Shown one piece after another: positions 1-64,000 of a DNA stretch of 64,000 bases (the first letter of the stretch is position 1; each line of letters begins with the position of its first letter). The stretch is from Sulfobacillus thermosulfidooxidans (GTDB lineage: Bacteria; Bacillota; Sulfobacillia; Sulfobacillales; Sulfobacillaceae), in the NCBI RefSeq assembly GCF_001280565.1, contig NZ_LGRO01000001.1, forward strand, positions 3,038,001 to 3,102,000. Direction: 5' to 3'. Below the pieces are notes generated by a model. The model did not search any database. It was not told the DNA's origin and saw nothing but the letters and a program-made list of their open reading frames with translations. The translations under genes were made by a program, and so were the position numbers.

Positions 1-1
1 C

Positions 2-340
2 CAGCAATATACGTTGTCGCGTCCTTCACTTGGTAACCAGACAGTGATTATTGCGCTTATTGGGGGGATTCGGCATTGGGGATGCGAGGCCACCTTGCAA
101 GGCATCATTTATTTTACCTTATCAGGCTACGTGCAAGCGCTATTGCGCTTGGTACCTCTTGGACAGCGTGAGGCGCAAAAGTTACTATTTGAGCTAAAGC
201 CATGGACTATGGATGTGCTAAAGGGTGTGCGCAAGCAAATTGACTTCTTAAGTGTGGAAGATATCGGATCGAGTATGCCGGTTTACGATATTGCTGTAAT
301 GCGCCACAAAGATCTCTATTCCCGACTGTTCCGATCTTAA
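2..340 (+). CDS. ureF: Urease accessory protein UreF, C-terminal part
   Basis: The open frame runs in from the left edge, so only about the last 112 residues are present and the true start lies outside. UreF works with UreD and UreG to deliver nickel to apo-urease in the cytoplasm. The visible part has the helical C-terminus of the family: a [22 protein letters not shown]-like stretch followed by the amphipathic [13 protein letters not shown] region. It ends 32 bases before ureG on the same strand, and UreG and UreD follow directly, which supports the call. The TTG at 14 lies inside the domain and is not a credible start. The structural genes ureABC are presumably upstream of the window (inference). 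Confidence 0.85.
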
Positions 341-372
341 ATCTGAATTTTGAAAGACAGGGGAGAATCACC

Positions 373-1014
373 GTGAAACCAGTAAGAATTGGCGTGGCAG
401 GGCCCGTTGGTTCGGGTAAGACCACCGTGGTGGAATGGCTTGCCCGGGCATTACGGGAAGATTATAGTATTGCGGTTATCACCAATGATATTTACACACG
501 CGAAGACGAGCGCATTCTGGTGAGTAGCCAAGTGTTGCCTGCAGAGCGTATTCGGGGAGTCGAAACAGGGGGATGCCCCCATACGGCGATTCGCGAAGAT
601 GCATCCGTAAACCTTGATGCACTAGATGAATTGTGCGCAGCATTTCCGGATTTGGATATCGTGCTTATTGAAAGTGGCGGGGACAATCTTGCGGCCACAT
701 TTAGTCCGGAGTTAGCCGACTTTGTTATCTATGTGATTGATGTAGCGGCCGGGGAAAAACTTCCACGGAAGGGAGGACCTGGGATTATTAAATCCGATGT
801 CTTGATTATCAACAAAATTGATCTCGCTCCGTATGTGGGAGCTCGTCTTGAAGTCATGATCCATGATACGGAACAAATTCGCCCAGGGCCCTATGTCTTA
901 ACGAATTTAAAAACTGGCGAAGGTTTTGAAAAATTGCTGAAGATTGTGCGGAGTGAGGCGTTATTTGAAGAGATGACAAAATCCATCTCAAACGGGGAAC
1001 AATATGACCATTAG
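373..1014 (+). CDS. ureG: Urease accessory GTPase UreG
   Basis: SIMIBI-class GTPase that drives nickel insertion into urease. At 213 residues it has normal family length. It shows the P-loop GPVGSGKTT (residues 10-18), the metal-binding CPH motif (68-70) inside the conserved [13 protein letters not shown] block, the [15 protein letters not shown] block (100-114) and the guanine-specificity motif NKID (147-150). The start is GTG at 373, behind AGGGGAG (around 359-366). It overlaps ureD by 11 bases, which indicates translational coupling. Confidence 0.97.
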
Positions 1015-1834
1015 TCGGCAACGCATTCACGTTTATCCGCAGCGCATTGATACTTATTTCGAACCTCCGTTGCACCTTTTTGTGTTAAATCATTCGTCTC
1101 CTTTTCATGTTGTGAGTGCTGAGCTCGGAGGAATTTTGGAAGACGACTTCTTCGAAACAGAAATTATTGTTGAGCCTCACGCCCGCCTATGGTTGAGCAC
1201 ACAAGAAGCTACCAAACTGTTAGCGATGCCTAGTGGCTCGGCGGGACATCGCTGGCATATTATTTTAAAAGATCATGCGCAATTGGTTTCTATTCCCCAT
1301 GCGATCATTCCCTATGCGCACAGCGATTTTACCCAAACCGTCACGTGCGAATTAGGACATCATGCCACCTTAATGTGGGCAGAAGAAATCATCGCTGGGC
1401 GGCTTGCTCATGGAGAACGATTTCAATTTCGACACTTTCACAGCCGAATGACGGTAATGCCATCAGATTCTTCCGATCCTCTCTATCACGAAAACTTATG
1501 TTTTAAACCCTTGGAGCGGTTTTTTCATCACGATGGTAGTTGGGAACAATTTACAGCGTGGGGTTCTTTGCTGGTCATGGACTCAGAGCCCATTGCAGAT
1601 CACGTAAACCCCGATTACTCTCATGATGTGCGCTGTGCCCCTTACCAATTTGGTCATGAATCAAGGGACGATCAAAAATCCAAAAGGCCACGGCAATATC
1701 AGGGATTCTCGCCCATTCGGGGAGGATATATATGGCGAGTGATGTCAGAAGATCCTCAACGCGTTCACGACGACCTACAAGCGGCTGTAAACCCAAAGAG
1801 GAATTCTCGCACGGCAGATGTGGTCCTTCCCTGA
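1004..1834 (+). CDS. ureD: Urease accessory protein UreD (UreH)
   Basis: A 276-residue UreD/UreH family protein, the scaffold that binds apo-urease and recruits UreF and UreG. The family pattern is visible: a beta-rich body with [13 protein letters not shown]-like text near residues 66-78 (in many homologues T-Q-x-A-T-K-V) and the [16 protein letters not shown] segment at about 97-112, matching the usual P-x-P-x-I-P-F-x-x-S-x-Y block. The ATG lies inside the end of ureG. The gene stops only 4 bases before the stop of the convergent regulator gene, so there is no room for a dedicated terminator. Confidence 0.93.
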
Positions 1835-1838
1835 AGAG

Positions 1839-3470
1839 TTAACGGTTTGGATCCTCTTCAAGGGGTACCAAATCTAAAGACGGGAGTGTATCCCACGAAA
1901 TTTGTCCCAAGACCATAAGCGCCGTCAAAATTTCCCATAACGACAATGGATCGTGCATACGCCATCCAGTCAACTCTTCGATTTGCTTCAGACGGTATTT
2001 TAACGTTCCCGGATGAATGTACAAACGCGCACTGGCTTTTTTTATGGACATTTGCGAGGTGATATAGGTCTTTAAGGTTGTGAGAAGATCGGTATGATGC
2101 AAGTGATCTTCCTGTTCCAATGGGTGTAATAGTTTTACGCAATATGCTTTAAATTCTGGGATTTTGTGGTAATAAGGCAATAATCGAATGCCGGGTATAG
2201 AGGCAATCGACAGCGGTTTATCCATTTCGTTCTCAAAAGCAAATCGTGCGGACTGAAAAGCTTCATGAAAAGCGTAAGGAAAGTCTTCAAGATGGGATAC
2301 GTTTTGGCTGATCCCGATTCCAAGAGGTGTCGGTAGATTTTGCCGAATAATCTCTGTCCAGGAAGGCATCACAGACTCGGACAAAGCTTGAGGTATTATT
2401 CCAACCAAAACATCTTGAAACCAGCCAGCTAACAGCGGTGAATGGGAAGCATTCACCCGGCTATTTTGCTTTAATCTCAATATTGTCAAGTCACGATCAT
2501 GAGCGTTCAAATCAGGCTGATAGCAGACAACGACTTGAGCGGGACACAATGAGGAAAGGTGACAGAATTGATTCCAGCGTTCTAACAGATCGTCTTTATT
2601 ATCATAAGCCGGACTCAACAAGATTTTCAGTAGTTGCTGCCCTTCGTCCCAACTGATGGGAAGAATTTGAGTTTCAGCCCAACTCATTGCTGTCAATCGT
2701 GCTAATACAGGAAGCCAGCGTACCATATCTTGAGGGTGAGCCGTTTTAGGTTGGATAAATAGTCTTCCGATTAGTTGATTACGCCAATGAACGGGATGAC
2801 TTAACGCGATATGTGTTTCATGAGGGGGTTTTCCCCATATCGGGCCATTGTGTTCTTCTAGCCAAATCGGAGCATTTAGCCATGATTGCACTGCCGCTAG
2901 CAAATCCGGTAGGGATTTGGGGCCATCCGTTAACAGCGCGGACAACTCCGGGGAAAGGGGGACAGTGGGGAGCTCTTCTGTGCGTTCCCAAAACGCAGCC
3001 GAGACAGATGGATAATCGGTGGAAGCGACATAGGGAATGGTTACGGGACCCGTGGGAGGATGTGCCGTGACCACCAGGCGACAGGGTCGATCATCAAGGG
3101 CCCAGGTTTGTTTCATACTGATCCAAATAGGTTGGCCCGTCAACGCCGCGGTTGAACCCAATACATGACAGGTTAATAAACATAAACGAGGATTGGCCCG
3201 GCTTAAAGCGGCAATAGGACACGCATCAATGTTCAGGATAATCTGATCGTTGTCCATGCTCACGTGAACTTCGGCACCTATGGCTTGCTTGAATTTCGCT
3301 ACGGCTTGCACGGCATGAGATAACGTATGCACGGGTAACTGATTGTCGGCGATCCACTGTTGCACCCATTTCGCAATGCGGTAGGATTTTTCGACTGCCC
3401 CCGTTTGTCCAGACAATTCAGATGACGATTTAGCGAGAACACGCTCAACAAATTCTTCACGCAATGTCAT
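1839..3470 (-). CDS. PucR-family transcriptional regulator
   Basis: The last ~60 residues are a PucR C-terminal helix-turn-helix (HTH_30): ...QMSIKKASARLYIHPGTLKYRLKQIEELTG, the signature of regulators such as PucR and CdaR, which often control purine, allantoin or other nitrogen catabolism. The larger N-terminal part (~480 residues) is probably sensory and I cannot assign a ligand. A frame extends to an ATG at 3527, but I chose ATG 3470 because AAAGAGG sits about 9 bases upstream, while the ATG at 3527 has no ribosome site and lies at the centre of a perfect palindrome. The gene faces urease genes on one side and is divergent from the carbonic anhydrase on the other, so control of this nitrogen block is plausible but unproven. 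Confidence 0.85.
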   Translation of the reverse strand: MTLREEFVERVLAKSSSELSGQTGAVEKSYRIAKWVQQWIADNQLPVHTLSHAVQAVAKFKQAIGAEVHVSMDNDQIILNIDACPIAALSRANPRLCLLTCHVLGSTAALTGQPIWISMKQTWALDDRPCRLVVTAHPPTGPVTIPYVASTDYPSVSAAFWERTEELPTVPLSPELSALLTDGPKSLPDLLAAVQSWLNAPIWLEEHNGPIWGKPPHETHIALSHPVHWRNQLIGRLFIQPKTAHPQDMVRWLPVLARLTAMSWAETQILPISWDEGQQLLKILLSPAYDNKDDLLERWNQFCHLSSLCPAQVVVCYQPDLNAHDRDLTILRLKQNSRVNASHSPLLAGWFQDVLVGIIPQALSESVMPSWTEIIRQNLPTPLGIGISQNVSHLEDFPYAFHEAFQSARFAFENEMDKPLSIASIPGIRLLPYYHKIPEFKAYCVKLLHPLEQEDHLHHTDLLTTLKTYITSQMSIKKASARLYIHPGTLKYRLKQIEELTGWRMHDPLSLWEILTALMVLGQISWDTLPSLDLVPLEEDPNR

Positions 3471-3518
3471 CGGCAACGCCTCTTTCTTTGCGAAACAGGA
3501 ATGGGTTTTTACGATCCC

Positions 3519-3550
3519 TTTGTCCATATGGACAAAATTCCCATAGGAAT
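3519..3550. promoter_or_regulatory. Palindromic candidate operator between regulator and carbonic anhydrase
   Basis: An 18-base perfect palindrome, TTTGTCCATATGGACAAA, lies at 3519-3536. It is followed at once by a second dyad with arms ATTCC/GGAAT around CATA (3537-3550). Both sit in the divergent intergenic region of the PucR-type gene and the carbonic anhydrase gene, a typical place for a regulator-binding site. The binding protein is not known from sequence. Confidence 0.5.
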
Positions 3551-3632
3551 ATGCGCTACTTAATTAATGACGTAGTAATAAATGGCTATTACCATTATAC
3601 ATGCACGATCAAAAAGTAAAAGGAGGATGACA

Positions 3633-4238
3633 ATGCTATTCGAAACCTTAGATCAACAAATCAAGAATTACGCTGATTGGGTTTTACGGCGTCAGCGGGG
3701 CATTCCCAACAACCGGCGGTTATTCGTTGTGGCGTGTATGGACGAAAGATTACCGGTTGAGGAGGCTTTAGGGATTGACAAGGGTGATGCCCATATTTTT
3801 CGTAATGCGGGCGGTCTGGTCACCGACGACGTTATTCGTTCCGCTATGTTGACGACGAACTTTTTTGGTACCGAGGAAATTATTATTGTCAATCACACGG
3901 AATGTGGGATGATGTCGGCCAAAACTGAGGCATTAGTGCAAGCCATGAAGGACAAAGTGGGCAATCTTGAACAGGTGGCTCTCGATCCCTCACTACCTGA
4001 ATTGACATTGAGCGATCCGAATGCCTTTGGACGGTGGATTAAGATGTTTGATGACGTGGATGAGATTTCTGAGGCCCAAGTAAAATTTCTACGAAACCAT
4101 CCCTTTATTCCGGCTCATGTCACTATTCACAGCTATGTTTATGAAGTGGAAACGGCTCGCTTACGCAAACCTCATGAACGTCTGGCAGAACATGTCAATG
4201 ACGCACGGACGATGATTGAACATGCGTATTTAGCCTAG
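3633..4238 (+). CDS. Beta-class carbonic anhydrase-like protein
   Basis: A 201-residue cytoplasmic zinc enzyme of the beta-carbonic anhydrase superfamily, interconverting CO2 and bicarbonate. Zinc ligands and the catalytic dyad are visible: C35-x-D37-x-R39 in VVACMDER, and H88-x-x-C91 in VNHTECGM. An earlier ATG in frame at 3582 exists, but AAAGGAGG at 3619-3626 places the start at 3633. Urease releases CO2 as well as ammonia, so a neighbouring carbonic anhydrase makes functional sense (inference). Some members of this short clade act on CS2 or COS instead of CO2; that cannot be excluded. Confidence 0.88.
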   Translation: MLFETLDQQIKNYADWVLRRQRGIPNNRRLFVVACMDERLPVEEALGIDKGDAHIFRNAGGLVTDDVIRSAMLTTNFFGTEEIIIVNHTECGMMSAKTEALVQAMKDKVGNLEQVALDPSLPELTLSDPNAFGRWIKMFDDVDEISEAQVKFLRNHPFIPAHVTIHSYVYEVETARLRKPHERLAEHVNDARTMIEHAYLA

Positions 4239-4255
4239 CTGTACCGACGGCCATA

Positions 4256-4287
4256 AAACAGGGGAAGAAAGTTTCCCCTGTTTTTTA
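4256..4287 (+). terminator. Rho-independent terminator after carbonic anhydrase gene
   Basis: Inverted repeat ACAGGGGAA (4258-4266) and TTCCCCTGT (4273-4281) with a 6-base loop, directly followed by TTTTTT. It is 18 bases after the stop codon. Confidence 0.9.
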
Positions 4288-4414
4288 TTATGCTACATCG
4301 TCCATGTAATGGCTGCGATTTAGTCCCTTGGTAAGTTCTGCATAGGGGAACTCTCTTTCTTATGGCGGTATAGAGTATAGCAACAACGGTATTGAGAAAG
4401 GTGAGAAAAAAATT

Positions 4415-5545
4415 ATGCGGTTGAAAGCGCGCAGCATCGGCGTCGTTGCAGTGATAGGTAGTGTTGTCACCTCGTTATTAGCCGGATGTGGCCAAAATGC
4501 TACCAAGAATAGTGCACCGGCTCACTCCACAGTTTTATCCAAAACCGTCATTCATTTTCCTGGGGGGAACGTGAAGCCTTTAGCTCATCTCACCACGGTC
4601 TATGTGGCAGATGATAAGGATCCAGCAGGAGCTGGCATAATGTTAGCGAATGCATTAGGGTATTTTAAGCAACTTGGGATTCGCGTCAAATTAGAAACAT
4701 TTAATTCCGGAGCTGATGAGTTTAATTCCTTGGCAGCCAATCAAATCGACGTCGCCCGGGGTCTCATCTCGGCGGCATTTTTTAACTCGTATTCCCAAGG
4801 TCTGCCGGTCTACTTAGTGGCTGACGGGGGACATAATTTGCCGGGACGACCGTATTTTGCCCTGGTTTTGCGTAAGAGCTTACAAGGTCGCATTAAAACA
4901 TATTCCCAGTTAAAAGGACTAAAAATTGGTTTGGTATCCTTTGGCAATGTCAATCAGCTATTCTTAGACCGGGCTCTGGCTAAAGGGCATCTGACTAACC
5001 ATGATGTACATCTGGTGGTTGTCGACTCGTTTTCCGATTTAGTCACAGCGATGGGCAATGGAGCGGTTGATGGTGCCATGTTGGTAGAACCGGATATTTA
5101 CCGGGCGACGTCCGAAGGTATTGGCTTTGTATTTAAAGATCCGACACAATATGCTCCGCAAGAAGAAGCTTCGACATTGATGTTTTCCTCAAATTTTGTT
5201 AAGGATACCCCTGTCGCACGGCGATTCATTTTAGCGTATCTCGAAGGGGTTCGGTATTTTGATACGCACTTTGTCTATTCGCATCAGGGAGAAAATAGGG
5301 TGCTTCACATCATTAGCCAGGATTCTGGGGATCCTGTGTCACTACTTACCCATATCAATCCAGCAGGACTTTCTCCATATGGCACCTTTTCTGTGGCTCA
5401 AGTGCAACAAGACGAAAATTGGTACCAACAATATGGAACCGTGACCCATAATGTTCCCGCCACCAAATTGGTCAACTTAAGTTTTGTCAAATGGGCGGAT
5501 CAAATTCTTGGACCATACCATTATCCAAAGAATCCCCATCCCTAA
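4415..5545 (+). CDS. ABC transporter substrate-binding lipoprotein (NMT1/SsuA type)
   Basis: A 376-residue secreted binding protein. The N-terminus is a lipoprotein signal with lipobox LLAGC (Cys25 is the lipidation site), followed by a low-complexity linker. The mature part is a type II periplasmic-binding fold of the NMT1/THI5/SsuA group: a VADDKDPAGAGIMLANALGYFKQLGI opening, then YSQLKGLKIGLVS (around 165-177) and ...AMGNGAVDGAMLVEPD... (around 213-228). Relatives bind sulfonates, nitrate, pyrimidines or other small organics. It heads a three-gene importer with a TauC/SsuC-type permease and a matching ATPase. The amidase convergent with the operon hints at an amide or N-containing ligand, but the ligand cannot be read from sequence. 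Confidence 0.85.
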   Translation: MRLKARSIGVVAVIGSVVTSLLAGCGQNATKNSAPAHSTVLSKTVIHFPGGNVKPLAHLTTVYVADDKDPAGAGIMLANALGYFKQLGIRVKLETFNSGADEFNSLAANQIDVARGLISAAFFNSYSQGLPVYLVADGGHNLPGRPYFALVLRKSLQGRIKTYSQLKGLKIGLVSFGNVNQLFLDRALAKGHLTNHDVHLVVVDSFSDLVTAMGNGAVDGAMLVEPDIYRATSEGIGFVFKDPTQYAPQEEASTLMFSSNFVKDTPVARRFILAYLEGVRYFDTHFVYSHQGENRVLHIISQDSGDPVSLLTHINPAGLSPYGTFSVAQVQQDENWYQQYGTVTHNVPATKLVNLSFVKWADQILGPYHYPKNPHP

Positions 5546-5586
5546 TGATTCCTGAACAATGGCAAATGCGCCGAGGAGGTATATTT

Positions 5587-6432
5587 ATGGCCCAAAGGAT
5601 TAAGACGGAAAATCTTTCTCCGGACTTGCAAGTCGTGATCCGTAAGCCGTTTTCAGGTCATGCTTCATGGAGACGCGATTTCACGCATTCCTTGAATAAT
5701 CGCCTGATCCAATTAGCTTCACCCATCGCTCTTTTGATTGTCTGGGAATTAATAGTTCTCTCTGGTGTGGTAAACGCGAAATTCTTTCCGGCACCGACCG
5801 AAATCGTCGGGTCATTTTGGCATCTGGCGAGCAGCGGATTATTATACCTTGACTTAAAAGCTAGCTTGTACCGGATATTGGCAGGGTTTTTTCTGGGTGC
5901 TATTCCCGGTTTGATTCTTGGTTTGCTGATGGGATTGTTTCCTTTCGTTCGCGCTGTTCTCGAGCCGGTGGTTTCGGCTACGTATCCCATTCCTAAGCTG
6001 GCTCTTTTACCGCTGTTTATGCTGATTTTCGGTATTGGTAATCTTGAAATGATTTTGGTGATTGCCACGGGAGCGATTTACCTGGTCTTAATTAATACGG
6101 TTTCTGGAGTGCTAGAAATCCCCTCGATATATTGGGATGTTGCCCGCGATCTCAAAGCGAACTGGTGGGATCGTTTTAAAACGGTAGCACTGCCGGGAGC
6201 GTTGCCGCTTATTTTTACGGGCCTTCGTTTATCGATGGGAATGGCTGTCCTACTGATTGTCGCGGCCGAAAGCGATGGAGCAAACCATGGTGTAGGCTTT
6301 CTCATTTGGCGAGCCTATGACATCTACAATATCCGTCAAATGTATGTCGCATTTGTCCTGTTATCGCTAATGGGATATCTCTTGACGTTAGTCATCAACG
6401 AAATTGAGCATGTCGTCGTTAAATGGCGATAA
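5587..6432 (+). CDS. ABC transporter permease (SsuC/TauC type)
   Basis: A 281-residue inner-membrane permease with about six hydrophobic segments. The cytoplasmic EAA loop is clear (EIPSIYWDVARDLKANWWDRF..VALPGALP, around 178-207), the surface that docks on the ATPase. The frame is open from 5491, overlapping the binding-protein gene, but the GAGGAGG at 5573-5579 fixes the start at ATG 5587. It ends 24 bases before the ATPase start chosen here, consistent with one operon. Confidence 0.92.
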   Translation: MAQRIKTENLSPDLQVVIRKPFSGHASWRRDFTHSLNNRLIQLASPIALLIVWELIVLSGVVNAKFFPAPTEIVGSFWHLASSGLLYLDLKASLYRILAGFFLGAIPGLILGLLMGLFPFVRAVLEPVVSATYPIPKLALLPLFMLIFGIGNLEMILVIATGAIYLVLINTVSGVLEIPSIYWDVARDLKANWWDRFKTVALPGALPLIFTGLRLSMGMAVLLIVAAESDGANHGVGFLIWRAYDIYNIRQMYVAFVLLSLMGYLLTLVINEIEHVVVKWR

Positions 6433-6455
6433 GTCAGCGTAAACCGGGGGGACTG

Positions 6456-7250
6456 ATGATGGATGAGTCTCGATTAAGTATCGAAGTCAAACAGGTGAGT
6501 AAGCGATTTAAAAGCCGGCATCAAGAAATGGAAGCGATAACGGATATTTCCGTGAATGTTATGGCGGGGGAGTTTTTTTGTGTGGTAGGTCCCAGTGGTT
6601 GTGGGAAGACGACGCTGTTAAGGATTTTGGCGGGATTAGAAACGCAATCCGCCGGGGAAATTATCCTGCATTGGCAAGAACGCGATAGACCTCTGACCAC
6701 CATGGTGTTCCAAGAACAATCAGCTTTTCCTTGGATGACGGTGCAACAAAATGTGGAATATGGTCTTAAGCTTCGCAAAATGCCCAAGATGGAACGCGAA
6801 TCAATTACCCGTCACTGGATTGAGAAAGTGGGATTAGAAGGATTTGAGCATCATTATCCCTCACAGTTATCAGGAGGAATGAAACAACGTGTGGCCATTG
6901 CCCGGGCTTTTGCGAACGATCCGGAAATTTTGCTGATGGATGAGCCGTTTGCTAATCTTGATGAGCAAACCAAATTAATCATGCAACAAGAACTGATTGA
7001 ACTCTGGGAAGCGAATCGAAAGACTGTCCTATTCATTACCCATTCCATCGATGAAGCCATCGTTCTAGCAGACCGGGTGATGGTACTAACGGCAAGACCC
7101 GGGCGAGTCAAGAAAATTTTTTCTGTGGATTTTCCCCGTCCTCGACAGATTGCTGAACTGCGTTCTCATCCGCAATTTGCCGCCCTTTTTAGCCAAATTT
7201 GGTCCCTGTTGCGTGAAGAAGTGAGCCCAACAAGTAGTAAGATTGTTTGA
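6456..7250 (+). CDS. ABC transporter ATP-binding protein (SsuB/TauB type)
   Basis: ATPase of the preceding importer, 264 residues. All motifs are intact: Walker A GPSGCGKT (45-52), a Q-loop in FQEQSAFPW, signature LSGGMKQRVAIARA, Walker B ILLMDEPFANLD and H-loop FITHSIDEA. The open frame begins at 6423, overlapping the permease gene. I prefer ATG 6456 (or the ATG directly after it), which follows a GGGGGG run at 6446-6451. Confidence 0.92.
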   Translation: MMDESRLSIEVKQVSKRFKSRHQEMEAITDISVNVMAGEFFCVVGPSGCGKTTLLRILAGLETQSAGEIILHWQERDRPLTTMVFQEQSAFPWMTVQQNVEYGLKLRKMPKMERESITRHWIEKVGLEGFEHHYPSQLSGGMKQRVAIARAFANDPEILLMDEPFANLDEQTKLIMQQELIELWEANRKTVLFITHSIDEAIVLADRVMVLTARPGRVKKIFSVDFPRPRQIAELRSHPQFAALFSQIWSLLREEVSPTSSKIV

Positions 7251-7339
7251 CATCAATGTATTGTTCCATCCATGCCATGAAGCTTTCACGACTTCCGGGC
7301 TTGAGACCAGGGGGCTTGATTGTAACTGTCTTGGGCTGT

Positions 7340-8266
7340 TTAAAGACCGCCGTCAAGTATTTCTTTTTCCAGATGCATCGTCACAACCCAATTGGGTACA
7401 TCCACAATTTCTGAAATCTTTAAATCGGCTGCCACGCTGGCGATAAGGTAGGCATCCACCGCTGATAGTCCCGTACGGTTACAAATTAACGAAATCATAT
7501 GGCGTGTGGCTTGACGGGCGGCTTCAAATAAATCCGGCCCAATACCGGTCGTTACCCACGCGCGGCCCCGCCTTTGAGCATGGGCAGGAGTTTCGAGTTG
7601 CGGTAAAGTGACGGAAAGATTTTTTTCTAAATGAACACGAATTGTAACGAGAGCGTCGGTTTCGATAGCCGTGCCAGCGACTTCTCCATCTCCTTGAGCC
7701 GCATGAGTATCCCCCAGTGATAAGAGGGCACCTTTTACCGCCACGGGTAAATAAAGGCGGGATCCAGCGACCAAATGACGAATATCCATGTTGCCACCTT
7801 GGGCACGGGGAGGAACTAAGGAATGGTCGCCGTCTTGGGGAAGGGCAACCCCTATTGTGCCAACAAATGGTTTAACAGGAATGCGTAACCCTGGCAAAAG
7901 TTCTGCGTAATTGTGAGTGATGTGTGAAATGCGTAAATGGGGATGAGGGAACATTTCATGTAATAATCCAAAGCCAGGAATATTAGCGGTCCATCCCCAA
8001 TCGTTAACATCGACGGCCAAAATGTCTACCACGAGGGTGTCCCCTGGCTCAGCATTATCGACGTAAATGGGTCCCGTCACTGGATTGACCCGGGAGAAAT
8101 CGAGGTGACGTACATCCTCACTTTGTGAAGTTTCATTCAGCTGACCGCCCGAGGCGTTTGTTACCTCGACCTCAATGGTTGCATGATTGGGAACATGAAC
8201 AGCGGGTTCTAGATGATTATTCCATACCAAATGTGATTGTGATTTTGATAAATGAAAGGACAGCAC
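7340..8266 (-). CDS. Acetamidase/formamidase family protein (FmdA/AmdA)
   Basis: About 308 residues, matching the FmdA_AmdA family of metal-dependent amidases that release ammonia from formamide, acetamide or related small amides. The family text is visible: DFSRVNPVTGPIYVDNAEPGDTLVVDIL near the start, the glycine-rich GDTHAAQGDGEVAGTAIETDA block in the middle, and a conserved SVAADLKISEIVDVPNWVV end. The frame is open to 8305, but GTG 8266 is supported by AGGAGG at 8273-8278 with 6-base spacing. It converges on the ABC importer and lies near urease and a PucR-type regulator, so it may form part of one nitrogen-acquisition block. Confidence 0.88.
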   Translation of the reverse strand: MLSFHLSKSQSHLVWNNHLEPAVHVPNHATIEVEVTNASGGQLNETSQSEDVRHLDFSRVNPVTGPIYVDNAEPGDTLVVDILAVDVNDWGWTANIPGFGLLHEMFPHPHLRISHITHNYAELLPGLRIPVKPFVGTIGVALPQDGDHSLVPPRAQGGNMDIRHLVAGSRLYLPVAVKGALLSLGDTHAAQGDGEVAGTAIETDALVTIRVHLEKNLSVTLPQLETPAHAQRRGRAWVTTGIGPDLFEAARQATRHMISLICNRTGLSAVDAYLIASVAADLKISEIVDVPNWVVTMHLEKEILDGGL

Positions 8267-8392
8267 GAAAATCCTCCTCATGTCAATGAAGTCAAGACAT
8301 TCCATAGATATTGGGTTTAGTTAACCACAAGCAAGCCGTTCCCGACAAGGGCAGAATAGTTCTGTCTTGACCCAAGACAACTTGTGACAAGA

Positions 8393-8830
8393 CTATTGCC
8401 CCTGGGCATCAGAAGAATGAGATTCAGATTGAGGTACACGTGCCGTGACATAAGCAGCAACCATCCAGATGATCACAAACACAGCCGTTAAAACACCGCT
8501 TTCCCAAATTTGTTGAAAATTGGGGTGAGCCTCGACCGTTAAAAGAACCAAAAGATGACGAACTGAGGCTAAAGACGCTAAGGTGATAATCAATTCAGGG
8601 CGAATATGGTGGGTCGATTGCATGACCCTAGCAGTATGCGCGAGCTCAGCAAAGAGGAACGCTAACATTAACGGGTCGATGCTCGCATGTAAAGCGGTTA
8701 ATAGATGATGAGCATTGACAATCCACAGCCAGAACGTGTCAGCCAACACGAGTACCGTCGCTAGTGTAAATGCGGCCGTAACGCTACCCCATAGCCAAGA
8801 TTCAAACATACAACGCTTCGTGGTCATCAT
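8393..8830 (-). CDS. PsiE-like small membrane protein
   Basis: A 145-residue protein with four hydrophobic segments (roughly residues 12-32, 52-66, 80-98, 112-130). The central ELAHTARVMQS..HIRPELIITLASLASVRHLLVLL text resembles PsiE (phosphate-starvation-inducible family), in which an acidic residue and an Arg flank the membrane helices. Function in this family is unknown. The start is ATG 8830 or the adjacent ATG 8827, after AAAAAAGGATG. The family assignment rests on pattern only. Confidence 0.6.
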   Translation of the reverse strand: MMTTKRCMFESWLWGSVTAAFTLATVLVLADTFWLWIVNAHHLLTALHASIDPLMLAFLFAELAHTARVMQSTHHIRPELIITLASLASVRHLLVLLTVEAHPNFQQIWESGVLTAVFVIIWMVAAYVTARVPQSESHSSDAQGQ

Positions 8831-9043
8831 CCTTTTTTAAAGAATCGTGCTCGCCATCATACCATAGAATTCCGATAATGTTCAAGATAATAAAGAATTA
8901 TTGGACGACGATCAGATTTTGATGAGATTTCTGGAATAGAGCACGAACTTGAGCGTAATGCTCATAATGCGTATTTCCAAAAAATCTGTTAGGGTAACAG
9001 TATTGAGATTTTCATGGATCGCGCATAGGGGGGATCGTTTCGG

Positions 9044-9637
9044 GTGGACCGAGATACCAAAAAGTTTTGGCAAGAACGAAAACGCCAGATGATGGCAGGT
9101 AACCGTTCCCGACTGGGTCCGAGCGGATGGAATATCTCTCATCGGGTGACCGTGGCGTTGATTGCGATCGAAACTGTGGGATGGCTACTCGAGTCGTTTT
9201 TTCCGGGATTCATTTTACATTTATCCCAGTCGGGGGGGCGCGTCGCCCTCATCTTACTGGCAACCATCATGCCCGGAAGTCTCTTGGGTTTGGTTTTCGC
9301 GGCGTTTTTTATTTGGATTGTTGGATCACAGTTAGAGATTGTCGCAAAACCATGGCAATATCTCTTGGTCTTTTTTGGTGCGGGTATCGTGGGTTCTACG
9401 GTAATGACGATTATGGGGGGGCTAGGAGGAGCATTAGCTGCATTTGGTTTGGCTGGCGCCTATGTCTATGCCATGTCCCGATACAACTATGGTGCGGCTG
9501 TAAGATGGGCGCTATTTCTCTTGCTGATTAACGTGTTATTATCGGGGTTTCAGCCCGCGATTCTGCTCGGTATGGCGGGTTCGTTCGGTACAGGATTAGG
9601 GTTGGCTTGGACGACGGGTATTGGCGAAAGACGGTAA
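9044..9637 (+). CDS. Rhomboid-like membrane protein lacking the catalytic serine motif
   Basis: A 197-residue protein with a short basic N-terminus and about five to six hydrophobic segments. The overall plan and the Gly-rich segment GGLGGALAAFGLAGAY (around 132-147) look like the rhomboid TM4 region, whose active members read G-x-S-G-A. Here Leu replaces the catalytic Ser, and I see no TM6 histidine, so it would be an inactive relative or simply an unrelated small membrane protein. GTG 9044 follows AGGGGGG at 9027-9033. Confidence 0.5.
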   Translation: MDRDTKKFWQERKRQMMAGNRSRLGPSGWNISHRVTVALIAIETVGWLLESFFPGFILHLSQSGGRVALILLATIMPGSLLGLVFAAFFIWIVGSQLEIVAKPWQYLLVFFGAGIVGSTVMTIMGGLGGALAAFGLAGAYVYAMSRYNYGAAVRWALFLLLINVLLSGFQPAILLGMAGSFGTGLGLAWTTGIGERR

Positions 9638-9645
9638 TAATAATC

Positions 9646-9673
9646 CAGCTCTCCGAATCAAATCGGGGAGCTG
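9646..9673. terminator. Hairpin between convergent rhomboid-like and hsp20 genes
   Basis: Arms CAGCTCTCCGA (9646-9656) and TCGGGGAGCTG (9663-9673), 11 pairs with one G-U, loop of 6. It sits between two convergent stop codons. T-rich tracts on either side are weak, so terminator function is inferred from position. Confidence 0.6.
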
Positions 9674-9686
9674 TATACGAATCTTT

Positions 9687-10163
9687 TTACTCGTTTTCGA
9701 TAGGTATCGATTTGGCCGTGCGCACCGCTGTTTTAGGAATGGTTACCGTTAACACGCCACGTTTCAAGGAAGCACGCATGTGTTCTGTATCGGCATCTTG
9801 AGGTAAGGGAATTTCACGGTAAAATTTTCCGTAGACCCGTTCTGTCCCGTACATACGAGCTCGATTCACATGCCGTTCTTCCTGTTTTTCTCCACTCAAA
9901 ATTAGAGTGTGATCCTCAATGCTCACACTCATATCTTTAGCGTCTACACCCGGTACGTCAAAACGCACATAATAATTGGTATCGTCTTCAACTAAGTCTG
10001 CTGCCGGGGTCAGTAATGTGTCATAAGTCGTTGAGTCATGAAACCCCCAATTGAAAGTGCGTGTTAAACTATCGAAGAGTTGATTCATATCATTTTGCAA
10101 GCGAATAAACGGATCGCGAACATCGATAGTTTGTTGAGTTCTGCGAATCGGAAACAGACTCAT
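9687..10163 (-). CDS. Small heat shock protein, Hsp20 family
   Basis: A 158-residue alpha-crystallin-type chaperone that holds unfolding proteins in large oligomers in the cytoplasm. The alpha-crystallin domain spans about residues 45-145: PAADLVEDDTNYYVRFDVPGV, then a strand pair ending in the conserved A-x-L-K-x-G-V-L motif (ASLKRGVLTVTIPK). An upstream in-frame ATG (10178) exists, but GGAGGTGG just before 10163 decides the start. A strong sigma-A-like promoter lies upstream. No CIRCE dyad was found in the leader, so HrcA control is not supported. Confidence 0.93.
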   Translation of the reverse strand: MSLFPIRRTQQTIDVRDPFIRLQNDMNQLFDSLTRTFNWGFHDSTTYDTLLTPAADLVEDDTNYYVRFDVPGVDAKDMSVSIEDHTLILSGEKQEERHVNRARMYGTERVYGKFYREIPLPQDADTEHMRASLKRGVLTVTIPKTAVRTAKSIPIENE

Positions 10164-10213
10164 AACAACCACCTCCAATATCTGTCTTTGACTTTATTTG
10201 ACCTTACATTTTT

Positions 10214-10241
10214 ATAATAATCGCTTGGAGATTCTTGTCAA
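10214..10241 (-). promoter_or_regulatory. Sigma-A-type promoter of the hsp20 gene
   Basis: On the minus strand, TTGACA (10236-10241) and TATTAT (10214-10219) are separated by 16 bases, about 50 bases ahead of the hsp20 start codon. It overlaps the upstream candidate starts of the divergent GNAT gene. Confidence 0.65.
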
Positions 10242-10249
10242 GAAGGGAT

Positions 10250-10756
10250 GTGAAATTTTTGATATCTGATTCGTTGCTCATTGCGGCAGTTGTCACTCAT
10301 GAAGATCACGAATTCATCCGCGAGATCTGGCGCACACACTGGGGTGGGGCGGTGATGGTTTCTCGCGGTAAAATTTACCATATCTCTGAATTGTCCGCAT
10401 TGATTGCAAAGAAAGATGATAAATACAAAGGTGCACTGACCTATAGCGTTTGTGGTGAAGAATCTGAATGTATCACACTCAATGCTTTAACTCAGTATCA
10501 GGGTATTGGCACGGCGCTTGTTTTGGCATGGGAAAATTGGGCCCGCCAACATCATGTCAAACGGTTATGGCTTATCACCTCGAACGATAATTTAAAAGCG
10601 TTGCGGTTTTATCAAAAACGCGGATTCCGACTTTGCCGTATCTATCCTGGCGCGATTGATGCCGCGCGCTGTCAAAAACCTTCTATTCCTCTGTGGGGTG
10701 ACAAGGGCATTCCGATTCACGACGAAATAGAACTTGAAAAATGGCTGACAGTATGA
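10250..10756 (+). CDS. GNAT-family N-acetyltransferase
   Basis: About 168 residues with a GNAT acetyl-CoA fold. The acetyl-CoA loop is visible as QYQGIGTALV (R/Q-x-x-G-x-G/A), followed by the LITSNDNLKALRFYQKRGF block typical of motif B. The substrate is unknown. The frame is open from a TTG at 10235, but that lies in the hsp20 promoter. GTG 10250 and TTG 10259 are alternative starts near AGAAGGGA (10241-10248), and the exact start is uncertain. Confidence 0.8.
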   Translation: MKFLISDSLLIAAVVTHEDHEFIREIWRTHWGGAVMVSRGKIYHISELSALIAKKDDKYKGALTYSVCGEESECITLNALTQYQGIGTALVLAWENWARQHHVKRLWLITSNDNLKALRFYQKRGFRLCRIYPGAIDAARCQKPSIPLWGDKGIPIHDEIELEKWLTV

Positions 10757-10953
10757 AAGGAAGACCTTGAAAAAATTGGATGGCTTTTGTTTATTCCTTG
10801 GAATTAGGAATTAAGGATTATATAAATATAAGACATAAGATAAAAAATTTTATCGCTGTAGTTAATAAGCACTATGAAAAGTGATGGCGATAATATAGAA
10901 TGATCATAATCTAATGCCCGAACATTTTTTATTATCAGACCTGGGGAGGGATT
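10757..10953. other. AT-rich intergenic region without recognised gene
   Basis: Markedly AT-rich (runs such as ATATAAATATAAGACATAAGATAAAAAATTTTATC). No coding frame of note. It probably holds the promoter of the small gene that follows; I cannot fix -35 and -10 boxes with confidence. Confidence 0.4.
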
Positions 10954-11178
10954 ATGATGGCCATTCTCATTGTCGTTCTCACAGCAGCATTTGCGCCCAT
11001 TTTCATTGCTCTTTTTGGTTCTAGCCTATGGTCTTTCATGAAACATCTTGTGTGGACGGCTTTAATCCATCCCTCAAACCAAGTTATTGTATTACCGGGG
11101 GGATGGCGCCGCAAAGCGGCGTGGTTTGTCCGTCCTTCGAAAAAACCATTGCCTCCAGAAGAACGGGATGTGTCCTAA
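10954..11178 (+). CDS. Small membrane protein of unknown function
   Basis: A 74-residue protein: one long hydrophobic N-terminal segment (MAILIVVLTAAFAPIFIALFG) followed by a second weaker one and a basic C-terminal tail (GGWRRKAAWFVRPSKK). A good ribosome site, GGGGAGGG, stands 5 bases before ATG 10954. No family recognised. Confidence 0.55.
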   Translation: MMAILIVVLTAAFAPIFIALFGSSLWSFMKHLVWTALIHPSNQVIVLPGGWRRKAAWFVRPSKKPLPPEERDVS

Positions 11179-11196
11179 GGACGTTTAAATTCCTTC

Positions 11197-11835
11197 TCAT
11201 GACTGGGCCCATGACGGCAGAGGAAGCGGGAGCCCTTTATTGGGAGGCATTAAGAGATTTTCTGGTGTTAAAAAAGACGGTTCGGGATTAATGATGAGAT
11301 ACGTGGGAATCCATTGGCCTTGCCACTGCCAGAGACTTACGAGCTGCACCCAACCCAATTTGCGAGATTTAACGACAACCCCAAGAACGATGGTGTGGGG
11401 ACGGGTCTGCATGGCCATCATAAAGCCTGCCAATGAAGCGTGTGGAGTTTGATTTTGATACCATGAGGCGATGGATGGCGACACACTGACGTGCGCAGGT
11501 GCAGCTTTGTGCTGGACGAAATTGTTCGCCCAAGCCAGCATCGTGCGCCACGGCAATGGTAACGCGCCTGGGACGCGTGGTGACATCGTCATAGGCTGCC
11601 ACGTGATCTCTTTTCCATGGCTTTGGCCAAAATACATACTGCCATGGACCAAGACGGGCCAGACCCACCATGTTTGCTTAGGATCTTGTGGATTAGCAAC
11701 AATCCACGGAAGCCATTTAGGAGTGGTGTGCGAGGAGGTCAATAATCCAGGGATGCCATGTTGGATCCATTGATGGGTCCACGGTGCATAAGGATCACTG
11801 ACATTCACAACCTGTTTGCGAGCATGAACTCCCAA
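11197..11835 (-). CDS. Hypothetical Trp-rich protein, probably N-terminally frameshifted
   Basis: An open frame of 212 residues from a TTG at 11835 without a ribosome site. It is rich in Trp and Pro and I recognise no family. Upstream of the TTG the same frame continues to about 11924 and encodes a clean hydrophobic stretch (CQPVVLIVAIVIGIVIGEQY) that looks like a membrane anchor but contains no standard start. An ATG at 11919-11921 with GAGGGG just upstream is one base out of frame, separated only by a TTTT run (plus strand AAAA, 11913-11916). One extra T there would give a 241-residue anchored protein. See findings. Confidence 0.5.
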   Translation of the reverse strand: MGVHARKQVVNVSDPYAPWTHQWIQHGIPGLLTSSHTTPKWLPWIVANPQDPKQTWWVWPVLVHGSMYFGQSHGKEITWQPMTMSPRVPGALPLPWRTMLAWANNFVQHKAAPAHVSVSPSIASWYQNQTPHASLAGFMMAMQTRPHTIVLGVVVKSRKLGWVQLVSLWQWQGQWIPTYLIINPEPSFLTPENLLMPPNKGLPLPLPSWAQS

Positions 11836-12085
11836 AAGCGTGGGGAGGGATTGATATTGTTCTCCAATGACGATACCTATTACGATAGCGACTATTAAAA
11901 CAACTGGCTGGCAAAATCCATTTTCCCCTCTTCATCGTTCGCGTTCCCCCAACCCTGCGACACATTGCGGTCTTGATTATAGTCCATGACGTACCGGAGG
12001 TGTTTTGATGGTATGTCCCGGGATTAATTTTCTAAACCCGTCAGAGATACCAGTATAGTGAGAATGATTAACCATGATGGTGTCA

Positions 12086-12421
12086 TTAAATGAGATGGAT
12101 ATAGCGTTCCACCGGGAGAGAGAAGACAATTGCGCCACCCACCACAACGGTAGTGGGGTATGCATAGATATCAGGATGAAGGGTGACGTAGCCTTTTTGT
12201 GCGAGTATCTCACGTTCGTGGCTATGTTGTTCAATTATGGACAAAATGGCAGGAATTAGTGCCTTATCCGTTCCAATCATGAAGGTGGTATTGCCCAGGT
12301 TAAGAAAGGCGCCCCGGCTGGTGATTTGCGTAAAGCGAATATGGTTCTGTGTTAAGGCTTTCGCTACAGCTGGAGCGTCTGGGGATTGAACAATAATAAA
12401 AAGCAATCGATTGACAATCAT
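12086..12421 (-). CDS. darA: DarA-type cyclic-di-AMP receptor (PII-like, DUF970)
   Basis: About 111 residues. The family text is clear: an opening LLFIIVQSPDAPAVAKAL, the ligand-loop block RGAFLNLGNTTFMIGTD, and a C-terminal VVVGGAIVFSLPVERY strand. In Bacillus and Staphylococcus this PII-like trimer (DarA/PstA) binds c-di-AMP and passes the signal to unknown partners. The frame opens at 12430, but ATG 12421 is better placed relative to TAGGATG. It stands alone, downstream of the exporter genes on the same strand, with a 170-base gap. Confidence 0.9.
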   Translation of the reverse strand: MIVNRLLFIIVQSPDAPAVAKALTQNHIRFTQITSRGAFLNLGNTTFMIGTDKALIPAILSIIEQHSHEREILAQKGYVTLHPDIYAYPTTVVVGGAIVFSLPVERYIHLI

Positions 12422-12594
12422 AATCGTCATCCTATCTTGTCGTATGCCATTGAGCGTTGGGATGGTATTAGGTTATGGATAGAAAATAATGACAATCAAT
12501 CTATTTCTATCATAATCGAAAGCCCAAAACAGGCATAGGAGAGAAAAATCTAGACACAACTTCTGAAATCCCCGAGGAAACATCTTTTTACTCT

Positions 12595-14373
12595 TTACTT
12601 TGTTTGTCCCTGTTGCAATAAATACATCTTGTAGTAAAGACCTTGGCGGGCGAGTAATTCCTGGTGTGTCCCTTGTTCTACGATTTCTCCGTGATGTAAC
12701 ACGATGATGAGATCGGCGTCCTGAATTGTTGACAGCCGGTGCGCGATGGCGATCGTCGTGCGGCCGTGGCGCATCTGGGTCAGCGCTTGTTGTATGGCGT
12801 CTTCCGTTTCGGTATCAACACTGGCCGTCGCTTCATCAAGAGCCAAAATTACTGGATTGATCGCCATCGTCCGGGCAAATGAGAGTAATTGGCGCTGACC
12901 GGTTGATAAGGTGGCACCACGCTCTCCAATGGGCGCATGATAGCCCTCGGGGAGTTGGCGAATAAATTTGTCCGCTTGGACAAATTGTGCTGCTTGGATG
13001 ACGTCATCATCTGAAATGAAGTGATTGCCTAAACGAATATTGGATGTAATATCTCCAAAGAACAGAAAGGGTTCTTGCAAGACCAAACCCATCTTTCGCC
13101 GTAGTTCCTGAGAGGAATACTGGCGCAAATCGACGCCGTCAATATAAATGTGGCCTCGTTCTACGGGATAAAACCGCATTAATAAATTGATGATAGAACT
13201 TTTGCCACTGCCGGTATGCCCCACAATTGCTACCGTTTGACCGGGATGCGCGGTAAAACTGATATGCTTCAGCACATCGGTTTGCCCGTCATAAGAGAAA
13301 GACACATCGTCAAAGACCACTTCGCCGTGGGTAATCTGGGGCTGATCGTCACCGATTTTTCGGGGAGCCAATTCATTATGGTCGAGAATTTGAAAAACAC
13401 GTTCAGCCGATACCATCGCCTGTTGAAAGAAATTTAACCGTTGCATCATGTTATTGATGGGCTCAAAAAATCGGCTTAAATAGGCAACAAATGCATAAAG
13501 TACCCCAATATTGACAGCGTGCGCAAAAGAGGAAATTCCAAAATACCACAGGATGAAAATGAGGGTCAAAGAATATATGACATCATTTAAGGGACGCAAT
13601 AACAAGCTATTCAATTGCATATTACGAAAGCGAGCCATGCGGTATGCATCATTGATTTGTCCAAATTCCCGCCGCATCCGGCGCTCTTGGCGCATGGATT
13701 GAATAATCGCCATGCCTTGCAATGACTCGTTAAGCTTGGCATTGAGTAAGGCAAGCTGTTGACGTGCACGGTGAAAGACTGGCGAGCTTACCTTTCGGTA
13801 TAAGGCCATCACTCCAATTAAGACGGGCACTAAAATGAGACAATACAATGCTAACTGTGCATTTAACGAAAACATTGCGATAAGGATGCCGCCTAAGACC
13901 GTCACGTTTTGAACAAAGGTTGAGAGCACGGTCATGAACATTTCCAAAATGGACTGCGTATCATTTGTAATTCGAGAGACAATGACTCCAACGGGTGTGC
14001 GGTCGAAAAATGAGAGAGCAATTTCCTGCGCTTTGTCAAATAGTTCAATACGCAAACGTTGAATAATGTCTAAAGCAAGGATTTGAAACAGTTGCAATTG
14101 GATGATGTTAAGAATAGCGGTGACAATAACTAAACTCAGATACAAACTCGCCAATTCTGCTAACACGATCCGGGGAAAATGCCGGGGAATCAAATATTGA
14201 TCGAGAAAAATCTTAATCAAAATCGGTTGAATGACATCGGTTGCCGTGGCTGCCATTAAGACAAAAAATGCCAACAACAGTTTTCGGCGGTAGGGAAGTA
14301 AATATCCTAGCAATCGACGAAAAGTCCCTGTCGGCACAGCGATGGATGAAGATTGACTGCCTTCTAGAATCAT
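12595..14373 (-). CDS. ABC exporter half-transporter (YheH-like), canonical Walker B
   Basis: A 592-residue fused TMD-NBD exporter subunit. Six transmembrane segments span about residues 1-320, then the ATPase domain: Walker A VGHTGSGKSS, Walker B VILALDEATASVD with the catalytic Glu present, but a signature changed to LSTGQRQ instead of LSGGQ. The ATG overlaps the stop of the preceding half-transporter by 4 bases (ATGA), so both subunits are co-translated. The pattern of one degenerate and one canonical site matches heterodimeric drug/lipid exporters such as YheI/YheH and BmrC/BmrD. The substrate is unknown. Confidence 0.9.
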   Translation of the reverse strand: MILEGSQSSSIAVPTGTFRRLLGYLLPYRRKLLLAFFVLMAATATDVIQPILIKIFLDQYLIPRHFPRIVLAELASLYLSLVIVTAILNIIQLQLFQILALDIIQRLRIELFDKAQEIALSFFDRTPVGVIVSRITNDTQSILEMFMTVLSTFVQNVTVLGGILIAMFSLNAQLALYCLILVPVLIGVMALYRKVSSPVFHRARQQLALLNAKLNESLQGMAIIQSMRQERRMRREFGQINDAYRMARFRNMQLNSLLLRPLNDVIYSLTLIFILWYFGISSFAHAVNIGVLYAFVAYLSRFFEPINNMMQRLNFFQQAMVSAERVFQILDHNELAPRKIGDDQPQITHGEVVFDDVSFSYDGQTDVLKHISFTAHPGQTVAIVGHTGSGKSSIINLLMRFYPVERGHIYIDGVDLRQYSSQELRRKMGLVLQEPFLFFGDITSNIRLGNHFISDDDVIQAAQFVQADKFIRQLPEGYHAPIGERGATLSTGQRQLLSFARTMAINPVILALDEATASVDTETEDAIQQALTQMRHGRTTIAIAHRLSTIQDADLIIVLHHGEIVEQGTHQELLARQGLYYKMYLLQQGQTK

Positions 14374-16130
14374 ACTTCAATACCTCCTTGCTCGACCTGG
14401 GTTTCAAGTTGCTGGCGTCGGTACATGTCCCAATACCGTCCTCCTAGACCCCATAAGCTGTCATGCGTTCCGCGTTCCACAATAGTGCCGTTTTCGAGCA
14501 CAATGATTTGATCCGCGTGTTCCACCGTGCGCAGTCGATGAGTGGCGATGATCGTGGTGCGTCCTTGCCGGTTCTCTTTAATACTGTTCAAAATATGGGT
14601 CTCTGTGCGGGCATCAACCGCTGAGAGTGTATCGTCCAGCAATAAGATCTCGGCATCTTGGAGTAAGGCTCGTGCAATAGATATCCGCTGTTTTTGTCCT
14701 CCCGATAAATTGGTACCGCGCTCGCCTACTACGGTTTCAAATCCCTGAGGAAATTGTTGAATGTCTTCGAGGATACTTGCGAGATAGGCGGCGTTGACAA
14801 TCTCGTCATGGGTCGCATCGGGTTTTCCAAAAGCAATGTTTTGGGCCACGGTTTCCGAAAAGATGAAAGCGTCTTGTGGTGCATAAGCAATGCTTTGGCG
14901 TAAGGCGTCTAATGTGACATCGTATATCGATACATTGCCAATGAGAATATCCCCTTCGCCAGCCTTCAAATCAAACTCGCGTAATAGCAGGCGGAGCAAA
15001 GTTGTTTTCCCAGAGCCGGTACGGCCAACAATGCCGAGTGTTTGCCCTTTTTCAATTTCTAAGACGATGTCTTTGAGAACTGGGCGATCATGTTCTGGAT
15101 AACAAAAATGGTGAATATCAAAAATGACCCGTCCCGTCGGTACCACATTTACCGCATGTGGACGGTTTGTCACTGCGGGTGGGATTGCTAGCAATTGTTT
15201 AACACGTTCGTAGGATGCACTCCCGCGTTCGACGATATTAAATAAGAAACCAAAAGCCAACATGGGCCAGATTAATTGGCCAAGATAGAGTGTAAAAGTT
15301 GTCAGGTTCCCCAAATTTAACGATCCATGCACAACAAACCATGCTCCAACGGCAATAGACAAAAAATATGAAAGTCCAACAATGACCGATATTGTGGGAT
15401 CGAACAAGGAGTCAATGCGGGCGACGGCAACACTTTTGTCCACGACATCACGGGAAAGAGCTACGAAATTTTCCCGTTCCCACTTTTCCTGACCAAATGC
15501 GCGCACGACACGGATTCCCGATACATATTCTTGAACACGGTCATTGATGTCAGAGAATGCGGCCTGCGCCAAATAAAAACGGTCATGAAGCATCTTGCCA
15601 TAGCGAGTCACCGCGTAGGCCATGAGCGGCATCGGAAGCAATGAAATAATCGTGAGCTTCCAATTGATAAAAGCCATGGTCGTAATAACGACACTCCCGG
15701 TGGTAAGGGAATCGACGAATGTGAGCACGCCTTCGGAAGCGGTGTCTTGAATCGCTTGGACATCATTGGTTGAGTGGGCCATGAGATCGCCGATACGCTT
15801 ATGATGGTAAAATTCCGGAGACATGAGGGTGAAATGATCATAAAGCCTAGTCCGGAGTTCTGCGCCTAGTTGAATGGCTCCTCCAAATAATAAAATGCGC
15901 CACAAATACCGAATGGCATAGGTGATCAAGGCGGTGATCAAAATAATGAGCAGATCATCGTCAAGTTTTCCGCGCGTGAGTGTGTGATGCGTTAAATCGT
16001 TAATGATCAGTCCAACAATACGCGGAGGAATCAAGGATAGAAGAGCAACCATCATAAGGAGCAAAATACCCACAATATATCGAGTCGGATGACGGCGAAA
16101 GAACCACATCAGATCCAAAAAAACGCGCAC
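14370..16130 (-). CDS. ABC exporter half-transporter (YheI-like), degenerate catalytic site
   Basis: A 586-residue partner of the following gene. The TMD is in the first ~320 residues. The NBD has Walker A GRTGSGKTT, signature LSGGQKQRISIARA and Walker B ILLLDDTLSAVD, with Asp where the catalytic Glu normally stands, the hallmark of the non-hydrolysing site in heterodimeric exporters. GTG start at 16130, preceded by GAAAGGAC. It is the first gene of a two-gene operon. Confidence 0.9.
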   Translation of the reverse strand: MRVFLDLMWFFRRHPTRYIVGILLLMMVALLSLIPPRIVGLIINDLTHHTLTRGKLDDDLLIILITALITYAIRYLWRILLFGGAIQLGAELRTRLYDHFTLMSPEFYHHKRIGDLMAHSTNDVQAIQDTASEGVLTFVDSLTTGSVVITTMAFINWKLTIISLLPMPLMAYAVTRYGKMLHDRFYLAQAAFSDINDRVQEYVSGIRVVRAFGQEKWERENFVALSRDVVDKSVAVARIDSLFDPTISVIVGLSYFLSIAVGAWFVVHGSLNLGNLTTFTLYLGQLIWPMLAFGFLFNIVERGSASYERVKQLLAIPPAVTNRPHAVNVVPTGRVIFDIHHFCYPEHDRPVLKDIVLEIEKGQTLGIVGRTGSGKTTLLRLLLREFDLKAGEGDILIGNVSIYDVTLDALRQSIAYAPQDAFIFSETVAQNIAFGKPDATHDEIVNAAYLASILEDIQQFPQGFETVVGERGTNLSGGQKQRISIARALLQDAEILLLDDTLSAVDARTETHILNSIKENRQGRTTIIATHRLRTVEHADQIIVLENGTIVERGTHDSLWGLGGRYWDMYRRQQLETQVEQGGIEV

Positions 16131-16748
16131 GATATTGTCCTTTCTGGTTTTCCAACCACAGGAAAAACACCTTAAAATCTTATTACATACCAGTTAGCCT
16201 GAACAACTGTCGTCACGATGTCGCTAACTCATGTCGCCTTGCAATATGGTAATGGTTCATTGAGTTCACGAAAGTACAAAAACAGACTGCCAATCAGAAA
16301 GCGAGACATCGATTATTTTATCACTTTGTCTCAGCCAATCTGCTAGCGTTTAGGGATTCTAAGGCTAAAGACTTAGCAAATTTCTTGATTTTGTTGGGTT
16401 TTGTTCGTGGCGTTTCGAACAAAAACGGTGAGTTATATGAGATTTTAGGGTTCGTTGTGTGATTTTCGGTCTAGTATTGTGACAAGATCAAGATGGTCTG
16501 TGGCCAAGCCCGCTTGTAGCAGTTAAAGGTCCATGATATTTAAGATAAGGCATTTCGACTATTAGATTAGCGCGATGTCCTCCCTTATCATATTAAGAAC
16601 ATCAGACATTATGATGCTTTCCCGAAGCCTGCTGTTTTCGTTGCAACCGGTGCTGATAACTAAGACATGAAACCAAGCCACTTCCGTTACTGAAAACTGG
16701 CTTGGTTTCAACGTCATAAATAAAACGGGGGAACAAGGCAGTAATTTT
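16131..16748. other. 618-base intergenic region, no gene recognised
   Basis: No credible open frame on either strand. It must contain the promoter of the exporter operon (minus strand). The only clear structure is the inverted repeat listed at 16669-16709, about 40 bases downstream of the sedolisin gene. Confidence 0.5.
16669..16709 (-). terminator. Perfect 12-base inverted repeat downstream of sedolisin
   Basis: GAAACCAAGCCA (16669-16680) and TGGCTTGGTTTC (16698-16709) pair perfectly around a 17-base loop. It lies 40-80 bases after the protease stop codon on the minus strand. No T-tract follows, so termination is only a guess from position. Confidence 0.45.
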
Positions 16749-18560
16749 TTAATGAGTTAAGGCTTCAATGTCTTGCGTTAAGTTTGATACATCAGGACTT
16801 CCTAATCCTGTTACCCGGTTGTATCCTAACTGATCATAGTAAAACCAGTTGTTCCCTTTGGTAATCGTATGAAAAGCCGGGTATAACGTGTTTTCGGGAC
16901 TTTGAAATACAGTATAGAACAGGGGATTGGCGAAGCCAATTTGGGCATGTAATGCGCTGTCCATCACAGCAACAATTCCGGCCCATTGTGGAGATGCAAA
17001 GGATGTTCCGCCGAACCCATTCAACCATCCTTCCCCATAAGGCGTGCCGGGATTTGTGTCATAAACGGCATAACCCGTAAAGGGATCCGCGTTGAGGGCG
17101 ACGTCAGGTACATTACGTCCTGCCGTTTGGGGGAATGAAGGTCCATATTGATAAAAAGGACGACGGAAAATGTCGGACGTTCCTCCGCCTGATCCTATCG
17201 GGAAAACGGCTTGGAAGAATTGGGCCTCAGAGGTGTAGCCGAAATTTGCGTAATATGGCAGTAAATAAGACCAACCCCATCCATGCTCTGTTCGCATAGG
17301 AATGTAGCCACCAGGAATAGGCACTTCACCGTTTATGGGCAAGGTGGTCCCACCGGCCGCTGTAATATACGGTGATGAGGCTGGAAAATCCACTGAAGGC
17401 GCACTGATGATCGGGTAGCCATCATAGGCTCCATAATCTCCTGATGCGGCGAATAAAGATTGTCCTTGGGCAGCCCCCTCCATAAAGATATTGTTGATGG
17501 AAAAGTCATAGGCCGGAGTTGCCAATAATTCGTCTTCACCCCAGCTGCAGGACATCGTTTGTGCTTGATCTTGGCTGACTACGGCATTGAAGAGATCATA
17601 GAATCCCTGGGAGGTATTAGGGGCTTCATAGACTAAGATATTGGCCCGGGGTGCCAACGAACCCGAACGTTCCACATCTAATGTGGTTTCGATTCTTCCG
17701 GAGCCTGGACCACTATCCCCAGATGGGAATCCTCCATCAACCGGCACAATATTTAGGGTAGCTTGGCCTCGGTTAATGTGATAATACTTCCAAAAATACT
17801 GTGCGTCTGACGGTTGAAATGTGGCTAAGGTGGCAATAGCAATCGTCTCGTGTTGCCCTAGTGCTTTCTGTTGATAGAGTGGGGTGAGCTGATAGGCTTG
17901 TGCAATTTGTTGGGGGCTGTATCCTTGCGGGGAAGTGGTCGAAGCCGTAGATGAAGATGAGTGAGTTAAATCAGAAATGGTGTTAAGTGCCGGATGGAAT
18001 GCATGGTATGTGGTCAGTCCTATGAACCCTGAGATAAGGTTAGCCACATTAGCGGGCAAGCTTGGGTCTTGAGTATTTGCCGTAAAGACTTGCTTGCCAT
18101 GACGGTAGTGCATCATTTGCACATGCAAGGCTTGCTCAATTTGGCCATAGGTTCCACGGAGGGTTAAGGTATTATGATTGGAAGACACGGACTGTAAGGC
18201 CAGGCCGTACTGGGAAAAATATTGGGTGACTTGGTGGATTTGATTCGTTGTGGGACCAAATTCCTCGGTAAACTGTGCTGGACTTAGAAAATGGCGATAA
18301 TTTGCAGATGAAGGCGAATACAGGCTTTGGATCAAGTTTTTGAGTTGATTGACATGACGCCAATTAAGGCTCACCTCAAAGGTTGTTGTGGCAGAAGATG
18401 GCACTGGTCCTTGCAGCGTTGATTGCTTCAGTAGCTGATGCGCCACATTATGATGCATTATGGTTAGGGACGGATTAGATGCTGCAAGGGTTGTGGATGC
18501 AAAGAATAGAATGCTTGCCATAGTCGCTGAAGACAGCATCAGGATTTGGCGTTGTCTCAT
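16749..18560 (-). CDS. Secreted pro-kumamolisin/sedolisin peptidase (S53)
   Basis: A 603-residue extracellular acid endopeptidase. Residues 1-27 form a signal peptide ending in TTLAA. A pro-kumamolisin activation domain (about 40-185: VSLNWRHVNQLKNLIQSLYSPSS..YRHFLSPAQF) precedes the catalytic domain. Catalytic groups of the S53 family are visible: the Glu/Asp pair in RIETTLDVERSG, the oxyanion Asp region near SCSWGEDE, and the nucleophile in GGTSFASPQWAG. The C-terminal VTGLGSPD region matches the calcium site. AGGAGGG precedes the ATG. Such enzymes work at low pH and high temperature, which fits an acidophilic host (inference). Confidence 0.93.
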   Translation of the reverse strand: MRQRQILMLSSATMASILFFASTTLAASNPSLTIMHHNVAHQLLKQSTLQGPVPSSATTTFEVSLNWRHVNQLKNLIQSLYSPSSANYRHFLSPAQFTEEFGPTTNQIHQVTQYFSQYGLALQSVSSNHNTLTLRGTYGQIEQALHVQMMHYRHGKQVFTANTQDPSLPANVANLISGFIGLTTYHAFHPALNTISDLTHSSSSTASTTSPQGYSPQQIAQAYQLTPLYQQKALGQHETIAIATLATFQPSDAQYFWKYYHINRGQATLNIVPVDGGFPSGDSGPGSGRIETTLDVERSGSLAPRANILVYEAPNTSQGFYDLFNAVVSQDQAQTMSCSWGEDELLATPAYDFSINNIFMEGAAQGQSLFAASGDYGAYDGYPIISAPSVDFPASSPYITAAGGTTLPINGEVPIPGGYIPMRTEHGWGWSYLLPYYANFGYTSEAQFFQAVFPIGSGGGTSDIFRRPFYQYGPSFPQTAGRNVPDVALNADPFTGYAVYDTNPGTPYGEGWLNGFGGTSFASPQWAGIVAVMDSALHAQIGFANPLFYTVFQSPENTLYPAFHTITKGNNWFYYDQLGYNRVTGLGSPDVSNLTQDIEALTH

Positions 18561-18784
18561 GACGAAACCCTCCTATCGTAATGTCGTTGCCGATATCGTG
18601 CAATAGGCTACAAAATCCTTTGAACCAAAGGTCTGTAAGGTTTTTCAGGGTTATTTTGCAGTTTTCAGTTCTAATGGGAGGATTCGTAGTTAATAGCTAT
18701 ATTCCTTTATCCGCTGGGAAATTTCGTCCGACATTCTCCGACCGATTTTGCGCAGAAAAGAACCCAATTCACATAATGTGGCAA

Positions 18785-18988
18785 TTAATGGGGAGATTTG
18801 GGAGGTTTGGGCTTCCTAAGGGGAGATAAGGTGCCTAAGGTGATAAATGTTCCGATTACAAGAAAGAGAAGGCCTAAGCCCATAATCTTGGCGCGAAATG
18901 GGAATATGGCCGTAGAGATGGTGCCAAATCCTAAAATGCCAAATACGCTACCTAACGTAAACCGAATGATGGCGAGCCATCGTTTCAT
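18785..18988 (-). CDS. Small two-helix membrane protein, unknown function
   Basis: 67 residues with two hydrophobic segments (about 5-29 and 34-53) and a basic tail, KPKPPKSPH. GAGGAAG stands about 11 bases upstream of the ATG. No family recognised. An overlapping plus-strand frame in the same place has worse composition, so this strand is preferred. Confidence 0.45.
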   Translation of the reverse strand: MKRWLAIIRFTLGSVFGILGFGTISTAIFPFRAKIMGLGLLFLVIGTFITLGTLSPLRKPKPPKSPH

Positions 18989-19297
18989 TATTGTATCGCT
19001 TCCTCATTATACGGTTATTAAATTGTCATGCCGATCTTTACATGAACGTGAACGGCCGGAATATCAGGAAACTTTATCACCCATTATATCGTGAATTCAT
19101 TGCTTGGCGACACAAAGATAATCATTGGTAGAAAGATTGTTGAACTTTCTGTGGGATGAAGGTAACCGTTTCTGACCTGAAGACAAACTCCAGAGTGTGA
19201 GATAGGCTTTTTCCTTGGAATTGATAAAATGGGAGAAAGGGGTTTTGCGATGACGCCTAAATTATGAACCTATTATGCAACGAGAGGCAGGACAAAA
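18989..19297. other. Intergenic region upstream of oxidoreductase gene
   Basis: No gene seen. It presumably holds the divergent promoters for the flanking genes. A GATAAAAT box at about 19224-19231 could be a -10 element for the oxidoreductase gene, but no convincing -35 partner is present. Confidence 0.3.
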
Positions 19298-20248
19298 ATG
19301 TTTGCTATGGTTATTGATCAATACGGGCCCCCAGAAGTATTACATGGAGCATCGGTTGAGTTGGGAACCCTAGGGCCTTTTGATGTGCTCATCAAGAATT
19401 ATGCAACATCAGTAAATCCTGTTGATTGGAAAGTCCGGCAAGGCTATTTGCAAGCACGATTGCCCCTCAAATTCCCCGCCATCTTAGGATGGGATGCAGC
19501 CGGAATTATTGTCCAGGTAGGTCCTAGTGTAAGTCGTTTTCATGTTGGCGACAAAGTGTTTACCCGCCCAGCGATAGATAGACCGGGAACCTATGCCGAG
19601 TATGTTGTGGTTCACGAAAATCTAGTGGCGGCAAAGCCCTCATCTTTAAGCTTTCTTGAGGCGGCCTGTGTCCCGTTAGCGGGTCTGACTGCTTGGGAGG
19701 CGCTCGTGGAATATGCCCATATTGGTCCCGGACAGCATGTTTTGATTCATGGCGGTGCGGGAGGGGTGGGAAGTTATGCCATTCAATTAGCCAAAGCCAT
19801 GGGAGCCTATGTGGTGACCACAACTCGAAAGATTAATAGCGAATATGTAGAAAGTTTAGGCGCTGATCGTGTAATTGATTATGAGTCACAAGCATTTGAA
19901 ACGATAATCCGCGACATTGATGTGGTACTGGATACCATGGGAGGAACCGTTCAAGAGAAAAGTTTTGCTGTCCTAAAACCCGGCGGTATTTTGGTGTCCA
20001 TAGCGCAACCACCGGATCAAAAGCGCGCCAAAGAGTTTCACGTTAAGGCCGTCTGGTTTTTTCTCGAACCCGATGGGAAAAAATTGCAACAGCTGGGCCA
20101 ACTATTTGCCGGCGGCAAGATGAAACCAACGGTCGGGAACGTTTTTGCATTACGCGACATTCAAAATGCTCATGTATTAAGCCAAAGTGGTCATAGCGTC
20201 GGTAAAATAGGCATTGTGATTGATCCAGAAAAGGCCTACCAACATTAA
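19298..20248 (+). CDS. NADP-dependent quinone oxidoreductase-like protein (MDR superfamily)
   Basis: A 316-residue medium-chain dehydrogenase/reductase without the structural zinc lobe, the quinone oxidoreductase type. The N-terminal GroES-like part reads NPVDWKVRQGYL..FPAILGWDAAGIIVQVG, and the Rossmann fold has HGGAGGVGSYAIQLAKAMGA (around 148-167), matching the A-x-x-G-x-x-G cofactor motif. It likely reduces enones or quinones with NADPH. GAGAGGCAGG precedes the ATG. The neighbouring Nudix gene follows after about 50 bases with its own ribosome site. Confidence 0.88.
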   Translation: MFAMVIDQYGPPEVLHGASVELGTLGPFDVLIKNYATSVNPVDWKVRQGYLQARLPLKFPAILGWDAAGIIVQVGPSVSRFHVGDKVFTRPAIDRPGTYAEYVVVHENLVAAKPSSLSFLEAACVPLAGLTAWEALVEYAHIGPGQHVLIHGGAGGVGSYAIQLAKAMGAYVVTTTRKINSEYVESLGADRVIDYESQAFETIIRDIDVVLDTMGGTVQEKSFAVLKPGGILVSIAQPPDQKRAKEFHVKAVWFFLEPDGKKLQQLGQLFAGGKMKPTVGNVFALRDIQNAHVLSQSGHSVGKIGIVIDPEKAYQH

Positions 20249-20301
20249 TTTCGCGAAGACGCAGTGATTATCTGTCATCACGCCACACAAAAGGAGTCAT
20301 T

Positions 20302-21009
20302 ATGACGACAATTGGACGCGCTTCCACTGTCATTGTCTATCGGCACACGTTAAAGGGTTATGAAGTTCTCATGACAAAGCGGTCTAGCCACGTGACGTCC
20401 TTTCCCGGTCACTGGGTCTTTCCCGGAGGCAAAGAAAATCCCGAAGACCGTTTGGTTGCGGCGAGTCTTCACCAAACCGTCCGCATGGACATGTTTATTG
20501 ATCAAGAGGAATTTCAACAATCTATGGTCGATGACTTTCTGCGAACAACTGGTAGGATTCCCGTGCGGGAGAAGCCTGAGAGTTTTCAACCCTTAGAGTG
20601 GCTGAGCCTTTTGGTGACAGGGCTCAGAGAGTTGTGGGAAGAAACCGGATTGGCGTATAGTCTTCCCGCACTGACAGATGATGACCGACAGGCTGTTCAA
20701 TCAGCGTTATTAGAAGGCGAATCACTCCATCAGTTGATGGTTCGATATCATTATGGGTTAGACGTTCAAGCATTTACTGCCATTGGACGGATTACCACTC
20801 CCAATTTTGGCGAACAGGTGAGGCGCTTTGATACGGCGTTCTTTTTGGCACGGGACCTGCGTCAATCTCCGATACTCACAGCTTCTGAAGTCACTCAAGT
20901 TGAGTGGGTTCGTCCTAAGGCCGCATTAACACGATTCAATGCCTTATTAGCCATTCCAACCCGGTACATTTTGATGCAATTGGCGCAAAGGTGGGAAGAC
21001 AAATCGTGA
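20302..21009 (+). CDS. Nudix hydrolase with an insertion in the Nudix box (NUDT19-like)
   Basis: 235 residues. The Nudix box G-x5-E-x7-R-E-U-x-E-E-x-G-U is present but split: FPGGKENPED comes first, then about 60 residues, then LRELWEETGL. This layout is known from the NUDT19/NUDT7-like group, which hydrolyses CoA derivatives. The start is ATG 20302 after AAAGGAG. The stop TGA overlaps a GTG start of the next gene, an MBL-fold hydrolase, which implies coupled translation. Substrate specificity is inferred from architecture only. Confidence 0.8.
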   Translation: MTTIGRASTVIVYRHTLKGYEVLMTKRSSHVTSFPGHWVFPGGKENPEDRLVAASLHQTVRMDMFIDQEEFQQSMVDDFLRTTGRIPVREKPESFQPLEWLSLLVTGLRELWEETGLAYSLPALTDDDRQAVQSALLEGESLHQLMVRYHYGLDVQAFTAIGRITTPNFGEQVRRFDTAFFLARDLRQSPILTASEVTQVEWVRPKAALTRFNALLAIPTRYILMQLAQRWEDKS

Positions 21010-21836
21010 AGTCCGCGCTGATTGTGGTGGCAGAGGGTGTCTGGCAAACTCCTGTAGCGTCCAACACTTTGCCGCCATACAACCATACACATTGTTATTG
21101 GATAGACACAGGCCAAGGGTTTATCTTAGTGGACACTGGAGATGGGGTGTTAGGTACTGAGCAGCTTTATGAAGCCTATGTTGCCTTAGGTCGACCGCCG
21201 ATGCAGGCTGTGATAGTGACCCACGGTCATCATGATCATGTGGGCGGGGCACAGTGGGCTTATGATCAGTGGCGGGTGCCCGTCTGGCTGAATTTTAAGG
21301 ATTGGGAACTCTTGCCGGAGGTTTTGCGATCGGCTTCTTATTGGCAAGATCTGGGTAGGGTACGATCCAAAGAATTCTTCGGGATGGAACTCATTGATGC
21401 CCCGGGCCATACTCCAGGACAAATAAATCTGTTTTTACCAAAACACCGCCTTTTATTTGCTGGCGATAACCTTTTAGGCAATAGTACAAGTGTCATTACA
21501 CCGCCCTATGGACACCTACGTACGTATTTGCAAACGCTTGAACGGTTAGCGCAATATGATGCGCAAGTCGTGCTCCCAGCACATGGGGATGTCATCACCA
21601 ATCCAGCCCGTTATATCACGCTTTATCAGCGTCACCGTAAAGAACGGTTGGCCCAAATTCGCCATGCTTTACAGGCGCATCCATTATCTGCCCAGGAATT
21701 GGCCGCACAGCTCTATCCGGGAGCGTTACAATTCTTAGGAACACGGATGATGTTGTCTCATCTGCAATATCTTATGGAGGAGCAGGAAGTTACGTTGTTG
21801 GAAGATGAAATCCATTACCGTCTTATTGCACCCTAA
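21006..21836 (+). CDS. MBL-fold metallo-hydrolase (LACTB2-like)
   Basis: About 276 residues of the metallo-beta-lactamase superfamily. The two-metal motif is THGHHDHVGG (H-x-H-x-D-H), followed by the later ligands in DAPGHTPG, FAGDNLLG and VLPAHGD. A C-terminal winged-helix-like tail (HPLSAQELAAQLYPG) matches LACTB2-type proteins. The open frame starts at 20991, but GTG 21006 overlaps the Nudix stop as GTGA and follows AAGGTGGGA, so I chose it. It likely acts with the Nudix protein on the same metabolite class (inference). Confidence 0.85.
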   Translation: MKSALIVVAEGVWQTPVASNTLPPYNHTHCYWIDTGQGFILVDTGDGVLGTEQLYEAYVALGRPPMQAVIVTHGHHDHVGGAQWAYDQWRVPVWLNFKDWELLPEVLRSASYWQDLGRVRSKEFFGMELIDAPGHTPGQINLFLPKHRLLFAGDNLLGNSTSVITPPYGHLRTYLQTLERLAQYDAQVVLPAHGDVITNPARYITLYQRHRKERLAQIRHALQAHPLSAQELAAQLYPGALQFLGTRMMLSHLQYLMEEQEVTLLEDEIHYRLIAP

Positions 21837-22027
21837 TTTTTTCATTGGGGAGTCTATTTCTCTCGCTTGCTCCCACTCTACGGCGATATTCACTTTCTTT
21901 CTATCCAATGCATGGAGTCATCTAGTGAAATCGTTATGAATTGCATGAACGGCAAGGTTAATAAGTCATTCGACTGAAATGGGCAAATCCGTGATTTCAT
22001 CTAAAACAAAAATTCTGCAACCCTTCG

Positions 22028-22056
22028 TTGTCCAAAAATTACCATTGTGCTACAAT
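22028..22056 (+). promoter_or_regulatory. Candidate sigma-A promoter of the molybdenum hydroxylase operon
   Basis: TTGTCC (22028-22033) and TACAAT (22051-22056) with a 17-base spacer, 72 bases before the first gene. Four and five of six bases match consensus. Confidence 0.55.
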
Positions 22057-22128
22057 GAATTTGTTATGTTTGAAATAATCTAATTAACACGAAATATCAG
22101 GCGCGAAAGTCCAAAGGAGGAGAGTCCT

Positions 22129-22650
22129 ATGGTATCGGAACGCTTTCCTGTGACTCTCACGATAAATGGCCAAAAGATTGTTCGAGATGTGGAACCTCGA
22201 ACACTTTTGGTTCATTTTTTGCGAGATGACCTGAATTTGACCGGTACCCATGTGGGATGTGATACATCACAGTGTGGGACCTGCACAATTCTATTGAATA
22301 ATCAAGCCGTGAAATCTTGTACCATTTTAACTGTCCAAGCCGATGGTGCAGAGATTGTCACTGTAGAAGGATTGGAACGAGAGCATTTACACCCCGTCCA
22401 ACAAGCGTTTTGGGAAAAACATGGATTACAGTGTGGCTTTTGTACACCAGGAGCCATGATGCTGGCCGCTTATCTGATTAACCAGGAAGGACCGTTAACT
22501 GAAGAAGCCATCCGTCGTCAACTTGATGGGCTACTATGCCGCTGCACAGGATATGAAAATATCGTACGGGCCATCAAACGTGCCCAAGAAATTATAGAAG
22601 AGGGCGACAAAGAGCGATCCCAAGAAACGGCTCAAAGCACATGGGGCTGA
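22129..22650 (+). CDS. coxS: Molybdenum hydroxylase small subunit, 2x[2Fe-2S] (CoxS type)
   Basis: A 173-residue iron-sulfur subunit of a xanthine dehydrogenase/aerobic CO dehydrogenase-family enzyme; it passes electrons from the Mo site to FAD. Both clusters are complete: plant-type Cys44, Cys49, Cys52, Cys64 (CDTSQCGTC...C) and the C-terminal cluster Cys102, Cys105 (CGFC), Cys137, Cys139 (CRC). AAAGGAGGAG precedes the ATG. It is the first gene of the operon; the order S-L-M differs from the M-S-L order of classical cox operons. Confidence 0.95.
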   Translation: MVSERFPVTLTINGQKIVRDVEPRTLLVHFLRDDLNLTGTHVGCDTSQCGTCTILLNNQAVKSCTILTVQADGAEIVTVEGLEREHLHPVQQAFWEKHGLQCGFCTPGAMMLAAYLINQEGPLTEEAIRRQLDGLLCRCTGYENIVRAIKRAQEIIEEGDKERSQETAQSTWG

Positions 22651-22724
22651 GAACAAAACGCATCATGATTGCCATCGACGGTCATTGCCTTGCGTCTTGA
22701 ATGATGAAAAAAGAGGTGATTGAA

Positions 22725-25073
22725 ATGGCTCAAGTGATTGGACAACCCCTAAAACGGCAAGAAGATATTCGGTTGATTCGCGGTCAAGGGCAATATACCG
22801 ATGACATCAAATTGCCAGGAATGCTGTATGCCTACATTCTCAGAAGTCCTTATGCGCACGCAAAAATTTTGTCCATTGACACGACCGTGGCCAAGACAAT
22901 GCCAGGCGTTGTAGCCATCTTTACAGGAAATGATTTAAAAGACGAGGTTGGACTGATTCCTACCGCATGGATTCCACCGGATTCTGATTTGCATGTTCCA
23001 CCACATCCAGCTTTAGCCTATGACACGGTGCGTTATCAAGGAGATGGTGTGGCTGTTATCATCGCGGAAAGTCCCTATCAAGCACAAGATGCGGCCTTCA
23101 AAATATCTGTTCAATATAAACCCTTGCCAGTTGTCACCGATCCCCGTGACGCCGTGCAGGATCAAGCCCCCTTAGTACATTCCGAAATAGCTCATAATAT
23201 CGCATTTCATTGGCGAGCGGGAGATAACCTGGATGATATTTTTTCCCAAGCAGACGTTGTTGTAAAGCAACAATTTCGCCAACAACGTCTGATTCCCAGT
23301 GCGATGGAACCGCGGTGTGCTGTTGCTGACTATCACGGGGCAACAGGCGAATTGACGCTATGGGCAACGACCCAAAATCCTCACATTCACCGCCTGCTAA
23401 TGTCTGGCATTTTAGGCATCTCTGAACATAAATTGCGTGTCATCGCCATTGATGTGGGAGGTGCATTTGGAAGCAAGATTTCTTGTTATCCCGATGAAGT
23501 GATTGTATCTTGGGCCAGTCAAAAATTACACCGGCCAGTAAAATGGACGGAAACCCGGCAGGAAAATTTTCTTGTTACCACGCATGGCCGCGATCATGTT
23601 GAGGAAGTGGAATTGGCGGGAACACGAGATGGCCATATCCAAGCCGTTCGGGTGAAAGTCTATGCCAATATGGGGGCCTATCTGTCGACGGCTGCTCCCG
23701 GAGTTCCAACCATCTTATTTGGTTTAATTATTAATGGTGCGTATAAGATTGCTCATGCATCTTCAGAAGTATTTGGGGTCTTGACGCATACCACACCAGT
23801 AGATGCTTACCGGGGAGCGGGACGTCCTGAGGCCACGTTTTTGATTGAACGCATGGTCGACCTTTATGCTTTAGCCATTCAAATGGATCCTCTCGACGTT
23901 CGGAAAAAGAATCTCATTCGACCCGATGAATTTCCCTTTACCAATCCTTTTGGTCTCGAATATGATAGCGGCAATTATCAAGCGACACTCGATAAGGCTT
24001 TGCAAATCTTTAACTATGAGGAGTTTCGCCGAGATCAAGAAAATTTGCGGAAGCAAGGGAAATATATTGGTGTCGGTTTCAGCACTTACGTAGAGATGTG
24101 TGGTTTAGGCCCTTCGGAAGTGGCAGGGGCTGTGGGATTTCAAGGAGGATTGTGGGAGAGTGCGACCGTACGGGTTCATCCGACTGGCAAAGTGAGCGTA
24201 TTTACTGGGGCGTCGCCTCATGGGCAAGGTGAAGAAACCACCTTTGCCCAAATTGTCGCGGAGGAACTCGGGATTCCTATTGAGGATATTGAAGTGATTC
24301 ATGGGGATACAGCACAAATTGCGATGGGTTGGGGAACTTATGGATCACGTACGACGGCAGTAGGTGGTGCGGCCATTCACATGGCGAATCAAAAAGTGAT
24401 TGAGAAAGCACGCAAGATTGCAGCTCATAAACTCGAAGTCAATGAGGATGACGTGGTTTTTGACAAAGGTGTGTTTATGGTTAAGGGATTGCCAGCAAGG
24501 AGCATTCAGTTTCAACAAGTGGCACTAGACGCGTATCTGGCTTGGAATTTGCCTCCAGGAATCGAACCCGCATTAGAAGGAACCGCTTTTTATAATCCCA
24601 AAAACTTTACGTATCCCTTTGGGGTCCATATTGCCGTTGTGTCCGTCGATACGGATACCGGGGATATTACTTTGATGCGTTATATCGCGGTCGATGACGT
24701 CGGGAAAATTATTAATCCCATGATTGTCGAAGGTCAAGTGCATGGAGGACTCGTGCAGGGCATTGGCCAAGCATTATGGGAAGGTGCGGAATTTGATAAC
24801 CAGGGTCAATTAATTACTGGATCGTTTTTGGACTATACGGTGCCTAAAGCCCGATTCTTTCCGCGATTCGAGACGGCACATACTGAAACGCCCTCACCTC
24901 ATAATCCCCTAGGAGTTAAAGGTGTCGGAGAAACCGGAGCCATCGCCTCGACCCCAGCCATCGTCAATGCCGTGATGGATGCCTTACGGCCCTTTAACAT
25001 TTTCGATTTACCGATGCCGCTGACTCCTCATAAGGTCTGGAATGCGATTCGTCAAGCCCAGTTGTCTTCATAA
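22725..25073 (+). CDS. Molybdenum hydroxylase large subunit (form II CoxL-like)
   Basis: A 782-residue Mo-pyranopterin-cytosine-dinucleotide subunit. The active-site loop reads AYRGAGR at residues 361-367, the form II signature, rather than the AYRCSFR of proven CO dehydrogenases, so there is no Cys for the Mo-S-Cu centre. The catalytic Glu region KGVGETGAIAS is present near the C-terminus. The enzyme should be a hydroxylase whose substrate may not be CO. The frame opens at 22701, but AAAGAGGTG with ATG 22725 is the better start. Confidence 0.93.
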   Translation: MAQVIGQPLKRQEDIRLIRGQGQYTDDIKLPGMLYAYILRSPYAHAKILSIDTTVAKTMPGVVAIFTGNDLKDEVGLIPTAWIPPDSDLHVPPHPALAYDTVRYQGDGVAVIIAESPYQAQDAAFKISVQYKPLPVVTDPRDAVQDQAPLVHSEIAHNIAFHWRAGDNLDDIFSQADVVVKQQFRQQRLIPSAMEPRCAVADYHGATGELTLWATTQNPHIHRLLMSGILGISEHKLRVIAIDVGGAFGSKISCYPDEVIVSWASQKLHRPVKWTETRQENFLVTTHGRDHVEEVELAGTRDGHIQAVRVKVYANMGAYLSTAAPGVPTILFGLIINGAYKIAHASSEVFGVLTHTTPVDAYRGAGRPEATFLIERMVDLYALAIQMDPLDVRKKNLIRPDEFPFTNPFGLEYDSGNYQATLDKALQIFNYEEFRRDQENLRKQGKYIGVGFSTYVEMCGLGPSEVAGAVGFQGGLWESATVRVHPTGKVSVFTGASPHGQGEETTFAQIVAEELGIPIEDIEVIHGDTAQIAMGWGTYGSRTTAVGGAAIHMANQKVIEKARKIAAHKLEVNEDDVVFDKGVFMVKGLPARSIQFQQVALDAYLAWNLPPGIEPALEGTAFYNPKNFTYPFGVHIAVVSVDTDTGDITLMRYIAVDDVGKIINPMIVEGQVHGGLVQGIGQALWEGAEFDNQGQLITGSFLDYTVPKARFFPRFETAHTETPSPHNPLGVKGVGETGAIASTPAIVNAVMDALRPFNIFDLPMPLTPHKVWNAIRQAQLSS

Positions 25074-25111
25074 TAACGTCATAATCACGCAATGATGGGA
25101 GGTTAATACAC

Positions 25112-25972
25112 GTGTACACAGCATCATTCGAATACCGGCGGGCAAATTCTGTTGATGAAGCATTACACTGGTTAGCAGCCGATCCCGAAAACAGCAAGAT
25201 TTTAGCGGGAGGCCATAGCTTATTGCCGTTGATGAAACTCATGTTAGCCGAACCTCAAATTCTTATTGATATCGGGCGTATTCGTTCACTTCAGGGGATC
25301 TTGGTAGAGGACAATTGGCTTCGCATTGGAGCCTACACGACCTATGCAGAAATTATAAACAATGAGGAGATTGCCCGTTTTTGTCCCTTGTTGGCGCAAG
25401 TGGCTGCGACCATTGGCGATGTCCAGGTGAGAAATCGAGGAACCATTGGCGGCAGTTTGTGTCATGCCGATCCGCAAGCTGACATGCCGGCAGCGGCTTT
25501 AGCTTTAGATGCTGAGGTTGTTATCGAAAGTCCCCGGGGCCAGCGCGTTGAACCGGTAAACGGATTTTTTCAAGCACCTTTTATGACCTCATTAGCGGCG
25601 GACGAAATTCTTACAGCTATACGGATTCCTAAAATACCTGCACCTGTGCTGAGCACATATGTGAAACGTTCTCATCCAGCCTCCGGTTATCCCATCATTG
25701 GCGTCGCTTTGTGGGTAAGGATGGACGGAGGGGTGATAAGGCAATGTCATCTTGCCATTACAGGGATTGCGATGTTACCCTTCCGGGCTTTTAAGGTGGA
25801 AGAGTATTTGCAAGGCCGGACGCTGGATCCCGAAACGATAGCAAGGGTTAGTTCATTGGCGGAAGAAGATGGGATTCTGGAAGAGGATGAGGATGGATAC
25901 AAAAGCCATCTCTTGCGAGTTTATGTGGAACGTGCGTTTTGGCAACTGGTACCGTCAGTAAAAGACGAGTGA
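25112..25972 (+). CDS. coxM: Molybdenum hydroxylase FAD subunit (CoxM type)
   Basis: 286 residues. FAD-binding motifs of this family are visible: AGGHSLLPLMK (around 31-41) and TIGGSLCHADPQADMPA (around 111-127). The C-terminal CO_deh_flav_C-type domain follows. GTG start 25112 with GGGAGG upstream. It lies 38 bases behind the large subunit and 4 bases ahead of the MoxR-type gene, so it is part of the same transcript. Confidence 0.94.
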   Translation: MYTASFEYRRANSVDEALHWLAADPENSKILAGGHSLLPLMKLMLAEPQILIDIGRIRSLQGILVEDNWLRIGAYTTYAEIINNEEIARFCPLLAQVAATIGDVQVRNRGTIGGSLCHADPQADMPAAALALDAEVVIESPRGQRVEPVNGFFQAPFMTSLAADEILTAIRIPKIPAPVLSTYVKRSHPASGYPIIGVALWVRMDGGVIRQCHLAITGIAMLPFRAFKVEEYLQGRTLDPETIARVSSLAEEDGILEEDEDGYKSHLLRVYVERAFWQLVPSVKDE

Positions 25973-25976
25973 TGGG

Positions 25977-26891
25977 ATGAGACAGTTTAACAATATCGAT
26001 GAGGTCTTAGGACGTCTTGCGGACCAGCAGTATTTGGCCGATAGATCTTTAGCTACCGCTATCTTTCTCTGTATCAAATTGGAACGCCCTTTATTTATTG
26101 AAGGCGAACCGGGAGTAGGGAAGACAGCCGTAGCTCAGGCTTTGGCGGACATATTCAATGTGCCTCTCATTCGGCTACAATGTTATGAGGGCATCGACCG
26201 GGAAAGTGCCTTGTATGAATGGAATTATCCAAAGCAATTGTTGGCCATTCGTATGCAGGAAAATTCTTGGCGGTCTGATGCGCCAATGGAGTCATCGCTG
26301 GAATCATCATTATATCAAGAGGAGTTTTTGCTAAAACGCCCCTTATATAATGCTCTGCGTCCAAGAGGACCGGCTCCGGTTTTGCTGATTGACGAAATCG
26401 ATCGCAGTGATGACGAATTCGAAGCCTTTTTGCTGGAAATTTTATCCGAGTTTCAAATAACCATTCCGGAATTGGGGACCATTAAAGCGCAGGAAAAACC
26501 CTTTGTGGTGCTCACGTCCAATCGAACGCGCGATGTGCATGATGCCTTAAAACGCCGCTGTATCTATCATTGGTTAGACTATCCGAACTTTTCACGTGAA
26601 CTGAACATTGTGCAAATGAAAGTACCCGGGCTCGATGCTCAGTTAGCTGAGGATATCGTCCGCTATGTTCAAGAGCTTCGCCAGCACTCTTTCGATAAGA
26701 GACCCGGGCTTGCGGAAACTTTGGACTGGGCCAAAGCACTACAAGCTTTGTTCGTCACACAGTTAGACGCTCAGTTGATTGAGGAGACTATCGGATGTTT
26801 GTTGAAAGACCGAGACGATGTCATGCTGTTGCGATCGGGCAATTCTTTGACTCTCATGGAACGCATTCTCGGGGAGATAAAAGGATCATGA
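25977..26891 (+). CDS. coxD: MoxR-type AAA+ ATPase (CoxD-like)
   Basis: A 304-residue MoxR/AAA_5 ATPase. Walker A GEPGVGKT (43-50), Walker B LLIDEIDRSDDEFEAFLLE and sensor-1 VLTSNRTR are present. CoxD-type ATPases help mature the active site of CO dehydrogenases, so here it is probably a maturase for the Mo subunit. Its stop overlaps the next start (ATGA at 26888), tying it to the VWA protein, its usual partner. Confidence 0.9.
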   Translation: MRQFNNIDEVLGRLADQQYLADRSLATAIFLCIKLERPLFIEGEPGVGKTAVAQALADIFNVPLIRLQCYEGIDRESALYEWNYPKQLLAIRMQENSWRSDAPMESSLESSLYQEEFLLKRPLYNALRPRGPAPVLLIDEIDRSDDEFEAFLLEILSEFQITIPELGTIKAQEKPFVVLTSNRTRDVHDALKRRCIYHWLDYPNFSRELNIVQMKVPGLDAQLAEDIVRYVQELRQHSFDKRPGLAETLDWAKALQALFVTQLDAQLIEETIGCLLKDRDDVMLLRSGNSLTLMERILGEIKGS

Positions 26892-27994
26892 CAGCGCTAT
26901 CTCATAATTTATGGGCATTGGCCCGGGGGTTGAGACGCTTGGGATTTTCCATAAATGTGACCGATCTGAAAGACGTGGAGATCGCTTTATCTGTTACACA
27001 GGATTTCTCGGTTAGGGGACTGCATGACATTATAGAAAATTTATGGGTGAAATCTCTGTGGCAGAAACAGGTTTTCGATCAGGCTTACACCTTATGGGTC
27101 CACGCATTGCTGGATAATTTGCCCATAGCGGGGAATCTTCCTGGGATTTCCCCTTTGCCCAAGGCCCTGCCACAAAGCAAACAAGTCACGTGGATGTCCC
27201 AACAAATCGCTCGTGTTCGAGTTATGGCGCCGGAGACAGTGAATCTTCACATCCATACAGCGAGCGACACAGAACGCCTTTATGGGAAAGAGCCGCCCAC
27301 AGCCCATGACGTCTGGAATTTGCGTCATCAGTTTCTCAAAATGCCTCATCATAATCGACATGGCTACCGCAAAGTTTCGGCAAAACGAGGACGGGCATGG
27401 GATTTATCCAAGACGTTAAGAAAAAGCCTAACTTCGGGTGAATTGATGCAGTGGTTTTATCACACTAATCGGCCGAAGAGGCGCAAAACAGTTGTGTTGT
27501 GGGATCTCAGTCAATCCATGGCTCCATTTATCCCTGTCTTTTTTCCGTTCTTATATGGACTGATTCATTCGTCCGAGTTGATTGAGATATGGGGATTTAG
27601 CACGCGGTTGACTCTTGTGAATCCTCTGTTGCAGGGGGAGACGGTGAACAATGCGTACCGGGCTTTATTTCGCCGGGTCCCGGATCTTGGTGGGGGTACG
27701 CGACTTGAAGAATCCCTTTTGGCCTTAACAATGAAAATCAAGCCCTATCTTCGCCATCACACGGATCTGATTCTTATAACGGACGGGTATGAGGCCGGAG
27801 AGTGCGTGCATTTGGAGAGCCTTATCGCTCGACTTAAACGTCTTACCCACCTGCTAATTTGGTGGAATCCATGGCTTGCCGATCCGCACTATGAAATTGT
27901 GAGCCATGCCGGCCGGATTCTTCAGCAGTATTGTCGTCTGGAGCGTGCGGGTTCTCTCGGCGATTGTTTCATTGCCTGGAACCGCCTAGCATAA
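26888..27994 (+). CDS. coxE: VWA domain protein, CoxE-like
   Basis: A 368-residue CoxE-family protein with a C-terminal von Willebrand A domain. The MIDAS motif is DLSQS (D-x-S-x-S) in VVLWDLSQSMAPF, followed by the Thr in LGGGTRLEESL and the Asp in LILITDGYEAG. MoxR/VWA pairs act as chaperone modules for metalloenzymes. The frame is open from 26795, inside the previous gene, but ATG 26888 with GGGGAGATAAAAGGATC ahead is the natural coupled start. Confidence 0.9.
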   Translation: MTALSHNLWALARGLRRLGFSINVTDLKDVEIALSVTQDFSVRGLHDIIENLWVKSLWQKQVFDQAYTLWVHALLDNLPIAGNLPGISPLPKALPQSKQVTWMSQQIARVRVMAPETVNLHIHTASDTERLYGKEPPTAHDVWNLRHQFLKMPHHNRHGYRKVSAKRGRAWDLSKTLRKSLTSGELMQWFYHTNRPKRRKTVVLWDLSQSMAPFIPVFFPFLYGLIHSSELIEIWGFSTRLTLVNPLLQGETVNNAYRALFRRVPDLGGGTRLEESLLALTMKIKPYLRHHTDLILITDGYEAGECVHLESLIARLKRLTHLLIWWNPWLADPHYEIVSHAGRILQQYCRLERAGSLGDCFIAWNRLA

Positions 27995-28039
27995 CCTCCC
28001 ACTGTCTTTAGAGAAACCCAGTCGAAAGGACGGATATCT

Positions 28040-28489
28040 ATGCAATTATCAGGAAGCAAAATAATTCCCGCCTCCGCCGAAAAAGCCTATGCCTTATTGA
28101 CAAACCCCGAGGTATTGATGCGTACGATGCCGGGTTTAAAACAACTGACACCCTCGCCATCAGGCGGTTATGCTGCGGAGATGGAAATGGGGGTCGCGGC
28201 CGTCAAAGGAAAATACCAGGGCCACATGCAGATCCACGATGCGATAGCACCACAATCATACCGGTTAGTGCTTGACGGGCAGGGACCCGGGGGATTTGTT
28301 TCGGTAGATATGAGAGTGGAATTTGAACCCAATGAGAACGGCACTGCTGTTCGATATGAGGGCGAAGCCAATGTTGGCGGCACCATTGCCTCTATGGGGC
28401 AACGTATGATCCATGGTGTGGCCAATTACCTAGTCAACCAATTTGTCACAGCCGTAGCCAAAGAAGCTGAAAGGGATATGGTGTCTTAG
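28040..28489 (+). CDS. coxG: CoxG-family SRPBCC protein
   Basis: 149 residues, CO dehydrogenase subunit G family (SRPBCC fold). Typical features are the opening FxxxxxxxxxAYALLTNPEVLMRTMPGLKQL and a late GGTIASMGQRMIHGVANYLVNQF segment. CoxG proteins are proposed to bind or anchor lipids/quinones for Mo hydroxylases. GAAAGGACGG precedes the ATG. Confidence 0.9.
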   Translation: MQLSGSKIIPASAEKAYALLTNPEVLMRTMPGLKQLTPSPSGGYAAEMEMGVAAVKGKYQGHMQIHDAIAPQSYRLVLDGQGPGGFVSVDMRVEFEPNENGTAVRYEGEANVGGTIASMGQRMIHGVANYLVNQFVTAVAKEAERDMVS

Positions 28490-28513
28490 TGTTGGAAGGA
28501 AAGGAGAAGAGAC

Positions 28514-29596
28514 ATGTCTTCAATTCGTGAAGCCCAAAAGATTTTTGAGGCTATCTTTCGAGCTGAAAATGAGGGCCATCACAGTTGTCTTCTTATGATT
28601 ACAGCGGTCAACGGGTCCGCATATCGAAGACCGGGAGCAAAAATGATGATGGCAGATGATGGGCGTATGGTCGGAACATTAAGTGGAGGTTGTCTTGAAG
28701 GGGATTTGTACCACTATGCCGAGGCAGTGATGAAGACCCAGGTTCCCCAGATGCATCATTACAATTTAGTGGAAGATGAAATGTGGGGATTAGGAATTGG
28801 GTGCAAGGGCGAAATTGACGTGTTAATCGAACCCATCGGCGTGAATTATTCCTTTTGGCAAGAATTTTTCCAAGAGATTAATCAAGATGTGCCTCTCCTT
28901 TTGGGCTTGCAGCTGCCCCAAGGTGAACGCTTCTATCACAGTGCATCGGGTGAGAAGGCGAGTTTGCTGTCTTGTAACATCCCCGTTGAGGTAGCCGAAT
29001 TTCCCTATTCCGCGCCCACTATCGTGCAAGATGATATACTCTTGGATTATCTTGTGCCACCTCCGAAGCTCATTGTGGCGGGAGCGGGACATGATGCGAA
29101 ACCTGTTGTCGAACTGGCCAGGCGCGTGGGTTTTGATGTTTATATTCTTGATTGCCGCCCTCTGTTTAATAATTCCCGGGAATTTCCTTGGGCCACGGAG
29201 TGGATTGTCGAAGAGGATGGGGTGTCTCACCGACGTGAATTACATGGCGCCTTTTGGCTCATTATGAATCATCATCAAGCACGCGATGAGGCGGCGTTAT
29301 TACAGGCGATGCACGCTCACTCTCGCTATATTGGCGTTCTCGGGCCGTTAGCGAGAACCCGGGATATGCTAAAAAATCTACATGCGACGCCTGTGGACAA
29401 TTTACCGATCTTTTCTCCCGTAGGACTTGACCTCGGGGCAGAAACCCCTGAGGAAGTGGCGATCAGTATTGTGAGTGAACTCATGATGATTCGTCAAGAA
29501 ACTCAAGGGGGACACCTTACCGGCCGTGAGAAAATTCACTGGCCATCTGGGCCATCTGGGTATAGCAAAGAGTCAAAACCCAGGTTAGCGCAGTAA
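28514..29596 (+). CDS. XdhC-family molybdenum-enzyme maturation protein
   Basis: 360 residues with the two XdhC parts. The XdhC_CoxI domain comes first (SAYRRPGAKMMMADDGRMVGTLSGGCLEGDL), then a Rossmann domain (LIVAGAGHDAKPVVELARRVGFDVYILDCR, from about residue 188). XdhC proteins bind sulfurated Mo cofactor and hand it to the apo large subunit. Last gene of the hydroxylase operon. A short direct repeat, GGCCATCTG twice at about 29542-29559, is coding and trivial. Confidence 0.9.
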   Translation: MSSIREAQKIFEAIFRAENEGHHSCLLMITAVNGSAYRRPGAKMMMADDGRMVGTLSGGCLEGDLYHYAEAVMKTQVPQMHHYNLVEDEMWGLGIGCKGEIDVLIEPIGVNYSFWQEFFQEINQDVPLLLGLQLPQGERFYHSASGEKASLLSCNIPVEVAEFPYSAPTIVQDDILLDYLVPPPKLIVAGAGHDAKPVVELARRVGFDVYILDCRPLFNNSREFPWATEWIVEEDGVSHRRELHGAFWLIMNHHQARDEAALLQAMHAHSRYIGVLGPLARTRDMLKNLHATPVDNLPIFSPVGLDLGAETPEEVAISIVSELMMIRQETQGGHLTGREKIHWPSGPSGYSKESKPRLAQ

Positions 29597-29949
29597 AGAA
29601 TAGATCCAGAACGACAAATCAGTTAACAGTTCGAGGGGATGGCTGGGAAGACTCCACTTCAGGATGAGCCCTAACCCAAAGGTTTGGAAGAAAAAGTAAA
29701 TAAATGAAAATGACTTTGGATAATGCGATGTCTTTGATGACGTTACCCACCGAGAGAGATCAGAAGAAATCATGGACATGCCTCCTGCTATCGCGAACAG
29801 TGACAATCGACGATGAGATACTGTAATAATTGGATGGCAATCTCTTCTATTTCTTGGTATAACGCTTTCCAAAGAAAAAAGTTTCACATTCTACGATTTT
29901 TATTCCGATAATATTGATGAACTCATTACTAATTAAAGGGTCATTTTAA
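29597..29949. other. 353-base intergenic region between convergent genes
   Basis: Separates the end of the hydroxylase operon from the convergent lipid-kinase gene. A 100-residue minus-strand frame exists but has a GTG start with no ribosome site and poor composition, so I do not call it. No clear terminator hairpin seen. Confidence 0.4.
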
Positions 29950-30900
29950 TTAAGGCGATGGTTTTAATATGGCCAGTTTATGAGGAATCACCTGACAATG
30001 CAGCGTTTTGGCTTGATAGTCTTCCCCATCGATGTCGACGTCCATGATATCCTCACACGCCATCGTAATTTGTTGAGCACGAATCATATTCACGCCGGTC
30101 AGGCGCATATGACGTCCCTGGTAGACGTCAACAAAATGACGCAAGAAAAAAGAACGAGCCACTTGATCCACGATAACCACGTCAAGTAGACCATCACTCG
30201 GACTTGCATCCGGAGCGATTTTCATTCCACCACCAAAATAAGCGCCATTAGCCATCGCAACGACTAACGGAGACAGATTCTGTGAGTGTCCATCAATAGT
30301 TAAGGTGACATGCGAAGGGTGGAATAGCGTATATGCTTCGAGGGATCCGGCAATAAATGACATGCGAGCCCCGAAATACTTGGACCGATTATTTACAATT
30401 CGGGCTGTCAAGCCACCCAAGCCACAATCGGCAACATTGATAAAATATCGCGAAATAGTCCCTTGAGGTGTGGCTAATTGCAGATGGCCCACATCCACCA
30501 TGGCGGGCTGCATAGCGAAAATTTGGGACCAAAATTTCTCGGGAATATAATGAAATGGAGTTAAAACATTTAATGTCCGGTTAAAATCACTTCCTGTGCC
30601 GAGGGGAACAAGAATGATCAAGGGTAAAGGACCTTTCGCGTGAAGAAGGCCATTAATCACTTCGTTTAGAGTGCCATCCCCGCCCACTACGAATATAGCC
30701 GAAGCCTGTTCGTCGACGGCGCGTTGAGCCAATTTTTCAGCATCTTTGGGTGATGTGGTAACCCAGTTTTCAACAGAAAGTCCCCATGGCGTTAAGGAAT
30801 GCAGTAAGTTATACCATTTTTTACTAGCCCGGTCTCGTCCTGCGTAGGGGTTGATGATGGCGCGCAAGGGACCTTGCGCCCATTGTGGGACATTCGTCAT
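29950..30900 (-). CDS. Diacylglycerol/lipid kinase family protein (DagK/YegS type)
   Basis: 316 residues. The catalytic domain carries the nucleotide-binding FVVGGDGTLNEVINGLL motif (around 70-86) and the VPLGTGSDFNRTL block (around 99-111), both diagnostic for the DAGK_cat family. The C-terminal beta domain includes GGGMKIAPDASPSDGLLDVVIVD. Bacterial members phosphorylate diacylglycerol or related lipids at the membrane for recycling. The start at ATG 30900 has a poor ribosome site; no better alternative was found. Confidence 0.9.
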   Translation of the reverse strand: MTNVPQWAQGPLRAIINPYAGRDRASKKWYNLLHSLTPWGLSVENWVTTSPKDAEKLAQRAVDEQASAIFVVGGDGTLNEVINGLLHAKGPLPLIILVPLGTGSDFNRTLNVLTPFHYIPEKFWSQIFAMQPAMVDVGHLQLATPQGTISRYFINVADCGLGGLTARIVNNRSKYFGARMSFIAGSLEAYTLFHPSHVTLTIDGHSQNLSPLVVAMANGAYFGGGMKIAPDASPSDGLLDVVIVDQVARSFFLRHFVDVYQGRHMRLTGVNMIRAQQITMACEDIMDVDIDGEDYQAKTLHCQVIPHKLAILKPSP

Positions 30901-31200
30901 GGATGCTTAACAGATAGGAAGTGGGAATGAATCCCTATTAAAAACTTCACGCTGAGATCCGGCACGATGCCTTTTCCTCCCTAAACTTATCATTATCAGA
31001 TTGCATTTAGTATAGCATGAGTCATTCGATTTGATAGGGGAGGCGACATTCTTAAACAGGGAATTTTTGCGTTATCAAAACACGTTCATTTTCGTCCTCC
31101 TGTATCGCTATGCTATACAATGCGTTAAGGTAAAAGAAGGAGATGCAAAACCTTGATGTTGCGTGATCAATTGCTGACAACATGCTAAGGAGATGGACCG

Positions 31201-32985
31201 ATGGCACATCCTTCATTTTACGGATTTTTATCAAACAGTTATACGTCTGCACTGGTTTCGCCTGATGGCGTGATTGAATGGTTTCCTTGTCCCCGATTTG
31301 ACAGTCATGCTATTTTTTGTCGGTTACTTGACCAGTCACGAGGAGGATTTTTTAGTATTCAACCATCAATACCCTTTCACAGTCGTCAAACTTACGATGA
31401 CAACACCAATATCGTCATCACGACCTTTCAAACTGAACACGGCACCGCCGAACTCAAAGACTTTTTACCCATTGGCCGGGTGGCCATTTGGAGACGGGTC
31501 AAAACCGAAATTCCGCTCGAATTAGTGTGCCGTCCAACGTTTTCGTTTGGTGCGGCTGGGGCGGCTTATAATATCACCGATGATGGCGCACTGTTTTCTC
31601 ATCCCGGTGGAGGAGAGGCTGTCAAATTAATTATTCATGGTCCGATGAAAAAGCTCGAGCACCGGGATCACTGGGAAATTGGACCCGGAGAGGTAACGGT
31701 TGTCTTGCGCTATGCCCGCGATTACCAAAGCGAACAACGGATGTTAGATGAGCCCCTAACCGACCCAAATTGTTTAGAAGAAGGAACTCGGCATTTTTGG
31801 CACAGAAGTCTTCTGCCGTATGAAGGGCCTTATCAAGAGGCTTTTAACCGGAGCATGTTAGTCATCCGCGGATTGACCTACCGAACTAATGGCGCTTTAC
31901 TCGCTGCAGCGACAACCTCATTGCCGGAAGTCGTGGGAGGAACTCGACAGTGGGATTACCGCTTTGTCTGGATACGCGATGCATCCTATGCAGCTGAGGC
32001 TTTGTTGTTAGCTGGTGATCCTGTGGCCTGCCGGCGATTTATTGAATTTATGCTGAATACGGTAGACTTAGCAGGAAAACCTTATGCGGCCCCTTTTTAT
32101 AAAGTTGATGGCACACAAAGTTCTGGCGAAAAGGAATTACTCTGGCTTGCTGGCTTTAAAAATTCCCGTCCCGTCCGCGTCGGCAATGCGGCCAGTGATC
32201 AAACACAAATGGATATCGAAGGCGACTTATTGTGGGTTGTACTCTTGTACTGGCAAAGCACGCATGATGACACCTTTATCAAAGAATATTGGTGGGCCAT
32301 TGACACGTTAGTGGCATGGGTGGCTGAGAATTGGAAGACACCCGACGCGTCTTTATGGGAATTTCGAGAGGATAATGATATTTACTTACATTCACAAGTG
32401 ATGTGTTGGGTCTCGTTACACGTGGGGCATATTCTTGCTCAGGAGGTCATGCACCTCGAGAATTTAGCACAATCATGGAAAAACGTGGCAGATAAGATTG
32501 CTCAACAAATCTGGGAGGATCAAAAACAGAGCGATTTGCCTTACTTAACTCAGGGCCATCACCACCGGCAGGTTGATGCTGCTTTATTAACCTTACCTTT
32601 ATATGGGTTTGTTGCACCCGATCATCCGGTGTTTGCTAAAACATTGGAACAGATCGAAGCAGTACTTGTGGAGAACGATTTTGTCTATCGTTACCGTGAA
32701 GACAATATGGGAACTGCACGTTATCCGTTTACTCTAGCAGGATTTTGGTTAGCGCGGGTCTATCTTCGCTTAGGCAATCTCAAACGGGCCGACGAATTGA
32801 TTGCGCAGCAACTGCAATGTGCTACCGATTTGGGATTATTTGCGGAACACGTAGATCCCAAAACCTTTGAACCTCATGGCAATTTTCCTCAATTATTTCC
32901 TCATGCTGCTCTCATCACGACATTGATTGAGCGGCAAAACCTCAGTACAACTGTTATACCCCAGATTACCGTCCACGAGCTATGA
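31201..32985 (+). CDS. Glycoside hydrolase family 15 protein (glucoamylase/trehalase type)
   Basis: A 594-residue cytoplasmic GH15 enzyme with no signal peptide. An N-terminal beta-sandwich (LSNSYTSALVSPDGVIEWFPCPRFDS) leads into the (alpha/alpha)6 barrel (GGTRQWDYRFVWIRDASYAAEALL, from about residue 247). Candidate catalytic acids lie in SLWEFRED and in LFAEHVDPKT near the C-terminus, where the family carries its general acid and base. Relatives release glucose from alpha-glucans or split trehalose. AAGGAG precedes the ATG. zwf follows 90 bases downstream, a link from glucose to the oxidative pentose-phosphate route. Confidence 0.9.
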   Translation: MAHPSFYGFLSNSYTSALVSPDGVIEWFPCPRFDSHAIFCRLLDQSRGGFFSIQPSIPFHSRQTYDDNTNIVITTFQTEHGTAELKDFLPIGRVAIWRRVKTEIPLELVCRPTFSFGAAGAAYNITDDGALFSHPGGGEAVKLIIHGPMKKLEHRDHWEIGPGEVTVVLRYARDYQSEQRMLDEPLTDPNCLEEGTRHFWHRSLLPYEGPYQEAFNRSMLVIRGLTYRTNGALLAAATTSLPEVVGGTRQWDYRFVWIRDASYAAEALLLAGDPVACRRFIEFMLNTVDLAGKPYAAPFYKVDGTQSSGEKELLWLAGFKNSRPVRVGNAASDQTQMDIEGDLLWVVLLYWQSTHDDTFIKEYWWAIDTLVAWVAENWKTPDASLWEFREDNDIYLHSQVMCWVSLHVGHILAQEVMHLENLAQSWKNVADKIAQQIWEDQKQSDLPYLTQGHHHRQVDAALLTLPLYGFVAPDHPVFAKTLEQIEAVLVENDFVYRYREDNMGTARYPFTLAGFWLARVYLRLGNLKRADELIAQQLQCATDLGLFAEHVDPKTFEPHGNFPQLFPHAALITTLIERQNLSTTVIPQITVHEL

Positions 32986-33074
32986 CGCCGTCATCGTAAT
33001 ATCTTGTGAGATATGACCGTGCCAGCTATGGAAATTCATGGGAAGATAAACGATAAGGAATAGGAGGACGATCA

Positions 33075-34511
33075 ATGAATCAGACGGAATCGACGTTTGT
33101 GATTTTAGGTGCGACCGGAGATTTAACCAGGAGATTATTGTTCCCGGCAATTTACCGGTTATTTGTCCAAGGCGAATGGAATGTGATGAAGATAGTGGGC
33201 TATGCCATTGAGAAATGGGATCGGAACCAATTTCTACAACATCTTGAAACCAATCTAAAGGCCTTTGTCCCAGGATTTGATCCCGACCAGTGGGCAAAAC
33301 TTCAACCACGCATTATGTATCAGTCAGGAGATTTAACGGCCAAAAGTTTGGCAGCACTAAAAAATTATGTGACTCAGAACGCGATCTTTTATTTAGGGCT
33401 TCCCCCCCAGCTTTTTGCCGAAGCGGCACAGGGGCTAGGGCAAGCAGGGCTTCATCAACCGTCTTCAGCAACCGGGTTTAGACGGCTTGTAATCGAAAAG
33501 CCCTTTGGCTGGGATTTAGCATCAGCCAAGCAGTTAGGAAGTGCCTTAGCGCCTTGGTGGGCAGAAAGCCAAGTTTTTCGCATTGATCACTTTTTAGGAA
33601 AGGACACCGTGCAAAATGTTCTTGTCTTTCGCTTTATCAACCGCCTGCTGGCCTCGATCTGGGACAGCCAACACATTGCCCAAGTGCAAATTACGTATGC
33701 GGAAACATTAGGTTTGGAAGGGCGCTGGCAGTATTACGATAAGGCGGGAGCACTTCGGGATATGTTGCAAAATCATCTGATGCAGTTATTTACTCTTGTG
33801 GCTATGGAACCTCCTAGCGAATGGGATGCGGATATTTTACATAATCACAAGGCAGAAGTTTTGCGGGCGGTACGTTCGATTCCCGTAGATCACGTGACCG
33901 ATTTTGCCGTGGCTGGACAATATACAGCGGGATCGGTAAACGGTCAGACAGTCCCTGGATATTGCCAGGAGGACGGTATTCACGCGGGTTCGATTACCGA
34001 AACCTATGCGGCCTTGAAACTCTATGTGGATAATTGGCGTTGGCATGGAGTTCCTTTCTATTTACGCAGTGGCAAAAGGATGGCGGCGGATTATGCGGAA
34101 ATTGCGGTGCAGTTAAAAGCCGTTCCCGCCAAACTGTTTGGTGGGGGATTATCCGATTGGTTAGTATTTCGTATGAAACCTGAAGAAGCAATTGATTTGG
34201 TCATGTGGGCTAAAAAACCGGGAATGGATTTAGATACCGAACAACTGATTTTGACCGCGCCCTATAAGAAAAACCAGGAAAGTGATTATTCGGCTTATGA
34301 GCAATTGTTGCTGGATGTGCTTAAAGGCGACCAGAGCGCGTTTCCCCGATTTGATGAGGTCGAAGAAGCGTGGCGGATTGTGGATCCGGTGTTACAAACA
34401 TGGGCTAAACAGAAGCCGGAGGAATATCCTGCGGGTTCTGAAGGGCCCGCAGGGCAAAACCGGTTGATGGATGGGTCCTTCACATGGCGTCCACTCAAGG
34501 CATTCTCTTGA
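33075..34511 (+). CDS. zwf: Glucose-6-phosphate 1-dehydrogenase
   Basis: 478 residues. The NADP-binding fold starts with ILGATGDLTRRLLFPA (residues 10-25), and the active-site motif RIDHFLGKDTVQN (around 169-181) holds the catalytic His. EKPFGWD is also conserved. It catalyses the first step of the oxidative pentose-phosphate pathway and makes NADPH. AGGAGG precedes the ATG. Its end overlaps the aquaporin gene. Confidence 0.96.
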   Translation: MNQTESTFVILGATGDLTRRLLFPAIYRLFVQGEWNVMKIVGYAIEKWDRNQFLQHLETNLKAFVPGFDPDQWAKLQPRIMYQSGDLTAKSLAALKNYVTQNAIFYLGLPPQLFAEAAQGLGQAGLHQPSSATGFRRLVIEKPFGWDLASAKQLGSALAPWWAESQVFRIDHFLGKDTVQNVLVFRFINRLLASIWDSQHIAQVQITYAETLGLEGRWQYYDKAGALRDMLQNHLMQLFTLVAMEPPSEWDADILHNHKAEVLRAVRSIPVDHVTDFAVAGQYTAGSVNGQTVPGYCQEDGIHAGSITETYAALKLYVDNWRWHGVPFYLRSGKRMAADYAEIAVQLKAVPAKLFGGGLSDWLVFRMKPEEAIDLVMWAKKPGMDLDTEQLILTAPYKKNQESDYSAYEQLLLDVLKGDQSAFPRFDEVEEAWRIVDPVLQTWAKQKPEEYPAGSEGPAGQNRLMDGSFTWRPLKAFS

Positions 34512-35278
34512 GGAATCTGCCCTTGAAGGTCTTATTCTTGGGTTTTTCGGAATTTGTTGGGACCTTTCTATTAATTGCCGTGGGCTGTTCGTTTGTTGTT
34601 GTTGACTTTGCGTCCTCTAGCCCTGTGGTTCACTGGATTCCTGATCCCGGCTTACGCCGCGCTCTAACCGGGTTTTTATTTGGGTCCACCGGTGGCTTGA
34701 TTGCGCTATCCTGGGTGGGCAAATGGAGTGGAGCTCATATCAATCCTGTGGTGACGGTGGCGTTTTGGTGGCGTAAGAAAATAGCATGGTCCACAGCGCT
34801 TGTTTATATTGTGGCACAATGTGCTGGAGCCATTGGGGGAGCGTGGAGCCTAAGAATTTGGGGATCTTGGGCCATGATGACCCACGATGCCATCACCGTG
34901 CCAGGATTTTTGGGGCCTTTTATTGCAACTTTGGGAGAGTTGGGAGCGACATTTTGTTTGATTGTCGGTCTTTTTGTGTTTTTAGGGCACAAATCCTTAA
35001 GACGTTTTACTCCTGGACTTTTTCCCGTGCTTTATGCCATTTTGGTTTACATCGAGGCTCCACTGTCCGGAACAAGCACCAATCCTGCCCGTACGCTCGG
35101 ACCTGAAATTATCGCTCATGATTTTAGTGGGTGGTGGGTCTATTGGATTGGGCCCCTGTTGGGATGTTTGGTAGGCCTCTTGGTTCTGGATAGACTCTTA
35201 CCTTACTTGAGTCAGGAAATATTATCCGCCAAAGTCTCGTATATCCATCACGATCCTCATCAGATGTTGTCGGGATGA
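34484..35278 (+). CDS. MIP-family channel (aquaporin/glycerol facilitator)
   Basis: 264 residues with six membrane helices and the two half-helix signatures: first NPV in GAHINPVVT, second NPA in GTSTNPARTLGPE. The second is followed by Arg, the selectivity-filter residue. Water or small neutral solutes are the expected cargo. ATG 34484 overlaps zwf by 28 bases. A TTG at 34508, overlapping the zwf stop as TTGA and preceded by AAGG, is an alternative start. Confidence 0.9.
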   Translation: MASTQGILLRNLPLKVLFLGFSEFVGTFLLIAVGCSFVVVDFASSSPVVHWIPDPGLRRALTGFLFGSTGGLIALSWVGKWSGAHINPVVTVAFWWRKKIAWSTALVYIVAQCAGAIGGAWSLRIWGSWAMMTHDAITVPGFLGPFIATLGELGATFCLIVGLFVFLGHKSLRRFTPGLFPVLYAILVYIEAPLSGTSTNPARTLGPEIIAHDFSGWWVYWIGPLLGCLVGLLVLDRLLPYLSQEILSAKVSYIHHDPHQMLSG

Positions 35279-35306
35279 CAGGACAGTTGACATTGGTACA
35301 CGTAGT

Positions 35307-35346
35307 AAGACATTCGGCATAGGTCCTTTCCGAAACCGAATGTCTT
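35307..35346 (+). terminator. Hairpin downstream of the aquaporin gene
   Basis: AAGACATTCGG (35307-35317) pairs perfectly with CCGAATGTCTT (35336-35346) across an 18-base loop, 30 bases after the stop. The following TTGTGTGTT is a weak T-tract. Confidence 0.6.
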
Positions 35347-35530
35347 TGTGTGTTAACATCTATTCATGGATTTGTCATAAATTACGAAAAAAATGACAAA
35401 AACTCTGTTTAATGATAATAGTGATATGATAAGTTTAACTTAAATAGAGTAAATTCTGACAAGACGATTAGACAGGTGTGAGATATTGTTAACAAAAGAT
35501 AACAAACTGACTACGAAAGGAGAGGTGCGG

Positions 35531-37021
35531 ATGGCTGAAGTCTTAACGTCAGATCGGCAACATCGCGATAGTTCAAGTGAAGGACTCGCTAAAGACCTAA
35601 ACTGGTTATCTGTCATCGGATTAGGTGTCTCTAGTGAAGTCGGTGCGGGAGTCTTTTATCTAACAGCTCAGGTTCAAGGGGTAGTGCCCGGGATCGGGCC
35701 CCATGTTCCTCTTGTATTGATAGTGGATGGGATATTAGCCGCCGTATTAGCCTTTACCTATTGGTTTTTTTCGCATTCGATTGCGGGAGCCGGAGGGGAA
35801 TATCTTTTTGTTTCACGCAGTCTTGGCCCTCAAATCGGATTTGTGATTCATGTCGTGTCGTGGTTTGGGGCCACCGCCAGTATCGGATTTTTAGCATATA
35901 CGGCCCCATCGTTTATTGCTCAGGCTTTTATGCCCGTGTCGAAAAGTGCTGGATTGTGGATGAGTTCCGCAACGGGAACATTGGCGACGGGTCTTGTGTT
36001 GATTTGGCTTGCTTGGGCCATTCATGTTCGCGGAATCAAGCATGTGGGGACCCTCGTGAAAATTGCTATGGCGGTTATTTTTTTGGCGGCATTGAGTGTG
36101 ATAATTACAGGTTTTACTCATAATGGCGCGGAATTAGCGCAAAAATTGGCTTCACACGATCAGTTATCTGTGGCCTTTCTGAGTGCCCATGCGTCAGTTC
36201 ATCCTACATGGCTAGCGTTTTTTGAGGCATTGCCTGTCCTATATTTTGCTTATGCGGGATTAAGAAGCGCAACATATGCGGGAGGAGAAACTCCGAATGC
36301 CAAAATGGTGGTGGGGCGGAGCATCCTCATTGTCTTAGCGCTGGTTGCGGTCTTATATGTCAGTTTTGCCTTGGCATTGTATCACATGGCTCCGTGGCCG
36401 GTTATTGCAGGCTTGATATCAACCGGGCACAAATCTTTAGCGAATGCTACAGCGCTTTCTGGATTATTTCTACCTAACTGGCTTGCAATCCTATTAAGTT
36501 TCGGTGTGGCCTTTATCGTTTTTAAGACCATGTTACCGGGGATGATGGGACAATCCCGCATGTTGTTGGCCTTTGCCAAAGATGGCTGGGTTCCCCAGCG
36601 ACTCGCTCAGTTATCATCCAGGAAAACTCCGGTCATGGCTTTAATGGTAGGGGCGTTATTATCGAGTGTGATTTTGATTCAGACGGCTTTAACCGGAACG
36701 GCCTTTGGACTGGCCTCAAGTGTTCTGGCCGGAGCCATTGTGCATGCTGCTTTAGGATTAGGGCTCATCTTTATGCCTACCTTGGCTCCTGCCTTATTTT
36801 CCGCCAATAAAAGTTGGTTAGTGCATTATGCAGGACTGCGGATTCTTTTGGGATCTCTGATGGTTCTCATCGGGGGCGGGCTAGGAATCTTAGTCGTAAT
36901 TCCGGAAATCAAGAATCCCTGGTATTTTAACCCAGTATTCCAAGTTCTTCTTTTTGCAGGCATTGGGATAGCTTTCTTCCGTTATTACGCCAACAAGCAG
37001 GTAGCTCGCACTTCTTCTTAA
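35531..37021 (+). CDS. APC-superfamily amino acid/polyamine permease
   Basis: A 496-residue membrane transporter with about 12 hydrophobic segments. The first helix has the APC unwound motif GLGVSSEVGAGVFYLTA (G-x-G-x-G-type) and helix 3 region SIAGAGGEYLFVSRSLG. The substrate is unknown. The frame opens at 35486, but AAAGGAGAGG with ATG 35531 sets the start. A long AT-rich leader lies upstream. Confidence 0.88.
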   Translation: MAEVLTSDRQHRDSSSEGLAKDLNWLSVIGLGVSSEVGAGVFYLTAQVQGVVPGIGPHVPLVLIVDGILAAVLAFTYWFFSHSIAGAGGEYLFVSRSLGPQIGFVIHVVSWFGATASIGFLAYTAPSFIAQAFMPVSKSAGLWMSSATGTLATGLVLIWLAWAIHVRGIKHVGTLVKIAMAVIFLAALSVIITGFTHNGAELAQKLASHDQLSVAFLSAHASVHPTWLAFFEALPVLYFAYAGLRSATYAGGETPNAKMVVGRSILIVLALVAVLYVSFALALYHMAPWPVIAGLISTGHKSLANATALSGLFLPNWLAILLSFGVAFIVFKTMLPGMMGQSRMLLAFAKDGWVPQRLAQLSSRKTPVMALMVGALLSSVILIQTALTGTAFGLASSVLAGAIVHAALGLGLIFMPTLAPALFSANKSWLVHYAGLRILLGSLMVLIGGGLGILVVIPEIKNPWYFNPVFQVLLFAGIGIAFFRYYANKQVARTSS

Positions 37022-37060
37022 CTCTATGCCAGACAGAATCGTGTAATTTATATTAAATAA

Positions 37061-37097
37061 AGAGGATAGGATAATTGTTCTATCCTTTTTATTTTTT
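37061..37097 (+). terminator. Terminator of the APC permease gene
   Basis: AGGATAG (37063-37069) pairs with CTATCCT (37080-37086), followed by TTTTATTTTTT. Confidence 0.8.
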
Positions 37098-37292
37098 CTG
37101 TTTATCCTTTGTTTGTTGTTTGTGCTTCAGGGGGCATTGCAAGGACCATTTTAGCCATTCATCGCCGGAATAAGTAGGATGTAACACGCGTTAGAATGGT
37201 CGATTTCCGCATATTGAACGACAACAGGTCTTCAATAGTCCCTGACTGGTCATATGGTTACCGCGGAAATGCAATTTCTAGGAGGAATGAGC

Positions 37293-37805
37293 TTGCGCGC
37301 CTATTTAACCGACAACGATCTTAAACTTGTCCGCTGGGATGAGTCCATGGGTGTGGAATTTGCCGAGCCTTGGTACCAAGATCCTGAAGTCCTCTATTTT
37401 TCCGAAGGCCCGGGGTTTCAAGCCTTTGACACGGAACGACTTTGGAAAATGTACCGGTACCTTCACCAACATGGTCAATTATACATTATCGAAATCTCTC
37501 GCCAGGGAGTTTGGCGGCCCATAGGGGACGTGACGTTGGCCCAAGACATGATGCCAATAGTTATCGGTGACAAAAACTTCCGGGGACAGGGCCTAGGCTT
37601 TCGTGTGATCTCGTTGTTAATCCGTTATGCGCAAGAACAACTGCAATGGTCTTCCTTAGTGGCTCATAAAATCTATGCCTATAATGTGGCCAGTCTTCGG
37701 GTATTTACCAAAGCAGGATTTCGTACGACCCTGCATGCCATGGATGATGACGGAGTTGAGTATGTGCGTATGGAACGCCCGTTGCTCGCAGGATTTAAAG
37801 AATAG
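37293..37805 (+). CDS. GNAT-family N-acetyltransferase (RimJ/RimL-like)
   Basis: About 170 residues. The acetyl-CoA loop reads FRGQGLGFRV (R-x-x-G-x-G), followed by KIYAYNVASLRVFTKAGF, the motif B region. The start is unsure: the frame opens at 37254, an ATG at 37287 sits too close to the AGGAGG at 37280-37285, and TTG 37293 has ideal spacing. The next gene begins 11 bases after the stop, so the two are probably cotranscribed. Confidence 0.82.
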   Translation: MRAYLTDNDLKLVRWDESMGVEFAEPWYQDPEVLYFSEGPGFQAFDTERLWKMYRYLHQHGQLYIIEISRQGVWRPIGDVTLAQDMMPIVIGDKNFRGQGLGFRVISLLIRYAQEQLQWSSLVAHKIYAYNVASLRVFTKAGFRTTLHAMDDDGVEYVRMERPLLAGFKE

Positions 37806-37816
37806 GGAGGACAAAT

Positions 37817-38764
37817 ATGCTGACAGGAGCTTTACGCTGGTGGTGGCAGCCGTCTTCATGGAGTTCAGCGACCAAAGGGCGGTTACTGGACAGACCATGG
37901 ATAGGGGCTTGGGTTTATGATGGCGGCCTTTTGTTGGTGGCAATGATTTGGGGGACGAGCTATTTAGCGACCAAAACCATTGTGGCCGTACTGCCCGTCT
38001 TTTGGTTTCTGGCTCTGAGGTTTTCGCTCACTGCGTTGATTTTATTGGCCTTGGCCTACAAATCCTTACGCTATGCGTCATGGCATCTGTGGCGTTCCGG
38101 TTTGATTTTGGGATTGTTTATTTCTGGGATTTATGTGTTGGAAACGATAGGGATATCGCAAACGTCCGCCGTTGATGCGGGCGTTCTCATTGCATTGAAT
38201 GTGATTTTGACCCCGTTTGTTGACGCGATGATTCGAACACACCGTCTTCATTGGCGAATGGTGGGGATTTTGGTCGTGGCCCTTGCGGGCACGGTCTTAA
38301 TAACAGGCTCCCAAAGTTTGTCGCTCACTTTAGGAGCTCTTTGGATTCTAGGGGCCTCGGGATTACGGGCTGTGCAAGTGTCTCTCAGCAAAAAGTTGGT
38401 TGGGGGACACGACTGGGATCTCAAAATGCTAAGTTTTATTGAGTTTTCGGTAGTGGCGGTAGTGACTTTGGTGATTGCAATACTCTGGTATCCCTTATCA
38501 TGGGGTCAATTTCTTCAAATACCATCGTCGATTGATGCGCTAATTCTTTATTTAGTGCTCTTGGGAACGGTTTTTGCGTTTTTGATGCAATGGCAAGCTA
38601 TCAAACGCAGCAGTCCTGCCAAAGTGGCATTATTGTTAGGAACAGAACCCCTATGGGCTCTTTTTGTGGGCGTTATTTGGGGACATGAGCCCTTGTCTTT
38701 GGCGGGATATTTGGGAGCAGCTATGCTAATTGGCGCGACACTTTTAGGACGGCGAGAAGGCTAA
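37817..38764 (+). CDS. DMT-superfamily EamA transporter
   Basis: 315 residues with ten predicted membrane helices in two EamA repeats. The first opens with LLLVAMIWGTSYLATKTIVA and the second with TLGALWILGASGLRAVQVSLSKKLV. A glutamate in LLGTEPLWALFVGV is typical of the last repeat. Probably an exporter of metabolites; the cargo is unknown. GGGAGGACAAAT precedes the ATG. Confidence 0.9.
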   Translation: MLTGALRWWWQPSSWSSATKGRLLDRPWIGAWVYDGGLLLVAMIWGTSYLATKTIVAVLPVFWFLALRFSLTALILLALAYKSLRYASWHLWRSGLILGLFISGIYVLETIGISQTSAVDAGVLIALNVILTPFVDAMIRTHRLHWRMVGILVVALAGTVLITGSQSLSLTLGALWILGASGLRAVQVSLSKKLVGGHDWDLKMLSFIEFSVVAVVTLVIAILWYPLSWGQFLQIPSSIDALILYLVLLGTVFAFLMQWQAIKRSSPAKVALLLGTEPLWALFVGVIWGHEPLSLAGYLGAAMLIGATLLGRREG

Positions 38765-38865
38765 GAGAACGCCACCAGGGATTGTTGAACATTAGCGATG
38801 TTGTATACAATCGTAGCGAACCTGATGCATGGTCTATTAACATTAACAGGCAGGAGGGATTGAAG

Positions 38866-39723
38866 ATGTCTCTATGGTTTGTCGAATCGGCCTCGTCAGG
38901 TCACAAGCTGGAATGGAAAATTCTTCGCGAAGTCTATTCCATCCAGTCAGCCTTTCAACATATTCGGGTGGTTGAAACCGAACAATTCGGGATGGCTTTA
39001 ATTCTTGACGGGATTATGCAAACAACCATGGGAGATGAATTTATCTATCATGAAATGTTAGCATTTGTTCCCTTGTTATCCCATCCCGCTCCCAAACGGG
39101 TTCTGATTATCGGCGGTGGCGATGGCGGCTTATCTCGGGAGGTCCTGAAGGTGCCTGGCGTCGAACAGGTTGTTATGGTGGAAATCGATCCGGTCGTGGT
39201 GGATGTGGCTAAGCGGTATTTTCCCCATCATACGGAATCATTGAATGATCCGAGACTTCAAATAATGTTTGAGGATGGAGCAGCATTTTTGAGATCCCAA
39301 GCCCGGTCATCGGAAAAATTCGATGTGATTCTGGTTGACTCGACCGATCCCGAAGGAGATGGGCCCGGCCAATTTCTTTATACATCTGCCTTCCATGCCG
39401 ATGTCAAGAATGCGCTAAATCCCGGCGGTATTTATGTGCAACATACCGGCGCGCCATTTTATAATCCGGAAGTGCTAGGTATGGTCACCGAAGATGTGGG
39501 CAAGAAATTCCCTCTGTGCCAAACATATTGGGCGACCGTTCCAACCTATCCCGGAGGCATTTTTACGTTCACCGCAGGATCTTTAGGTCCTGATTTATCA
39601 CAACCGATTCGTACATTACCCTGTGAAACCCGGTGGTATACGCCAGATATTCATCGCCTAGCTTTTGCGTTGCCGCCCTATCTCCAAAACCTGATTCGAA
39701 CAGAAATCAATTCGACACGCTAA
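38866..39723 (+). CDS. speE: Spermidine synthase (polyamine aminopropyltransferase)
   Basis: 285 residues. The decarboxylated-SAM binding motif VLIIGGGDGGLSREVLK (around 80-96), the EIDP motif (around 107) and the catalytic Asp region VILVDSTDPEG (around 153-163) are all present, as is the N-terminal LDGIMQTTMGDEFIYHEML. It transfers an aminopropyl group to putrescine. The open frame begins at 38782; AGGAGG at 38851-38856 supports ATG 38866. Confidence 0.94.
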   Translation: MSLWFVESASSGHKLEWKILREVYSIQSAFQHIRVVETEQFGMALILDGIMQTTMGDEFIYHEMLAFVPLLSHPAPKRVLIIGGGDGGLSREVLKVPGVEQVVMVEIDPVVVDVAKRYFPHHTESLNDPRLQIMFEDGAAFLRSQARSSEKFDVILVDSTDPEGDGPGQFLYTSAFHADVKNALNPGGIYVQHTGAPFYNPEVLGMVTEDVGKKFPLCQTYWATVPTYPGGIFTFTAGSLGPDLSQPIRTLPCETRWYTPDIHRLAFALPPYLQNLIRTEINSTR

Positions 39724-39724
39724 A

Positions 39725-39756
39725 TATTGGGGGATTTTTTCCCCCAATTTGTTTCT
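39725..39756 (+). terminator. Rho-independent terminator of speE
   Basis: TTGGGGGA (39727-39734) and TCCCCCAA (39740-39747) enclose a short T-rich loop, followed by TTTGTTTC, directly after the stop codon. Confidence 0.8.
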
Positions 39757-39770
39757 ATTGGGTCTGCATC

Positions 39771-40160
39771 TTATTTTTGTTGATGAACCGGCAACTTTTT
39801 CCAAGGACCCACGTCACCTTGCCGATAAAAAATCGATCCAAGAAAATGCGGGTGGGTGGCCTCAATACTTAAACCTAAAAACGTATTAGGGGAAAAATGC
39901 CTGGTATATGCACCAGATTTTATTATGGTGGGCACGGTAATCATCCATACGCTAAGAAGTTGATGTTGTGGACCTTCCCCTGAGCCAATGAAGGTGACGT
40001 GGGATCCTCCAACATGTTGTTGCACCCAAGCTGTAGCGGCAGGAAAGCTGGCAGGGCTGACGTCGACATTGGTGGCGGAAATACTGCCACAACCCGTTAA
40101 AACGGTAGATAAAATCACCGCAATAATTGCGATGGGATGTAAAGCCGAAATCCGCCTCAT
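39771..40160 (-). CDS. Small lipoprotein of unknown function
   Basis: 129 residues. A lipoprotein signal (MRRISALHPIAIIAVILSTVLTGC) has its lipobox LTGC with Cys24. The mature part, about 105 residues, has no family I recognise. The ATG at 40160 has no ribosome site because the right end of the IscB-derived element lies immediately upstream; the fragment's TGA stop and this ATG overlap as ATGA. Expression may have been altered by the insertion. Confidence 0.7.
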   Translation of the reverse strand: MRRISALHPIAIIAVILSTVLTGCGSISATNVDVSPASFPAATAWVQQHVGGSHVTFIGSGEGPQHQLLSVWMITVPTIIKSGAYTRHFSPNTFLGLSIEATHPHFLGSIFYRQGDVGPWKKLPVHQQK

Positions 40161-40312
40161 CGGATATTTGTGGCGCGGAAATTCTGGCCTTTAGGCCGGT
40201 GAGGAGCGCCAATCCCTCCTTCCTGTGTGGCTCGTTCTAATAACAACCGCGTCCGACTCTCCGAACAGGGCATTAGGGGTTTTTGGTGTTTGTCGAGAAC
40301 AAATACCGCCAT
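40157..40312 (-). pseudogene. iscB: IscB fragment: PLMP domain only, rest deleted
   Basis: A 51-codon frame. Residues 1-28 are the conserved IscB N-terminal PLMP/RRXRR-type segment: MAVFVLDKHQKPLMPCSES, then RTRLLLERA. In complete IscB this continues into the RuvC-I, bridge-helix, HNH and RuvC-II/III parts (about 400 residues in all). Here the sequence departs right after LLERA and runs through an unrelated tail that is the translated right-end hairpin of the element. A strong ribosome site (AAAAGGAG, about 8 bases before the ATG) remains. No nuclease residue survives. It looks like an internal deletion joining the start of the gene to the end of the element. Confidence 0.85.
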
Positions 40313-40622
40313 GGGTCCTCTCCTTTTGCCCTTACGGGCCTGGTGACGGGGAGGTTTCCGTCCCTCTCTCCTCGAGATGGTGTGGAACCGGCTCCCACCG
40401 TTTCCCGTGGTGTTGGGAAATTTTGGCGCTTTATCTTTCGTCCGCATGATTCCCGCCTTCCAGTGTCCGGGACTGAGGAAGCATCTCAAAGTGGGTCTTG
40501 ACGACCTACCCCACGCGGCTGCCGGATCACTCCGTTCCCCTTCGGCCAACCCAGCTTGCTTGCACCTCCATCCTTCCAAGTGGGGCAGTTGACGGATATT
40601 CCTCCCGTGCTCACGGCGATCC
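40161..40622 (-). mobile_element. Minimal IscB/HEARO (IS200/605-like) element, non-autonomous
   Basis: Reads on the minus strand as left-end hairpin, omega-RNA, PLMP fragment, right-end hairpin. The left end has CCGTG-AG-CACGG (40605-40616). The right end has GGCC-TAAA-GGCC nested in GGCGC...GCGCC (about 40166-40211), as in IS200/605-type ends. The same tetranucleotide ATGA flanks both ends (40623-40626 and 40157-40160), followed by GG each time. No TnpA transposase is present, so movement would need help in trans. Exact ends are inferred from these repeats. Confidence 0.75.
40313..40622 (-). ncRNA. Omega-RNA (HEARO RNA) of the IscB element
   Basis: About 310 nucleotides directly upstream of the IscB start, the usual place and size for an omega-RNA. 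Helices visible on the minus strand are: left-end CCGUG/CACGG; a long-range helix CUGCCCCAC (40580-40588) with GUGGGGUAG (40506-40514); inside it GGUUGGCC (40544-40551) with GGCAGCC (40517-40523); CAGU/ACUG; CACC/GGUG; GACGG (40358-40362) with CCGUC (40345-40349); and GCCC-GUAA-GGGC (40328-40339), a GNRA-capped stem. The guide would be encoded at the 5' boundary, next to 40622 and into the flank. All helices appear intact although the protein gene is destroyed. Confidence 0.85.
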
Positions 40623-40773
40623 TCATGATAGCAAGCAAGTTGCATTGACGTTACGATTTATCAAATTTTCATTAGCTATTGTACCATGTAGAGCTCTTTC
40701 ATTCGCACATGGCTTGGGCAATATACGGTAAGATAAATGCACGGGGCAGATACAGCATCATAAAGGGGAAAGG

Positions 40774-41589
40774 ATGTATCCGGATATGGCCAAAAGCGAG
40801 AGGAACGGGCACACACCCTATTCCGGTTTAGCCGATACGACAGATTATAAAGAGGCAATCCGACATCTTCAAATTGAACTGGTTAAAGTCCAACGTCATG
40901 TTGTCAAGACGGGTTTAAAAATCCTCATCGTGTTTGAGGGTCGGGATACCGCTGGAAAAGATGGCACGATCAGGCGATTTGTCAAATATCTTAATCCCCG
41001 CGAAACACGGGTTGTGGCATTAGCCAAGCCCTCCGAACAAGAAATCAGCCAGTGGTATTTTCAGCGTTATGTGAAACATTTGCCATCAGCCGGCGAAATG
41101 GTTTTTTTCAATCGGAGTTGGTATAACCGCGCTGGGGTCGAGAAAGTGATGGGGTTTTGTTCTGATGATGAATATGAAGAATTTATGACGACCGTGCCCT
41201 ATTTTGAACAAATGCTACGCCATGCAGGAATTCACTTGTTTAAGTATTATTTGGATATCGATCGTAAGGAACAAGAAACGAGATTAGAGGCGAGGCGGGA
41301 TAATCCGTTAAAACAGTGGAAGATGAGTGCAATGGATGGGGTCGCTTTAGCACATTGGGATGATTACTCCTTGGCCCGCAATCAAATGTTTCTTCGCACC
41401 TCGAGTCCCGAAAGCCCGTGGATTATCGTCAAGGCCGATAACAAAAAGTTAGCGCGGGTGAACCTCATCCAACATTTTCTGATGCATCTTGAGTATCCCG
41501 GTAAAAAGTCTGAGCTCCTCCAGCCGGATCCGGATATTGTCTTTCCCTTTTTGGAAGATGACTTGCATAATGGGCGCATAGCTCCTTAA
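40774..41589 (+). CDS. ppk2: Polyphosphate kinase 2
   Basis: 271 residues, PPK2 family, which moves phosphate between polyphosphate and nucleotides. Walker A is FEGRDTAGKDGT (around 54-65), Walker B lies in VFFNRSWYNRAGVE and the lid module has RRDNPLKQWKMS. The single-domain length matches class I/II. AAAGGGGAAAGG precedes the ATG. The gene lies just beyond the IscB element and is divergent from it. Confidence 0.95.
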   Translation: MYPDMAKSERNGHTPYSGLADTTDYKEAIRHLQIELVKVQRHVVKTGLKILIVFEGRDTAGKDGTIRRFVKYLNPRETRVVALAKPSEQEISQWYFQRYVKHLPSAGEMVFFNRSWYNRAGVEKVMGFCSDDEYEEFMTTVPYFEQMLRHAGIHLFKYYLDIDRKEQETRLEARRDNPLKQWKMSAMDGVALAHWDDYSLARNQMFLRTSSPESPWIIVKADNKKLARVNLIQHFLMHLEYPGKKSELLQPDPDIVFPFLEDDLHNGRIAP

Positions 41590-41619
41590 GAAAAGCTGTG
41601 CCGGTAAACCAAAGACCAT

Positions 41620-41874
41620 TTACACTTCGATTGGACGCTTTTGATCATAATAGGGCAGTAAACTTTTAATAATGTTCAGTTGCTGCTGAACCTGCTCAAA
41701 ATCTTCTTCAGTCTTGGCCATGGAGACCAGACCATGAAATAACCCGGTATGAAAGGCGATTAATTGCCGCTGGTAGATGCCTTGGGGCACGGAATCGTTA
41801 AGGTGTATGGGACGGATTTCCGCATATTGAGCAATGAGCTGTTGTCTCATTTTCTCGATCTGTTCGGGAGACAT
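41620..41874 (-). CDS. Small hypothetical protein
   Basis: 84 residues, mostly helical, rich in Gln and Glu (MSPEQIEKMRQQLIAQYAEI ...). A perfect AAGGAGG stands 8 bases before the ATG, so the gene is likely expressed. No family recognised. Confidence 0.7.
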   Translation of the reverse strand: MSPEQIEKMRQQLIAQYAEIRPIHLNDSVPQGIYQRQLIAFHTGLFHGLVSMAKTEEDFEQVQQQLNIIKSLLPYYDQKRPIEV

Positions 41875-41996
41875 ATTATTCCTCCTTCAAAATTATGACC
41901 TTGTAATAATATTATATCCTAACAAACGAGAAATAGAACCCAAAACCAAAAATCGCTGCAACAGGAGGATGTTGCCGCGATCTGGTCTTGGCAAAG

Positions 41997-42287
41997 TTAA
42001 AATCCACGGCGGGGATCATTGATCATCTCGATGCGGCCGCAATCCGGGCAGACAAAGACATGCACAATGACATTTTTTTCTGTTATTTGATCGAAGAACG
42101 CTTCATCACGGGCACCCAAAAACACATCGGCCGCCACACCCCATCCACGGTTCAAACCGCCCGTACGCAGTGCATGGGGACCTCGGTATTCCATGGCTAT
42201 TTGACAACTTTGGCACATATGATCTGGAAAATTTTGTGCAGAAGATCCGCCCTCCATGGCATTTCTTAACGATTTAAAAAATCCCAT
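41997..42287 (-). CDS. Small zinc-ribbon protein
   Basis: 96 residues with two Cys pairs, C-Q-S-C (about 25-28) and C-P-D-C (about 80-83), likely forming one zinc ribbon. The function is unknown. AAGGAGG lies 10 bases upstream of the ATG. It is divergent from the GNAT gene; the stretch 42288-42476 between them is the shared control region. Confidence 0.7.
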   Translation of the reverse strand: MGFFKSLRNAMEGGSSAQNFPDHMCQSCQIAMEYRGPHALRTGGLNRGWGVAADVFLGARDEAFFDQITEKNVIVHVFVCPDCGRIEMINDPRRGF

Positions 42288-42476
42288 TCCACCATGGCCT
42301 CCTTTTTGGATTTTGAAAAAATTTTAACACAAGCAGGACACGAATGTCGGTCCGAGACATTGTTGTGCGATAGTGAGGCGAATGATTCTATTTCTTGCAG
42401 CCCGTTTTGTATGATGGAGGAAATCCGCCAAGTAAGAAAAATCATAAAAAGAGGAAGAAAGGACACGAGGGAGGTT

Positions 42477-43166
42477 ATGAGACAAGATTGGTTAAGGGAT
42501 TATGCGCTTTCCAAGATCAGTTATAAGCCCCGGCGAACCCTTTGCCGGTCCATAAAGGGCGAGTTCGTCGTTGACGAGTGGACTGATGAGGGGCGTCACC
42601 GATGGATCGTACCCGGTCGAAATCCGGAGGTAATGAAATCAGTGCTGGACATATTGCCGGCGCATGGTGTGCTTATGGCAAGAGGCTCTGTTCTTAAACC
42701 TTATATGAAAAGGGACATCAGCACCCTACGCAAATTTTATGTCATGGAAAACGACGAGGCGCCTGAGAATTGGCCCTCTTTGGCAGCCATTGTGAAGGAC
42801 GGAGATTACGCGGCCATTAAAGATTTCTATGATGCTTCGCCTTTTCCGAGAGAAGAAGACGTCCTCCGCCAACAGATTGAACGTGGTTTTGTCGTGGCCA
42901 TCAAACAAGACAACATGTTTGTTGCGGCCGGAGTGGTTGATGGGTCTAGAGGAAATACGGGGGTCATTACTAGCATCTTTACCATGGAGGCGTATCGAAA
43001 CAGGGGATATGCTCTTAAAATTACCCAGGCATTGACGTTCTTGATCGTGAAAAGGAAAAAACGCCCCATATTGTTTTGGCAAAACCCCGTGGCGGGACGG
43101 ATTTATCAACGAGCCGGGTTTTCTTTTCTGCCAGAGGATGTTGAATTGTGGCAAATTCATTGGTGA
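42477..43166 (+). CDS. GNAT-family acetyltransferase, two-domain
   Basis: 229 residues. The C-terminal half has the GNAT features SIFTMEAYRNRGYALKITQAL (with R-N-R-G-Y-A in the acetyl-CoA loop) and NPVAGRIYQRAGFSFL. The N-terminal ~100 residues are of unknown role. The frame is open from 42294 but with poor coding quality; GAGGGAGG just before ATG 42477 decides the start. Confidence 0.82.
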   Translation: MRQDWLRDYALSKISYKPRRTLCRSIKGEFVVDEWTDEGRHRWIVPGRNPEVMKSVLDILPAHGVLMARGSVLKPYMKRDISTLRKFYVMENDEAPENWPSLAAIVKDGDYAAIKDFYDASPFPREEDVLRQQIERGFVVAIKQDNMFVAAGVVDGSRGNTGVITSIFTMEAYRNRGYALKITQALTFLIVKRKKRPILFWQNPVAGRIYQRAGFSFLPEDVELWQIHW

Positions 43167-43202
43167 TGGTGAAGTAACGGTATTCAACAAATCGAGGAGA
43201 CA

Positions 43203-44264
43203 ATGATGTCTAAGCCGTGGGATGATGCACAAAATGTGGGACAAGCATGGAAGCGTTGCTTTCAGTCCTTCTTTAATCGCCGAACTTCCGGATTTTTTGA
43301 AGTTTTGCCCTCAGGACGAAAAATTTCTCGCATGGCTTTTAACTGGAGTTTTGGCGCTTTATTCAGTGCGTATGCGGCATGTTTAGGGATTCCCGCTTTA
43401 AAACCAGGATTGCTTTCAGACTTGCCTGTGTTGAAAAGAGCTCTTGACGGGTATAAGGCAAATAGACGTGATGGATTTATGAGTACAACTGCTAAAGGAT
43501 CAGTGCCAGGCGATATCTATTATGATGACAATGCCTGGCTGGCCCTGGCGGCTCTAGAGATTTTTCGTCACACCCAGGAAGAATTATGGCTCGACATGGC
43601 CTATCGCATTTACCGGTTTATCATGCAAGAAGGATTTGAGTCTAAGACAGGTGGGGTCTTTTGGCGGGAATTCCCAAGAAATTCATTGCATGTTTGTTCA
43701 ACCGGTCCGACCCTGTTATTGGGGGTGCAACTCAAACAATTCGGCCGGCCTATTGTGGAACAAGATTTGACGAGAATGCTGGCGTGGTGTTGGCATATGC
43801 GCAATGATCAAGGCTTGTTCCAAGATCATAAAGAGGTTAAGACGGGCCGAATTGATCCCTCCATTTACACCTATAATACAGGAACTCCCCTGCATGCTCT
43901 GGCCTCGATGAGCGAGAGCATGCCTAAGCCTTTATATCAGGATATGATTTTTGATATTGTGAAAAGCTTGCCCTATCTGCTCCATGACAGGACTTTGCCG
44001 CCTACACCCTGGTTTAATGTGGTGTTGTTGCGTGCGTTAGTAGATGTCCAAACCAGGCATTTCGGGGAGGTGAACCAGATTTTAGATGTGTATCGCCAAA
44101 CGATGATCGAGGCTTGGGATCGTTTTGAGAAAACTCATCAGCCTCTTAATCTGCCTTCTTCTGAAAATTCTTCGGGGATTTTGTTACGAGATGCCGCTGC
44201 ATCGGTCGAGACATTAGCCTGGTTATATCGTCTCGAACATTTGTCTTTAGAAGGCTCAGGTTAA
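43203..44264 (+). CDS. GH76-like alpha/alpha-toroid glycosidase
   Basis: 353 residues, all-helical repeats of (alpha/alpha)6 toroid type. The segment YYDDNAWLALAALEIFRHTQE with two adjacent Asp, GGVFWRE and the later STGP motif resemble glycoside hydrolase family 76 (alpha-1,6-mannanases), where an Asp pair is catalytic. There is no signal peptide, unusual for GH76, so it may act on a cytoplasmic glycan or be a distant relative. GAGGAGAC precedes the tandem ATG codons at 43203. Confidence 0.6.
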   Translation: MMSKPWDDAQNVGQAWKRCFQSFFNRRTSGFFEVLPSGRKISRMAFNWSFGALFSAYAACLGIPALKPGLLSDLPVLKRALDGYKANRRDGFMSTTAKGSVPGDIYYDDNAWLALAALEIFRHTQEELWLDMAYRIYRFIMQEGFESKTGGVFWREFPRNSLHVCSTGPTLLLGVQLKQFGRPIVEQDLTRMLAWCWHMRNDQGLFQDHKEVKTGRIDPSIYTYNTGTPLHALASMSESMPKPLYQDMIFDIVKSLPYLLHDRTLPPTPWFNVVLLRALVDVQTRHFGEVNQILDVYRQTMIEAWDRFEKTHQPLNLPSSENSSGILLRDAAASVETLAWLYRLEHLSLEGSG

Positions 44265-44401
44265 GGAATTTTCTTAAACGGCTCACATGATGCGGTACAC
44301 ACAAAACAGCAGAACCGTGATAAACTCTTGGATATGTGTGAATATTAACTCTTTTATGGCGCAATGCCTGTGCTGATTGATGACTTACGGAGGGACGGAC
44401 A

Positions 44402-45088
44402 GTGGATAAAGTAGCACTAGCCAAGAAAATGGCCGCTGAGCGAGCCGTAGATTTTGTGGAAGATGGAATGACTATTGGGTTAGGAACGGGCTCAACATCC
44501 TACTATGCTATTCAACGTTTAGGAGAACGTGTGGCAGAAGGTCTTCGTATTCGAGCCATTGGCACATCCAAACAAACTGAAGAGTTGGCTCAAGCTGTTC
44601 ATATCCCTCTCATCACTTTTTCTGACGTCAAAGAACTTGACCTCGCGATTGACGGAGCGGATGAAGTGGCGCATGACTATTCCCTGACTAAAGGTGGGGG
44701 CGGGGCGTTGTTGCGGGAAAAATTGGTGGCGTCGGCTGCGCGTCGTTTTCTCGTGATTGTCGATCATACCAAGCGGGTTCATCATTTAGGAAAATTTTTG
44801 TTGCCGGTAGAAGTTGTACCGTTTGCCTGGGAACTGACTCATTACCGCATTGAGCAATTAGGCTGTCGAGCGACAAGGCGCCGGCAAGATAATGGAGAAC
44901 CTTTTATTACTGATAATCACAACTATATCTTGGATTGTGATTTTGGGGAAATTGTTGATCCCCCCTTATTGCATAATGCGCTAAAAGCATTGCCCGGGGT
45001 TGTGGAAACCGGGTTATTTATTGATATGGCCTATGCTGTGATTGAAAGCGATGGCGAGCATGTCATGGTGGAGTACGCCAAATCCTAA
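44402..45088 (+). CDS. rpiA: Ribose-5-phosphate isomerase A
   Basis: 228 residues. Diagnostic blocks are TIGLGTGSTSYYAI (around 23-36), the catalytic DLAIDGADEVAHDY (around 80-93), and KGGGGALLREK (around 96-106) with the general base Glu in LLREK. It interconverts ribose-5-P and ribulose-5-P in the pentose-phosphate pathway. GTG 44402 follows GGAGGG. Confidence 0.97.
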   Translation: MDKVALAKKMAAERAVDFVEDGMTIGLGTGSTSYYAIQRLGERVAEGLRIRAIGTSKQTEELAQAVHIPLITFSDVKELDLAIDGADEVAHDYSLTKGGGGALLREKLVASAARRFLVIVDHTKRVHHLGKFLLPVEVVPFAWELTHYRIEQLGCRATRRRQDNGEPFITDNHNYILDCDFGEIVDPPLLHNALKALPGVVETGLFIDMAYAVIESDGEHVMVEYAKS

Positions 45089-45104
45089 GCATCATCTTTT
45101 CTGG

Positions 45105-45137
45105 GACGCTCCTTTTGGACAGCGACGAAGGAGCGTC
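45105..45137. terminator. Hairpin between convergent rpiA and phosphatase genes
   Basis: GACGCTCCTT (45105-45114) pairs perfectly with AAGGAGCGTC (45128-45137) around a 13-base loop. It is followed by TTATAG on the plus strand and lies between two stop codons. Confidence 0.65.
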
Positions 45138-45154
45138 TTATAGACAACGGAAAG

Positions 45155-45760
45155 TTATAGAGGCATTAGGGGAAGGGCATGAATTTGAAACCCGTTACCC
45201 TGATAGGTAAGAAAAACTCCGGCTACATTGCCAAAATGCAAAAATTGGGCTGATGTCCATGGCGCTTGTAAAATGCTCAAGGTGACCGCTTTCAGACAGT
45301 CGGCATGGGTGACACCGATGACGAGTCCTTCATGATAGTGGGATGCGACCATGTCTAAAAACGCGCTCATTCGTGCACCGACCGCACTAAGTTTTTCTCC
45401 GCCCTGTGGCGGGGATTCAGGATTATGCTTCCATTGATCGTAAGCTTGAGCATTGGTCTGAAGTAAATCGTCAATCACTTGACCGTCGAAGGCTCCGAGA
45501 TGAATTTCATGAAGACGAGGATCGGGATAAACGGTGGGGACATTCAACGTATCAGCCCAAATCTGGGCTGTTTCCAGTGTCCGCCGCAAGGGGCTTGAGT
45601 AAATGGCTGAGACGGGTTGTCCTTGCCATTTTTGAGCGAGACTTTGAGTTTCTTGACGGCCATAAGCCGTCAAAGCTGGGTCGAAGCGATCTGATACAAT
45701 CACATTGTGGACATTGGCTTCGCTCTCCCCGTGTCGGACCAATAACACGGATAACGGCAA
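45155..45760 (-). CDS. Histidine phosphatase family protein (phosphoglycerate mutase-like)
   Basis: About 201 residues. The catalytic motif LLVRHGESEAN stands at the N-terminus, with later SPLRRTLETAQIW and GVTHADCLKAV carrying the second catalytic His. Members dephosphorylate sugar phosphates or other metabolites. The frame is open to 45904, but the extra 48 residues are untypical, and TTG 45760 has GAGGAGG with 8-base spacing, placing the RHG motif in its usual place. Confidence 0.85.
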   Translation of the reverse strand: MPLSVLLVRHGESEANVHNVIVSDRFDPALTAYGRQETQSLAQKWQGQPVSAIYSSPLRRTLETAQIWADTLNVPTVYPDPRLHEIHLGAFDGQVIDDLLQTNAQAYDQWKHNPESPPQGGEKLSAVGARMSAFLDMVASHYHEGLVIGVTHADCLKAVTLSILQAPWTSAQFLHFGNVAGVFLTYQGNGFQIHALPLMPL

Positions 45761-46160
45761 TGGATTTTCCTCCTCGCAAAGAATTTTTAATGGTTTATAA
45801 GCGTGCCTGTGCGCATAACAGGGTAGTCCATGGGCATGTTTTGCTGATAATTTCTTGAAAGCTCGTGAAATCTTTTGAAACATCATCACATATCCGGAGA
45901 ACAATCACAAGTTAATGGATAACTCGAAAGGCAGGGGGCGATTACGAGGACGTGATGATATTGCATAATAACGACGAGGCATTATCATTGTCTTTATATT
46001 AAGTTACATCTCATGGTGATGAGAGTCATAGAGGGTATCAATAAGATGTCGATCATCCAATAAAAAAGATGATTATAAACAGAACTTGTCGCACAAATCG
46101 CATGAAGTTATGATAGTCATTAGTATGTGCCACGACTTTTACGGGTAAAAGAGGAGCTGG

Positions 46161-46736
46161 ATGGGTCTCATGGCTACGCGTTCGTTTCTTTATGATATTC
46201 AAGTGACCTTATTAGACATGCCGTGGCCGGTGTGGCGACGACTATTGGTTCCAAGCACTATCACCTTTAAAAAGTTTCATGAAGCCATTCAGATTGCGAT
46301 GGGATGGCAAAATTATCACCTGTTCGAATTCCGCTACGGGCCCATTGCCATTTCGATACCCGACGAAGATTTTCTCGTGGATGAATTCCATTTTGATGCC
46401 CGGTGGAAGAAACTATCATCCCTGAACTTGTCGACATCCGATGTTATGTCCTATTTGTATGATTTTGGGGATAATTGGGTGCACTTGATTCATGTGAAAG
46501 GGGTTAGACCCTTAGAACACCGTGAATTGAGTGTGCGTTGTACCGGCGGTGAAGGCGCATGTCCTCCCGAAGATGTGGGCGGGCCCTATGGCTACGAACA
46601 GTTTTTGCAAACGATTTACGATAGCGAAGATCCTGAAGCCAACCATTTGCTTGACTGGGCAGGGGGATCCTTTGATCCCTGGGCCTTTGACCGGAATCAT
46701 GTAAATAAAGAAATGGCGCAGCGCTTTAAAAAATGA
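46161..46736 (+). CDS. Plasmid pRiA4b ORF-3-like protein
   Basis: 191 residues of the PRiA4_ORF3 family. The family pattern is clear: YDIQVTLLDMPWPVWRRLLVPSTITFKKFHEAIQIAMGWQNYHLFEF, then SYLYDFGDNWVHLI, and GEGACPPEDVGGPYGYEQFL. The family occurs on both plasmids and chromosomes and its function is unknown. GAGGAG lies just before the ATG. No other plasmid or transposon genes surround it. Confidence 0.88.
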   Translation: MGLMATRSFLYDIQVTLLDMPWPVWRRLLVPSTITFKKFHEAIQIAMGWQNYHLFEFRYGPIAISIPDEDFLVDEFHFDARWKKLSSLNLSTSDVMSYLYDFGDNWVHLIHVKGVRPLEHRELSVRCTGGEGACPPEDVGGPYGYEQFLQTIYDSEDPEANHLLDWAGGSFDPWAFDRNHVNKEMAQRFKK

Positions 46737-46757
46737 GCCACATTGGGCTCATTTTTT
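46728..46757. terminator. Terminator between convergent pRiA4b-type and MFS genes
   Basis: AAAAAATGAGCC and GGCTCATTTTTTT pair around ACATTG (stem core 46733-46739 with 46746-46752). A-tract and T-tract on the two sides make it usable in both directions. Confidence 0.85.
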
Positions 46758-47972
46758 TGATGGGATGACTTGGGAAGATGATGGCACCATCGATGCCATG
46801 ACCGAGATATTCCAAAATTGAGAGAGTGATGTCAGAATAATTAGAGCGATAATGGTGCCGGCTGGGCTAAACCACCGGATACTGACTGCAAGCAAGAAAA
46901 TCGTAAAAAGGCGGCCAATATTGAGGGCGACTTCACGACTTAAGGTATAGCTAACCCGGCGCTCTGTAATGAGCGGGTCTTGGTCCATGATCATTAAGGG
47001 AATATTTTCTGAGGGAATCATATAAAACGGGATGGACAATCCAAAGAGAATCCCATAAGCCAAGAGCCAAGGCCAAGAGCGTCCCATCATCAATAACAGC
47101 CCTGCGCCACTCATGCCGATGACGCCAACTGTCATAAAAGCAATTTGCCGTCCATAATGGACGTGCCGGGTGACCAAGAGAGACGCTGTCATCCGCGCTA
47201 GAGCGTTTAAGGCGGTATAAATGCCCACGATGGCTGCGCTATGGGTCGCGAGAAAAATCAGGAATAACCCCGCTAAATTGGTAATGCCTTCTCGTGTGCC
47301 GCGTACAACAATTGTTTTAATGATGGCCGCCCAATTACGATGTTCAGTCATGACCCGCCAACTATCCATAATGGGCTGCAAATGCATGGGAGGCCCTTCA
47401 GGCACGCCCTGACTTAAAACGAAGGCGACCGTATATAAAATCAAAGCCGCGGCAAAAACGACTAAATATCCGCCAATTCCTTGAATTGTGCTGATGATGA
47501 AACCAGAAAATAATGGGGCCAAAATGCCCATGACACTGTTCACCGCTCCTGAGAGCCCAAAAAAGCGCATGCGCAATTGGGGATCAATCGTATCAAACGT
47601 CATGAGATTAAATCCAAACCAGTAAAATCCTTGAGCAATGCCATAAGTAAAACCCAACACGAAAATCAAGTTTTGAGCAGAATGCGACAATATCAGCAAG
47701 GCGGCGTAGAACAAGATGGTGAATAACAGTCCTACGCGGTAAGGAAGTAAGGGCGGCTTGTCATGAAAGATTTTGGCGGCCGTATAAAAAGTTATGGTTA
47801 ATGACACAAAATAGCCTATATTAAAGGTAATCAAACCCGATAAATTATGGGCCACAACGAGCATGAATAAATTCACGAACACATTAGCAATGGCATTGGC
47901 GGTTTGGGCGCCAGAAAATGTGAAGAGGAGCCATAATGCACCTCGAGAGAGCCGAAACGGTGAATCCACCAT
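46749..47972 (-). CDS. MFS transporter
   Basis: A 407-residue major facilitator with about 12 hydrophobic helices, no clear drug/antiporter signature, cargo unknown. Helix text such as LLFTFSGAQTANAIANVFVNLFM and FGLSGAVNSVMGILAPLFSGFI matches MFS_1-type proteins. The frame is open to 48047; AAGGAGG close before ATG 47972 supports this start (the next codon, GTG, is also possible). Confidence 0.85.
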   Translation of the reverse strand: MVDSPFRLSRGALWLLFTFSGAQTANAIANVFVNLFMLVVAHNLSGLITFNIGYFVSLTITFYTAAKIFHDKPPLLPYRVGLLFTILFYAALLILSHSAQNLIFVLGFTYGIAQGFYWFGFNLMTFDTIDPQLRMRFFGLSGAVNSVMGILAPLFSGFIISTIQGIGGYLVVFAAALILYTVAFVLSQGVPEGPPMHLQPIMDSWRVMTEHRNWAAIIKTIVVRGTREGITNLAGLFLIFLATHSAAIVGIYTALNALARMTASLLVTRHVHYGRQIAFMTVGVIGMSGAGLLLMMGRSWPWLLAYGILFGLSIPFYMIPSENIPLMIMDQDPLITERRVSYTLSREVALNIGRLFTIFLLAVSIRWFSPAGTIIALIILTSLSQFWNISVMASMVPSSSQVIPSKK

Positions 47973-48166
47973 AGACCTCCTTGCCTCAACTCTGAGCATA
48001 GCCCAGGTACCGACCAAAAGTTTCTTGACTCCATTATATCGGTTCATGATTTGAGTTGATGTCTACGCACGGATATTTCCGTAAGGTGGCTGTGGTTCAA
48101 TGCAATACGACGATGTGGTTGTGTTATCGAGGATATTCCACCCAAAAAAGAAGGGAGAAGACCTAA

Positions 48167-49303
48167 ATGACATCGCTCTCTCGTCCTGATTTTTCCCGGT
48201 CATTGTTGGCGTTAGCCAACCGAATTTTGACGGATTTGGGTTGTGATTCTGAACATGAGCCATTAAGCATTGCCTGGCCCGATACCGATATTATCGTGTT
48301 ATGGATTGTCGACGGGTTAGGTTGGAATCATGTGATGACGGCATTACAAAATCATGATCTTCCGTTTTGCCAAACCCAAATCACGGGAAATTTATCTCGC
48401 TCACTAACAAAATTAAGTACTGTTTTTCCAAGTACCACGGTGACAGCTTTGGCAACTTTGCATTTTGCTAAGCCGCCGAGCGAACATGGGGCCCTTGGGT
48501 ACACCCTATGGGATCCGGAAATCCTGAGAACGGTTAACCTTTTAACATCGAAAGATCTCACGGGCAGCCTCTGCCGGAGTTCTATTTATCAAAAGCGCCC
48601 AACACTTTATGACCGTTTGCGTCAGCACCATGTAGATAGCGCTGTGATATCTCCAGAAATCTTTCGGCACAGCGCTTTATCACAATGGTTTTATCATGGG
48701 GCTCAGTATCTTGGTTATCATACACCAGCCGAAATACCCTTTCTTGTTCAGCAAGCCATTATTAAGGAATCCCGTTTGGTGAGCGTGTACTGGCCCGGGT
48801 TCGACACTATTAGCCATGTACACGGTCCCACCTCACCTAGTGCTCCTCTCGAACTGCAGTTGCTCGATTGGATTGTATCGAAAACCCAGGAACAAATTCC
48901 TTCCCAAGCCCATGTGCGCTTTGTCATGACAGCAGATCACGGGTGTATTGCCCTGACAGCCCCCAAGCATTCTACGGATCACCTGTTGTCGCGGCTATAT
49001 GCTGGAGAGCGGCGTGCGCTTTATACAGCCTGGTCTTGCGAAGAGTTAAAACAGGAACTCGCCGCTTTAGAGTGGGAGGATGCCCTTACTCTTCCTAATG
49101 AACAGTTATGGGAAGAGGGATGGTTTGGGGGCCTGCCTAAAGATTCGACATTTCGACTCCGGACTTTGCAAACGACATTATTACCTCCACAGGATCAGCA
49201 AGTCGCCATGCGAGAACCCGAAGCCCAGATTTTAATGGGTGGACATGGAGGCTGGTCGGGAAAGGAACGAGAAATTTTTCTGGCATGGTGGGACGTTCAT
49301 TAA
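48167..49303 (+). CDS. Alkaline-phosphatase-superfamily phosphodiesterase/pyrophosphatase
   Basis: 378 residues, type I phosphodiesterase/nucleotide pyrophosphatase family. Metal-binding Asp occurs in IVLWIVDGLGWNHV (around 43-56), the Thr nucleophile in LSTVFPSTTVTAL, YWPGFDTISHVHGP supplies later metal ligands, and MTADHGC and MGGHGG the last ones. No signal peptide, so cytoplasmic. The natural substrate is unknown. GAAGGGAGAAG precedes the ATG. Confidence 0.85.
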   Translation: MTSLSRPDFSRSLLALANRILTDLGCDSEHEPLSIAWPDTDIIVLWIVDGLGWNHVMTALQNHDLPFCQTQITGNLSRSLTKLSTVFPSTTVTALATLHFAKPPSEHGALGYTLWDPEILRTVNLLTSKDLTGSLCRSSIYQKRPTLYDRLRQHHVDSAVISPEIFRHSALSQWFYHGAQYLGYHTPAEIPFLVQQAIIKESRLVSVYWPGFDTISHVHGPTSPSAPLELQLLDWIVSKTQEQIPSQAHVRFVMTADHGCIALTAPKHSTDHLLSRLYAGERRALYTAWSCEELKQELAALEWEDALTLPNEQLWEEGWFGGLPKDSTFRLRTLQTTLLPPQDQQVAMREPEAQILMGGHGGWSGKEREIFLAWWDVH

Positions 49304-49415
49304 CTTATACTGGGGAAATAAAAGGCTTATGGGGAAACCAAAGCTACCAAGGCCGACGGTTCCATTTGCGTAATCTTTTTGTTGCATTTGTGGTAAAACA
49401 CCATGAGAAGAAAGG

Positions 49416-49826
49416 ATGACAGGTTTTATGCACCGGCTACCGGTCAATACCCATCAAAAAATGGAAATGCTGGACATTACCCAGATGGTACGGCAGGTTG
49501 TGGCCCAAGAGGGGATACAAGAGGGCATTGCGGTCATCTATTCACCTCATACCACGGCAGCCATTACCGTTAACGAAAATTGGGATGATGATGTAGTCCA
49601 TGATGTGTTGTTGTTTTTGCGGCAAACAATTCCCACGCGGTATCCTGGATTTCGCCATCAAGAAGGGAATTCTGACAGTCATCTCATGGTGAATCTTATC
49701 GGTTCATCGGCCACGGTAATAGTTCAACAAGGAGAGTTGATGCTAGGTAAGTGGCAGGGGATATTTTTTTGTGAATTTGATGGTCCCCGGGACCGTCAGT
49801 TTTGGGTTCAAGTGGTTGGACGATAG
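49416..49826 (+). CDS. YjbQ/UPF0047 family protein
   Basis: About 132-136 residues. The family signature is EGIAVIYSPHTTAAITVNENWDDDV, and the C-terminal GKWQGIFFCEFDGPRDRQFWVQV is also conserved. E. coli YjbQ has weak thiamine-phosphate synthase activity, but the real role is unsettled. ATG 49416 and ATG 49428 are both possible starts; the second has AAAGGA 11 bases upstream. Confidence 0.9.
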   Translation: MTGFMHRLPVNTHQKMEMLDITQMVRQVVAQEGIQEGIAVIYSPHTTAAITVNENWDDDVVHDVLLFLRQTIPTRYPGFRHQEGNSDSHLMVNLIGSSATVIVQQGELMLGKWQGIFFCEFDGPRDRQFWVQVVGR

Positions 49827-49967
49827 GGATTTTTGACGATGTTTGTCCGTCTAGAGAATGGATACCGGTATCCACGAACGCAATATGTTACAATATCTGC
49901 GGCTATGATTCATGGTGTTTATGTGAAATAGATTAGGCTATAAGAAAACCGTAATGAGGAGGTCACT

Positions 49968-51269
49968 GTGCACAATCGTCTTCCGGATGAATTGCCCACC
50001 CGGCGTAAATCCAAAGGTCCAAAACGCGGGCGGAAGAAATGGATTGGGTGGTTAGCCGGTCTTGGTGTTGTCGGCGCGCTAGCGGTCGGAACTTGGTGGA
50101 AACTCGACCCGACTCATGCCCTAAATACCACTCGCGTGAGTGCCTTAAATAAAAACTTTGCGCTGGGGCAACAACGCGTGACTATCCTGTTATTAGGGAA
50201 TGCCTTAAGTATTATTAATGGCAAAGATGTGACGAATCCTTATGTTCGTGACCGGACCGATGCGATGATGCTCGTGAGTGTGGACACCAAAACCGGTCAA
50301 GTTAGTGTATTATCTGTGCCGCGGGATTCCTTAGTGGATATTCCCCATGTAGGCTATACCAAATTGAATGAAGCGAACTATTTTGGCGGACCGAAACTCG
50401 CGGTGCAAGAAGTTGAAAATATGCTGCATATTCCTGTGGATTTTTATCTTGAAACGACCATGTGGAATTTTGCGGACATTATTAATCAAATTGGTGGTTT
50501 AACGTTATATGTTCCTAAACCTATGCATTATGGTGGCACGGGTAATTATCTTGATATCAACCTCAATCAGGGATGGCAGCATTTGAACGGGCAACAAGTC
50601 TTGGAATTTGCCCGGTTCCGGCACGAACCGATGGGAAGTATTGCGCGGAGTTTTCAACAACAAGAAATTATTCGGGCGATTATGCATAAGCTCTTGGAAC
50701 CGCAAAATCTGCCGAAATTACCCAGTATTGCATTAGAATTGCGCAAGGACATTGTGTATACCAACTTGCACAACAACCAACTTATCGCGTTAGCGCTCGT
50801 TGCACGCCATGTTTCCCTATCACAAGTCCAATTTGCCACGATTCCAGGGACTCCGACTGAGCGTATGGATCCGTTTATGCACGTGCGTCTCGATTATTGG
50901 GTCGACAATACCAAGTGGGAACATCTATTAGCGGATCAAATGATGGGACAACCGTGGACTGCCCAACAGAAGAAAAGTATTCATTTCGTGGTGCGCAGTG
51001 GAACGGATACCTTAACCCAAGCGCAACAAGTGGCAGGTTGGTTAGAGAAACAAGGATATACGGTCAATGAAGTGATTTGGTCAAACCGCCACAATCACCA
51101 GCATAATGAAATTGTCAATTTTACCGGAGACGAACAATTTGCGAAGTCTCTCGCAGCAGAATTAGGGCCACAGAGTGCCACAATCATTTCGAATAGTCCT
51201 TATCATGATGTGGCTCACCTGGATATGATTATTACGATTGGCCAGGATTTCAAACCGCAATTTCATTAA
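49968..51269 (+). CDS. LytR-CpsA-Psr (LCP) family cell-wall protein
   Basis: 433 residues. A basic cytoplasmic tail and one membrane helix (WIGWLAGLGVVGALAVGTWW, about 26-45) anchor an extracellular LCP domain: RDRTDAMMLVSVDTKTGQVSVLSVPRDSLVDIP and LEFARFRHEPMGSIARSFQQQEIIRAI carry the conserved Arg and Asp residues of the phosphotransferase. A C-terminal LytR_C-type domain follows. It ligates polymers to peptidoglycan in Gram-positive cells. GTG 49968 follows GAGGAGG. Confidence 0.92.
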   Translation: MHNRLPDELPTRRKSKGPKRGRKKWIGWLAGLGVVGALAVGTWWKLDPTHALNTTRVSALNKNFALGQQRVTILLLGNALSIINGKDVTNPYVRDRTDAMMLVSVDTKTGQVSVLSVPRDSLVDIPHVGYTKLNEANYFGGPKLAVQEVENMLHIPVDFYLETTMWNFADIINQIGGLTLYVPKPMHYGGTGNYLDINLNQGWQHLNGQQVLEFARFRHEPMGSIARSFQQQEIIRAIMHKLLEPQNLPKLPSIALELRKDIVYTNLHNNQLIALALVARHVSLSQVQFATIPGTPTERMDPFMHVRLDYWVDNTKWEHLLADQMMGQPWTAQQKKSIHFVVRSGTDTLTQAQQVAGWLEKQGYTVNEVIWSNRHNHQHNEIVNFTGDEQFAKSLAAELGPQSATIISNSPYHDVAHLDMIITIGQDFKPQFH

Positions 51270-51299
51270 TCAGAGGCTGATTTTATGGAAATTAGCCCC

Positions 51300-52172
51300 T
51301 TAAAACCCGGATTTTATTCTAAAGATATCAAAGCGTTTGACGGCTTCAGCAATGGGAAACAGCCATGGGGAGCACGGGTTATCAAAATGCCAACGAAAAT
51401 AGAGACTACGCAGAAAATGACGTGTATTACTATTGGCTACGAACTTGCCGGGATTATCCGGTCTGAGCGAAGCAAGCCAAGAACCGATGACAGAACCGGT
51501 AGCGGTTTTGTCATGCGTACGCATGATGAGATAGGCGGCCATCGCCAACCGATCGTCTTCCGCATGCATCAAAGGTGTGTCAACGTGAGCAATATATCCA
51601 ATGCTTTCGACGATTGCCACAAGGTGTTCGGTGCGGATTAGTGAGGAAGTTCCTAAGGCAGATAGGGCATCTGCACTATGTGCGGCCGCATGTGCCCAGC
51701 CTTTATGGGAAATATAACCACGCCAATCCTGTTCTTGTCTGATATATGTGAAAAGCGCTTGGTGTAGAGTGCCTATGCGCTCTGGCGTGAGATGATCATG
51801 TGTCTCATACCAATTCATTGCGAGAGGAATAATGAGGACAGCGAAAGCGCGCATAAAAACACTGTCCGTGTCTTTTTCTCCAATGCGATAAAATAAATGC
51901 TCTTTGTTTAAGACTCGTTCAATAAATTGGTCAACGATTTCCGGAGATAACGCAGACGATGTGAAGAGTTGTTCAATCCAGGTATATGATAACTGGTCTC
52001 GTAAGACCGGATCAGAACTGCGAAGGTTTTCTAATAATTGACACAACAGCTCCAACAGGGGATAGCGGCTCCAGTCCTGAGGGCGTTGCAGTTGTTGCGC
52101 CAACCATGTCTTATCATGGACTGGCCAATGCATAAACGAGCACACTCCTATATCCAAAAAATTACAAAGCAT
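51300..52172 (-). CDS. DUF2785 family protein
   Basis: Up to 290 residues, all-helical. The motif ISHKGWAHAAAHSADALSAL matches the most conserved part of DUF2785; the function is unknown. The frame opens at 52172. ATG 52133 (residue 14) is an alternative, with GGAG 12 bases upstream, and looks slightly better as the natural start. Convergent with the LCP gene. Confidence 0.75.
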   Translation of the reverse strand: MLCNFLDIGVCSFMHWPVHDKTWLAQQLQRPQDWSRYPLLELLCQLLENLRSSDPVLRDQLSYTWIEQLFTSSALSPEIVDQFIERVLNKEHLFYRIGEKDTDSVFMRAFAVLIIPLAMNWYETHDHLTPERIGTLHQALFTYIRQEQDWRGYISHKGWAHAAAHSADALSALGTSSLIRTEHLVAIVESIGYIAHVDTPLMHAEDDRLAMAAYLIMRTHDKTATGSVIGSWLASLRPDNPGKFVANSNTRHFLRSLYFRWHFDNPCSPWLFPIAEAVKRFDIFRIKSGF

Positions 52173-52356
52173 ATTTTATCCATATTGTACTGTACTTTTG
52201 ACATTGGGACTTTTAAAGAACTCTAAAGTTGCTGTCCCGTATCAAGACCGAAAACATTTAGATAATCACGCATGGGACATGATTTTGACGGTATTTTTTT
52301 CGTCACGTCGGGATCATGATAAGCGGGAATATAGGAAAAAATTCATGATGGCGTTA

Positions 52357-52385
52357 TTGCTGTTTGATTCAAGAACAGGTACAAT
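52357..52385 (+). promoter_or_regulatory. Weak candidate promoter of the following membrane-protein gene
   Basis: TTGCTG (52357-52362) and TACAAT (52380-52385) with a 17-base spacer, about 50 bases upstream of the start. The -10 box is good, the -35 box poor. Confidence 0.35.
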
Positions 52386-52431
52386 ATGCCACGTGATTTG
52401 CCAATATGAAAGGAGTCGATCGTAATGAGGG

Positions 52432-53199
52432 ATGGATATGGCTTTACCATCAACCAAAACGCCTGGTGATCTATTACGCTTATTAATTTTGCCGCTTATT
52501 GACGGTTATTTTCTTTCCATGATTTTATCGGGACGGTTAGACAATATCAGTGCAGCGATGTTAGTCGGCATTTTAGCATTCAGTGGAGCCGGCGTCGTGA
52601 CAACCGCTTCTCTTATATCTCCTCAATCTTCTCCCTCACGTCATTTAATCTGGACTATAACCCGTGTGTATTTGCTGTTATTACCAGCAGCATGGCTAAT
52701 TACCCTGCTCGTGGGTCCCCTGCAATCTATTGAACTCCCCTATCAAGGAATTTTCACGGCGCTCATTTTGTTAGGAACGGCGTCTAATTTGTGGCCTACA
52801 TCATTACCCGTAAAATTACAAGGCTTATATCGGCCCGCCCAGTTAATGGGGATATTGATTTCGGTGATGGTGCTCTATGGATTAAAAAGTGGGCGGTTAT
52901 TCCACGTTCATTGGCAGTTTGATCCGTCTTTATTGGTGATGACCACAATCTCCGTAGGCATTGGGTTTGTTCTGACCATTTCTGGCAGTTTGCTGCAATA
53001 TAAGTGGGGCAGTCTAAATCATCCTTTCTCAAGACAGCTCTTGGCTGCCGGCGGAAGTATTGTACTCCTGCTCGTGTCCTTGACGCTTTTGGGGGTTCCC
53101 ATTCCTTCTACATGGCTATGGATTATTGAAGGAATCGCGCTTTCTGGCTCAATGTTTTCAACCCACTGGCCAGGGAAAAAGCCGCCAATATCGTCGTAA
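52432..53199 (+). CDS. Integral membrane protein of unknown function
   Basis: 255 residues with about seven hydrophobic segments and very few charged residues. The N-terminal LLILPLIDGYFLSMILSGRLDNI and the rest match no family I can name with confidence, although the layout resembles YjgN/DUF-type membrane proteins of Firmicutes. ATG 52432 and ATG 52438 are both possible, with GAGGGATGG nearby. Confidence 0.75.
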   Translation: MDMALPSTKTPGDLLRLLILPLIDGYFLSMILSGRLDNISAAMLVGILAFSGAGVVTTASLISPQSSPSRHLIWTITRVYLLLLPAAWLITLLVGPLQSIELPYQGIFTALILLGTASNLWPTSLPVKLQGLYRPAQLMGILISVMVLYGLKSGRLFHVHWQFDPSLLVMTTISVGIGFVLTISGSLLQYKWGSLNHPFSRQLLAAGGSIVLLLVSLTLLGVPIPSTWLWIIEGIALSGSMFSTHWPGKKPPISS

Positions 53200-53327
53200 A
53201 TCAATCCTTGCATGATTGTTATGCGGGCCTTTCAACCTCCTTAGTTTCTGACCGATCTCGGGAGCTTTGATCTTTCATGTCATAAGCGGGTGAGTTCTAG
53301 TTTCTCCTTGGTGTTTTTGTCAAACTC

Positions 53328-53403
53328 GCAGCGGGTGCTTAAGTCGTTTTGCTCTCTCACTGAGATTTGTGATCACAAACGACGCGTTAAGAACACCCGC
53401 TGC
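53328..53403. repeat. Long imperfect hairpin between convergent genes
   Basis: GCAGCGGGTG (53328-53337), TTAA (53339-53342) and GTCGTTT (53343-53349) pair in order with AAACGAC (53377-53383), TTAA (53387-53390) and CACCCGCTGC (53394-53403), giving about 21 pairs with small asymmetric bulges and a 27-base loop. It could be a terminator for both flanking genes, but has no T-tract. AGCGGGTG also occurs at 53284. Confidence 0.7.
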
Positions 53404-53419
53404 CCAATAAAGAGAGAAA

Positions 53420-53800
53420 TTATGAGCCGGCGGCAATGAGAGCTAACAAACCCGAAATGGCGAGTGGCCAACCCAATCCAAAACTGATGATGATAAAGAA
53501 GAGCATCAAGATGCCATAAGTGAGTAAAACCCACCGAGAAGTTCCCCATTTCATCAACACTGCGCCGATGATGACAGCACCCATGAATAACCCTATTGCT
53601 GCCAAAGGAGAACTTGTCAGCAAGGATTCTTGCTGACAAGTTCTCCTGTTCCATGTGGAAACACAATGGGTAGACACTGGCATAAACATTTGCACGAGCG
53701 TCCCGCAGAGAAGCGACAGGGAGGTCGCGATAACCCATGGCCGGATTGACTGGCGGTGATCCATGTTCTTCTCGCCCCCGATCCCATGCTTGTGAGCCAT
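53420..53800 (-). CDS. Small membrane protein containing a perfect inverted repeat
   Basis: 126 residues (or 114 from ATG 53764) with three hydrophobic segments. Family unknown. A 19-base perfect inverted repeat lies in the coding region and encodes the Cys/Gln-rich loop CQQESLLTSSPL between helices 1 and 2. Only 6 bases separate its start from the preceding small gene on the same strand. No strong ribosome site at either candidate start. Confidence 0.6.
   Translation of the reverse strand: MAHKHGIGGEKNMDHRQSIRPWVIATSLSLLCGTLVQMFMPVSTHCVSTWNRRTCQQESLLTSSPLAAIGLFMGAVIIGAVLMKWGTSRWVLLTYGILMLFFIIISFGLGWPLAISGLLALIAAGS
53606..53647. repeat. 19-base perfect inverted repeat inside a coding sequence
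   Basis: AGGAGAACTTGTCAGCAAG (53606-53624) and CTTGCTGACAAGTTCTCCT (53629-53647) pair fully around the 4-base loop GATT. On either strand the RNA would form a very stable hairpin in the body of a gene. Confidence 0.9.
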
Positions 53801-53806
53801 GATGAT

Positions 53807-53926
53807 TTAAAAGATCTTAGGCGGATCGGAACGTCCTCCAGAGATAATCCACAAAATGACCCCAGCCAATATCCAAAATGCGGGTACAACTAGTAGCGCT
53901 AAAACAACCCAATAGGCAATAGCCAT
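53807..53926 (-). CDS. 39-residue single-helix membrane peptide
   Basis: Short frame from ATG 53926: MAIAYWVVLALLVVPAFWIL, then AGVILWIISGGRSDPPKIF and stop. One long hydrophobic helix with a short polar tail. AAAGGCGG lies about 8 bases upstream. It is followed after 6 bases by the other small membrane gene, so the two probably form an operon. No family recognised. Confidence 0.55.
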   Translation of the reverse strand: MAIAYWVVLALLVVPAFWILAGVILWIISGGRSDPPKIF

Positions 53927-54295
53927 CGCGAAACCGCCTTTCTGATTTGCCATTCAGAGGCCGGTGTCTATGGTTCATTATCTCTTTCATCATACCAAAT
54001 TCCCGCTGTGACCCCGAGATATTTTTGTCAAAACAAATTGAGGATGACTTTCATTATCCCGACATTTATCAAGAATTTTGTTATAGTTACAGCCATGGAT
54101 AGAAAATAGTTATTTAGGACCTTGTCATATCATGCAGGCAGTCGCGTAGACCTACACCCCCTCCCGTGGGCTTTACAGCGAAGCCCATTTAGGTATGGAC
54201 GCCTCTAAGCGCGGTACGAAAAATATGGGTCATCCATTCTTAGGTGTTGTTAGCTGTCAGGGAGTATTATGAAAAAACCTGAAGGAGATAGAGGC
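53927..54295. other. Intergenic region with a possibly structured leader
   Basis: No gene. It separates divergent genes. Between about 54145 and 54240 several nested helices can be drawn: ACCTA (54150-54154) with TAGGT (54190-54194) enclosing TGGGCTT (54167-54173) with AAGCCCA (54181-54187), then ATGGA (54195-54199) with TCCAT (54233-54237). It matches no riboswitch class I know. Confidence 0.4.
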
Positions 54296-54760
54296 ATGGT
54301 GCGAACGGAATACGCGTATTGGTTTACGATGTCTTCGGCTACGGAAGACGAAATCGATATTGTACGGCAAAAAGTAGAATCAGGACACCACGACGACGTT
54401 GTGCTCGTGTCCGTGTCAAGTGAAGCCGTCGCTGAAAAAGCGGTGGCCGAGTTGCAAGATGTGGCCGGCGAATACTTTATTAGCGCTCACGATGACCAGC
54501 GGTTATTATTACTACGGTCCCATGCTTGGTATCTTAAACGCAGTGAAGCCCATGATAATATGGTGGCGTTAATCGGTCTCTTAGAAGAGGCATTGGAACT
54601 GGCAAAAGATGTCGATCCTGAATTAACCCGAGAATTAGCCCAAAGAGGCGCGCAATACCTCGAGCAATTTCCGGCTATGCAAAAGCGTTTTCGTCATCTC
54701 GATGAGCGACTCGAATATCTTTCCCATCATTATAAAAAACATTCATCATCGCGCCTGTAA
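54296..54760 (+). CDS. Hypothetical protein with helical C-terminus
   Basis: About 154 residues. The first half is a small alpha/beta part (DDVVLVSVSSEAVAEKAVAELQDVAGEYFISAHDDQRLLLL); the second is helical and charged (LLEEALELAKDVDPELTRELAQRG). No family recognised. The frame opens at 54269, but AAGGAGATAGAGG points to ATG 54296. It is followed by a terminator, so it is a single-gene transcript with a long leader. Confidence 0.75.
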   Translation: MVRTEYAYWFTMSSATEDEIDIVRQKVESGHHDDVVLVSVSSEAVAEKAVAELQDVAGEYFISAHDDQRLLLLRSHAWYLKRSEAHDNMVALIGLLEEALELAKDVDPELTRELAQRGAQYLEQFPAMQKRFRHLDERLEYLSHHYKKHSSSRL

Positions 54761-54782
54761 TCTCACAGGCGCGAATTCTTTT
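54750..54782 (+). terminator. Rho-independent terminator
   Basis: CGCGCCTGT (54750-54758) pairs with ACAGGCGCG (54765-54773), then AATTCTTTT. It overlaps the last codons of the gene. Confidence 0.8.
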
Positions 54783-54898
54783 GCCAGGTCTCTTAGAGTG
54801 TCTTGGTTTAGCAGGAATTTTGCGATCTCAAATCGAAAGAACATAGCGTAAACCCAAAAGATTGCAAGAATAAGCGGAAAATACCTAGGGGGATATCA

Positions 54899-56227
54899 AT
54901 GGCCATTTCGTGGCATGCCAAGTCGACACACATTGCCTTTGATGTAGAAATGATTTGTCGGCGGAGCCAGTCACAAGGGGAATCTATGGGTCCCACAAAG
55001 ATTGCGCTGGATACGTCGAGACAACCGGTTAAGATTGTTTGCGAAGCTAAAGATTTGGAAGCATTACAACGAAAAATTACCTCCGCGTTAAACTTTGTTA
55101 AAGATTCGGATATTATGCATATTTTATGCGACATGTCAGAAACACCAGATACTTGGTGGCCTCACATTTTAGTGACTGTAGCTCAGTCCCTTTATACGTT
55201 GGCGAACCAGGCCAAAGAGTTTAGGGTCTATGTGAGCCCTGGCGAAACGTCATGGGAATATGCCAAACTCCTCGCCGAATCTGTCATCTGGGTGAAAGAT
55301 CTGGTTAATATGCCTCCTAATTTAAAGCCGCCTCAGACATTAGCAACCCTTTTTCAGACGCGGGCCCAGGAAAAAAATCTGCCAATTTCGTGGCACCGGC
55401 TCGAATTGGAGGATTTAGTACAAATTCAAGCCGGTGGCATGTTGGCGGTGGGGCAAGGCTCGGTGAATCCCCCTGTATTATTGGCTGGGCGCTACGAAGG
55501 TAAACCGGGTAGCCCATGGCTTGGCTTAATCGGGAAAGGAATTACCTTTGATTCAGGCGGAATTTCCCTAAAGCCCGCGGAAAATATGGGCCGCCTTAAG
55601 GCAGATATGACAGGCTCTGCTGTCATGATGGCAGCTCTTGAATTAGCCGCGGAAATGCGTTGGCCACTGAATATTTTGGCTGTAGCTCCCTTAGCCGAAA
55701 ATTTGCCGGATGGGGCGGCCTACAGGCCCGGCGATGTGATTACCATGATGGACAAGACCACCGTCGAAATCGCCAGTACTGATGCGGAAGGTCGTTTGGT
55801 TTTGGCGGACGCTTTGACCTACGCTTTAGAATCCCACGTGTCGCATGTGATTGATATGGCTACGTTAACAGGCACCAATGTTATCGCCTTGGGTGGTGTG
55901 CGGGCTGGTCTCGTATTCAACGACGAGAGATGGGCTGAATGTATTTTTCAAGCCGGTGAAAGCAGCTTGGAGAAAGTGTGGAAATTGCCGCATGACAAGG
56001 CCTATCAAGAAATGAACAAGAGTTTGGTCGCAGATTTGAAAAATAGTGGAGGGCGGGCCGGAGGAACGATTTCGGCTGGACTTTTCATTGGGCATTTTGC
56101 AAAGGATGTTCCTTGGGCCCACATCGATATTGCCGGGATGGCGATTAACGACAAGAGCGGTGCCACAGGCTTTGGTATGCTCTTAATGGCGGAAATTATG
56201 CAGTGCTGGATCCGTGATTATGCTTAG
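54899..56227 (+). CDS. pepA: Leucyl aminopeptidase (M17)
   Basis: 442 residues. The C-terminal catalytic domain has the metal-binding and active-site blocks GLIGKGITFDSGGISLKPA (around 211-229, with Lys and Asp ligands) and EIASTDAEGRLVLADALTYA (around 289-308, with Asp, Glu and the catalytic Arg). It removes N-terminal residues from peptides in the cytoplasm. ATG 54899 follows CTAGGGGGATATCA. Confidence 0.94.
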   Translation: MAISWHAKSTHIAFDVEMICRRSQSQGESMGPTKIALDTSRQPVKIVCEAKDLEALQRKITSALNFVKDSDIMHILCDMSETPDTWWPHILVTVAQSLYTLANQAKEFRVYVSPGETSWEYAKLLAESVIWVKDLVNMPPNLKPPQTLATLFQTRAQEKNLPISWHRLELEDLVQIQAGGMLAVGQGSVNPPVLLAGRYEGKPGSPWLGLIGKGITFDSGGISLKPAENMGRLKADMTGSAVMMAALELAAEMRWPLNILAVAPLAENLPDGAAYRPGDVITMMDKTTVEIASTDAEGRLVLADALTYALESHVSHVIDMATLTGTNVIALGGVRAGLVFNDERWAECIFQAGESSLEKVWKLPHDKAYQEMNKSLVADLKNSGGRAGGTISAGLFIGHFAKDVPWAHIDIAGMAINDKSGATGFGMLLMAEIMQCWIRDYA

Positions 56228-56346
56228 ATGACACGAGCATATTTTTTTCACGCTTGTATAAAGTCACCGGGATAAGGGATGGACACTTGGGACATCATAC
56301 CCTACTGAACCATGTTGCTATACCGGCATGGCGAAAGGAGGGATTC

Positions 56347-56574
56347 GTGTTGGCATCTGTCAACGTGAAATGCACCGTCAACAATTGCTATTTTTGGGCC
56401 AAGGATAATATGTGCTCGGCCGACAGTATTTTGATTACCTCTGACCAAGCGGCTCAGGATCATCCCCGTATGAGTTTTGGCAATGAGGAAGAAGGGAATC
56501 TGATTCAAGCGATTGGAAGCACTCCCGCTCATTCTATGACCGAAACAGCGTGCCATACCTTTAAATCGCGTTAA
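56347..56574 (+). CDS. DUF1540 Cys-rich protein
   Basis: About 75 residues. The DUF1540 pattern V-x-C-T-V-N-N-C-x-F-W...C-x-A...I-x-I is seen at the start, and a final Cys lies in ETACHTF. Four Cys likely bind one metal. The frame opens at 56254, but AAAGGAGGG before GTG 56347 sets the start. A terminator follows. Confidence 0.88.
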   Translation: MLASVNVKCTVNNCYFWAKDNMCSADSILITSDQAAQDHPRMSFGNEEEGNLIQAIGSTPAHSMTETACHTFKSR

Positions 56575-56592
56575 GGATTTAAGGCGAAAAGG

Positions 56593-56625
56593 AATAACCC
56601 GGCCAAGTGTCCGGGTTATTTTTTT
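56593..56625 (+). terminator. Rho-independent terminator after the DUF1540 gene
   Basis: AATAACCCGG (56593-56602) pairs with CCGGGTTATT (56611-56620) around an 8-base loop, followed by TTTTT. Confidence 0.95.
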
Positions 56626-56735
56626 ATCTTCGAAAAAAGGACTTTATGCCCTCACGTCGAAATGCGGCAATGTAAGGCATGACAATTGTCGAATGGAATC
56701 GACAAGAGACTGTCGACGAAAGGACTCGAAAGACC

Positions 56736-58727
56736 ATGAAACTCACTACGAAAGTCTCCATCTTGGCGGGCTTATTAATGGCCGTGACGATTACGCAGAG
56801 CTATTTAACCATATCCCGTGCGGAAAACACGCTGCGTCATACCGAGCATATTAGTCAACGGGATACAGCATTCAATAATGCCGTGCATTCGATGGAAACA
56901 TCCTTTTATGGCTATGACGATCAAATGAATATGTATGTTTTAGTTGCCAAACTCGGTAATCAAAATGCGTTAGCCAATGAAACTTATGCGCAAGCCTTAG
57001 GATTCGAAAAACAATTTGCCAATGCGCTGTCAACGGCACAAAATGTCAATACGACGGATAAAGCCGTCAAATTGTTAAACGAGGTATCTCAACAAATCAA
57101 TGCGTATAATACGGATGCGCAAATCGTGCATCAAGATGTGTTAAATCACCGTATCGCCCAGGCTATCTCCATGCAGACGGTGGGCAATAATGCGCCGTCC
57201 AATGCGATTATGCCGCTATTAAGTCAGTTGGTGCAAATCGGACAAACCAATTTGAGTAATGCTCTAACAAGTGTGCGTAATAACCAAAGCGCCGCTATTT
57301 CCTTCGCCTGGATTGCGGCGATTACACAACTGCTATTTGTGGCTTTGGCTCTGTGGGGCATTCAATATTTTGCCGTCCGTCCCATTAAAACTTTAAAGAC
57401 GGTGGCTGAGCATTTAGCCGAAGGCAATATTGAAGACCAGGTAAGCTATACCAGCCGCGATGAATTAGGCGACTTGGCGGCGTCATTTCGCGCCATGATG
57501 TCCTATTTAGCCGAAGCTGGGAAAGTTGCGGAAGCCATTGGACAAGGGAATTTGACGGTTAATCCGGTCGCGAAAGGGCCCAAAGACGTCTTAGGGCATG
57601 CCATTGTGGCGATGCATCAACGGCTTCGCGAGGTCATCTCGGCGATGCAGGATATGGGCCATTTGGTTCACGGTAACGTGACAGAACTTAATGATCTGGC
57701 GTCCCAAACGACCGATGCGACCCAACAAATTTCTATGGCTATTTCTCAAACAGCGCAAGCGACCGGCGAATCGTCCCATGGTTTACAACAAATTGCGGCA
57801 TCCATGCAACAGCTGAAAGCAGCCGTCGAGCAAGTGGCGACAGGAACAAATCTTCAAGCGGAACAAGTGCAAGGCGGGGAAAATGCTCTAAACAATATGA
57901 AGAGCGCTCAATTGTCGGTCAAAGATGCGGCCAGTCGTATGGAACAATTGGCGGCACAATCCCGGAAAGCAGCCCAAGAAGGGCGCAAACAAGTGGAAGA
58001 AACTTTGTCAGCCATGAGCCGAATTGCTGATGTGACCCGGAACACTGCGGAAGCTATCGCCCTTTTGGGTAAACATTCCGAACGCATTGGCGCCATTGCG
58101 GGGACGATTTCCGAAATTGCATCCCAAACCAACTTACTTGCATTAAATGCCAACATTGAAGCGGCTCGCGCTGGCGAACACGGGCGGGGATTTGCGGTCG
58201 TGGCCGATGAGGTCAGGAAATTGGCCGAACAATCCTCTCAAGAAGCGAAAAATGTGAGTGAACTTATCCGGACGATTCAGGAAACCGTACAACAATCCGT
58301 GTTATCCATGGAAAAGGGACAACAAGAAGTGATGACGGGGCAGGCTTTGGGCGAGGAAACGCGGGGAGCCCTTGAAGGGATGGAGAAGGCTGTTACCGAG
58401 GTCGCGGGAGAGATTAGTGTATTGACCGAGACGATACGAACCTTTGACATTCAAAGTGAGGGGGTAGACCAAGGAATCCGCCAAATATCCAAGATTGCGC
58501 AAGACAATTCGGCAGCTGCTCACGAAATGGCTGCAGCATCCGCGGAAGTGACCGATACCATTCAAGGGTTAGCTGCTATTTCCGAAGAAACGGCGGCGTC
58601 GACCGAAGAAGTGGCTAGCACGAGTCAACATGTTGCGGAATCCGCGGGAGCGTTAGCCGAAAAAGCACGGGAACTGTCTTTAGTAGCCAGCCGTTTAGAT
58701 GAATTGGTTTCCCAATACCAACTGTAG
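56736..58727 (+). CDS. Methyl-accepting chemotaxis protein
   Basis: About 663 residues. TM1 (about 5-20) and TM2 (around 190-210, [17 protein letters not shown]) flank an extracellular sensor of about 165 residues, helical and rich in Asn and Gln. A HAMP domain ([20 protein letters not shown]) and a second HAMP-like segment ([15 protein letters not shown]) lead to the signalling hairpin with the conserved tip [41 protein letters not shown]. The ligand is unknown. The frame opens at 56679; ATG 56736 places TM1 at the N-terminus. First gene of the chemotaxis operon. Confidence 0.92.
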
Positions 58728-58743
58728 AGGGGGGCCTCAAGGG

Positions 58744-59181
58744 ATGCAAGTACTCACCTTTTCACTAGAAGGCTCAACATTTGGACTGCCCACATCGGTT
58801 GTCGGCGAAGTCATCCGCATGCCTTCTTTGACGGCTCTTCCCGGTGCTCCGGTGGGCCTTCTCGGTTTGATGAACTTGCGGGGGCGGATGCTCCCGGTGG
58901 TCGATCCCCGATTTTGGCTGCACATTGCATCGGAAGAGCAATTAAAACATGTGGTGGTCGTACTTGGGGAAAATGAGTCGATGGGGCTAGCCGTTGAACA
59001 AGTGGACAGCATTATCGAGACGCCAGTGCATGAAGATGTGCCAGATATGGTCGATGAACGGCTAAAGCCACTCATTGCCGGATATTTTCAAACCGAGCGT
59101 GGATTTGTCTTTGTGTGGCATTCTCACGGTCCCTATTTTCTCTGGGACTTGATGCATCAGGCCGAGGAGAGGTTGTCATGA
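58744..59181 (+). CDS. cheW: Chemotaxis coupling protein CheW
   Basis: 145 residues, a single CheW domain linking receptors to CheA: LTFSLEGSTFGLPTSVVGEVIRM, then GLMNLRGRMLPVVDPR, the typical I-N-L-R-G-x-x-x-P-V-x-D motif. GAGGGGGG precedes ATG 58744. The stop overlaps the cheA start (ATGA at 59178). Confidence 0.92.
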   Translation: MQVLTFSLEGSTFGLPTSVVGEVIRMPSLTALPGAPVGLLGLMNLRGRMLPVVDPRFWLHIASEEQLKHVVVVLGENESMGLAVEQVDSIIETPVHEDVPDMVDERLKPLIAGYFQTERGFVFVWHSHGPYFLWDLMHQAEERLS

Positions 59182-61895
59182 CTTTTCAGGATTTGAGATG
59201 GGACTCGTCGGAAGAAAAAGAACTCTTCGTCGCTGAATTGCAAGATCTTTTACAAACCCTAGAGGATACGGCGCTCTCAAACGCTCCCGATATTGATGCC
59301 GCCTTTCGTGCGGCTCATACGATAAAAGGCTCGGCGGCCATGGTTGGCCTTGTAGAATGGTCCACGAAAGCGCACCACCTCGAGGATGAATTAGATCACG
59401 TTCGGGGAAAGAAAATCACATGGGACACCAGTGACTTGCGAAAACAGGTGCTTGATTTGGTGGATTTTATCCGCGGAGAATTATCACCGGTTTCTTCTGC
59501 CTCGACTCCCTCCTCCGGCGAGCACTGGCGGATTATGTTAGACCCGAATTGTGCTCTGAAAGGAGCCCGGGCTTTTCAATTACTAAACCGAATTCAGGAA
59601 GTCGCTGACATCATTTCGTCCAAACCCTCGCTTGAGAACCCTGCCGAATTGGAACAATTTGATGAGACGACGGTGGATGTCGTATTCAAACTCAAAACCG
59701 GCCGCGCGGTAATCTGGTCTGACATATTTCACAGTGTTCCCGAAGTGGAAAGTTGGGAAAAGGTTGGTTCTCAGGAAACAGACAGTCCAGCCTCCATGGC
59801 TGTTGCCGCAGGAAGTGCGAGCCGTCAAGAAAATATGATCCGCATTCATCCGGGCGTGCTCGAGGGACTTTTAGATGGACTCGGGGAACTATTGTTGCGT
59901 CACGCCGAGTTGACCCACCGGTTATCTGATGTCTCGTCATCAGCCAAAGAGGCCTTAGAAGGCATCAAGCGTATTGCTATGAATTTGCAAGATATTACTT
60001 TGCGGGCGCGAATGCTACCATTATCCACGCTTTTTCATCAATATCCTCGGGCGGTCCATGATATCGCGACCCAACTCTCTAAAGATATTGCGCTTAGCAT
60101 CGAGGGGGGTGAAACCCAATTAGACCGGCTGGTTATGGACCGTTTGCATGAACCCTTGTTACATCTGATTCGCAATGCAGCCGACCATGGCATTGAAAAC
60201 GCTGAGGAGCGTTTACGCCAGCATAAATCTCCGACAGGTCACATTTTGCTTCAGGCTTCCTCACGAAAAGGCCGGGTTCAAATTATTGTGGCGGATGACG
60301 GGCACGGGATTGACTGGGACCGGTTAAGAGAAAAAGCGGTGAAACGCGGAGTCATGACCCGAGAACAAGCCCAGAGTGCCTTACCAGATCAATTGGTCGC
60401 GATGCTTTTTCTTCCCGGATTTTCCACCAAAGACCAAGTCAGCGATCTTTCAGGACGCGGTGTGGGACTTGATGTGGTAAAAGAGACTTTAACGGCGCTT
60501 CATGGAGATATTCGGGTAGAGTCCGAGCCCGGACAAGGAACCCGGTTCATTATGGAACTGCCTATGACTATGGCTATTTTATCGGCCTTGCTAATACAAG
60601 TGGGGCCCGTCGTTTTAGGCATTCCGGTGTTAAATGTTGAACGGATTGAACATTGGCAACAAGATGCGGTCAAACACACCTTGGGAGCAGAGATGATTGA
60701 TGATAATGGGCATCCACTGAAAGTGAGTGTGCTTGCCGAATGGTTAAAAATCCCGGGAAGCCGCCCGCAAGTAATCGTGCGGGTTCAAGATGGTCCTCTC
60801 AAAATGGCTCTAGTGGCCGATACCGTATTGGGGCAGCAAGATGTGGTAATTAAACCGATTGAGCGCGTCATGCCATTTATGCCTTGGATGACGGGAGCTG
60901 CGGTTTTAGGGGATGGACGCGTGGCCTTAATGGTCGATGTCAAACGTCTTGTGGAGCGCATTGGCTATGACGAGAAAACCTCCTCCTTACAACAGAAGAC
61001 GGTGAATTCGGAGGGAAGCACCTCCGAAGCCATATCATCATGGCTGGTTTTTGAGCTTGACTCTCAACCTTATGCCATCTCTGTGGAAAAAGTCCAAGAA
61101 GTGTTAGTGCGCCAGCCCGTGTCCCGCATTATGGGCCAGCACCCTTTCTTAGAAGGGGTCACCATGATACGGGGCGAATCCTATCCGGTTATTTCCGGGA
61201 AAAAAATGATGGACAGTCCACATCCTGGGGAAGGCGGATATTTCATCATCATTCATATGAGCCAGCGCCGTTTTGTCTTGGCGGTAGACGCTGTGAAAGA
61301 GATTATTCCCATTAATTGGCGCAGTATTCAAGCCGTGCCCAATTATCAAAATACGGAAGTGATTATGGGGTTGGCCGAGATCGGGGACCGCGTCATCCAA
61401 CTCGTAGATTTTGATGCCACCTTGGCGGCAGTGCTTCCTGTTGAGACTCCTTTACCTATAAATGAAGACGGACACTCGGATTTAAAGGGTGTCAGGGTAT
61501 TTGTGGCTGACGATTCCCGCTTGGCCCGGCAGAAACTCATGACCGCACTTAGGGAACAAGGCGCTCTTGTTCGGGCCTTTGAGGACGGACAAGCGTTGAT
61601 GACAGCTATTCAGGATCCTTCTCTTCGCCCTCATGTCGTAGTGACGGACATGGAGATGCCAAAAATGGATGGCTATCACGTGTTACAAGCCATGAAAACT
61701 GCATTTCCCGCGATTCCGGTCATTGTGCATACCTCTTTAGATGGAAAATTGTCCAAAGAACGATGTGAAGAGATGGGAGCCGATTTTGTTCTCACCAAAT
61801 GGGATGTGGCTGAACTCGTCCGGTCCGTCCATTTAGCCTATCTCCGTACCACCGATAACAAGGGAGAAAAGACACATGCGCTTATTGCCGATTAA
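59178..61895 (+). CDS. cheA: Hybrid CheA: Hpt-P2-like-P3-HATPase-CheW-CheW-REC
   Basis: 905 residues, longer than usual. An Hpt domain with phospho-acceptor His47 in AAHTIKGSA is followed by a P2-like region (about 115-195). The P3 dimer helices and kinase core have N-box HLIRNAADHGIE, G1 VADDGHGID and G2 LSGRGVGLDVV. Then comes the usual CheW-like P5 (ALLIQVGPVVLGIPVLNVERIE), a second CheW-like domain (WLVFELDSQPYAISVEKVQEVLV) and a C-terminal receiver (VFVADDSRLARQ, phospho-Asp in VVTDMEMPKMDG). The last two parts resemble a CheV protein fused to CheA. The receiver may act as a phosphate sink or set adaptation (inference). Confidence 0.92.
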   Translation: MTFQDLRWDSSEEKELFVAELQDLLQTLEDTALSNAPDIDAAFRAAHTIKGSAAMVGLVEWSTKAHHLEDELDHVRGKKITWDTSDLRKQVLDLVDFIRGELSPVSSASTPSSGEHWRIMLDPNCALKGARAFQLLNRIQEVADIISSKPSLENPAELEQFDETTVDVVFKLKTGRAVIWSDIFHSVPEVESWEKVGSQETDSPASMAVAAGSASRQENMIRIHPGVLEGLLDGLGELLLRHAELTHRLSDVSSSAKEALEGIKRIAMNLQDITLRARMLPLSTLFHQYPRAVHDIATQLSKDIALSIEGGETQLDRLVMDRLHEPLLHLIRNAADHGIENAEERLRQHKSPTGHILLQASSRKGRVQIIVADDGHGIDWDRLREKAVKRGVMTREQAQSALPDQLVAMLFLPGFSTKDQVSDLSGRGVGLDVVKETLTALHGDIRVESEPGQGTRFIMELPMTMAILSALLIQVGPVVLGIPVLNVERIEHWQQDAVKHTLGAEMIDDNGHPLKVSVLAEWLKIPGSRPQVIVRVQDGPLKMALVADTVLGQQDVVIKPIERVMPFMPWMTGAAVLGDGRVALMVDVKRLVERIGYDEKTSSLQQKTVNSEGSTSEAISSWLVFELDSQPYAISVEKVQEVLVRQPVSRIMGQHPFLEGVTMIRGESYPVISGKKMMDSPHPGEGGYFIIIHMSQRRFVLAVDAVKEIIPINWRSIQAVPNYQNTEVIMGLAEIGDRVIQLVDFDATLAAVLPVETPLPINEDGHSDLKGVRVFVADDSRLARQKLMTALREQGALVRAFEDGQALMTAIQDPSLRPHVVVTDMEMPKMDGYHVLQAMKTAFPAIPVIVHTSLDGKLSKERCEEMGADFVLTKWDVAELVRSVHLAYLRTTDNKGEKTHALIAD

Positions 61896-62886
61896 TCAAT
61901 TACAACCGGGAGATGTTACTGCCGATACCTTGCGCAGTGCCGATGGGCGAATTCTCCTTCGAGCGGGCGTGGAACTCACGGAATCGATGTTGCGCACCTT
62001 AAGCCGTTGGAATATCCCGGCGCTTCCCATTGAATGGCCAGGATTTGAGGATATTGATACGGCCCCGGTTCTGTCCGCACCGTTGATTGATGACATGCTC
62101 AAGTGGGCTTCTCAACCAGGACCCTTATCATGGAATGTCATTAATCAAGGACAGCACATTCTTCGTAAGATGTGGGATGAACAGCTCGATGCTCACGGAT
62201 CGGCCTTTGAATTAATTCCCGTTTATCAAGTAGGGACCCCGTTTTTAAGCTATTATGTCAATCTTGTTGGTTTGGTGATGCGTCTTGGATATCAATTAGC
62301 TCCGGAATGGGCTGAGGCTTATGCGCTGGCGGCTTTGCTGATCGGATTTCATCATCAAGGATTGCAAGATGGCCATGTGAAAGAAGAAGATCCGTATCAT
62401 ACGATGGCTCTGGTGAGTGAACTGCGACAATTTCAGGTGCCCTCACCCACGATTACGACGATTTTACAACACCATGCGCATTATGACGGCAGTGGTGTGC
62501 CGAATCTCAAAGGCGAGGAGATTTATCGCGGTGCGATGATCTTGGGATTGGCTGAAACGTTTTTAACCTTGGTCTTTCAAACCCACGAGCCCGCATTGCC
62601 CGCCCATGAGGCGCTGGAATGGGTTGTCGGGGGAGCGGGTATGGATTTTTCCTTGGAAACCGTGAAAAAACTGCAGCGTATCATAGCGCCATATGCCACC
62701 GGACAAGTTGTGTCGTTGGGAAATCACGATGTCGCGGTGGTACGCCGTGTCCCTTCGGATTGGCCAAGTCGTCCGATTATTGGATTACTAAATGGTAAAG
62801 ATGCCGGGCTGATTATCGATTTACGGGACCCCGATCAACAGACCCGAGTGATTACGGGAATTTATCCAGAACGGCTCTGGCCTTAA
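61876..62886 (+). CDS. Degenerate HD-GYP-type protein
   Basis: 336 residues. The N-terminal ~60 residues are like the small domain seen before HD-GYP phosphodiesterases (LPINQLQPGDVTADTLRSADGRILLRAG). The later ILQHHAHYDGSGVPNLKGEEIYRGAMILGLAETFLTL matches the HD-GYP end H-H-E-x-x-D-G-x-G-Y-P, with Val in place of Tyr. The expected HDIGK motif is missing; the position reads GFHHQGLQDG. Metal ligands are therefore incomplete and c-di-GMP hydrolysis is unlikely; a scaffold or sensor role is possible. The start overlaps cheA by 20 bases, with AAGGGAG upstream. Confidence 0.7.
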   Translation: MRLLPINQLQPGDVTADTLRSADGRILLRAGVELTESMLRTLSRWNIPALPIEWPGFEDIDTAPVLSAPLIDDMLKWASQPGPLSWNVINQGQHILRKMWDEQLDAHGSAFELIPVYQVGTPFLSYYVNLVGLVMRLGYQLAPEWAEAYALAALLIGFHHQGLQDGHVKEEDPYHTMALVSELRQFQVPSPTITTILQHHAHYDGSGVPNLKGEEIYRGAMILGLAETFLTLVFQTHEPALPAHEALEWVVGGAGMDFSLETVKKLQRIIAPYATGQVVSLGNHDVAVVRRVPSDWPSRPIIGLLNGKDAGLIIDLRDPDQQTRVITGIYPERLWP

Positions 62887-62923
62887 TAAAGAGAACTCAT
62901 GAAATGTGAGGTGGGAGGATCAT

Positions 62924-63487
62924 ATGGCGCACGTGGATGAAGTGCTAACAATTTGGGGTAAAATTTGTGGTCCGGGACTGGATGAAGCGGGACGTGCCTT
63001 GAGTCAAATGACCGGGCTGGATTTTACCATGGAAGATAAAGCGGTCAATGAAGTGGCGTGGGGAGAAGTGCTAAAGCGTTTTACCCAAAATGATCACACG
63101 GAATATTATGTGGTGCATTTAGGCGCGACAGGTTTGTTAACGGCCCGGATTATGTTGATCTTTTCGCCAGAAAACGGCCAGCGTCTGGTTTCCACAATGA
63201 TGGGGGAAGATACCGATTTGCCGCTTGATGAGGTTGGACTCTCAGCCTTGGCCGAAATTGGGAATGTGGTCGGTACTGCCTTTTTGAACGTGTTTGCCAA
63301 TATTTTTGGCACGGTGTTTGAGCCGACAGTTCCGGAAGTGAAACAGGGTTATGGAATAGATGTGTTCCCGCTTTTTTCTAACCACCAACGTGTACTTATT
63401 ACCGAAGCCATATTCCGGGTAACGGGCGAAACATTAACCGGAGAAATTTTGATTGTGCCCGAACGTTTACAGCAAGCTGGGAGGTAA
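62924..63487 (+). CDS. CheC-like chemotaxis phosphatase
   Basis: About 187 residues. One clear CheC/CheX/FliY active-site helix is present, LSALAEIGNVVGTAFLNVFANI (E-x-x-N pattern), in the middle of the protein. The first half has no second obvious copy, so it could be a class with one working site. Such proteins dephosphorylate CheY-P. GGGAGG lies just before ATG 62924. It stands directly before cheY. Confidence 0.8.
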   Translation: MAHVDEVLTIWGKICGPGLDEAGRALSQMTGLDFTMEDKAVNEVAWGEVLKRFTQNDHTEYYVVHLGATGLLTARIMLIFSPENGQRLVSTMMGEDTDLPLDEVGLSALAEIGNVVGTAFLNVFANIFGTVFEPTVPEVKQGYGIDVFPLFSNHQRVLITEAIFRVTGETLTGEILIVPERLQQAGR

Positions 63488-63492
63488 TCAGG

Positions 63493-63846
63493 ATGACGGT
63501 ACTGATTGTAGATGATGCGGCATTTATGCGGCTTAGGTTAAAAAAATTATTAACCCAACAAGGTTATGACGTGGAAGAAGCTGCTAATGGCCAAGAAGCG
63601 GTGGAAAAATACCAGGCGATCCACCCGGATTGTGTGTTAATGGATATTACTATGCCTGAGATGAGTGGTCTTGATGCCTTGAAAGCTATCAAAGACATGG
63701 ACAGCACAGCCAAAGTTATCATGGTTTCAGCCTTGGGCCAACAAGCAATGGTCATTCAAGCTATTCAAAATGGTGCCAAGGATTTTATTGTCAAGCCCTA
63801 CGAGCCCGAACGCGTATTGGCTTCACTGAGCAAAGTCTTGTCCTAA
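63493..63846 (+). CDS. cheY: Response regulator CheY
   Basis: 117 residues, a stand-alone receiver domain. The acidic pocket Asp7/Asp8, phospho-acceptor Asp51 (CVLMDITMPEMSG), Ser79 and Lys101 (IVKPYEP) are all in place. CheA-P is the expected donor and the flagellar switch the expected target. It begins 5 bases after the CheC-like gene. Confidence 0.93.
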   Translation: MTVLIVDDAAFMRLRLKKLLTQQGYDVEEAANGQEAVEKYQAIHPDCVLMDITMPEMSGLDALKAIKDMDSTAKVIMVSALGQQAMVIQAIQNGAKDFIVKPYEPERVLASLSKVLS

Positions 63847-63897
63847 CAGGGATTTATTCATTTCTAACTGATTGATCAAAAAGGAGTATTGGACTTT

Positions 63898-64000
63898 ATG
63901 CCCGCTGTCATGATCGTGGACGATTCAGCCTATGCCCGGTTTGTATTAAAGGACCGATTTAAACATCGGGGATGGGATGTGCTGACCGTCGGGAGCGGGG
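63898..64000 (+). CDS. Receiver-domain protein, cut by window end
   Basis: Only the first 34 codons are present: MPAVMIVDDSAYARFVLKDR..., a receiver start with Asp8/Asp9. AAAGGAG lies upstream of the ATG. In chemotaxis operons this could be CheB or a second CheY-like protein; the rest lies outside the window. Confidence 0.75.
   Translation, partial: MPAVMIVDDSAYARFVLKDRFKHRGWDVLTVGSG

Follow-up and report, generated by a model that had tools for sequence, protein, structure and literature searches.

In the window, the 64,000-nucleotide stretch of Sulfobacillus thermosulfidooxidans DNA analysed here, a 433-bp IscB (HEARO/OMEGA) element was found on the minus strand of the chromosome (40593-40161), placed between the ribosome site and the start codon of a lipoprotein gene. 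Comparison with related elements suggests that it is an IscB remnant in decay, with a right end and a mini-ORF that probably still supply translation initiation to the interrupted gene. In the course of events that we propose, the ATGA start of the lipoprotein gene offered an NTGA motif; an IscB element with IS200/IS605-type ends would have inserted on its 5′ side and parted this start codon from its GGGAGG ribosome site; a later internal in-frame deletion would have taken nearly all of IscB, and the omega-RNA would have drifted out of function. The element's own Shine-Dalgarno (SD) sequence, just 5′ of the right-end stem, would serve the lipoprotein gene as a hairpin-bridged ribosome site, and the mini-ORF ending in the ATGA overlap would allow translational coupling, so that the bridged site, coupling or both could translate the lipoprotein. 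The features are as follows.

40161-40593, minus strand: whole remnant element, 433 bp, with GTCAAC as left end and a right end just 5′ of ATGA
40313-40593, minus strand: decayed omega-RNA (HEARO) scaffold (RF02033, 30.3 bits; 10 column deviations, 7 broken pairs)
40157-40312, minus strand: mini-IscB ORF, 51 aa, IscB codons 1-28 plus C-terminal tail (TQEGG-G), with its TGA within ATGA
40215-40221, minus strand: Shine-Dalgarno AAGGAGG of the right end (anti-SD duplex -12.2 kcal/mol, the strongest of 76 elements)
40206-40211, minus strand: 5′ arm of the terminal stem (UGGCGC), pairing with 40176-40171 (pair probability 0.54)
40171-40176, minus strand: 3′ arm of the terminal stem (GCGCCA), pairing with the 5′ arm
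40157-40160, minus strand: ATGA, at once transposon-adjacent motif, lipoprotein start codon and mini-ORF stop (TGA)
40601-40606, minus strand: host ribosome site GGGAGG, now 440 nt away from the start codon, within the 'guide' flank
39771-40160, minus strand: host lipoprotein gene, 129 aa, no Pfam match, 90% identical to its ortholog in the congener G006

Both element ends are fixed because G006 carries the two flanks joined without an insert, as GGGAGGAATTTCC|ATGACT at G006:C1 ~2037812. An element had been predicted at 40157-40622 from the letters of the stretch; its presence there held, while its limits are those set by this empty site, 40593-40161. The left end (GTCAAC) coincides with the start of the HEARO model and with the start of all intact relatives, and the right end is a palindrome typical of IscB elements. 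The element has the left-end RNA, host-derived guide, right-end palindrome and NTGA in the 3′ flank of an IscB (OMEGA) element, and its clean insertion at a fixed motif with no target duplication, as seen from the empty site in G006, is of the IS200/IS605 type. The sequence AATATCC, which stands on both sides, was considered as a 7-base target duplication and rejected as element-borne, because AATATCTG stands at the right end of G006:C1:2943433. The empty site is known from one congener, where precise excision may be an alternative. A search of a phage collection gave no match.

The insertion splits the GGGAGG ribosome site of the lipoprotein gene from its ATGA start codon. In the empty allele of G006, GGGAGG lies 7 nt from the ATG; in the window, no Shine-Dalgarno was found within linear reach of the lipoprotein ATG. 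Against the G006 ortholog, the lipoprotein shows 90% identity with dN 0.047, dS 0.66 and dN/dS 0.07, a pairwise value (window versus G006) that therefore does not isolate selection after the insertion to the lineage of the window. The TGA of the mini-ORF (40159-40157) overlaps the ATG of the lipoprotein gene (40160-40158). The position of the element at a start codon had been missed in the original prediction.

Deletion of the nuclease, which that prediction had claimed, was confirmed. No RuvC, bridge-helix or HNH sequence is left in the element, which keeps of IscB only the PLMP start (codons 1-28) and the extreme C-terminus and whose frame enters the right-end hairpin; an IscB nuclease, with PLMP, RuvC, bridge helix and HNH all encoded, is thus not present. 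A strong ribosome site is indeed followed by the first ~28 IscB codons, with a Pfam RRXRR match (E 4e-6) over codons 1-25 of the mini-ORF. Past codon 28 (LLLERA), the mini-ORF reads TQEGG-G, which is the C-terminal tail of IscB in the tail's own frame, and the tail ACACAGGAAGGAGGG (ACA CAG GAA GGA GGG) ends, in the same frame, an IscB relic in G006 (locus L153). These shared tail codons indicate that an internal in-frame deletion joined both ends of the gene; judged by them, the 51-aa frame is the product of such a deletion and no simple truncation. The frame of the mini-ORF is also open for 162 codons across the entire decayed RNA (40645-40157, minus strand); this 162-aa open frame was set aside as chance.

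Deletion derivatives of related elements were gathered from 35 genomes. Among 15 large internal deletions with the start codon retained, 13 of them from an automated comparison and two (the window and G006:218k) added by eye, 12 are in frame versus an expected third (p 3e-4, a post hoc test on 15 distinct cases); most of the short frames in Rhabdochromatium are contig ends and were left out of this count. The excess fits selection for an open frame that would reach the host start codon. The nearest counterpart of the window copy stands in Acidithiobacillus marinus (L267, G009:C43:20000-21900), where 22 N-terminal codons are fused in frame to codon 427, giving a 67-aa ORF whose TGA overlaps the ATG start of the next gene (ATGA). 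At L114 (G006:C1:218519-218960), only 21 codons of IscB come after a 128-bit HEARO RNA, and they are joined in frame to the tail. A nuclease-less in-frame deletion (~110 aa) with an intact omega-RNA was also found on the Allochromatium tepidum plasmid pAt1 (L154, 2909-3594), where the element adjoins the ATGA start of a DUF29 gene, whose annotated start runs upstream into the element.

The minus strand does carry a HEARO-type RNA, as had been claimed: Rfam RF02033 aligns over its full length to 40593-40360 (30.3 bits, E 3e-4 genome-wide). The claim that the guide RNA was kept with its helices intact did not survive closer analysis. The score lies below the gathering score of 83 bits, whereas the closest relatives reach 94-109 bits, and a HEARO covariance score under threshold was an outcome that the original prediction had itself named as speaking against it. 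We compared the RNA with 58 non-redundant RNAs, two of them on plasmids, from loci whose IscB is 400 aa or longer (Sulfobacillus, Acidithiobacillus, Cupriavidus, Chromatiales, Halomonas and others), a set in which the RNA subfamily of the window may be poorly sampled. At the 72 columns conserved at ≥95% in the intact set, the window RNA mismatches 10 (14%), while intact RNAs, scored leave-one-out, show 0-5 deviations, mostly 0-1. It forms 85% of the consensus pairs versus 93.6-100% in intact RNAs, and the 7 pairs broken in it are 95-100% paired in intact copies. The GCCC-GUAA-GGGC hairpin is genuine and conserved. The other two helices that had been described, the long-range CUGCCCCAC/GUGGGGUAG pairing and the inner GGUUGGCC/GGCAGCC helix, are absent from the consensus structure; by our estimate, chance alone would give roughly one 9-bp complementarity of this kind in 433 nt. 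Skipping-rope and miRNA matches in a permissive Rfam scan were rejected as chance.

By these comparisons, the window RNA is a HEARO homologue but no intact member, and its deviations point to an omega-RNA that has drifted out of function. Because near-invariant positions and pairs have decayed, a very recent deletion of the nuclease, one of the explanations first offered, is not supported. The 14% deviation at conserved columns is comparable to the silent divergence possible on one lineage (dS to G006 0.38-0.66). Near-perfect RNAs persist in other nuclease-less or pseudogene copies (the A. tepidum plasmid, G005_C150, C139a and C119); therefore, loss of the protein need not bring immediate loss of the RNA.

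A second explanation first offered was that the RNA is an orphan, or belongs to a functional non-autonomous element, and is used in trans by an IscB elsewhere. A HEARO-like RNA does stand at the start of the element, but its near-invariant pairs are broken, and a genome-wide RRXRR search with follow-up turned up no HNH-type IscB free of interruption. Six HEARO matches reach E ≤ 0.01, the window copy included; beside the others lie one HNH-type IscB with an in-frame TAG (C1:215k), another that is internally deleted (C2:560k), two HNH-less IsrB genes without interruption (C1:578k and 609k) and an N-terminal fragment (529k). An IsrB-like gene at 334k has no HEARO match, and another such fragment lies at 1010k; the HNH-less IsrB-like genes of this genome carry RNAs unlike that of the window. 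The 433-bp unit occurs once in the genome and in none of seven congeners, which goes against an amplified non-autonomous (MITE-like) family, and the comparison of the guide flank with the genome that had been proposed gave no second match within 3 mismatches. An apparently uninterrupted Y1 transposase (164-aa frame, G000:C2:473527-473886) could act on such ends in trans and so mobilise them. On the RNA decay, the missing HNH-type partner and the missing second target, the trans-acting omega-RNA was rejected, and we consider any such use in trans very improbable; RNA decay likewise makes guide-directed cleavage of the empty site by an IscB in trans unlikely. The remaining Y1 matches in the genome are mostly fragments or contain stops. 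At L010 (G000:C1:214150-215790), a near-complete HNH-type IscB with a 145-bit RNA is interrupted by a single in-frame TAG.

The part of the element that probably still works is its right-hand one. Across IscB elements, an SD-stem-start layout was found in 54 of 76 right ends versus 1.7% of dinucleotide shuffles, and a closed stem is predicted to leave a median of 11 nt between SD and start codon. The predicted stem probability has a median of 0.93, with the start codon mostly unpaired. Stem variants covary (GCGGGAA/TTCCCGC, GCGAGAA/TTCTCGC, GGCGC/GCGCC and GGCACGGC/GCCGTGCC), and one stem pair alternates between G-C (in 22) and A-T (in 22). The terminal stem is also the DNA palindrome expected for a Y1 transposase, and covariation alone is therefore no proof of a role as RNA; we know of no role in the Y1 transposase process for an SD beside the stem. 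We infer that the SD-stem-start layout would drive translation, hence the persistence of the right end and of the open frame. The window itself is among the weaker cases, with an effective spacing of 15 nt, a stem probability of 0.54 and an alternative, competing fold that hides the SD under CUCCUC; with this spacing and this fold, coupling through the mini-ORF may therefore matter more in the window. Its right-end folding is no better than that of shuffles (z -0.5 and -0.35). Its right-end SD and stem are perfect, while the conserved columns of its RNA deviate by 14%.

These data also bear on whether the remnant serves the gene at all. A plain dead relic, decaying neutrally after the deletion, would have its in-frame mini-ORF (a 1 in 3 chance for the frame) and ATGA overlap by coincidence, and the lipoprotein would be poorly expressed, started elsewhere or not needed. 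The clear decay of the RNA and the poor folding of the bridged site in the window are what such a relic would show, and chance could keep a frame of 51 codons open. This reading is possible but somewhat doubtful, since the lipoprotein is conserved (dN/dS 0.07) with no linear SD, large deletions in relatives are in frame in 12 of 15 cases, and the SD and stem of the right end are perfect next to a deviating RNA. Alternatively, the RNA might have become a structured 5′ leader and now regulate the lipoprotein, as a sensor or by guide-based repression. A conserved gene does have the element in its 5′ leader, and the element's right end has two competing folds, one with the SD open and one with it covered; yet no homologous leader without IscB origin was found, folding does not exceed that of shuffles, and the conserved positions drift with no sign of new constraint, so we give this idea hardly any weight. 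A remnant whose right end and mini-ORF would still start translation of the lipoprotein is the reading that we prefer.

A scan of species genomes yielded 80 IscB loci, in 64 of which a right end was recognisable. ATGA follows the right end in 61 of these 64 located 3′ junctions. In 49 of the 61 testable elements (80%), the junction ATGA begins an ORF of 80 aa or longer, versus 29% of 2133 control ATGA sites taken from these flanks (p 1.7e-16). An SD 4-mer occurs in the 16-nt left flank in 39% versus 10% in the control, SD and ORF occur together in 34% versus 4.7% (p 3e-13), and the IscB stop codon overlaps the host start in 21 of 64 loci. By eye, many of the junction-ORF products look like ordinary N-termini, for example HisC-, LeuB-, PurM-, UbiG- and UbiA-like ones. 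On annotated plasmids, the junction is precisely where a CDS starts in P. paraeruginosa, P. veronii, P. aeruginosa, C. basilensis and two Polaromonas. A 1-nt stop/start overlap is seen in three of these cases, and the P. veronii insertion is apparently identical with that of P. aeruginosa. Start-codon placement is not clear in more distant plasmid IscBs (Geoalkalibacter, Aneurinibacillus, A. caldus and S. canus). A right-end-only IscB relic (tail, SD and hairpin) lies directly 5′ of the ATGA start of another gene in G006 (L153 2355-2515, G006:C1:2943355-2943515), and at L140 (G003:C118:88241-88476) the 5′ leader of a murA-like gene contains an element cut down to its RNA and a few bases of the right end.

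Start codons in bacteria have the form NTG. The published transposon-adjacent motif (TAM) of IsrB is NTGA (NTGA/NTG) (PMC9581776). We put forward, as a proposal that could equally well prove right or wrong, that IscB/IsrB transposons seek start codons: the NTGA target would be a start codon, the guide would be the ribosome-binding region of the gene, and the right end would be a portable ribosome site, in which a Shine-Dalgarno is followed by a stem whose folding removes the distance to the host ATG, the host start frequently being overlapped by the stop codon of IscB. Insertion would thus replace the translation start and not destroy it, and the window would be an end state, in which nuclease and guide RNA are lost while the right end and the open frame serve as the new leader of the gene. 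If true, landing between ribosome site and start codon with replacement would explain both the target motif and the harmlessness of insertion, and mutations in the right-end SD or stem should silence the downstream gene. In the open literature within our scope, which did not include the key HEARO/IscB papers, neither start-codon placement nor a rebuilt ribosome site was found for IscB/IsrB. Weinberg et al. reportedly described HEARO elements 5′ of ATGA/GTGA, and HEARO RNAs without an ORF, in 2009, so that insertion at such a motif may already have been noted then. IscB is regarded as the likely ancestor of Cas9, and to our knowledge the survival of IscB transposons in dense bacterial genomes is a largely untested question. 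The remnant in the window is modest; for a specialist, the surprise would lie in its intact relatives, with their placement at start codons and their hairpin-bridged ribosome site. Stand-alone omega-RNAs were reportedly described by Altae-Tran et al. in 2021. At nuclease-less omega-RNA loci, the integrity of the RNA should be checked before they are named trans-acting guides.

Compared with known systems, the window copy shares with the HEARO/IscB omega-RNA (RF02033) the GTCAAC start, the GCCC-GTAA-GGGC hairpin, the GATGCTTCC-TCAGTCCC core, the use of host flank as guide and an IscB start codon directly after the RNA; different from RF02033/OMEGA systems, it scores below gathering, has 7 near-invariant pairs broken and is without nuclease. 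Its 3′ flank ATGA fits the IsrB/IscB elements with an NTGA TAM (PMC9581776), but here the motif doubles as the start codon of a host gene. Like non-autonomous IS200/IS605 derivatives of the MITE/PATE type, it has kept both ends and lost the coding region, whereas it is single-copy, retains RNA and ORF remnants and gives no sign of amplification. Closest to it are L267 and G006:C1:218519, in which, as in the window, the N-terminal 21-22 codons are fused in frame to the IscB tail without a nuclease, although, unlike that of the window, their RNAs look intact (128 bits in G006; L267 by eye only).
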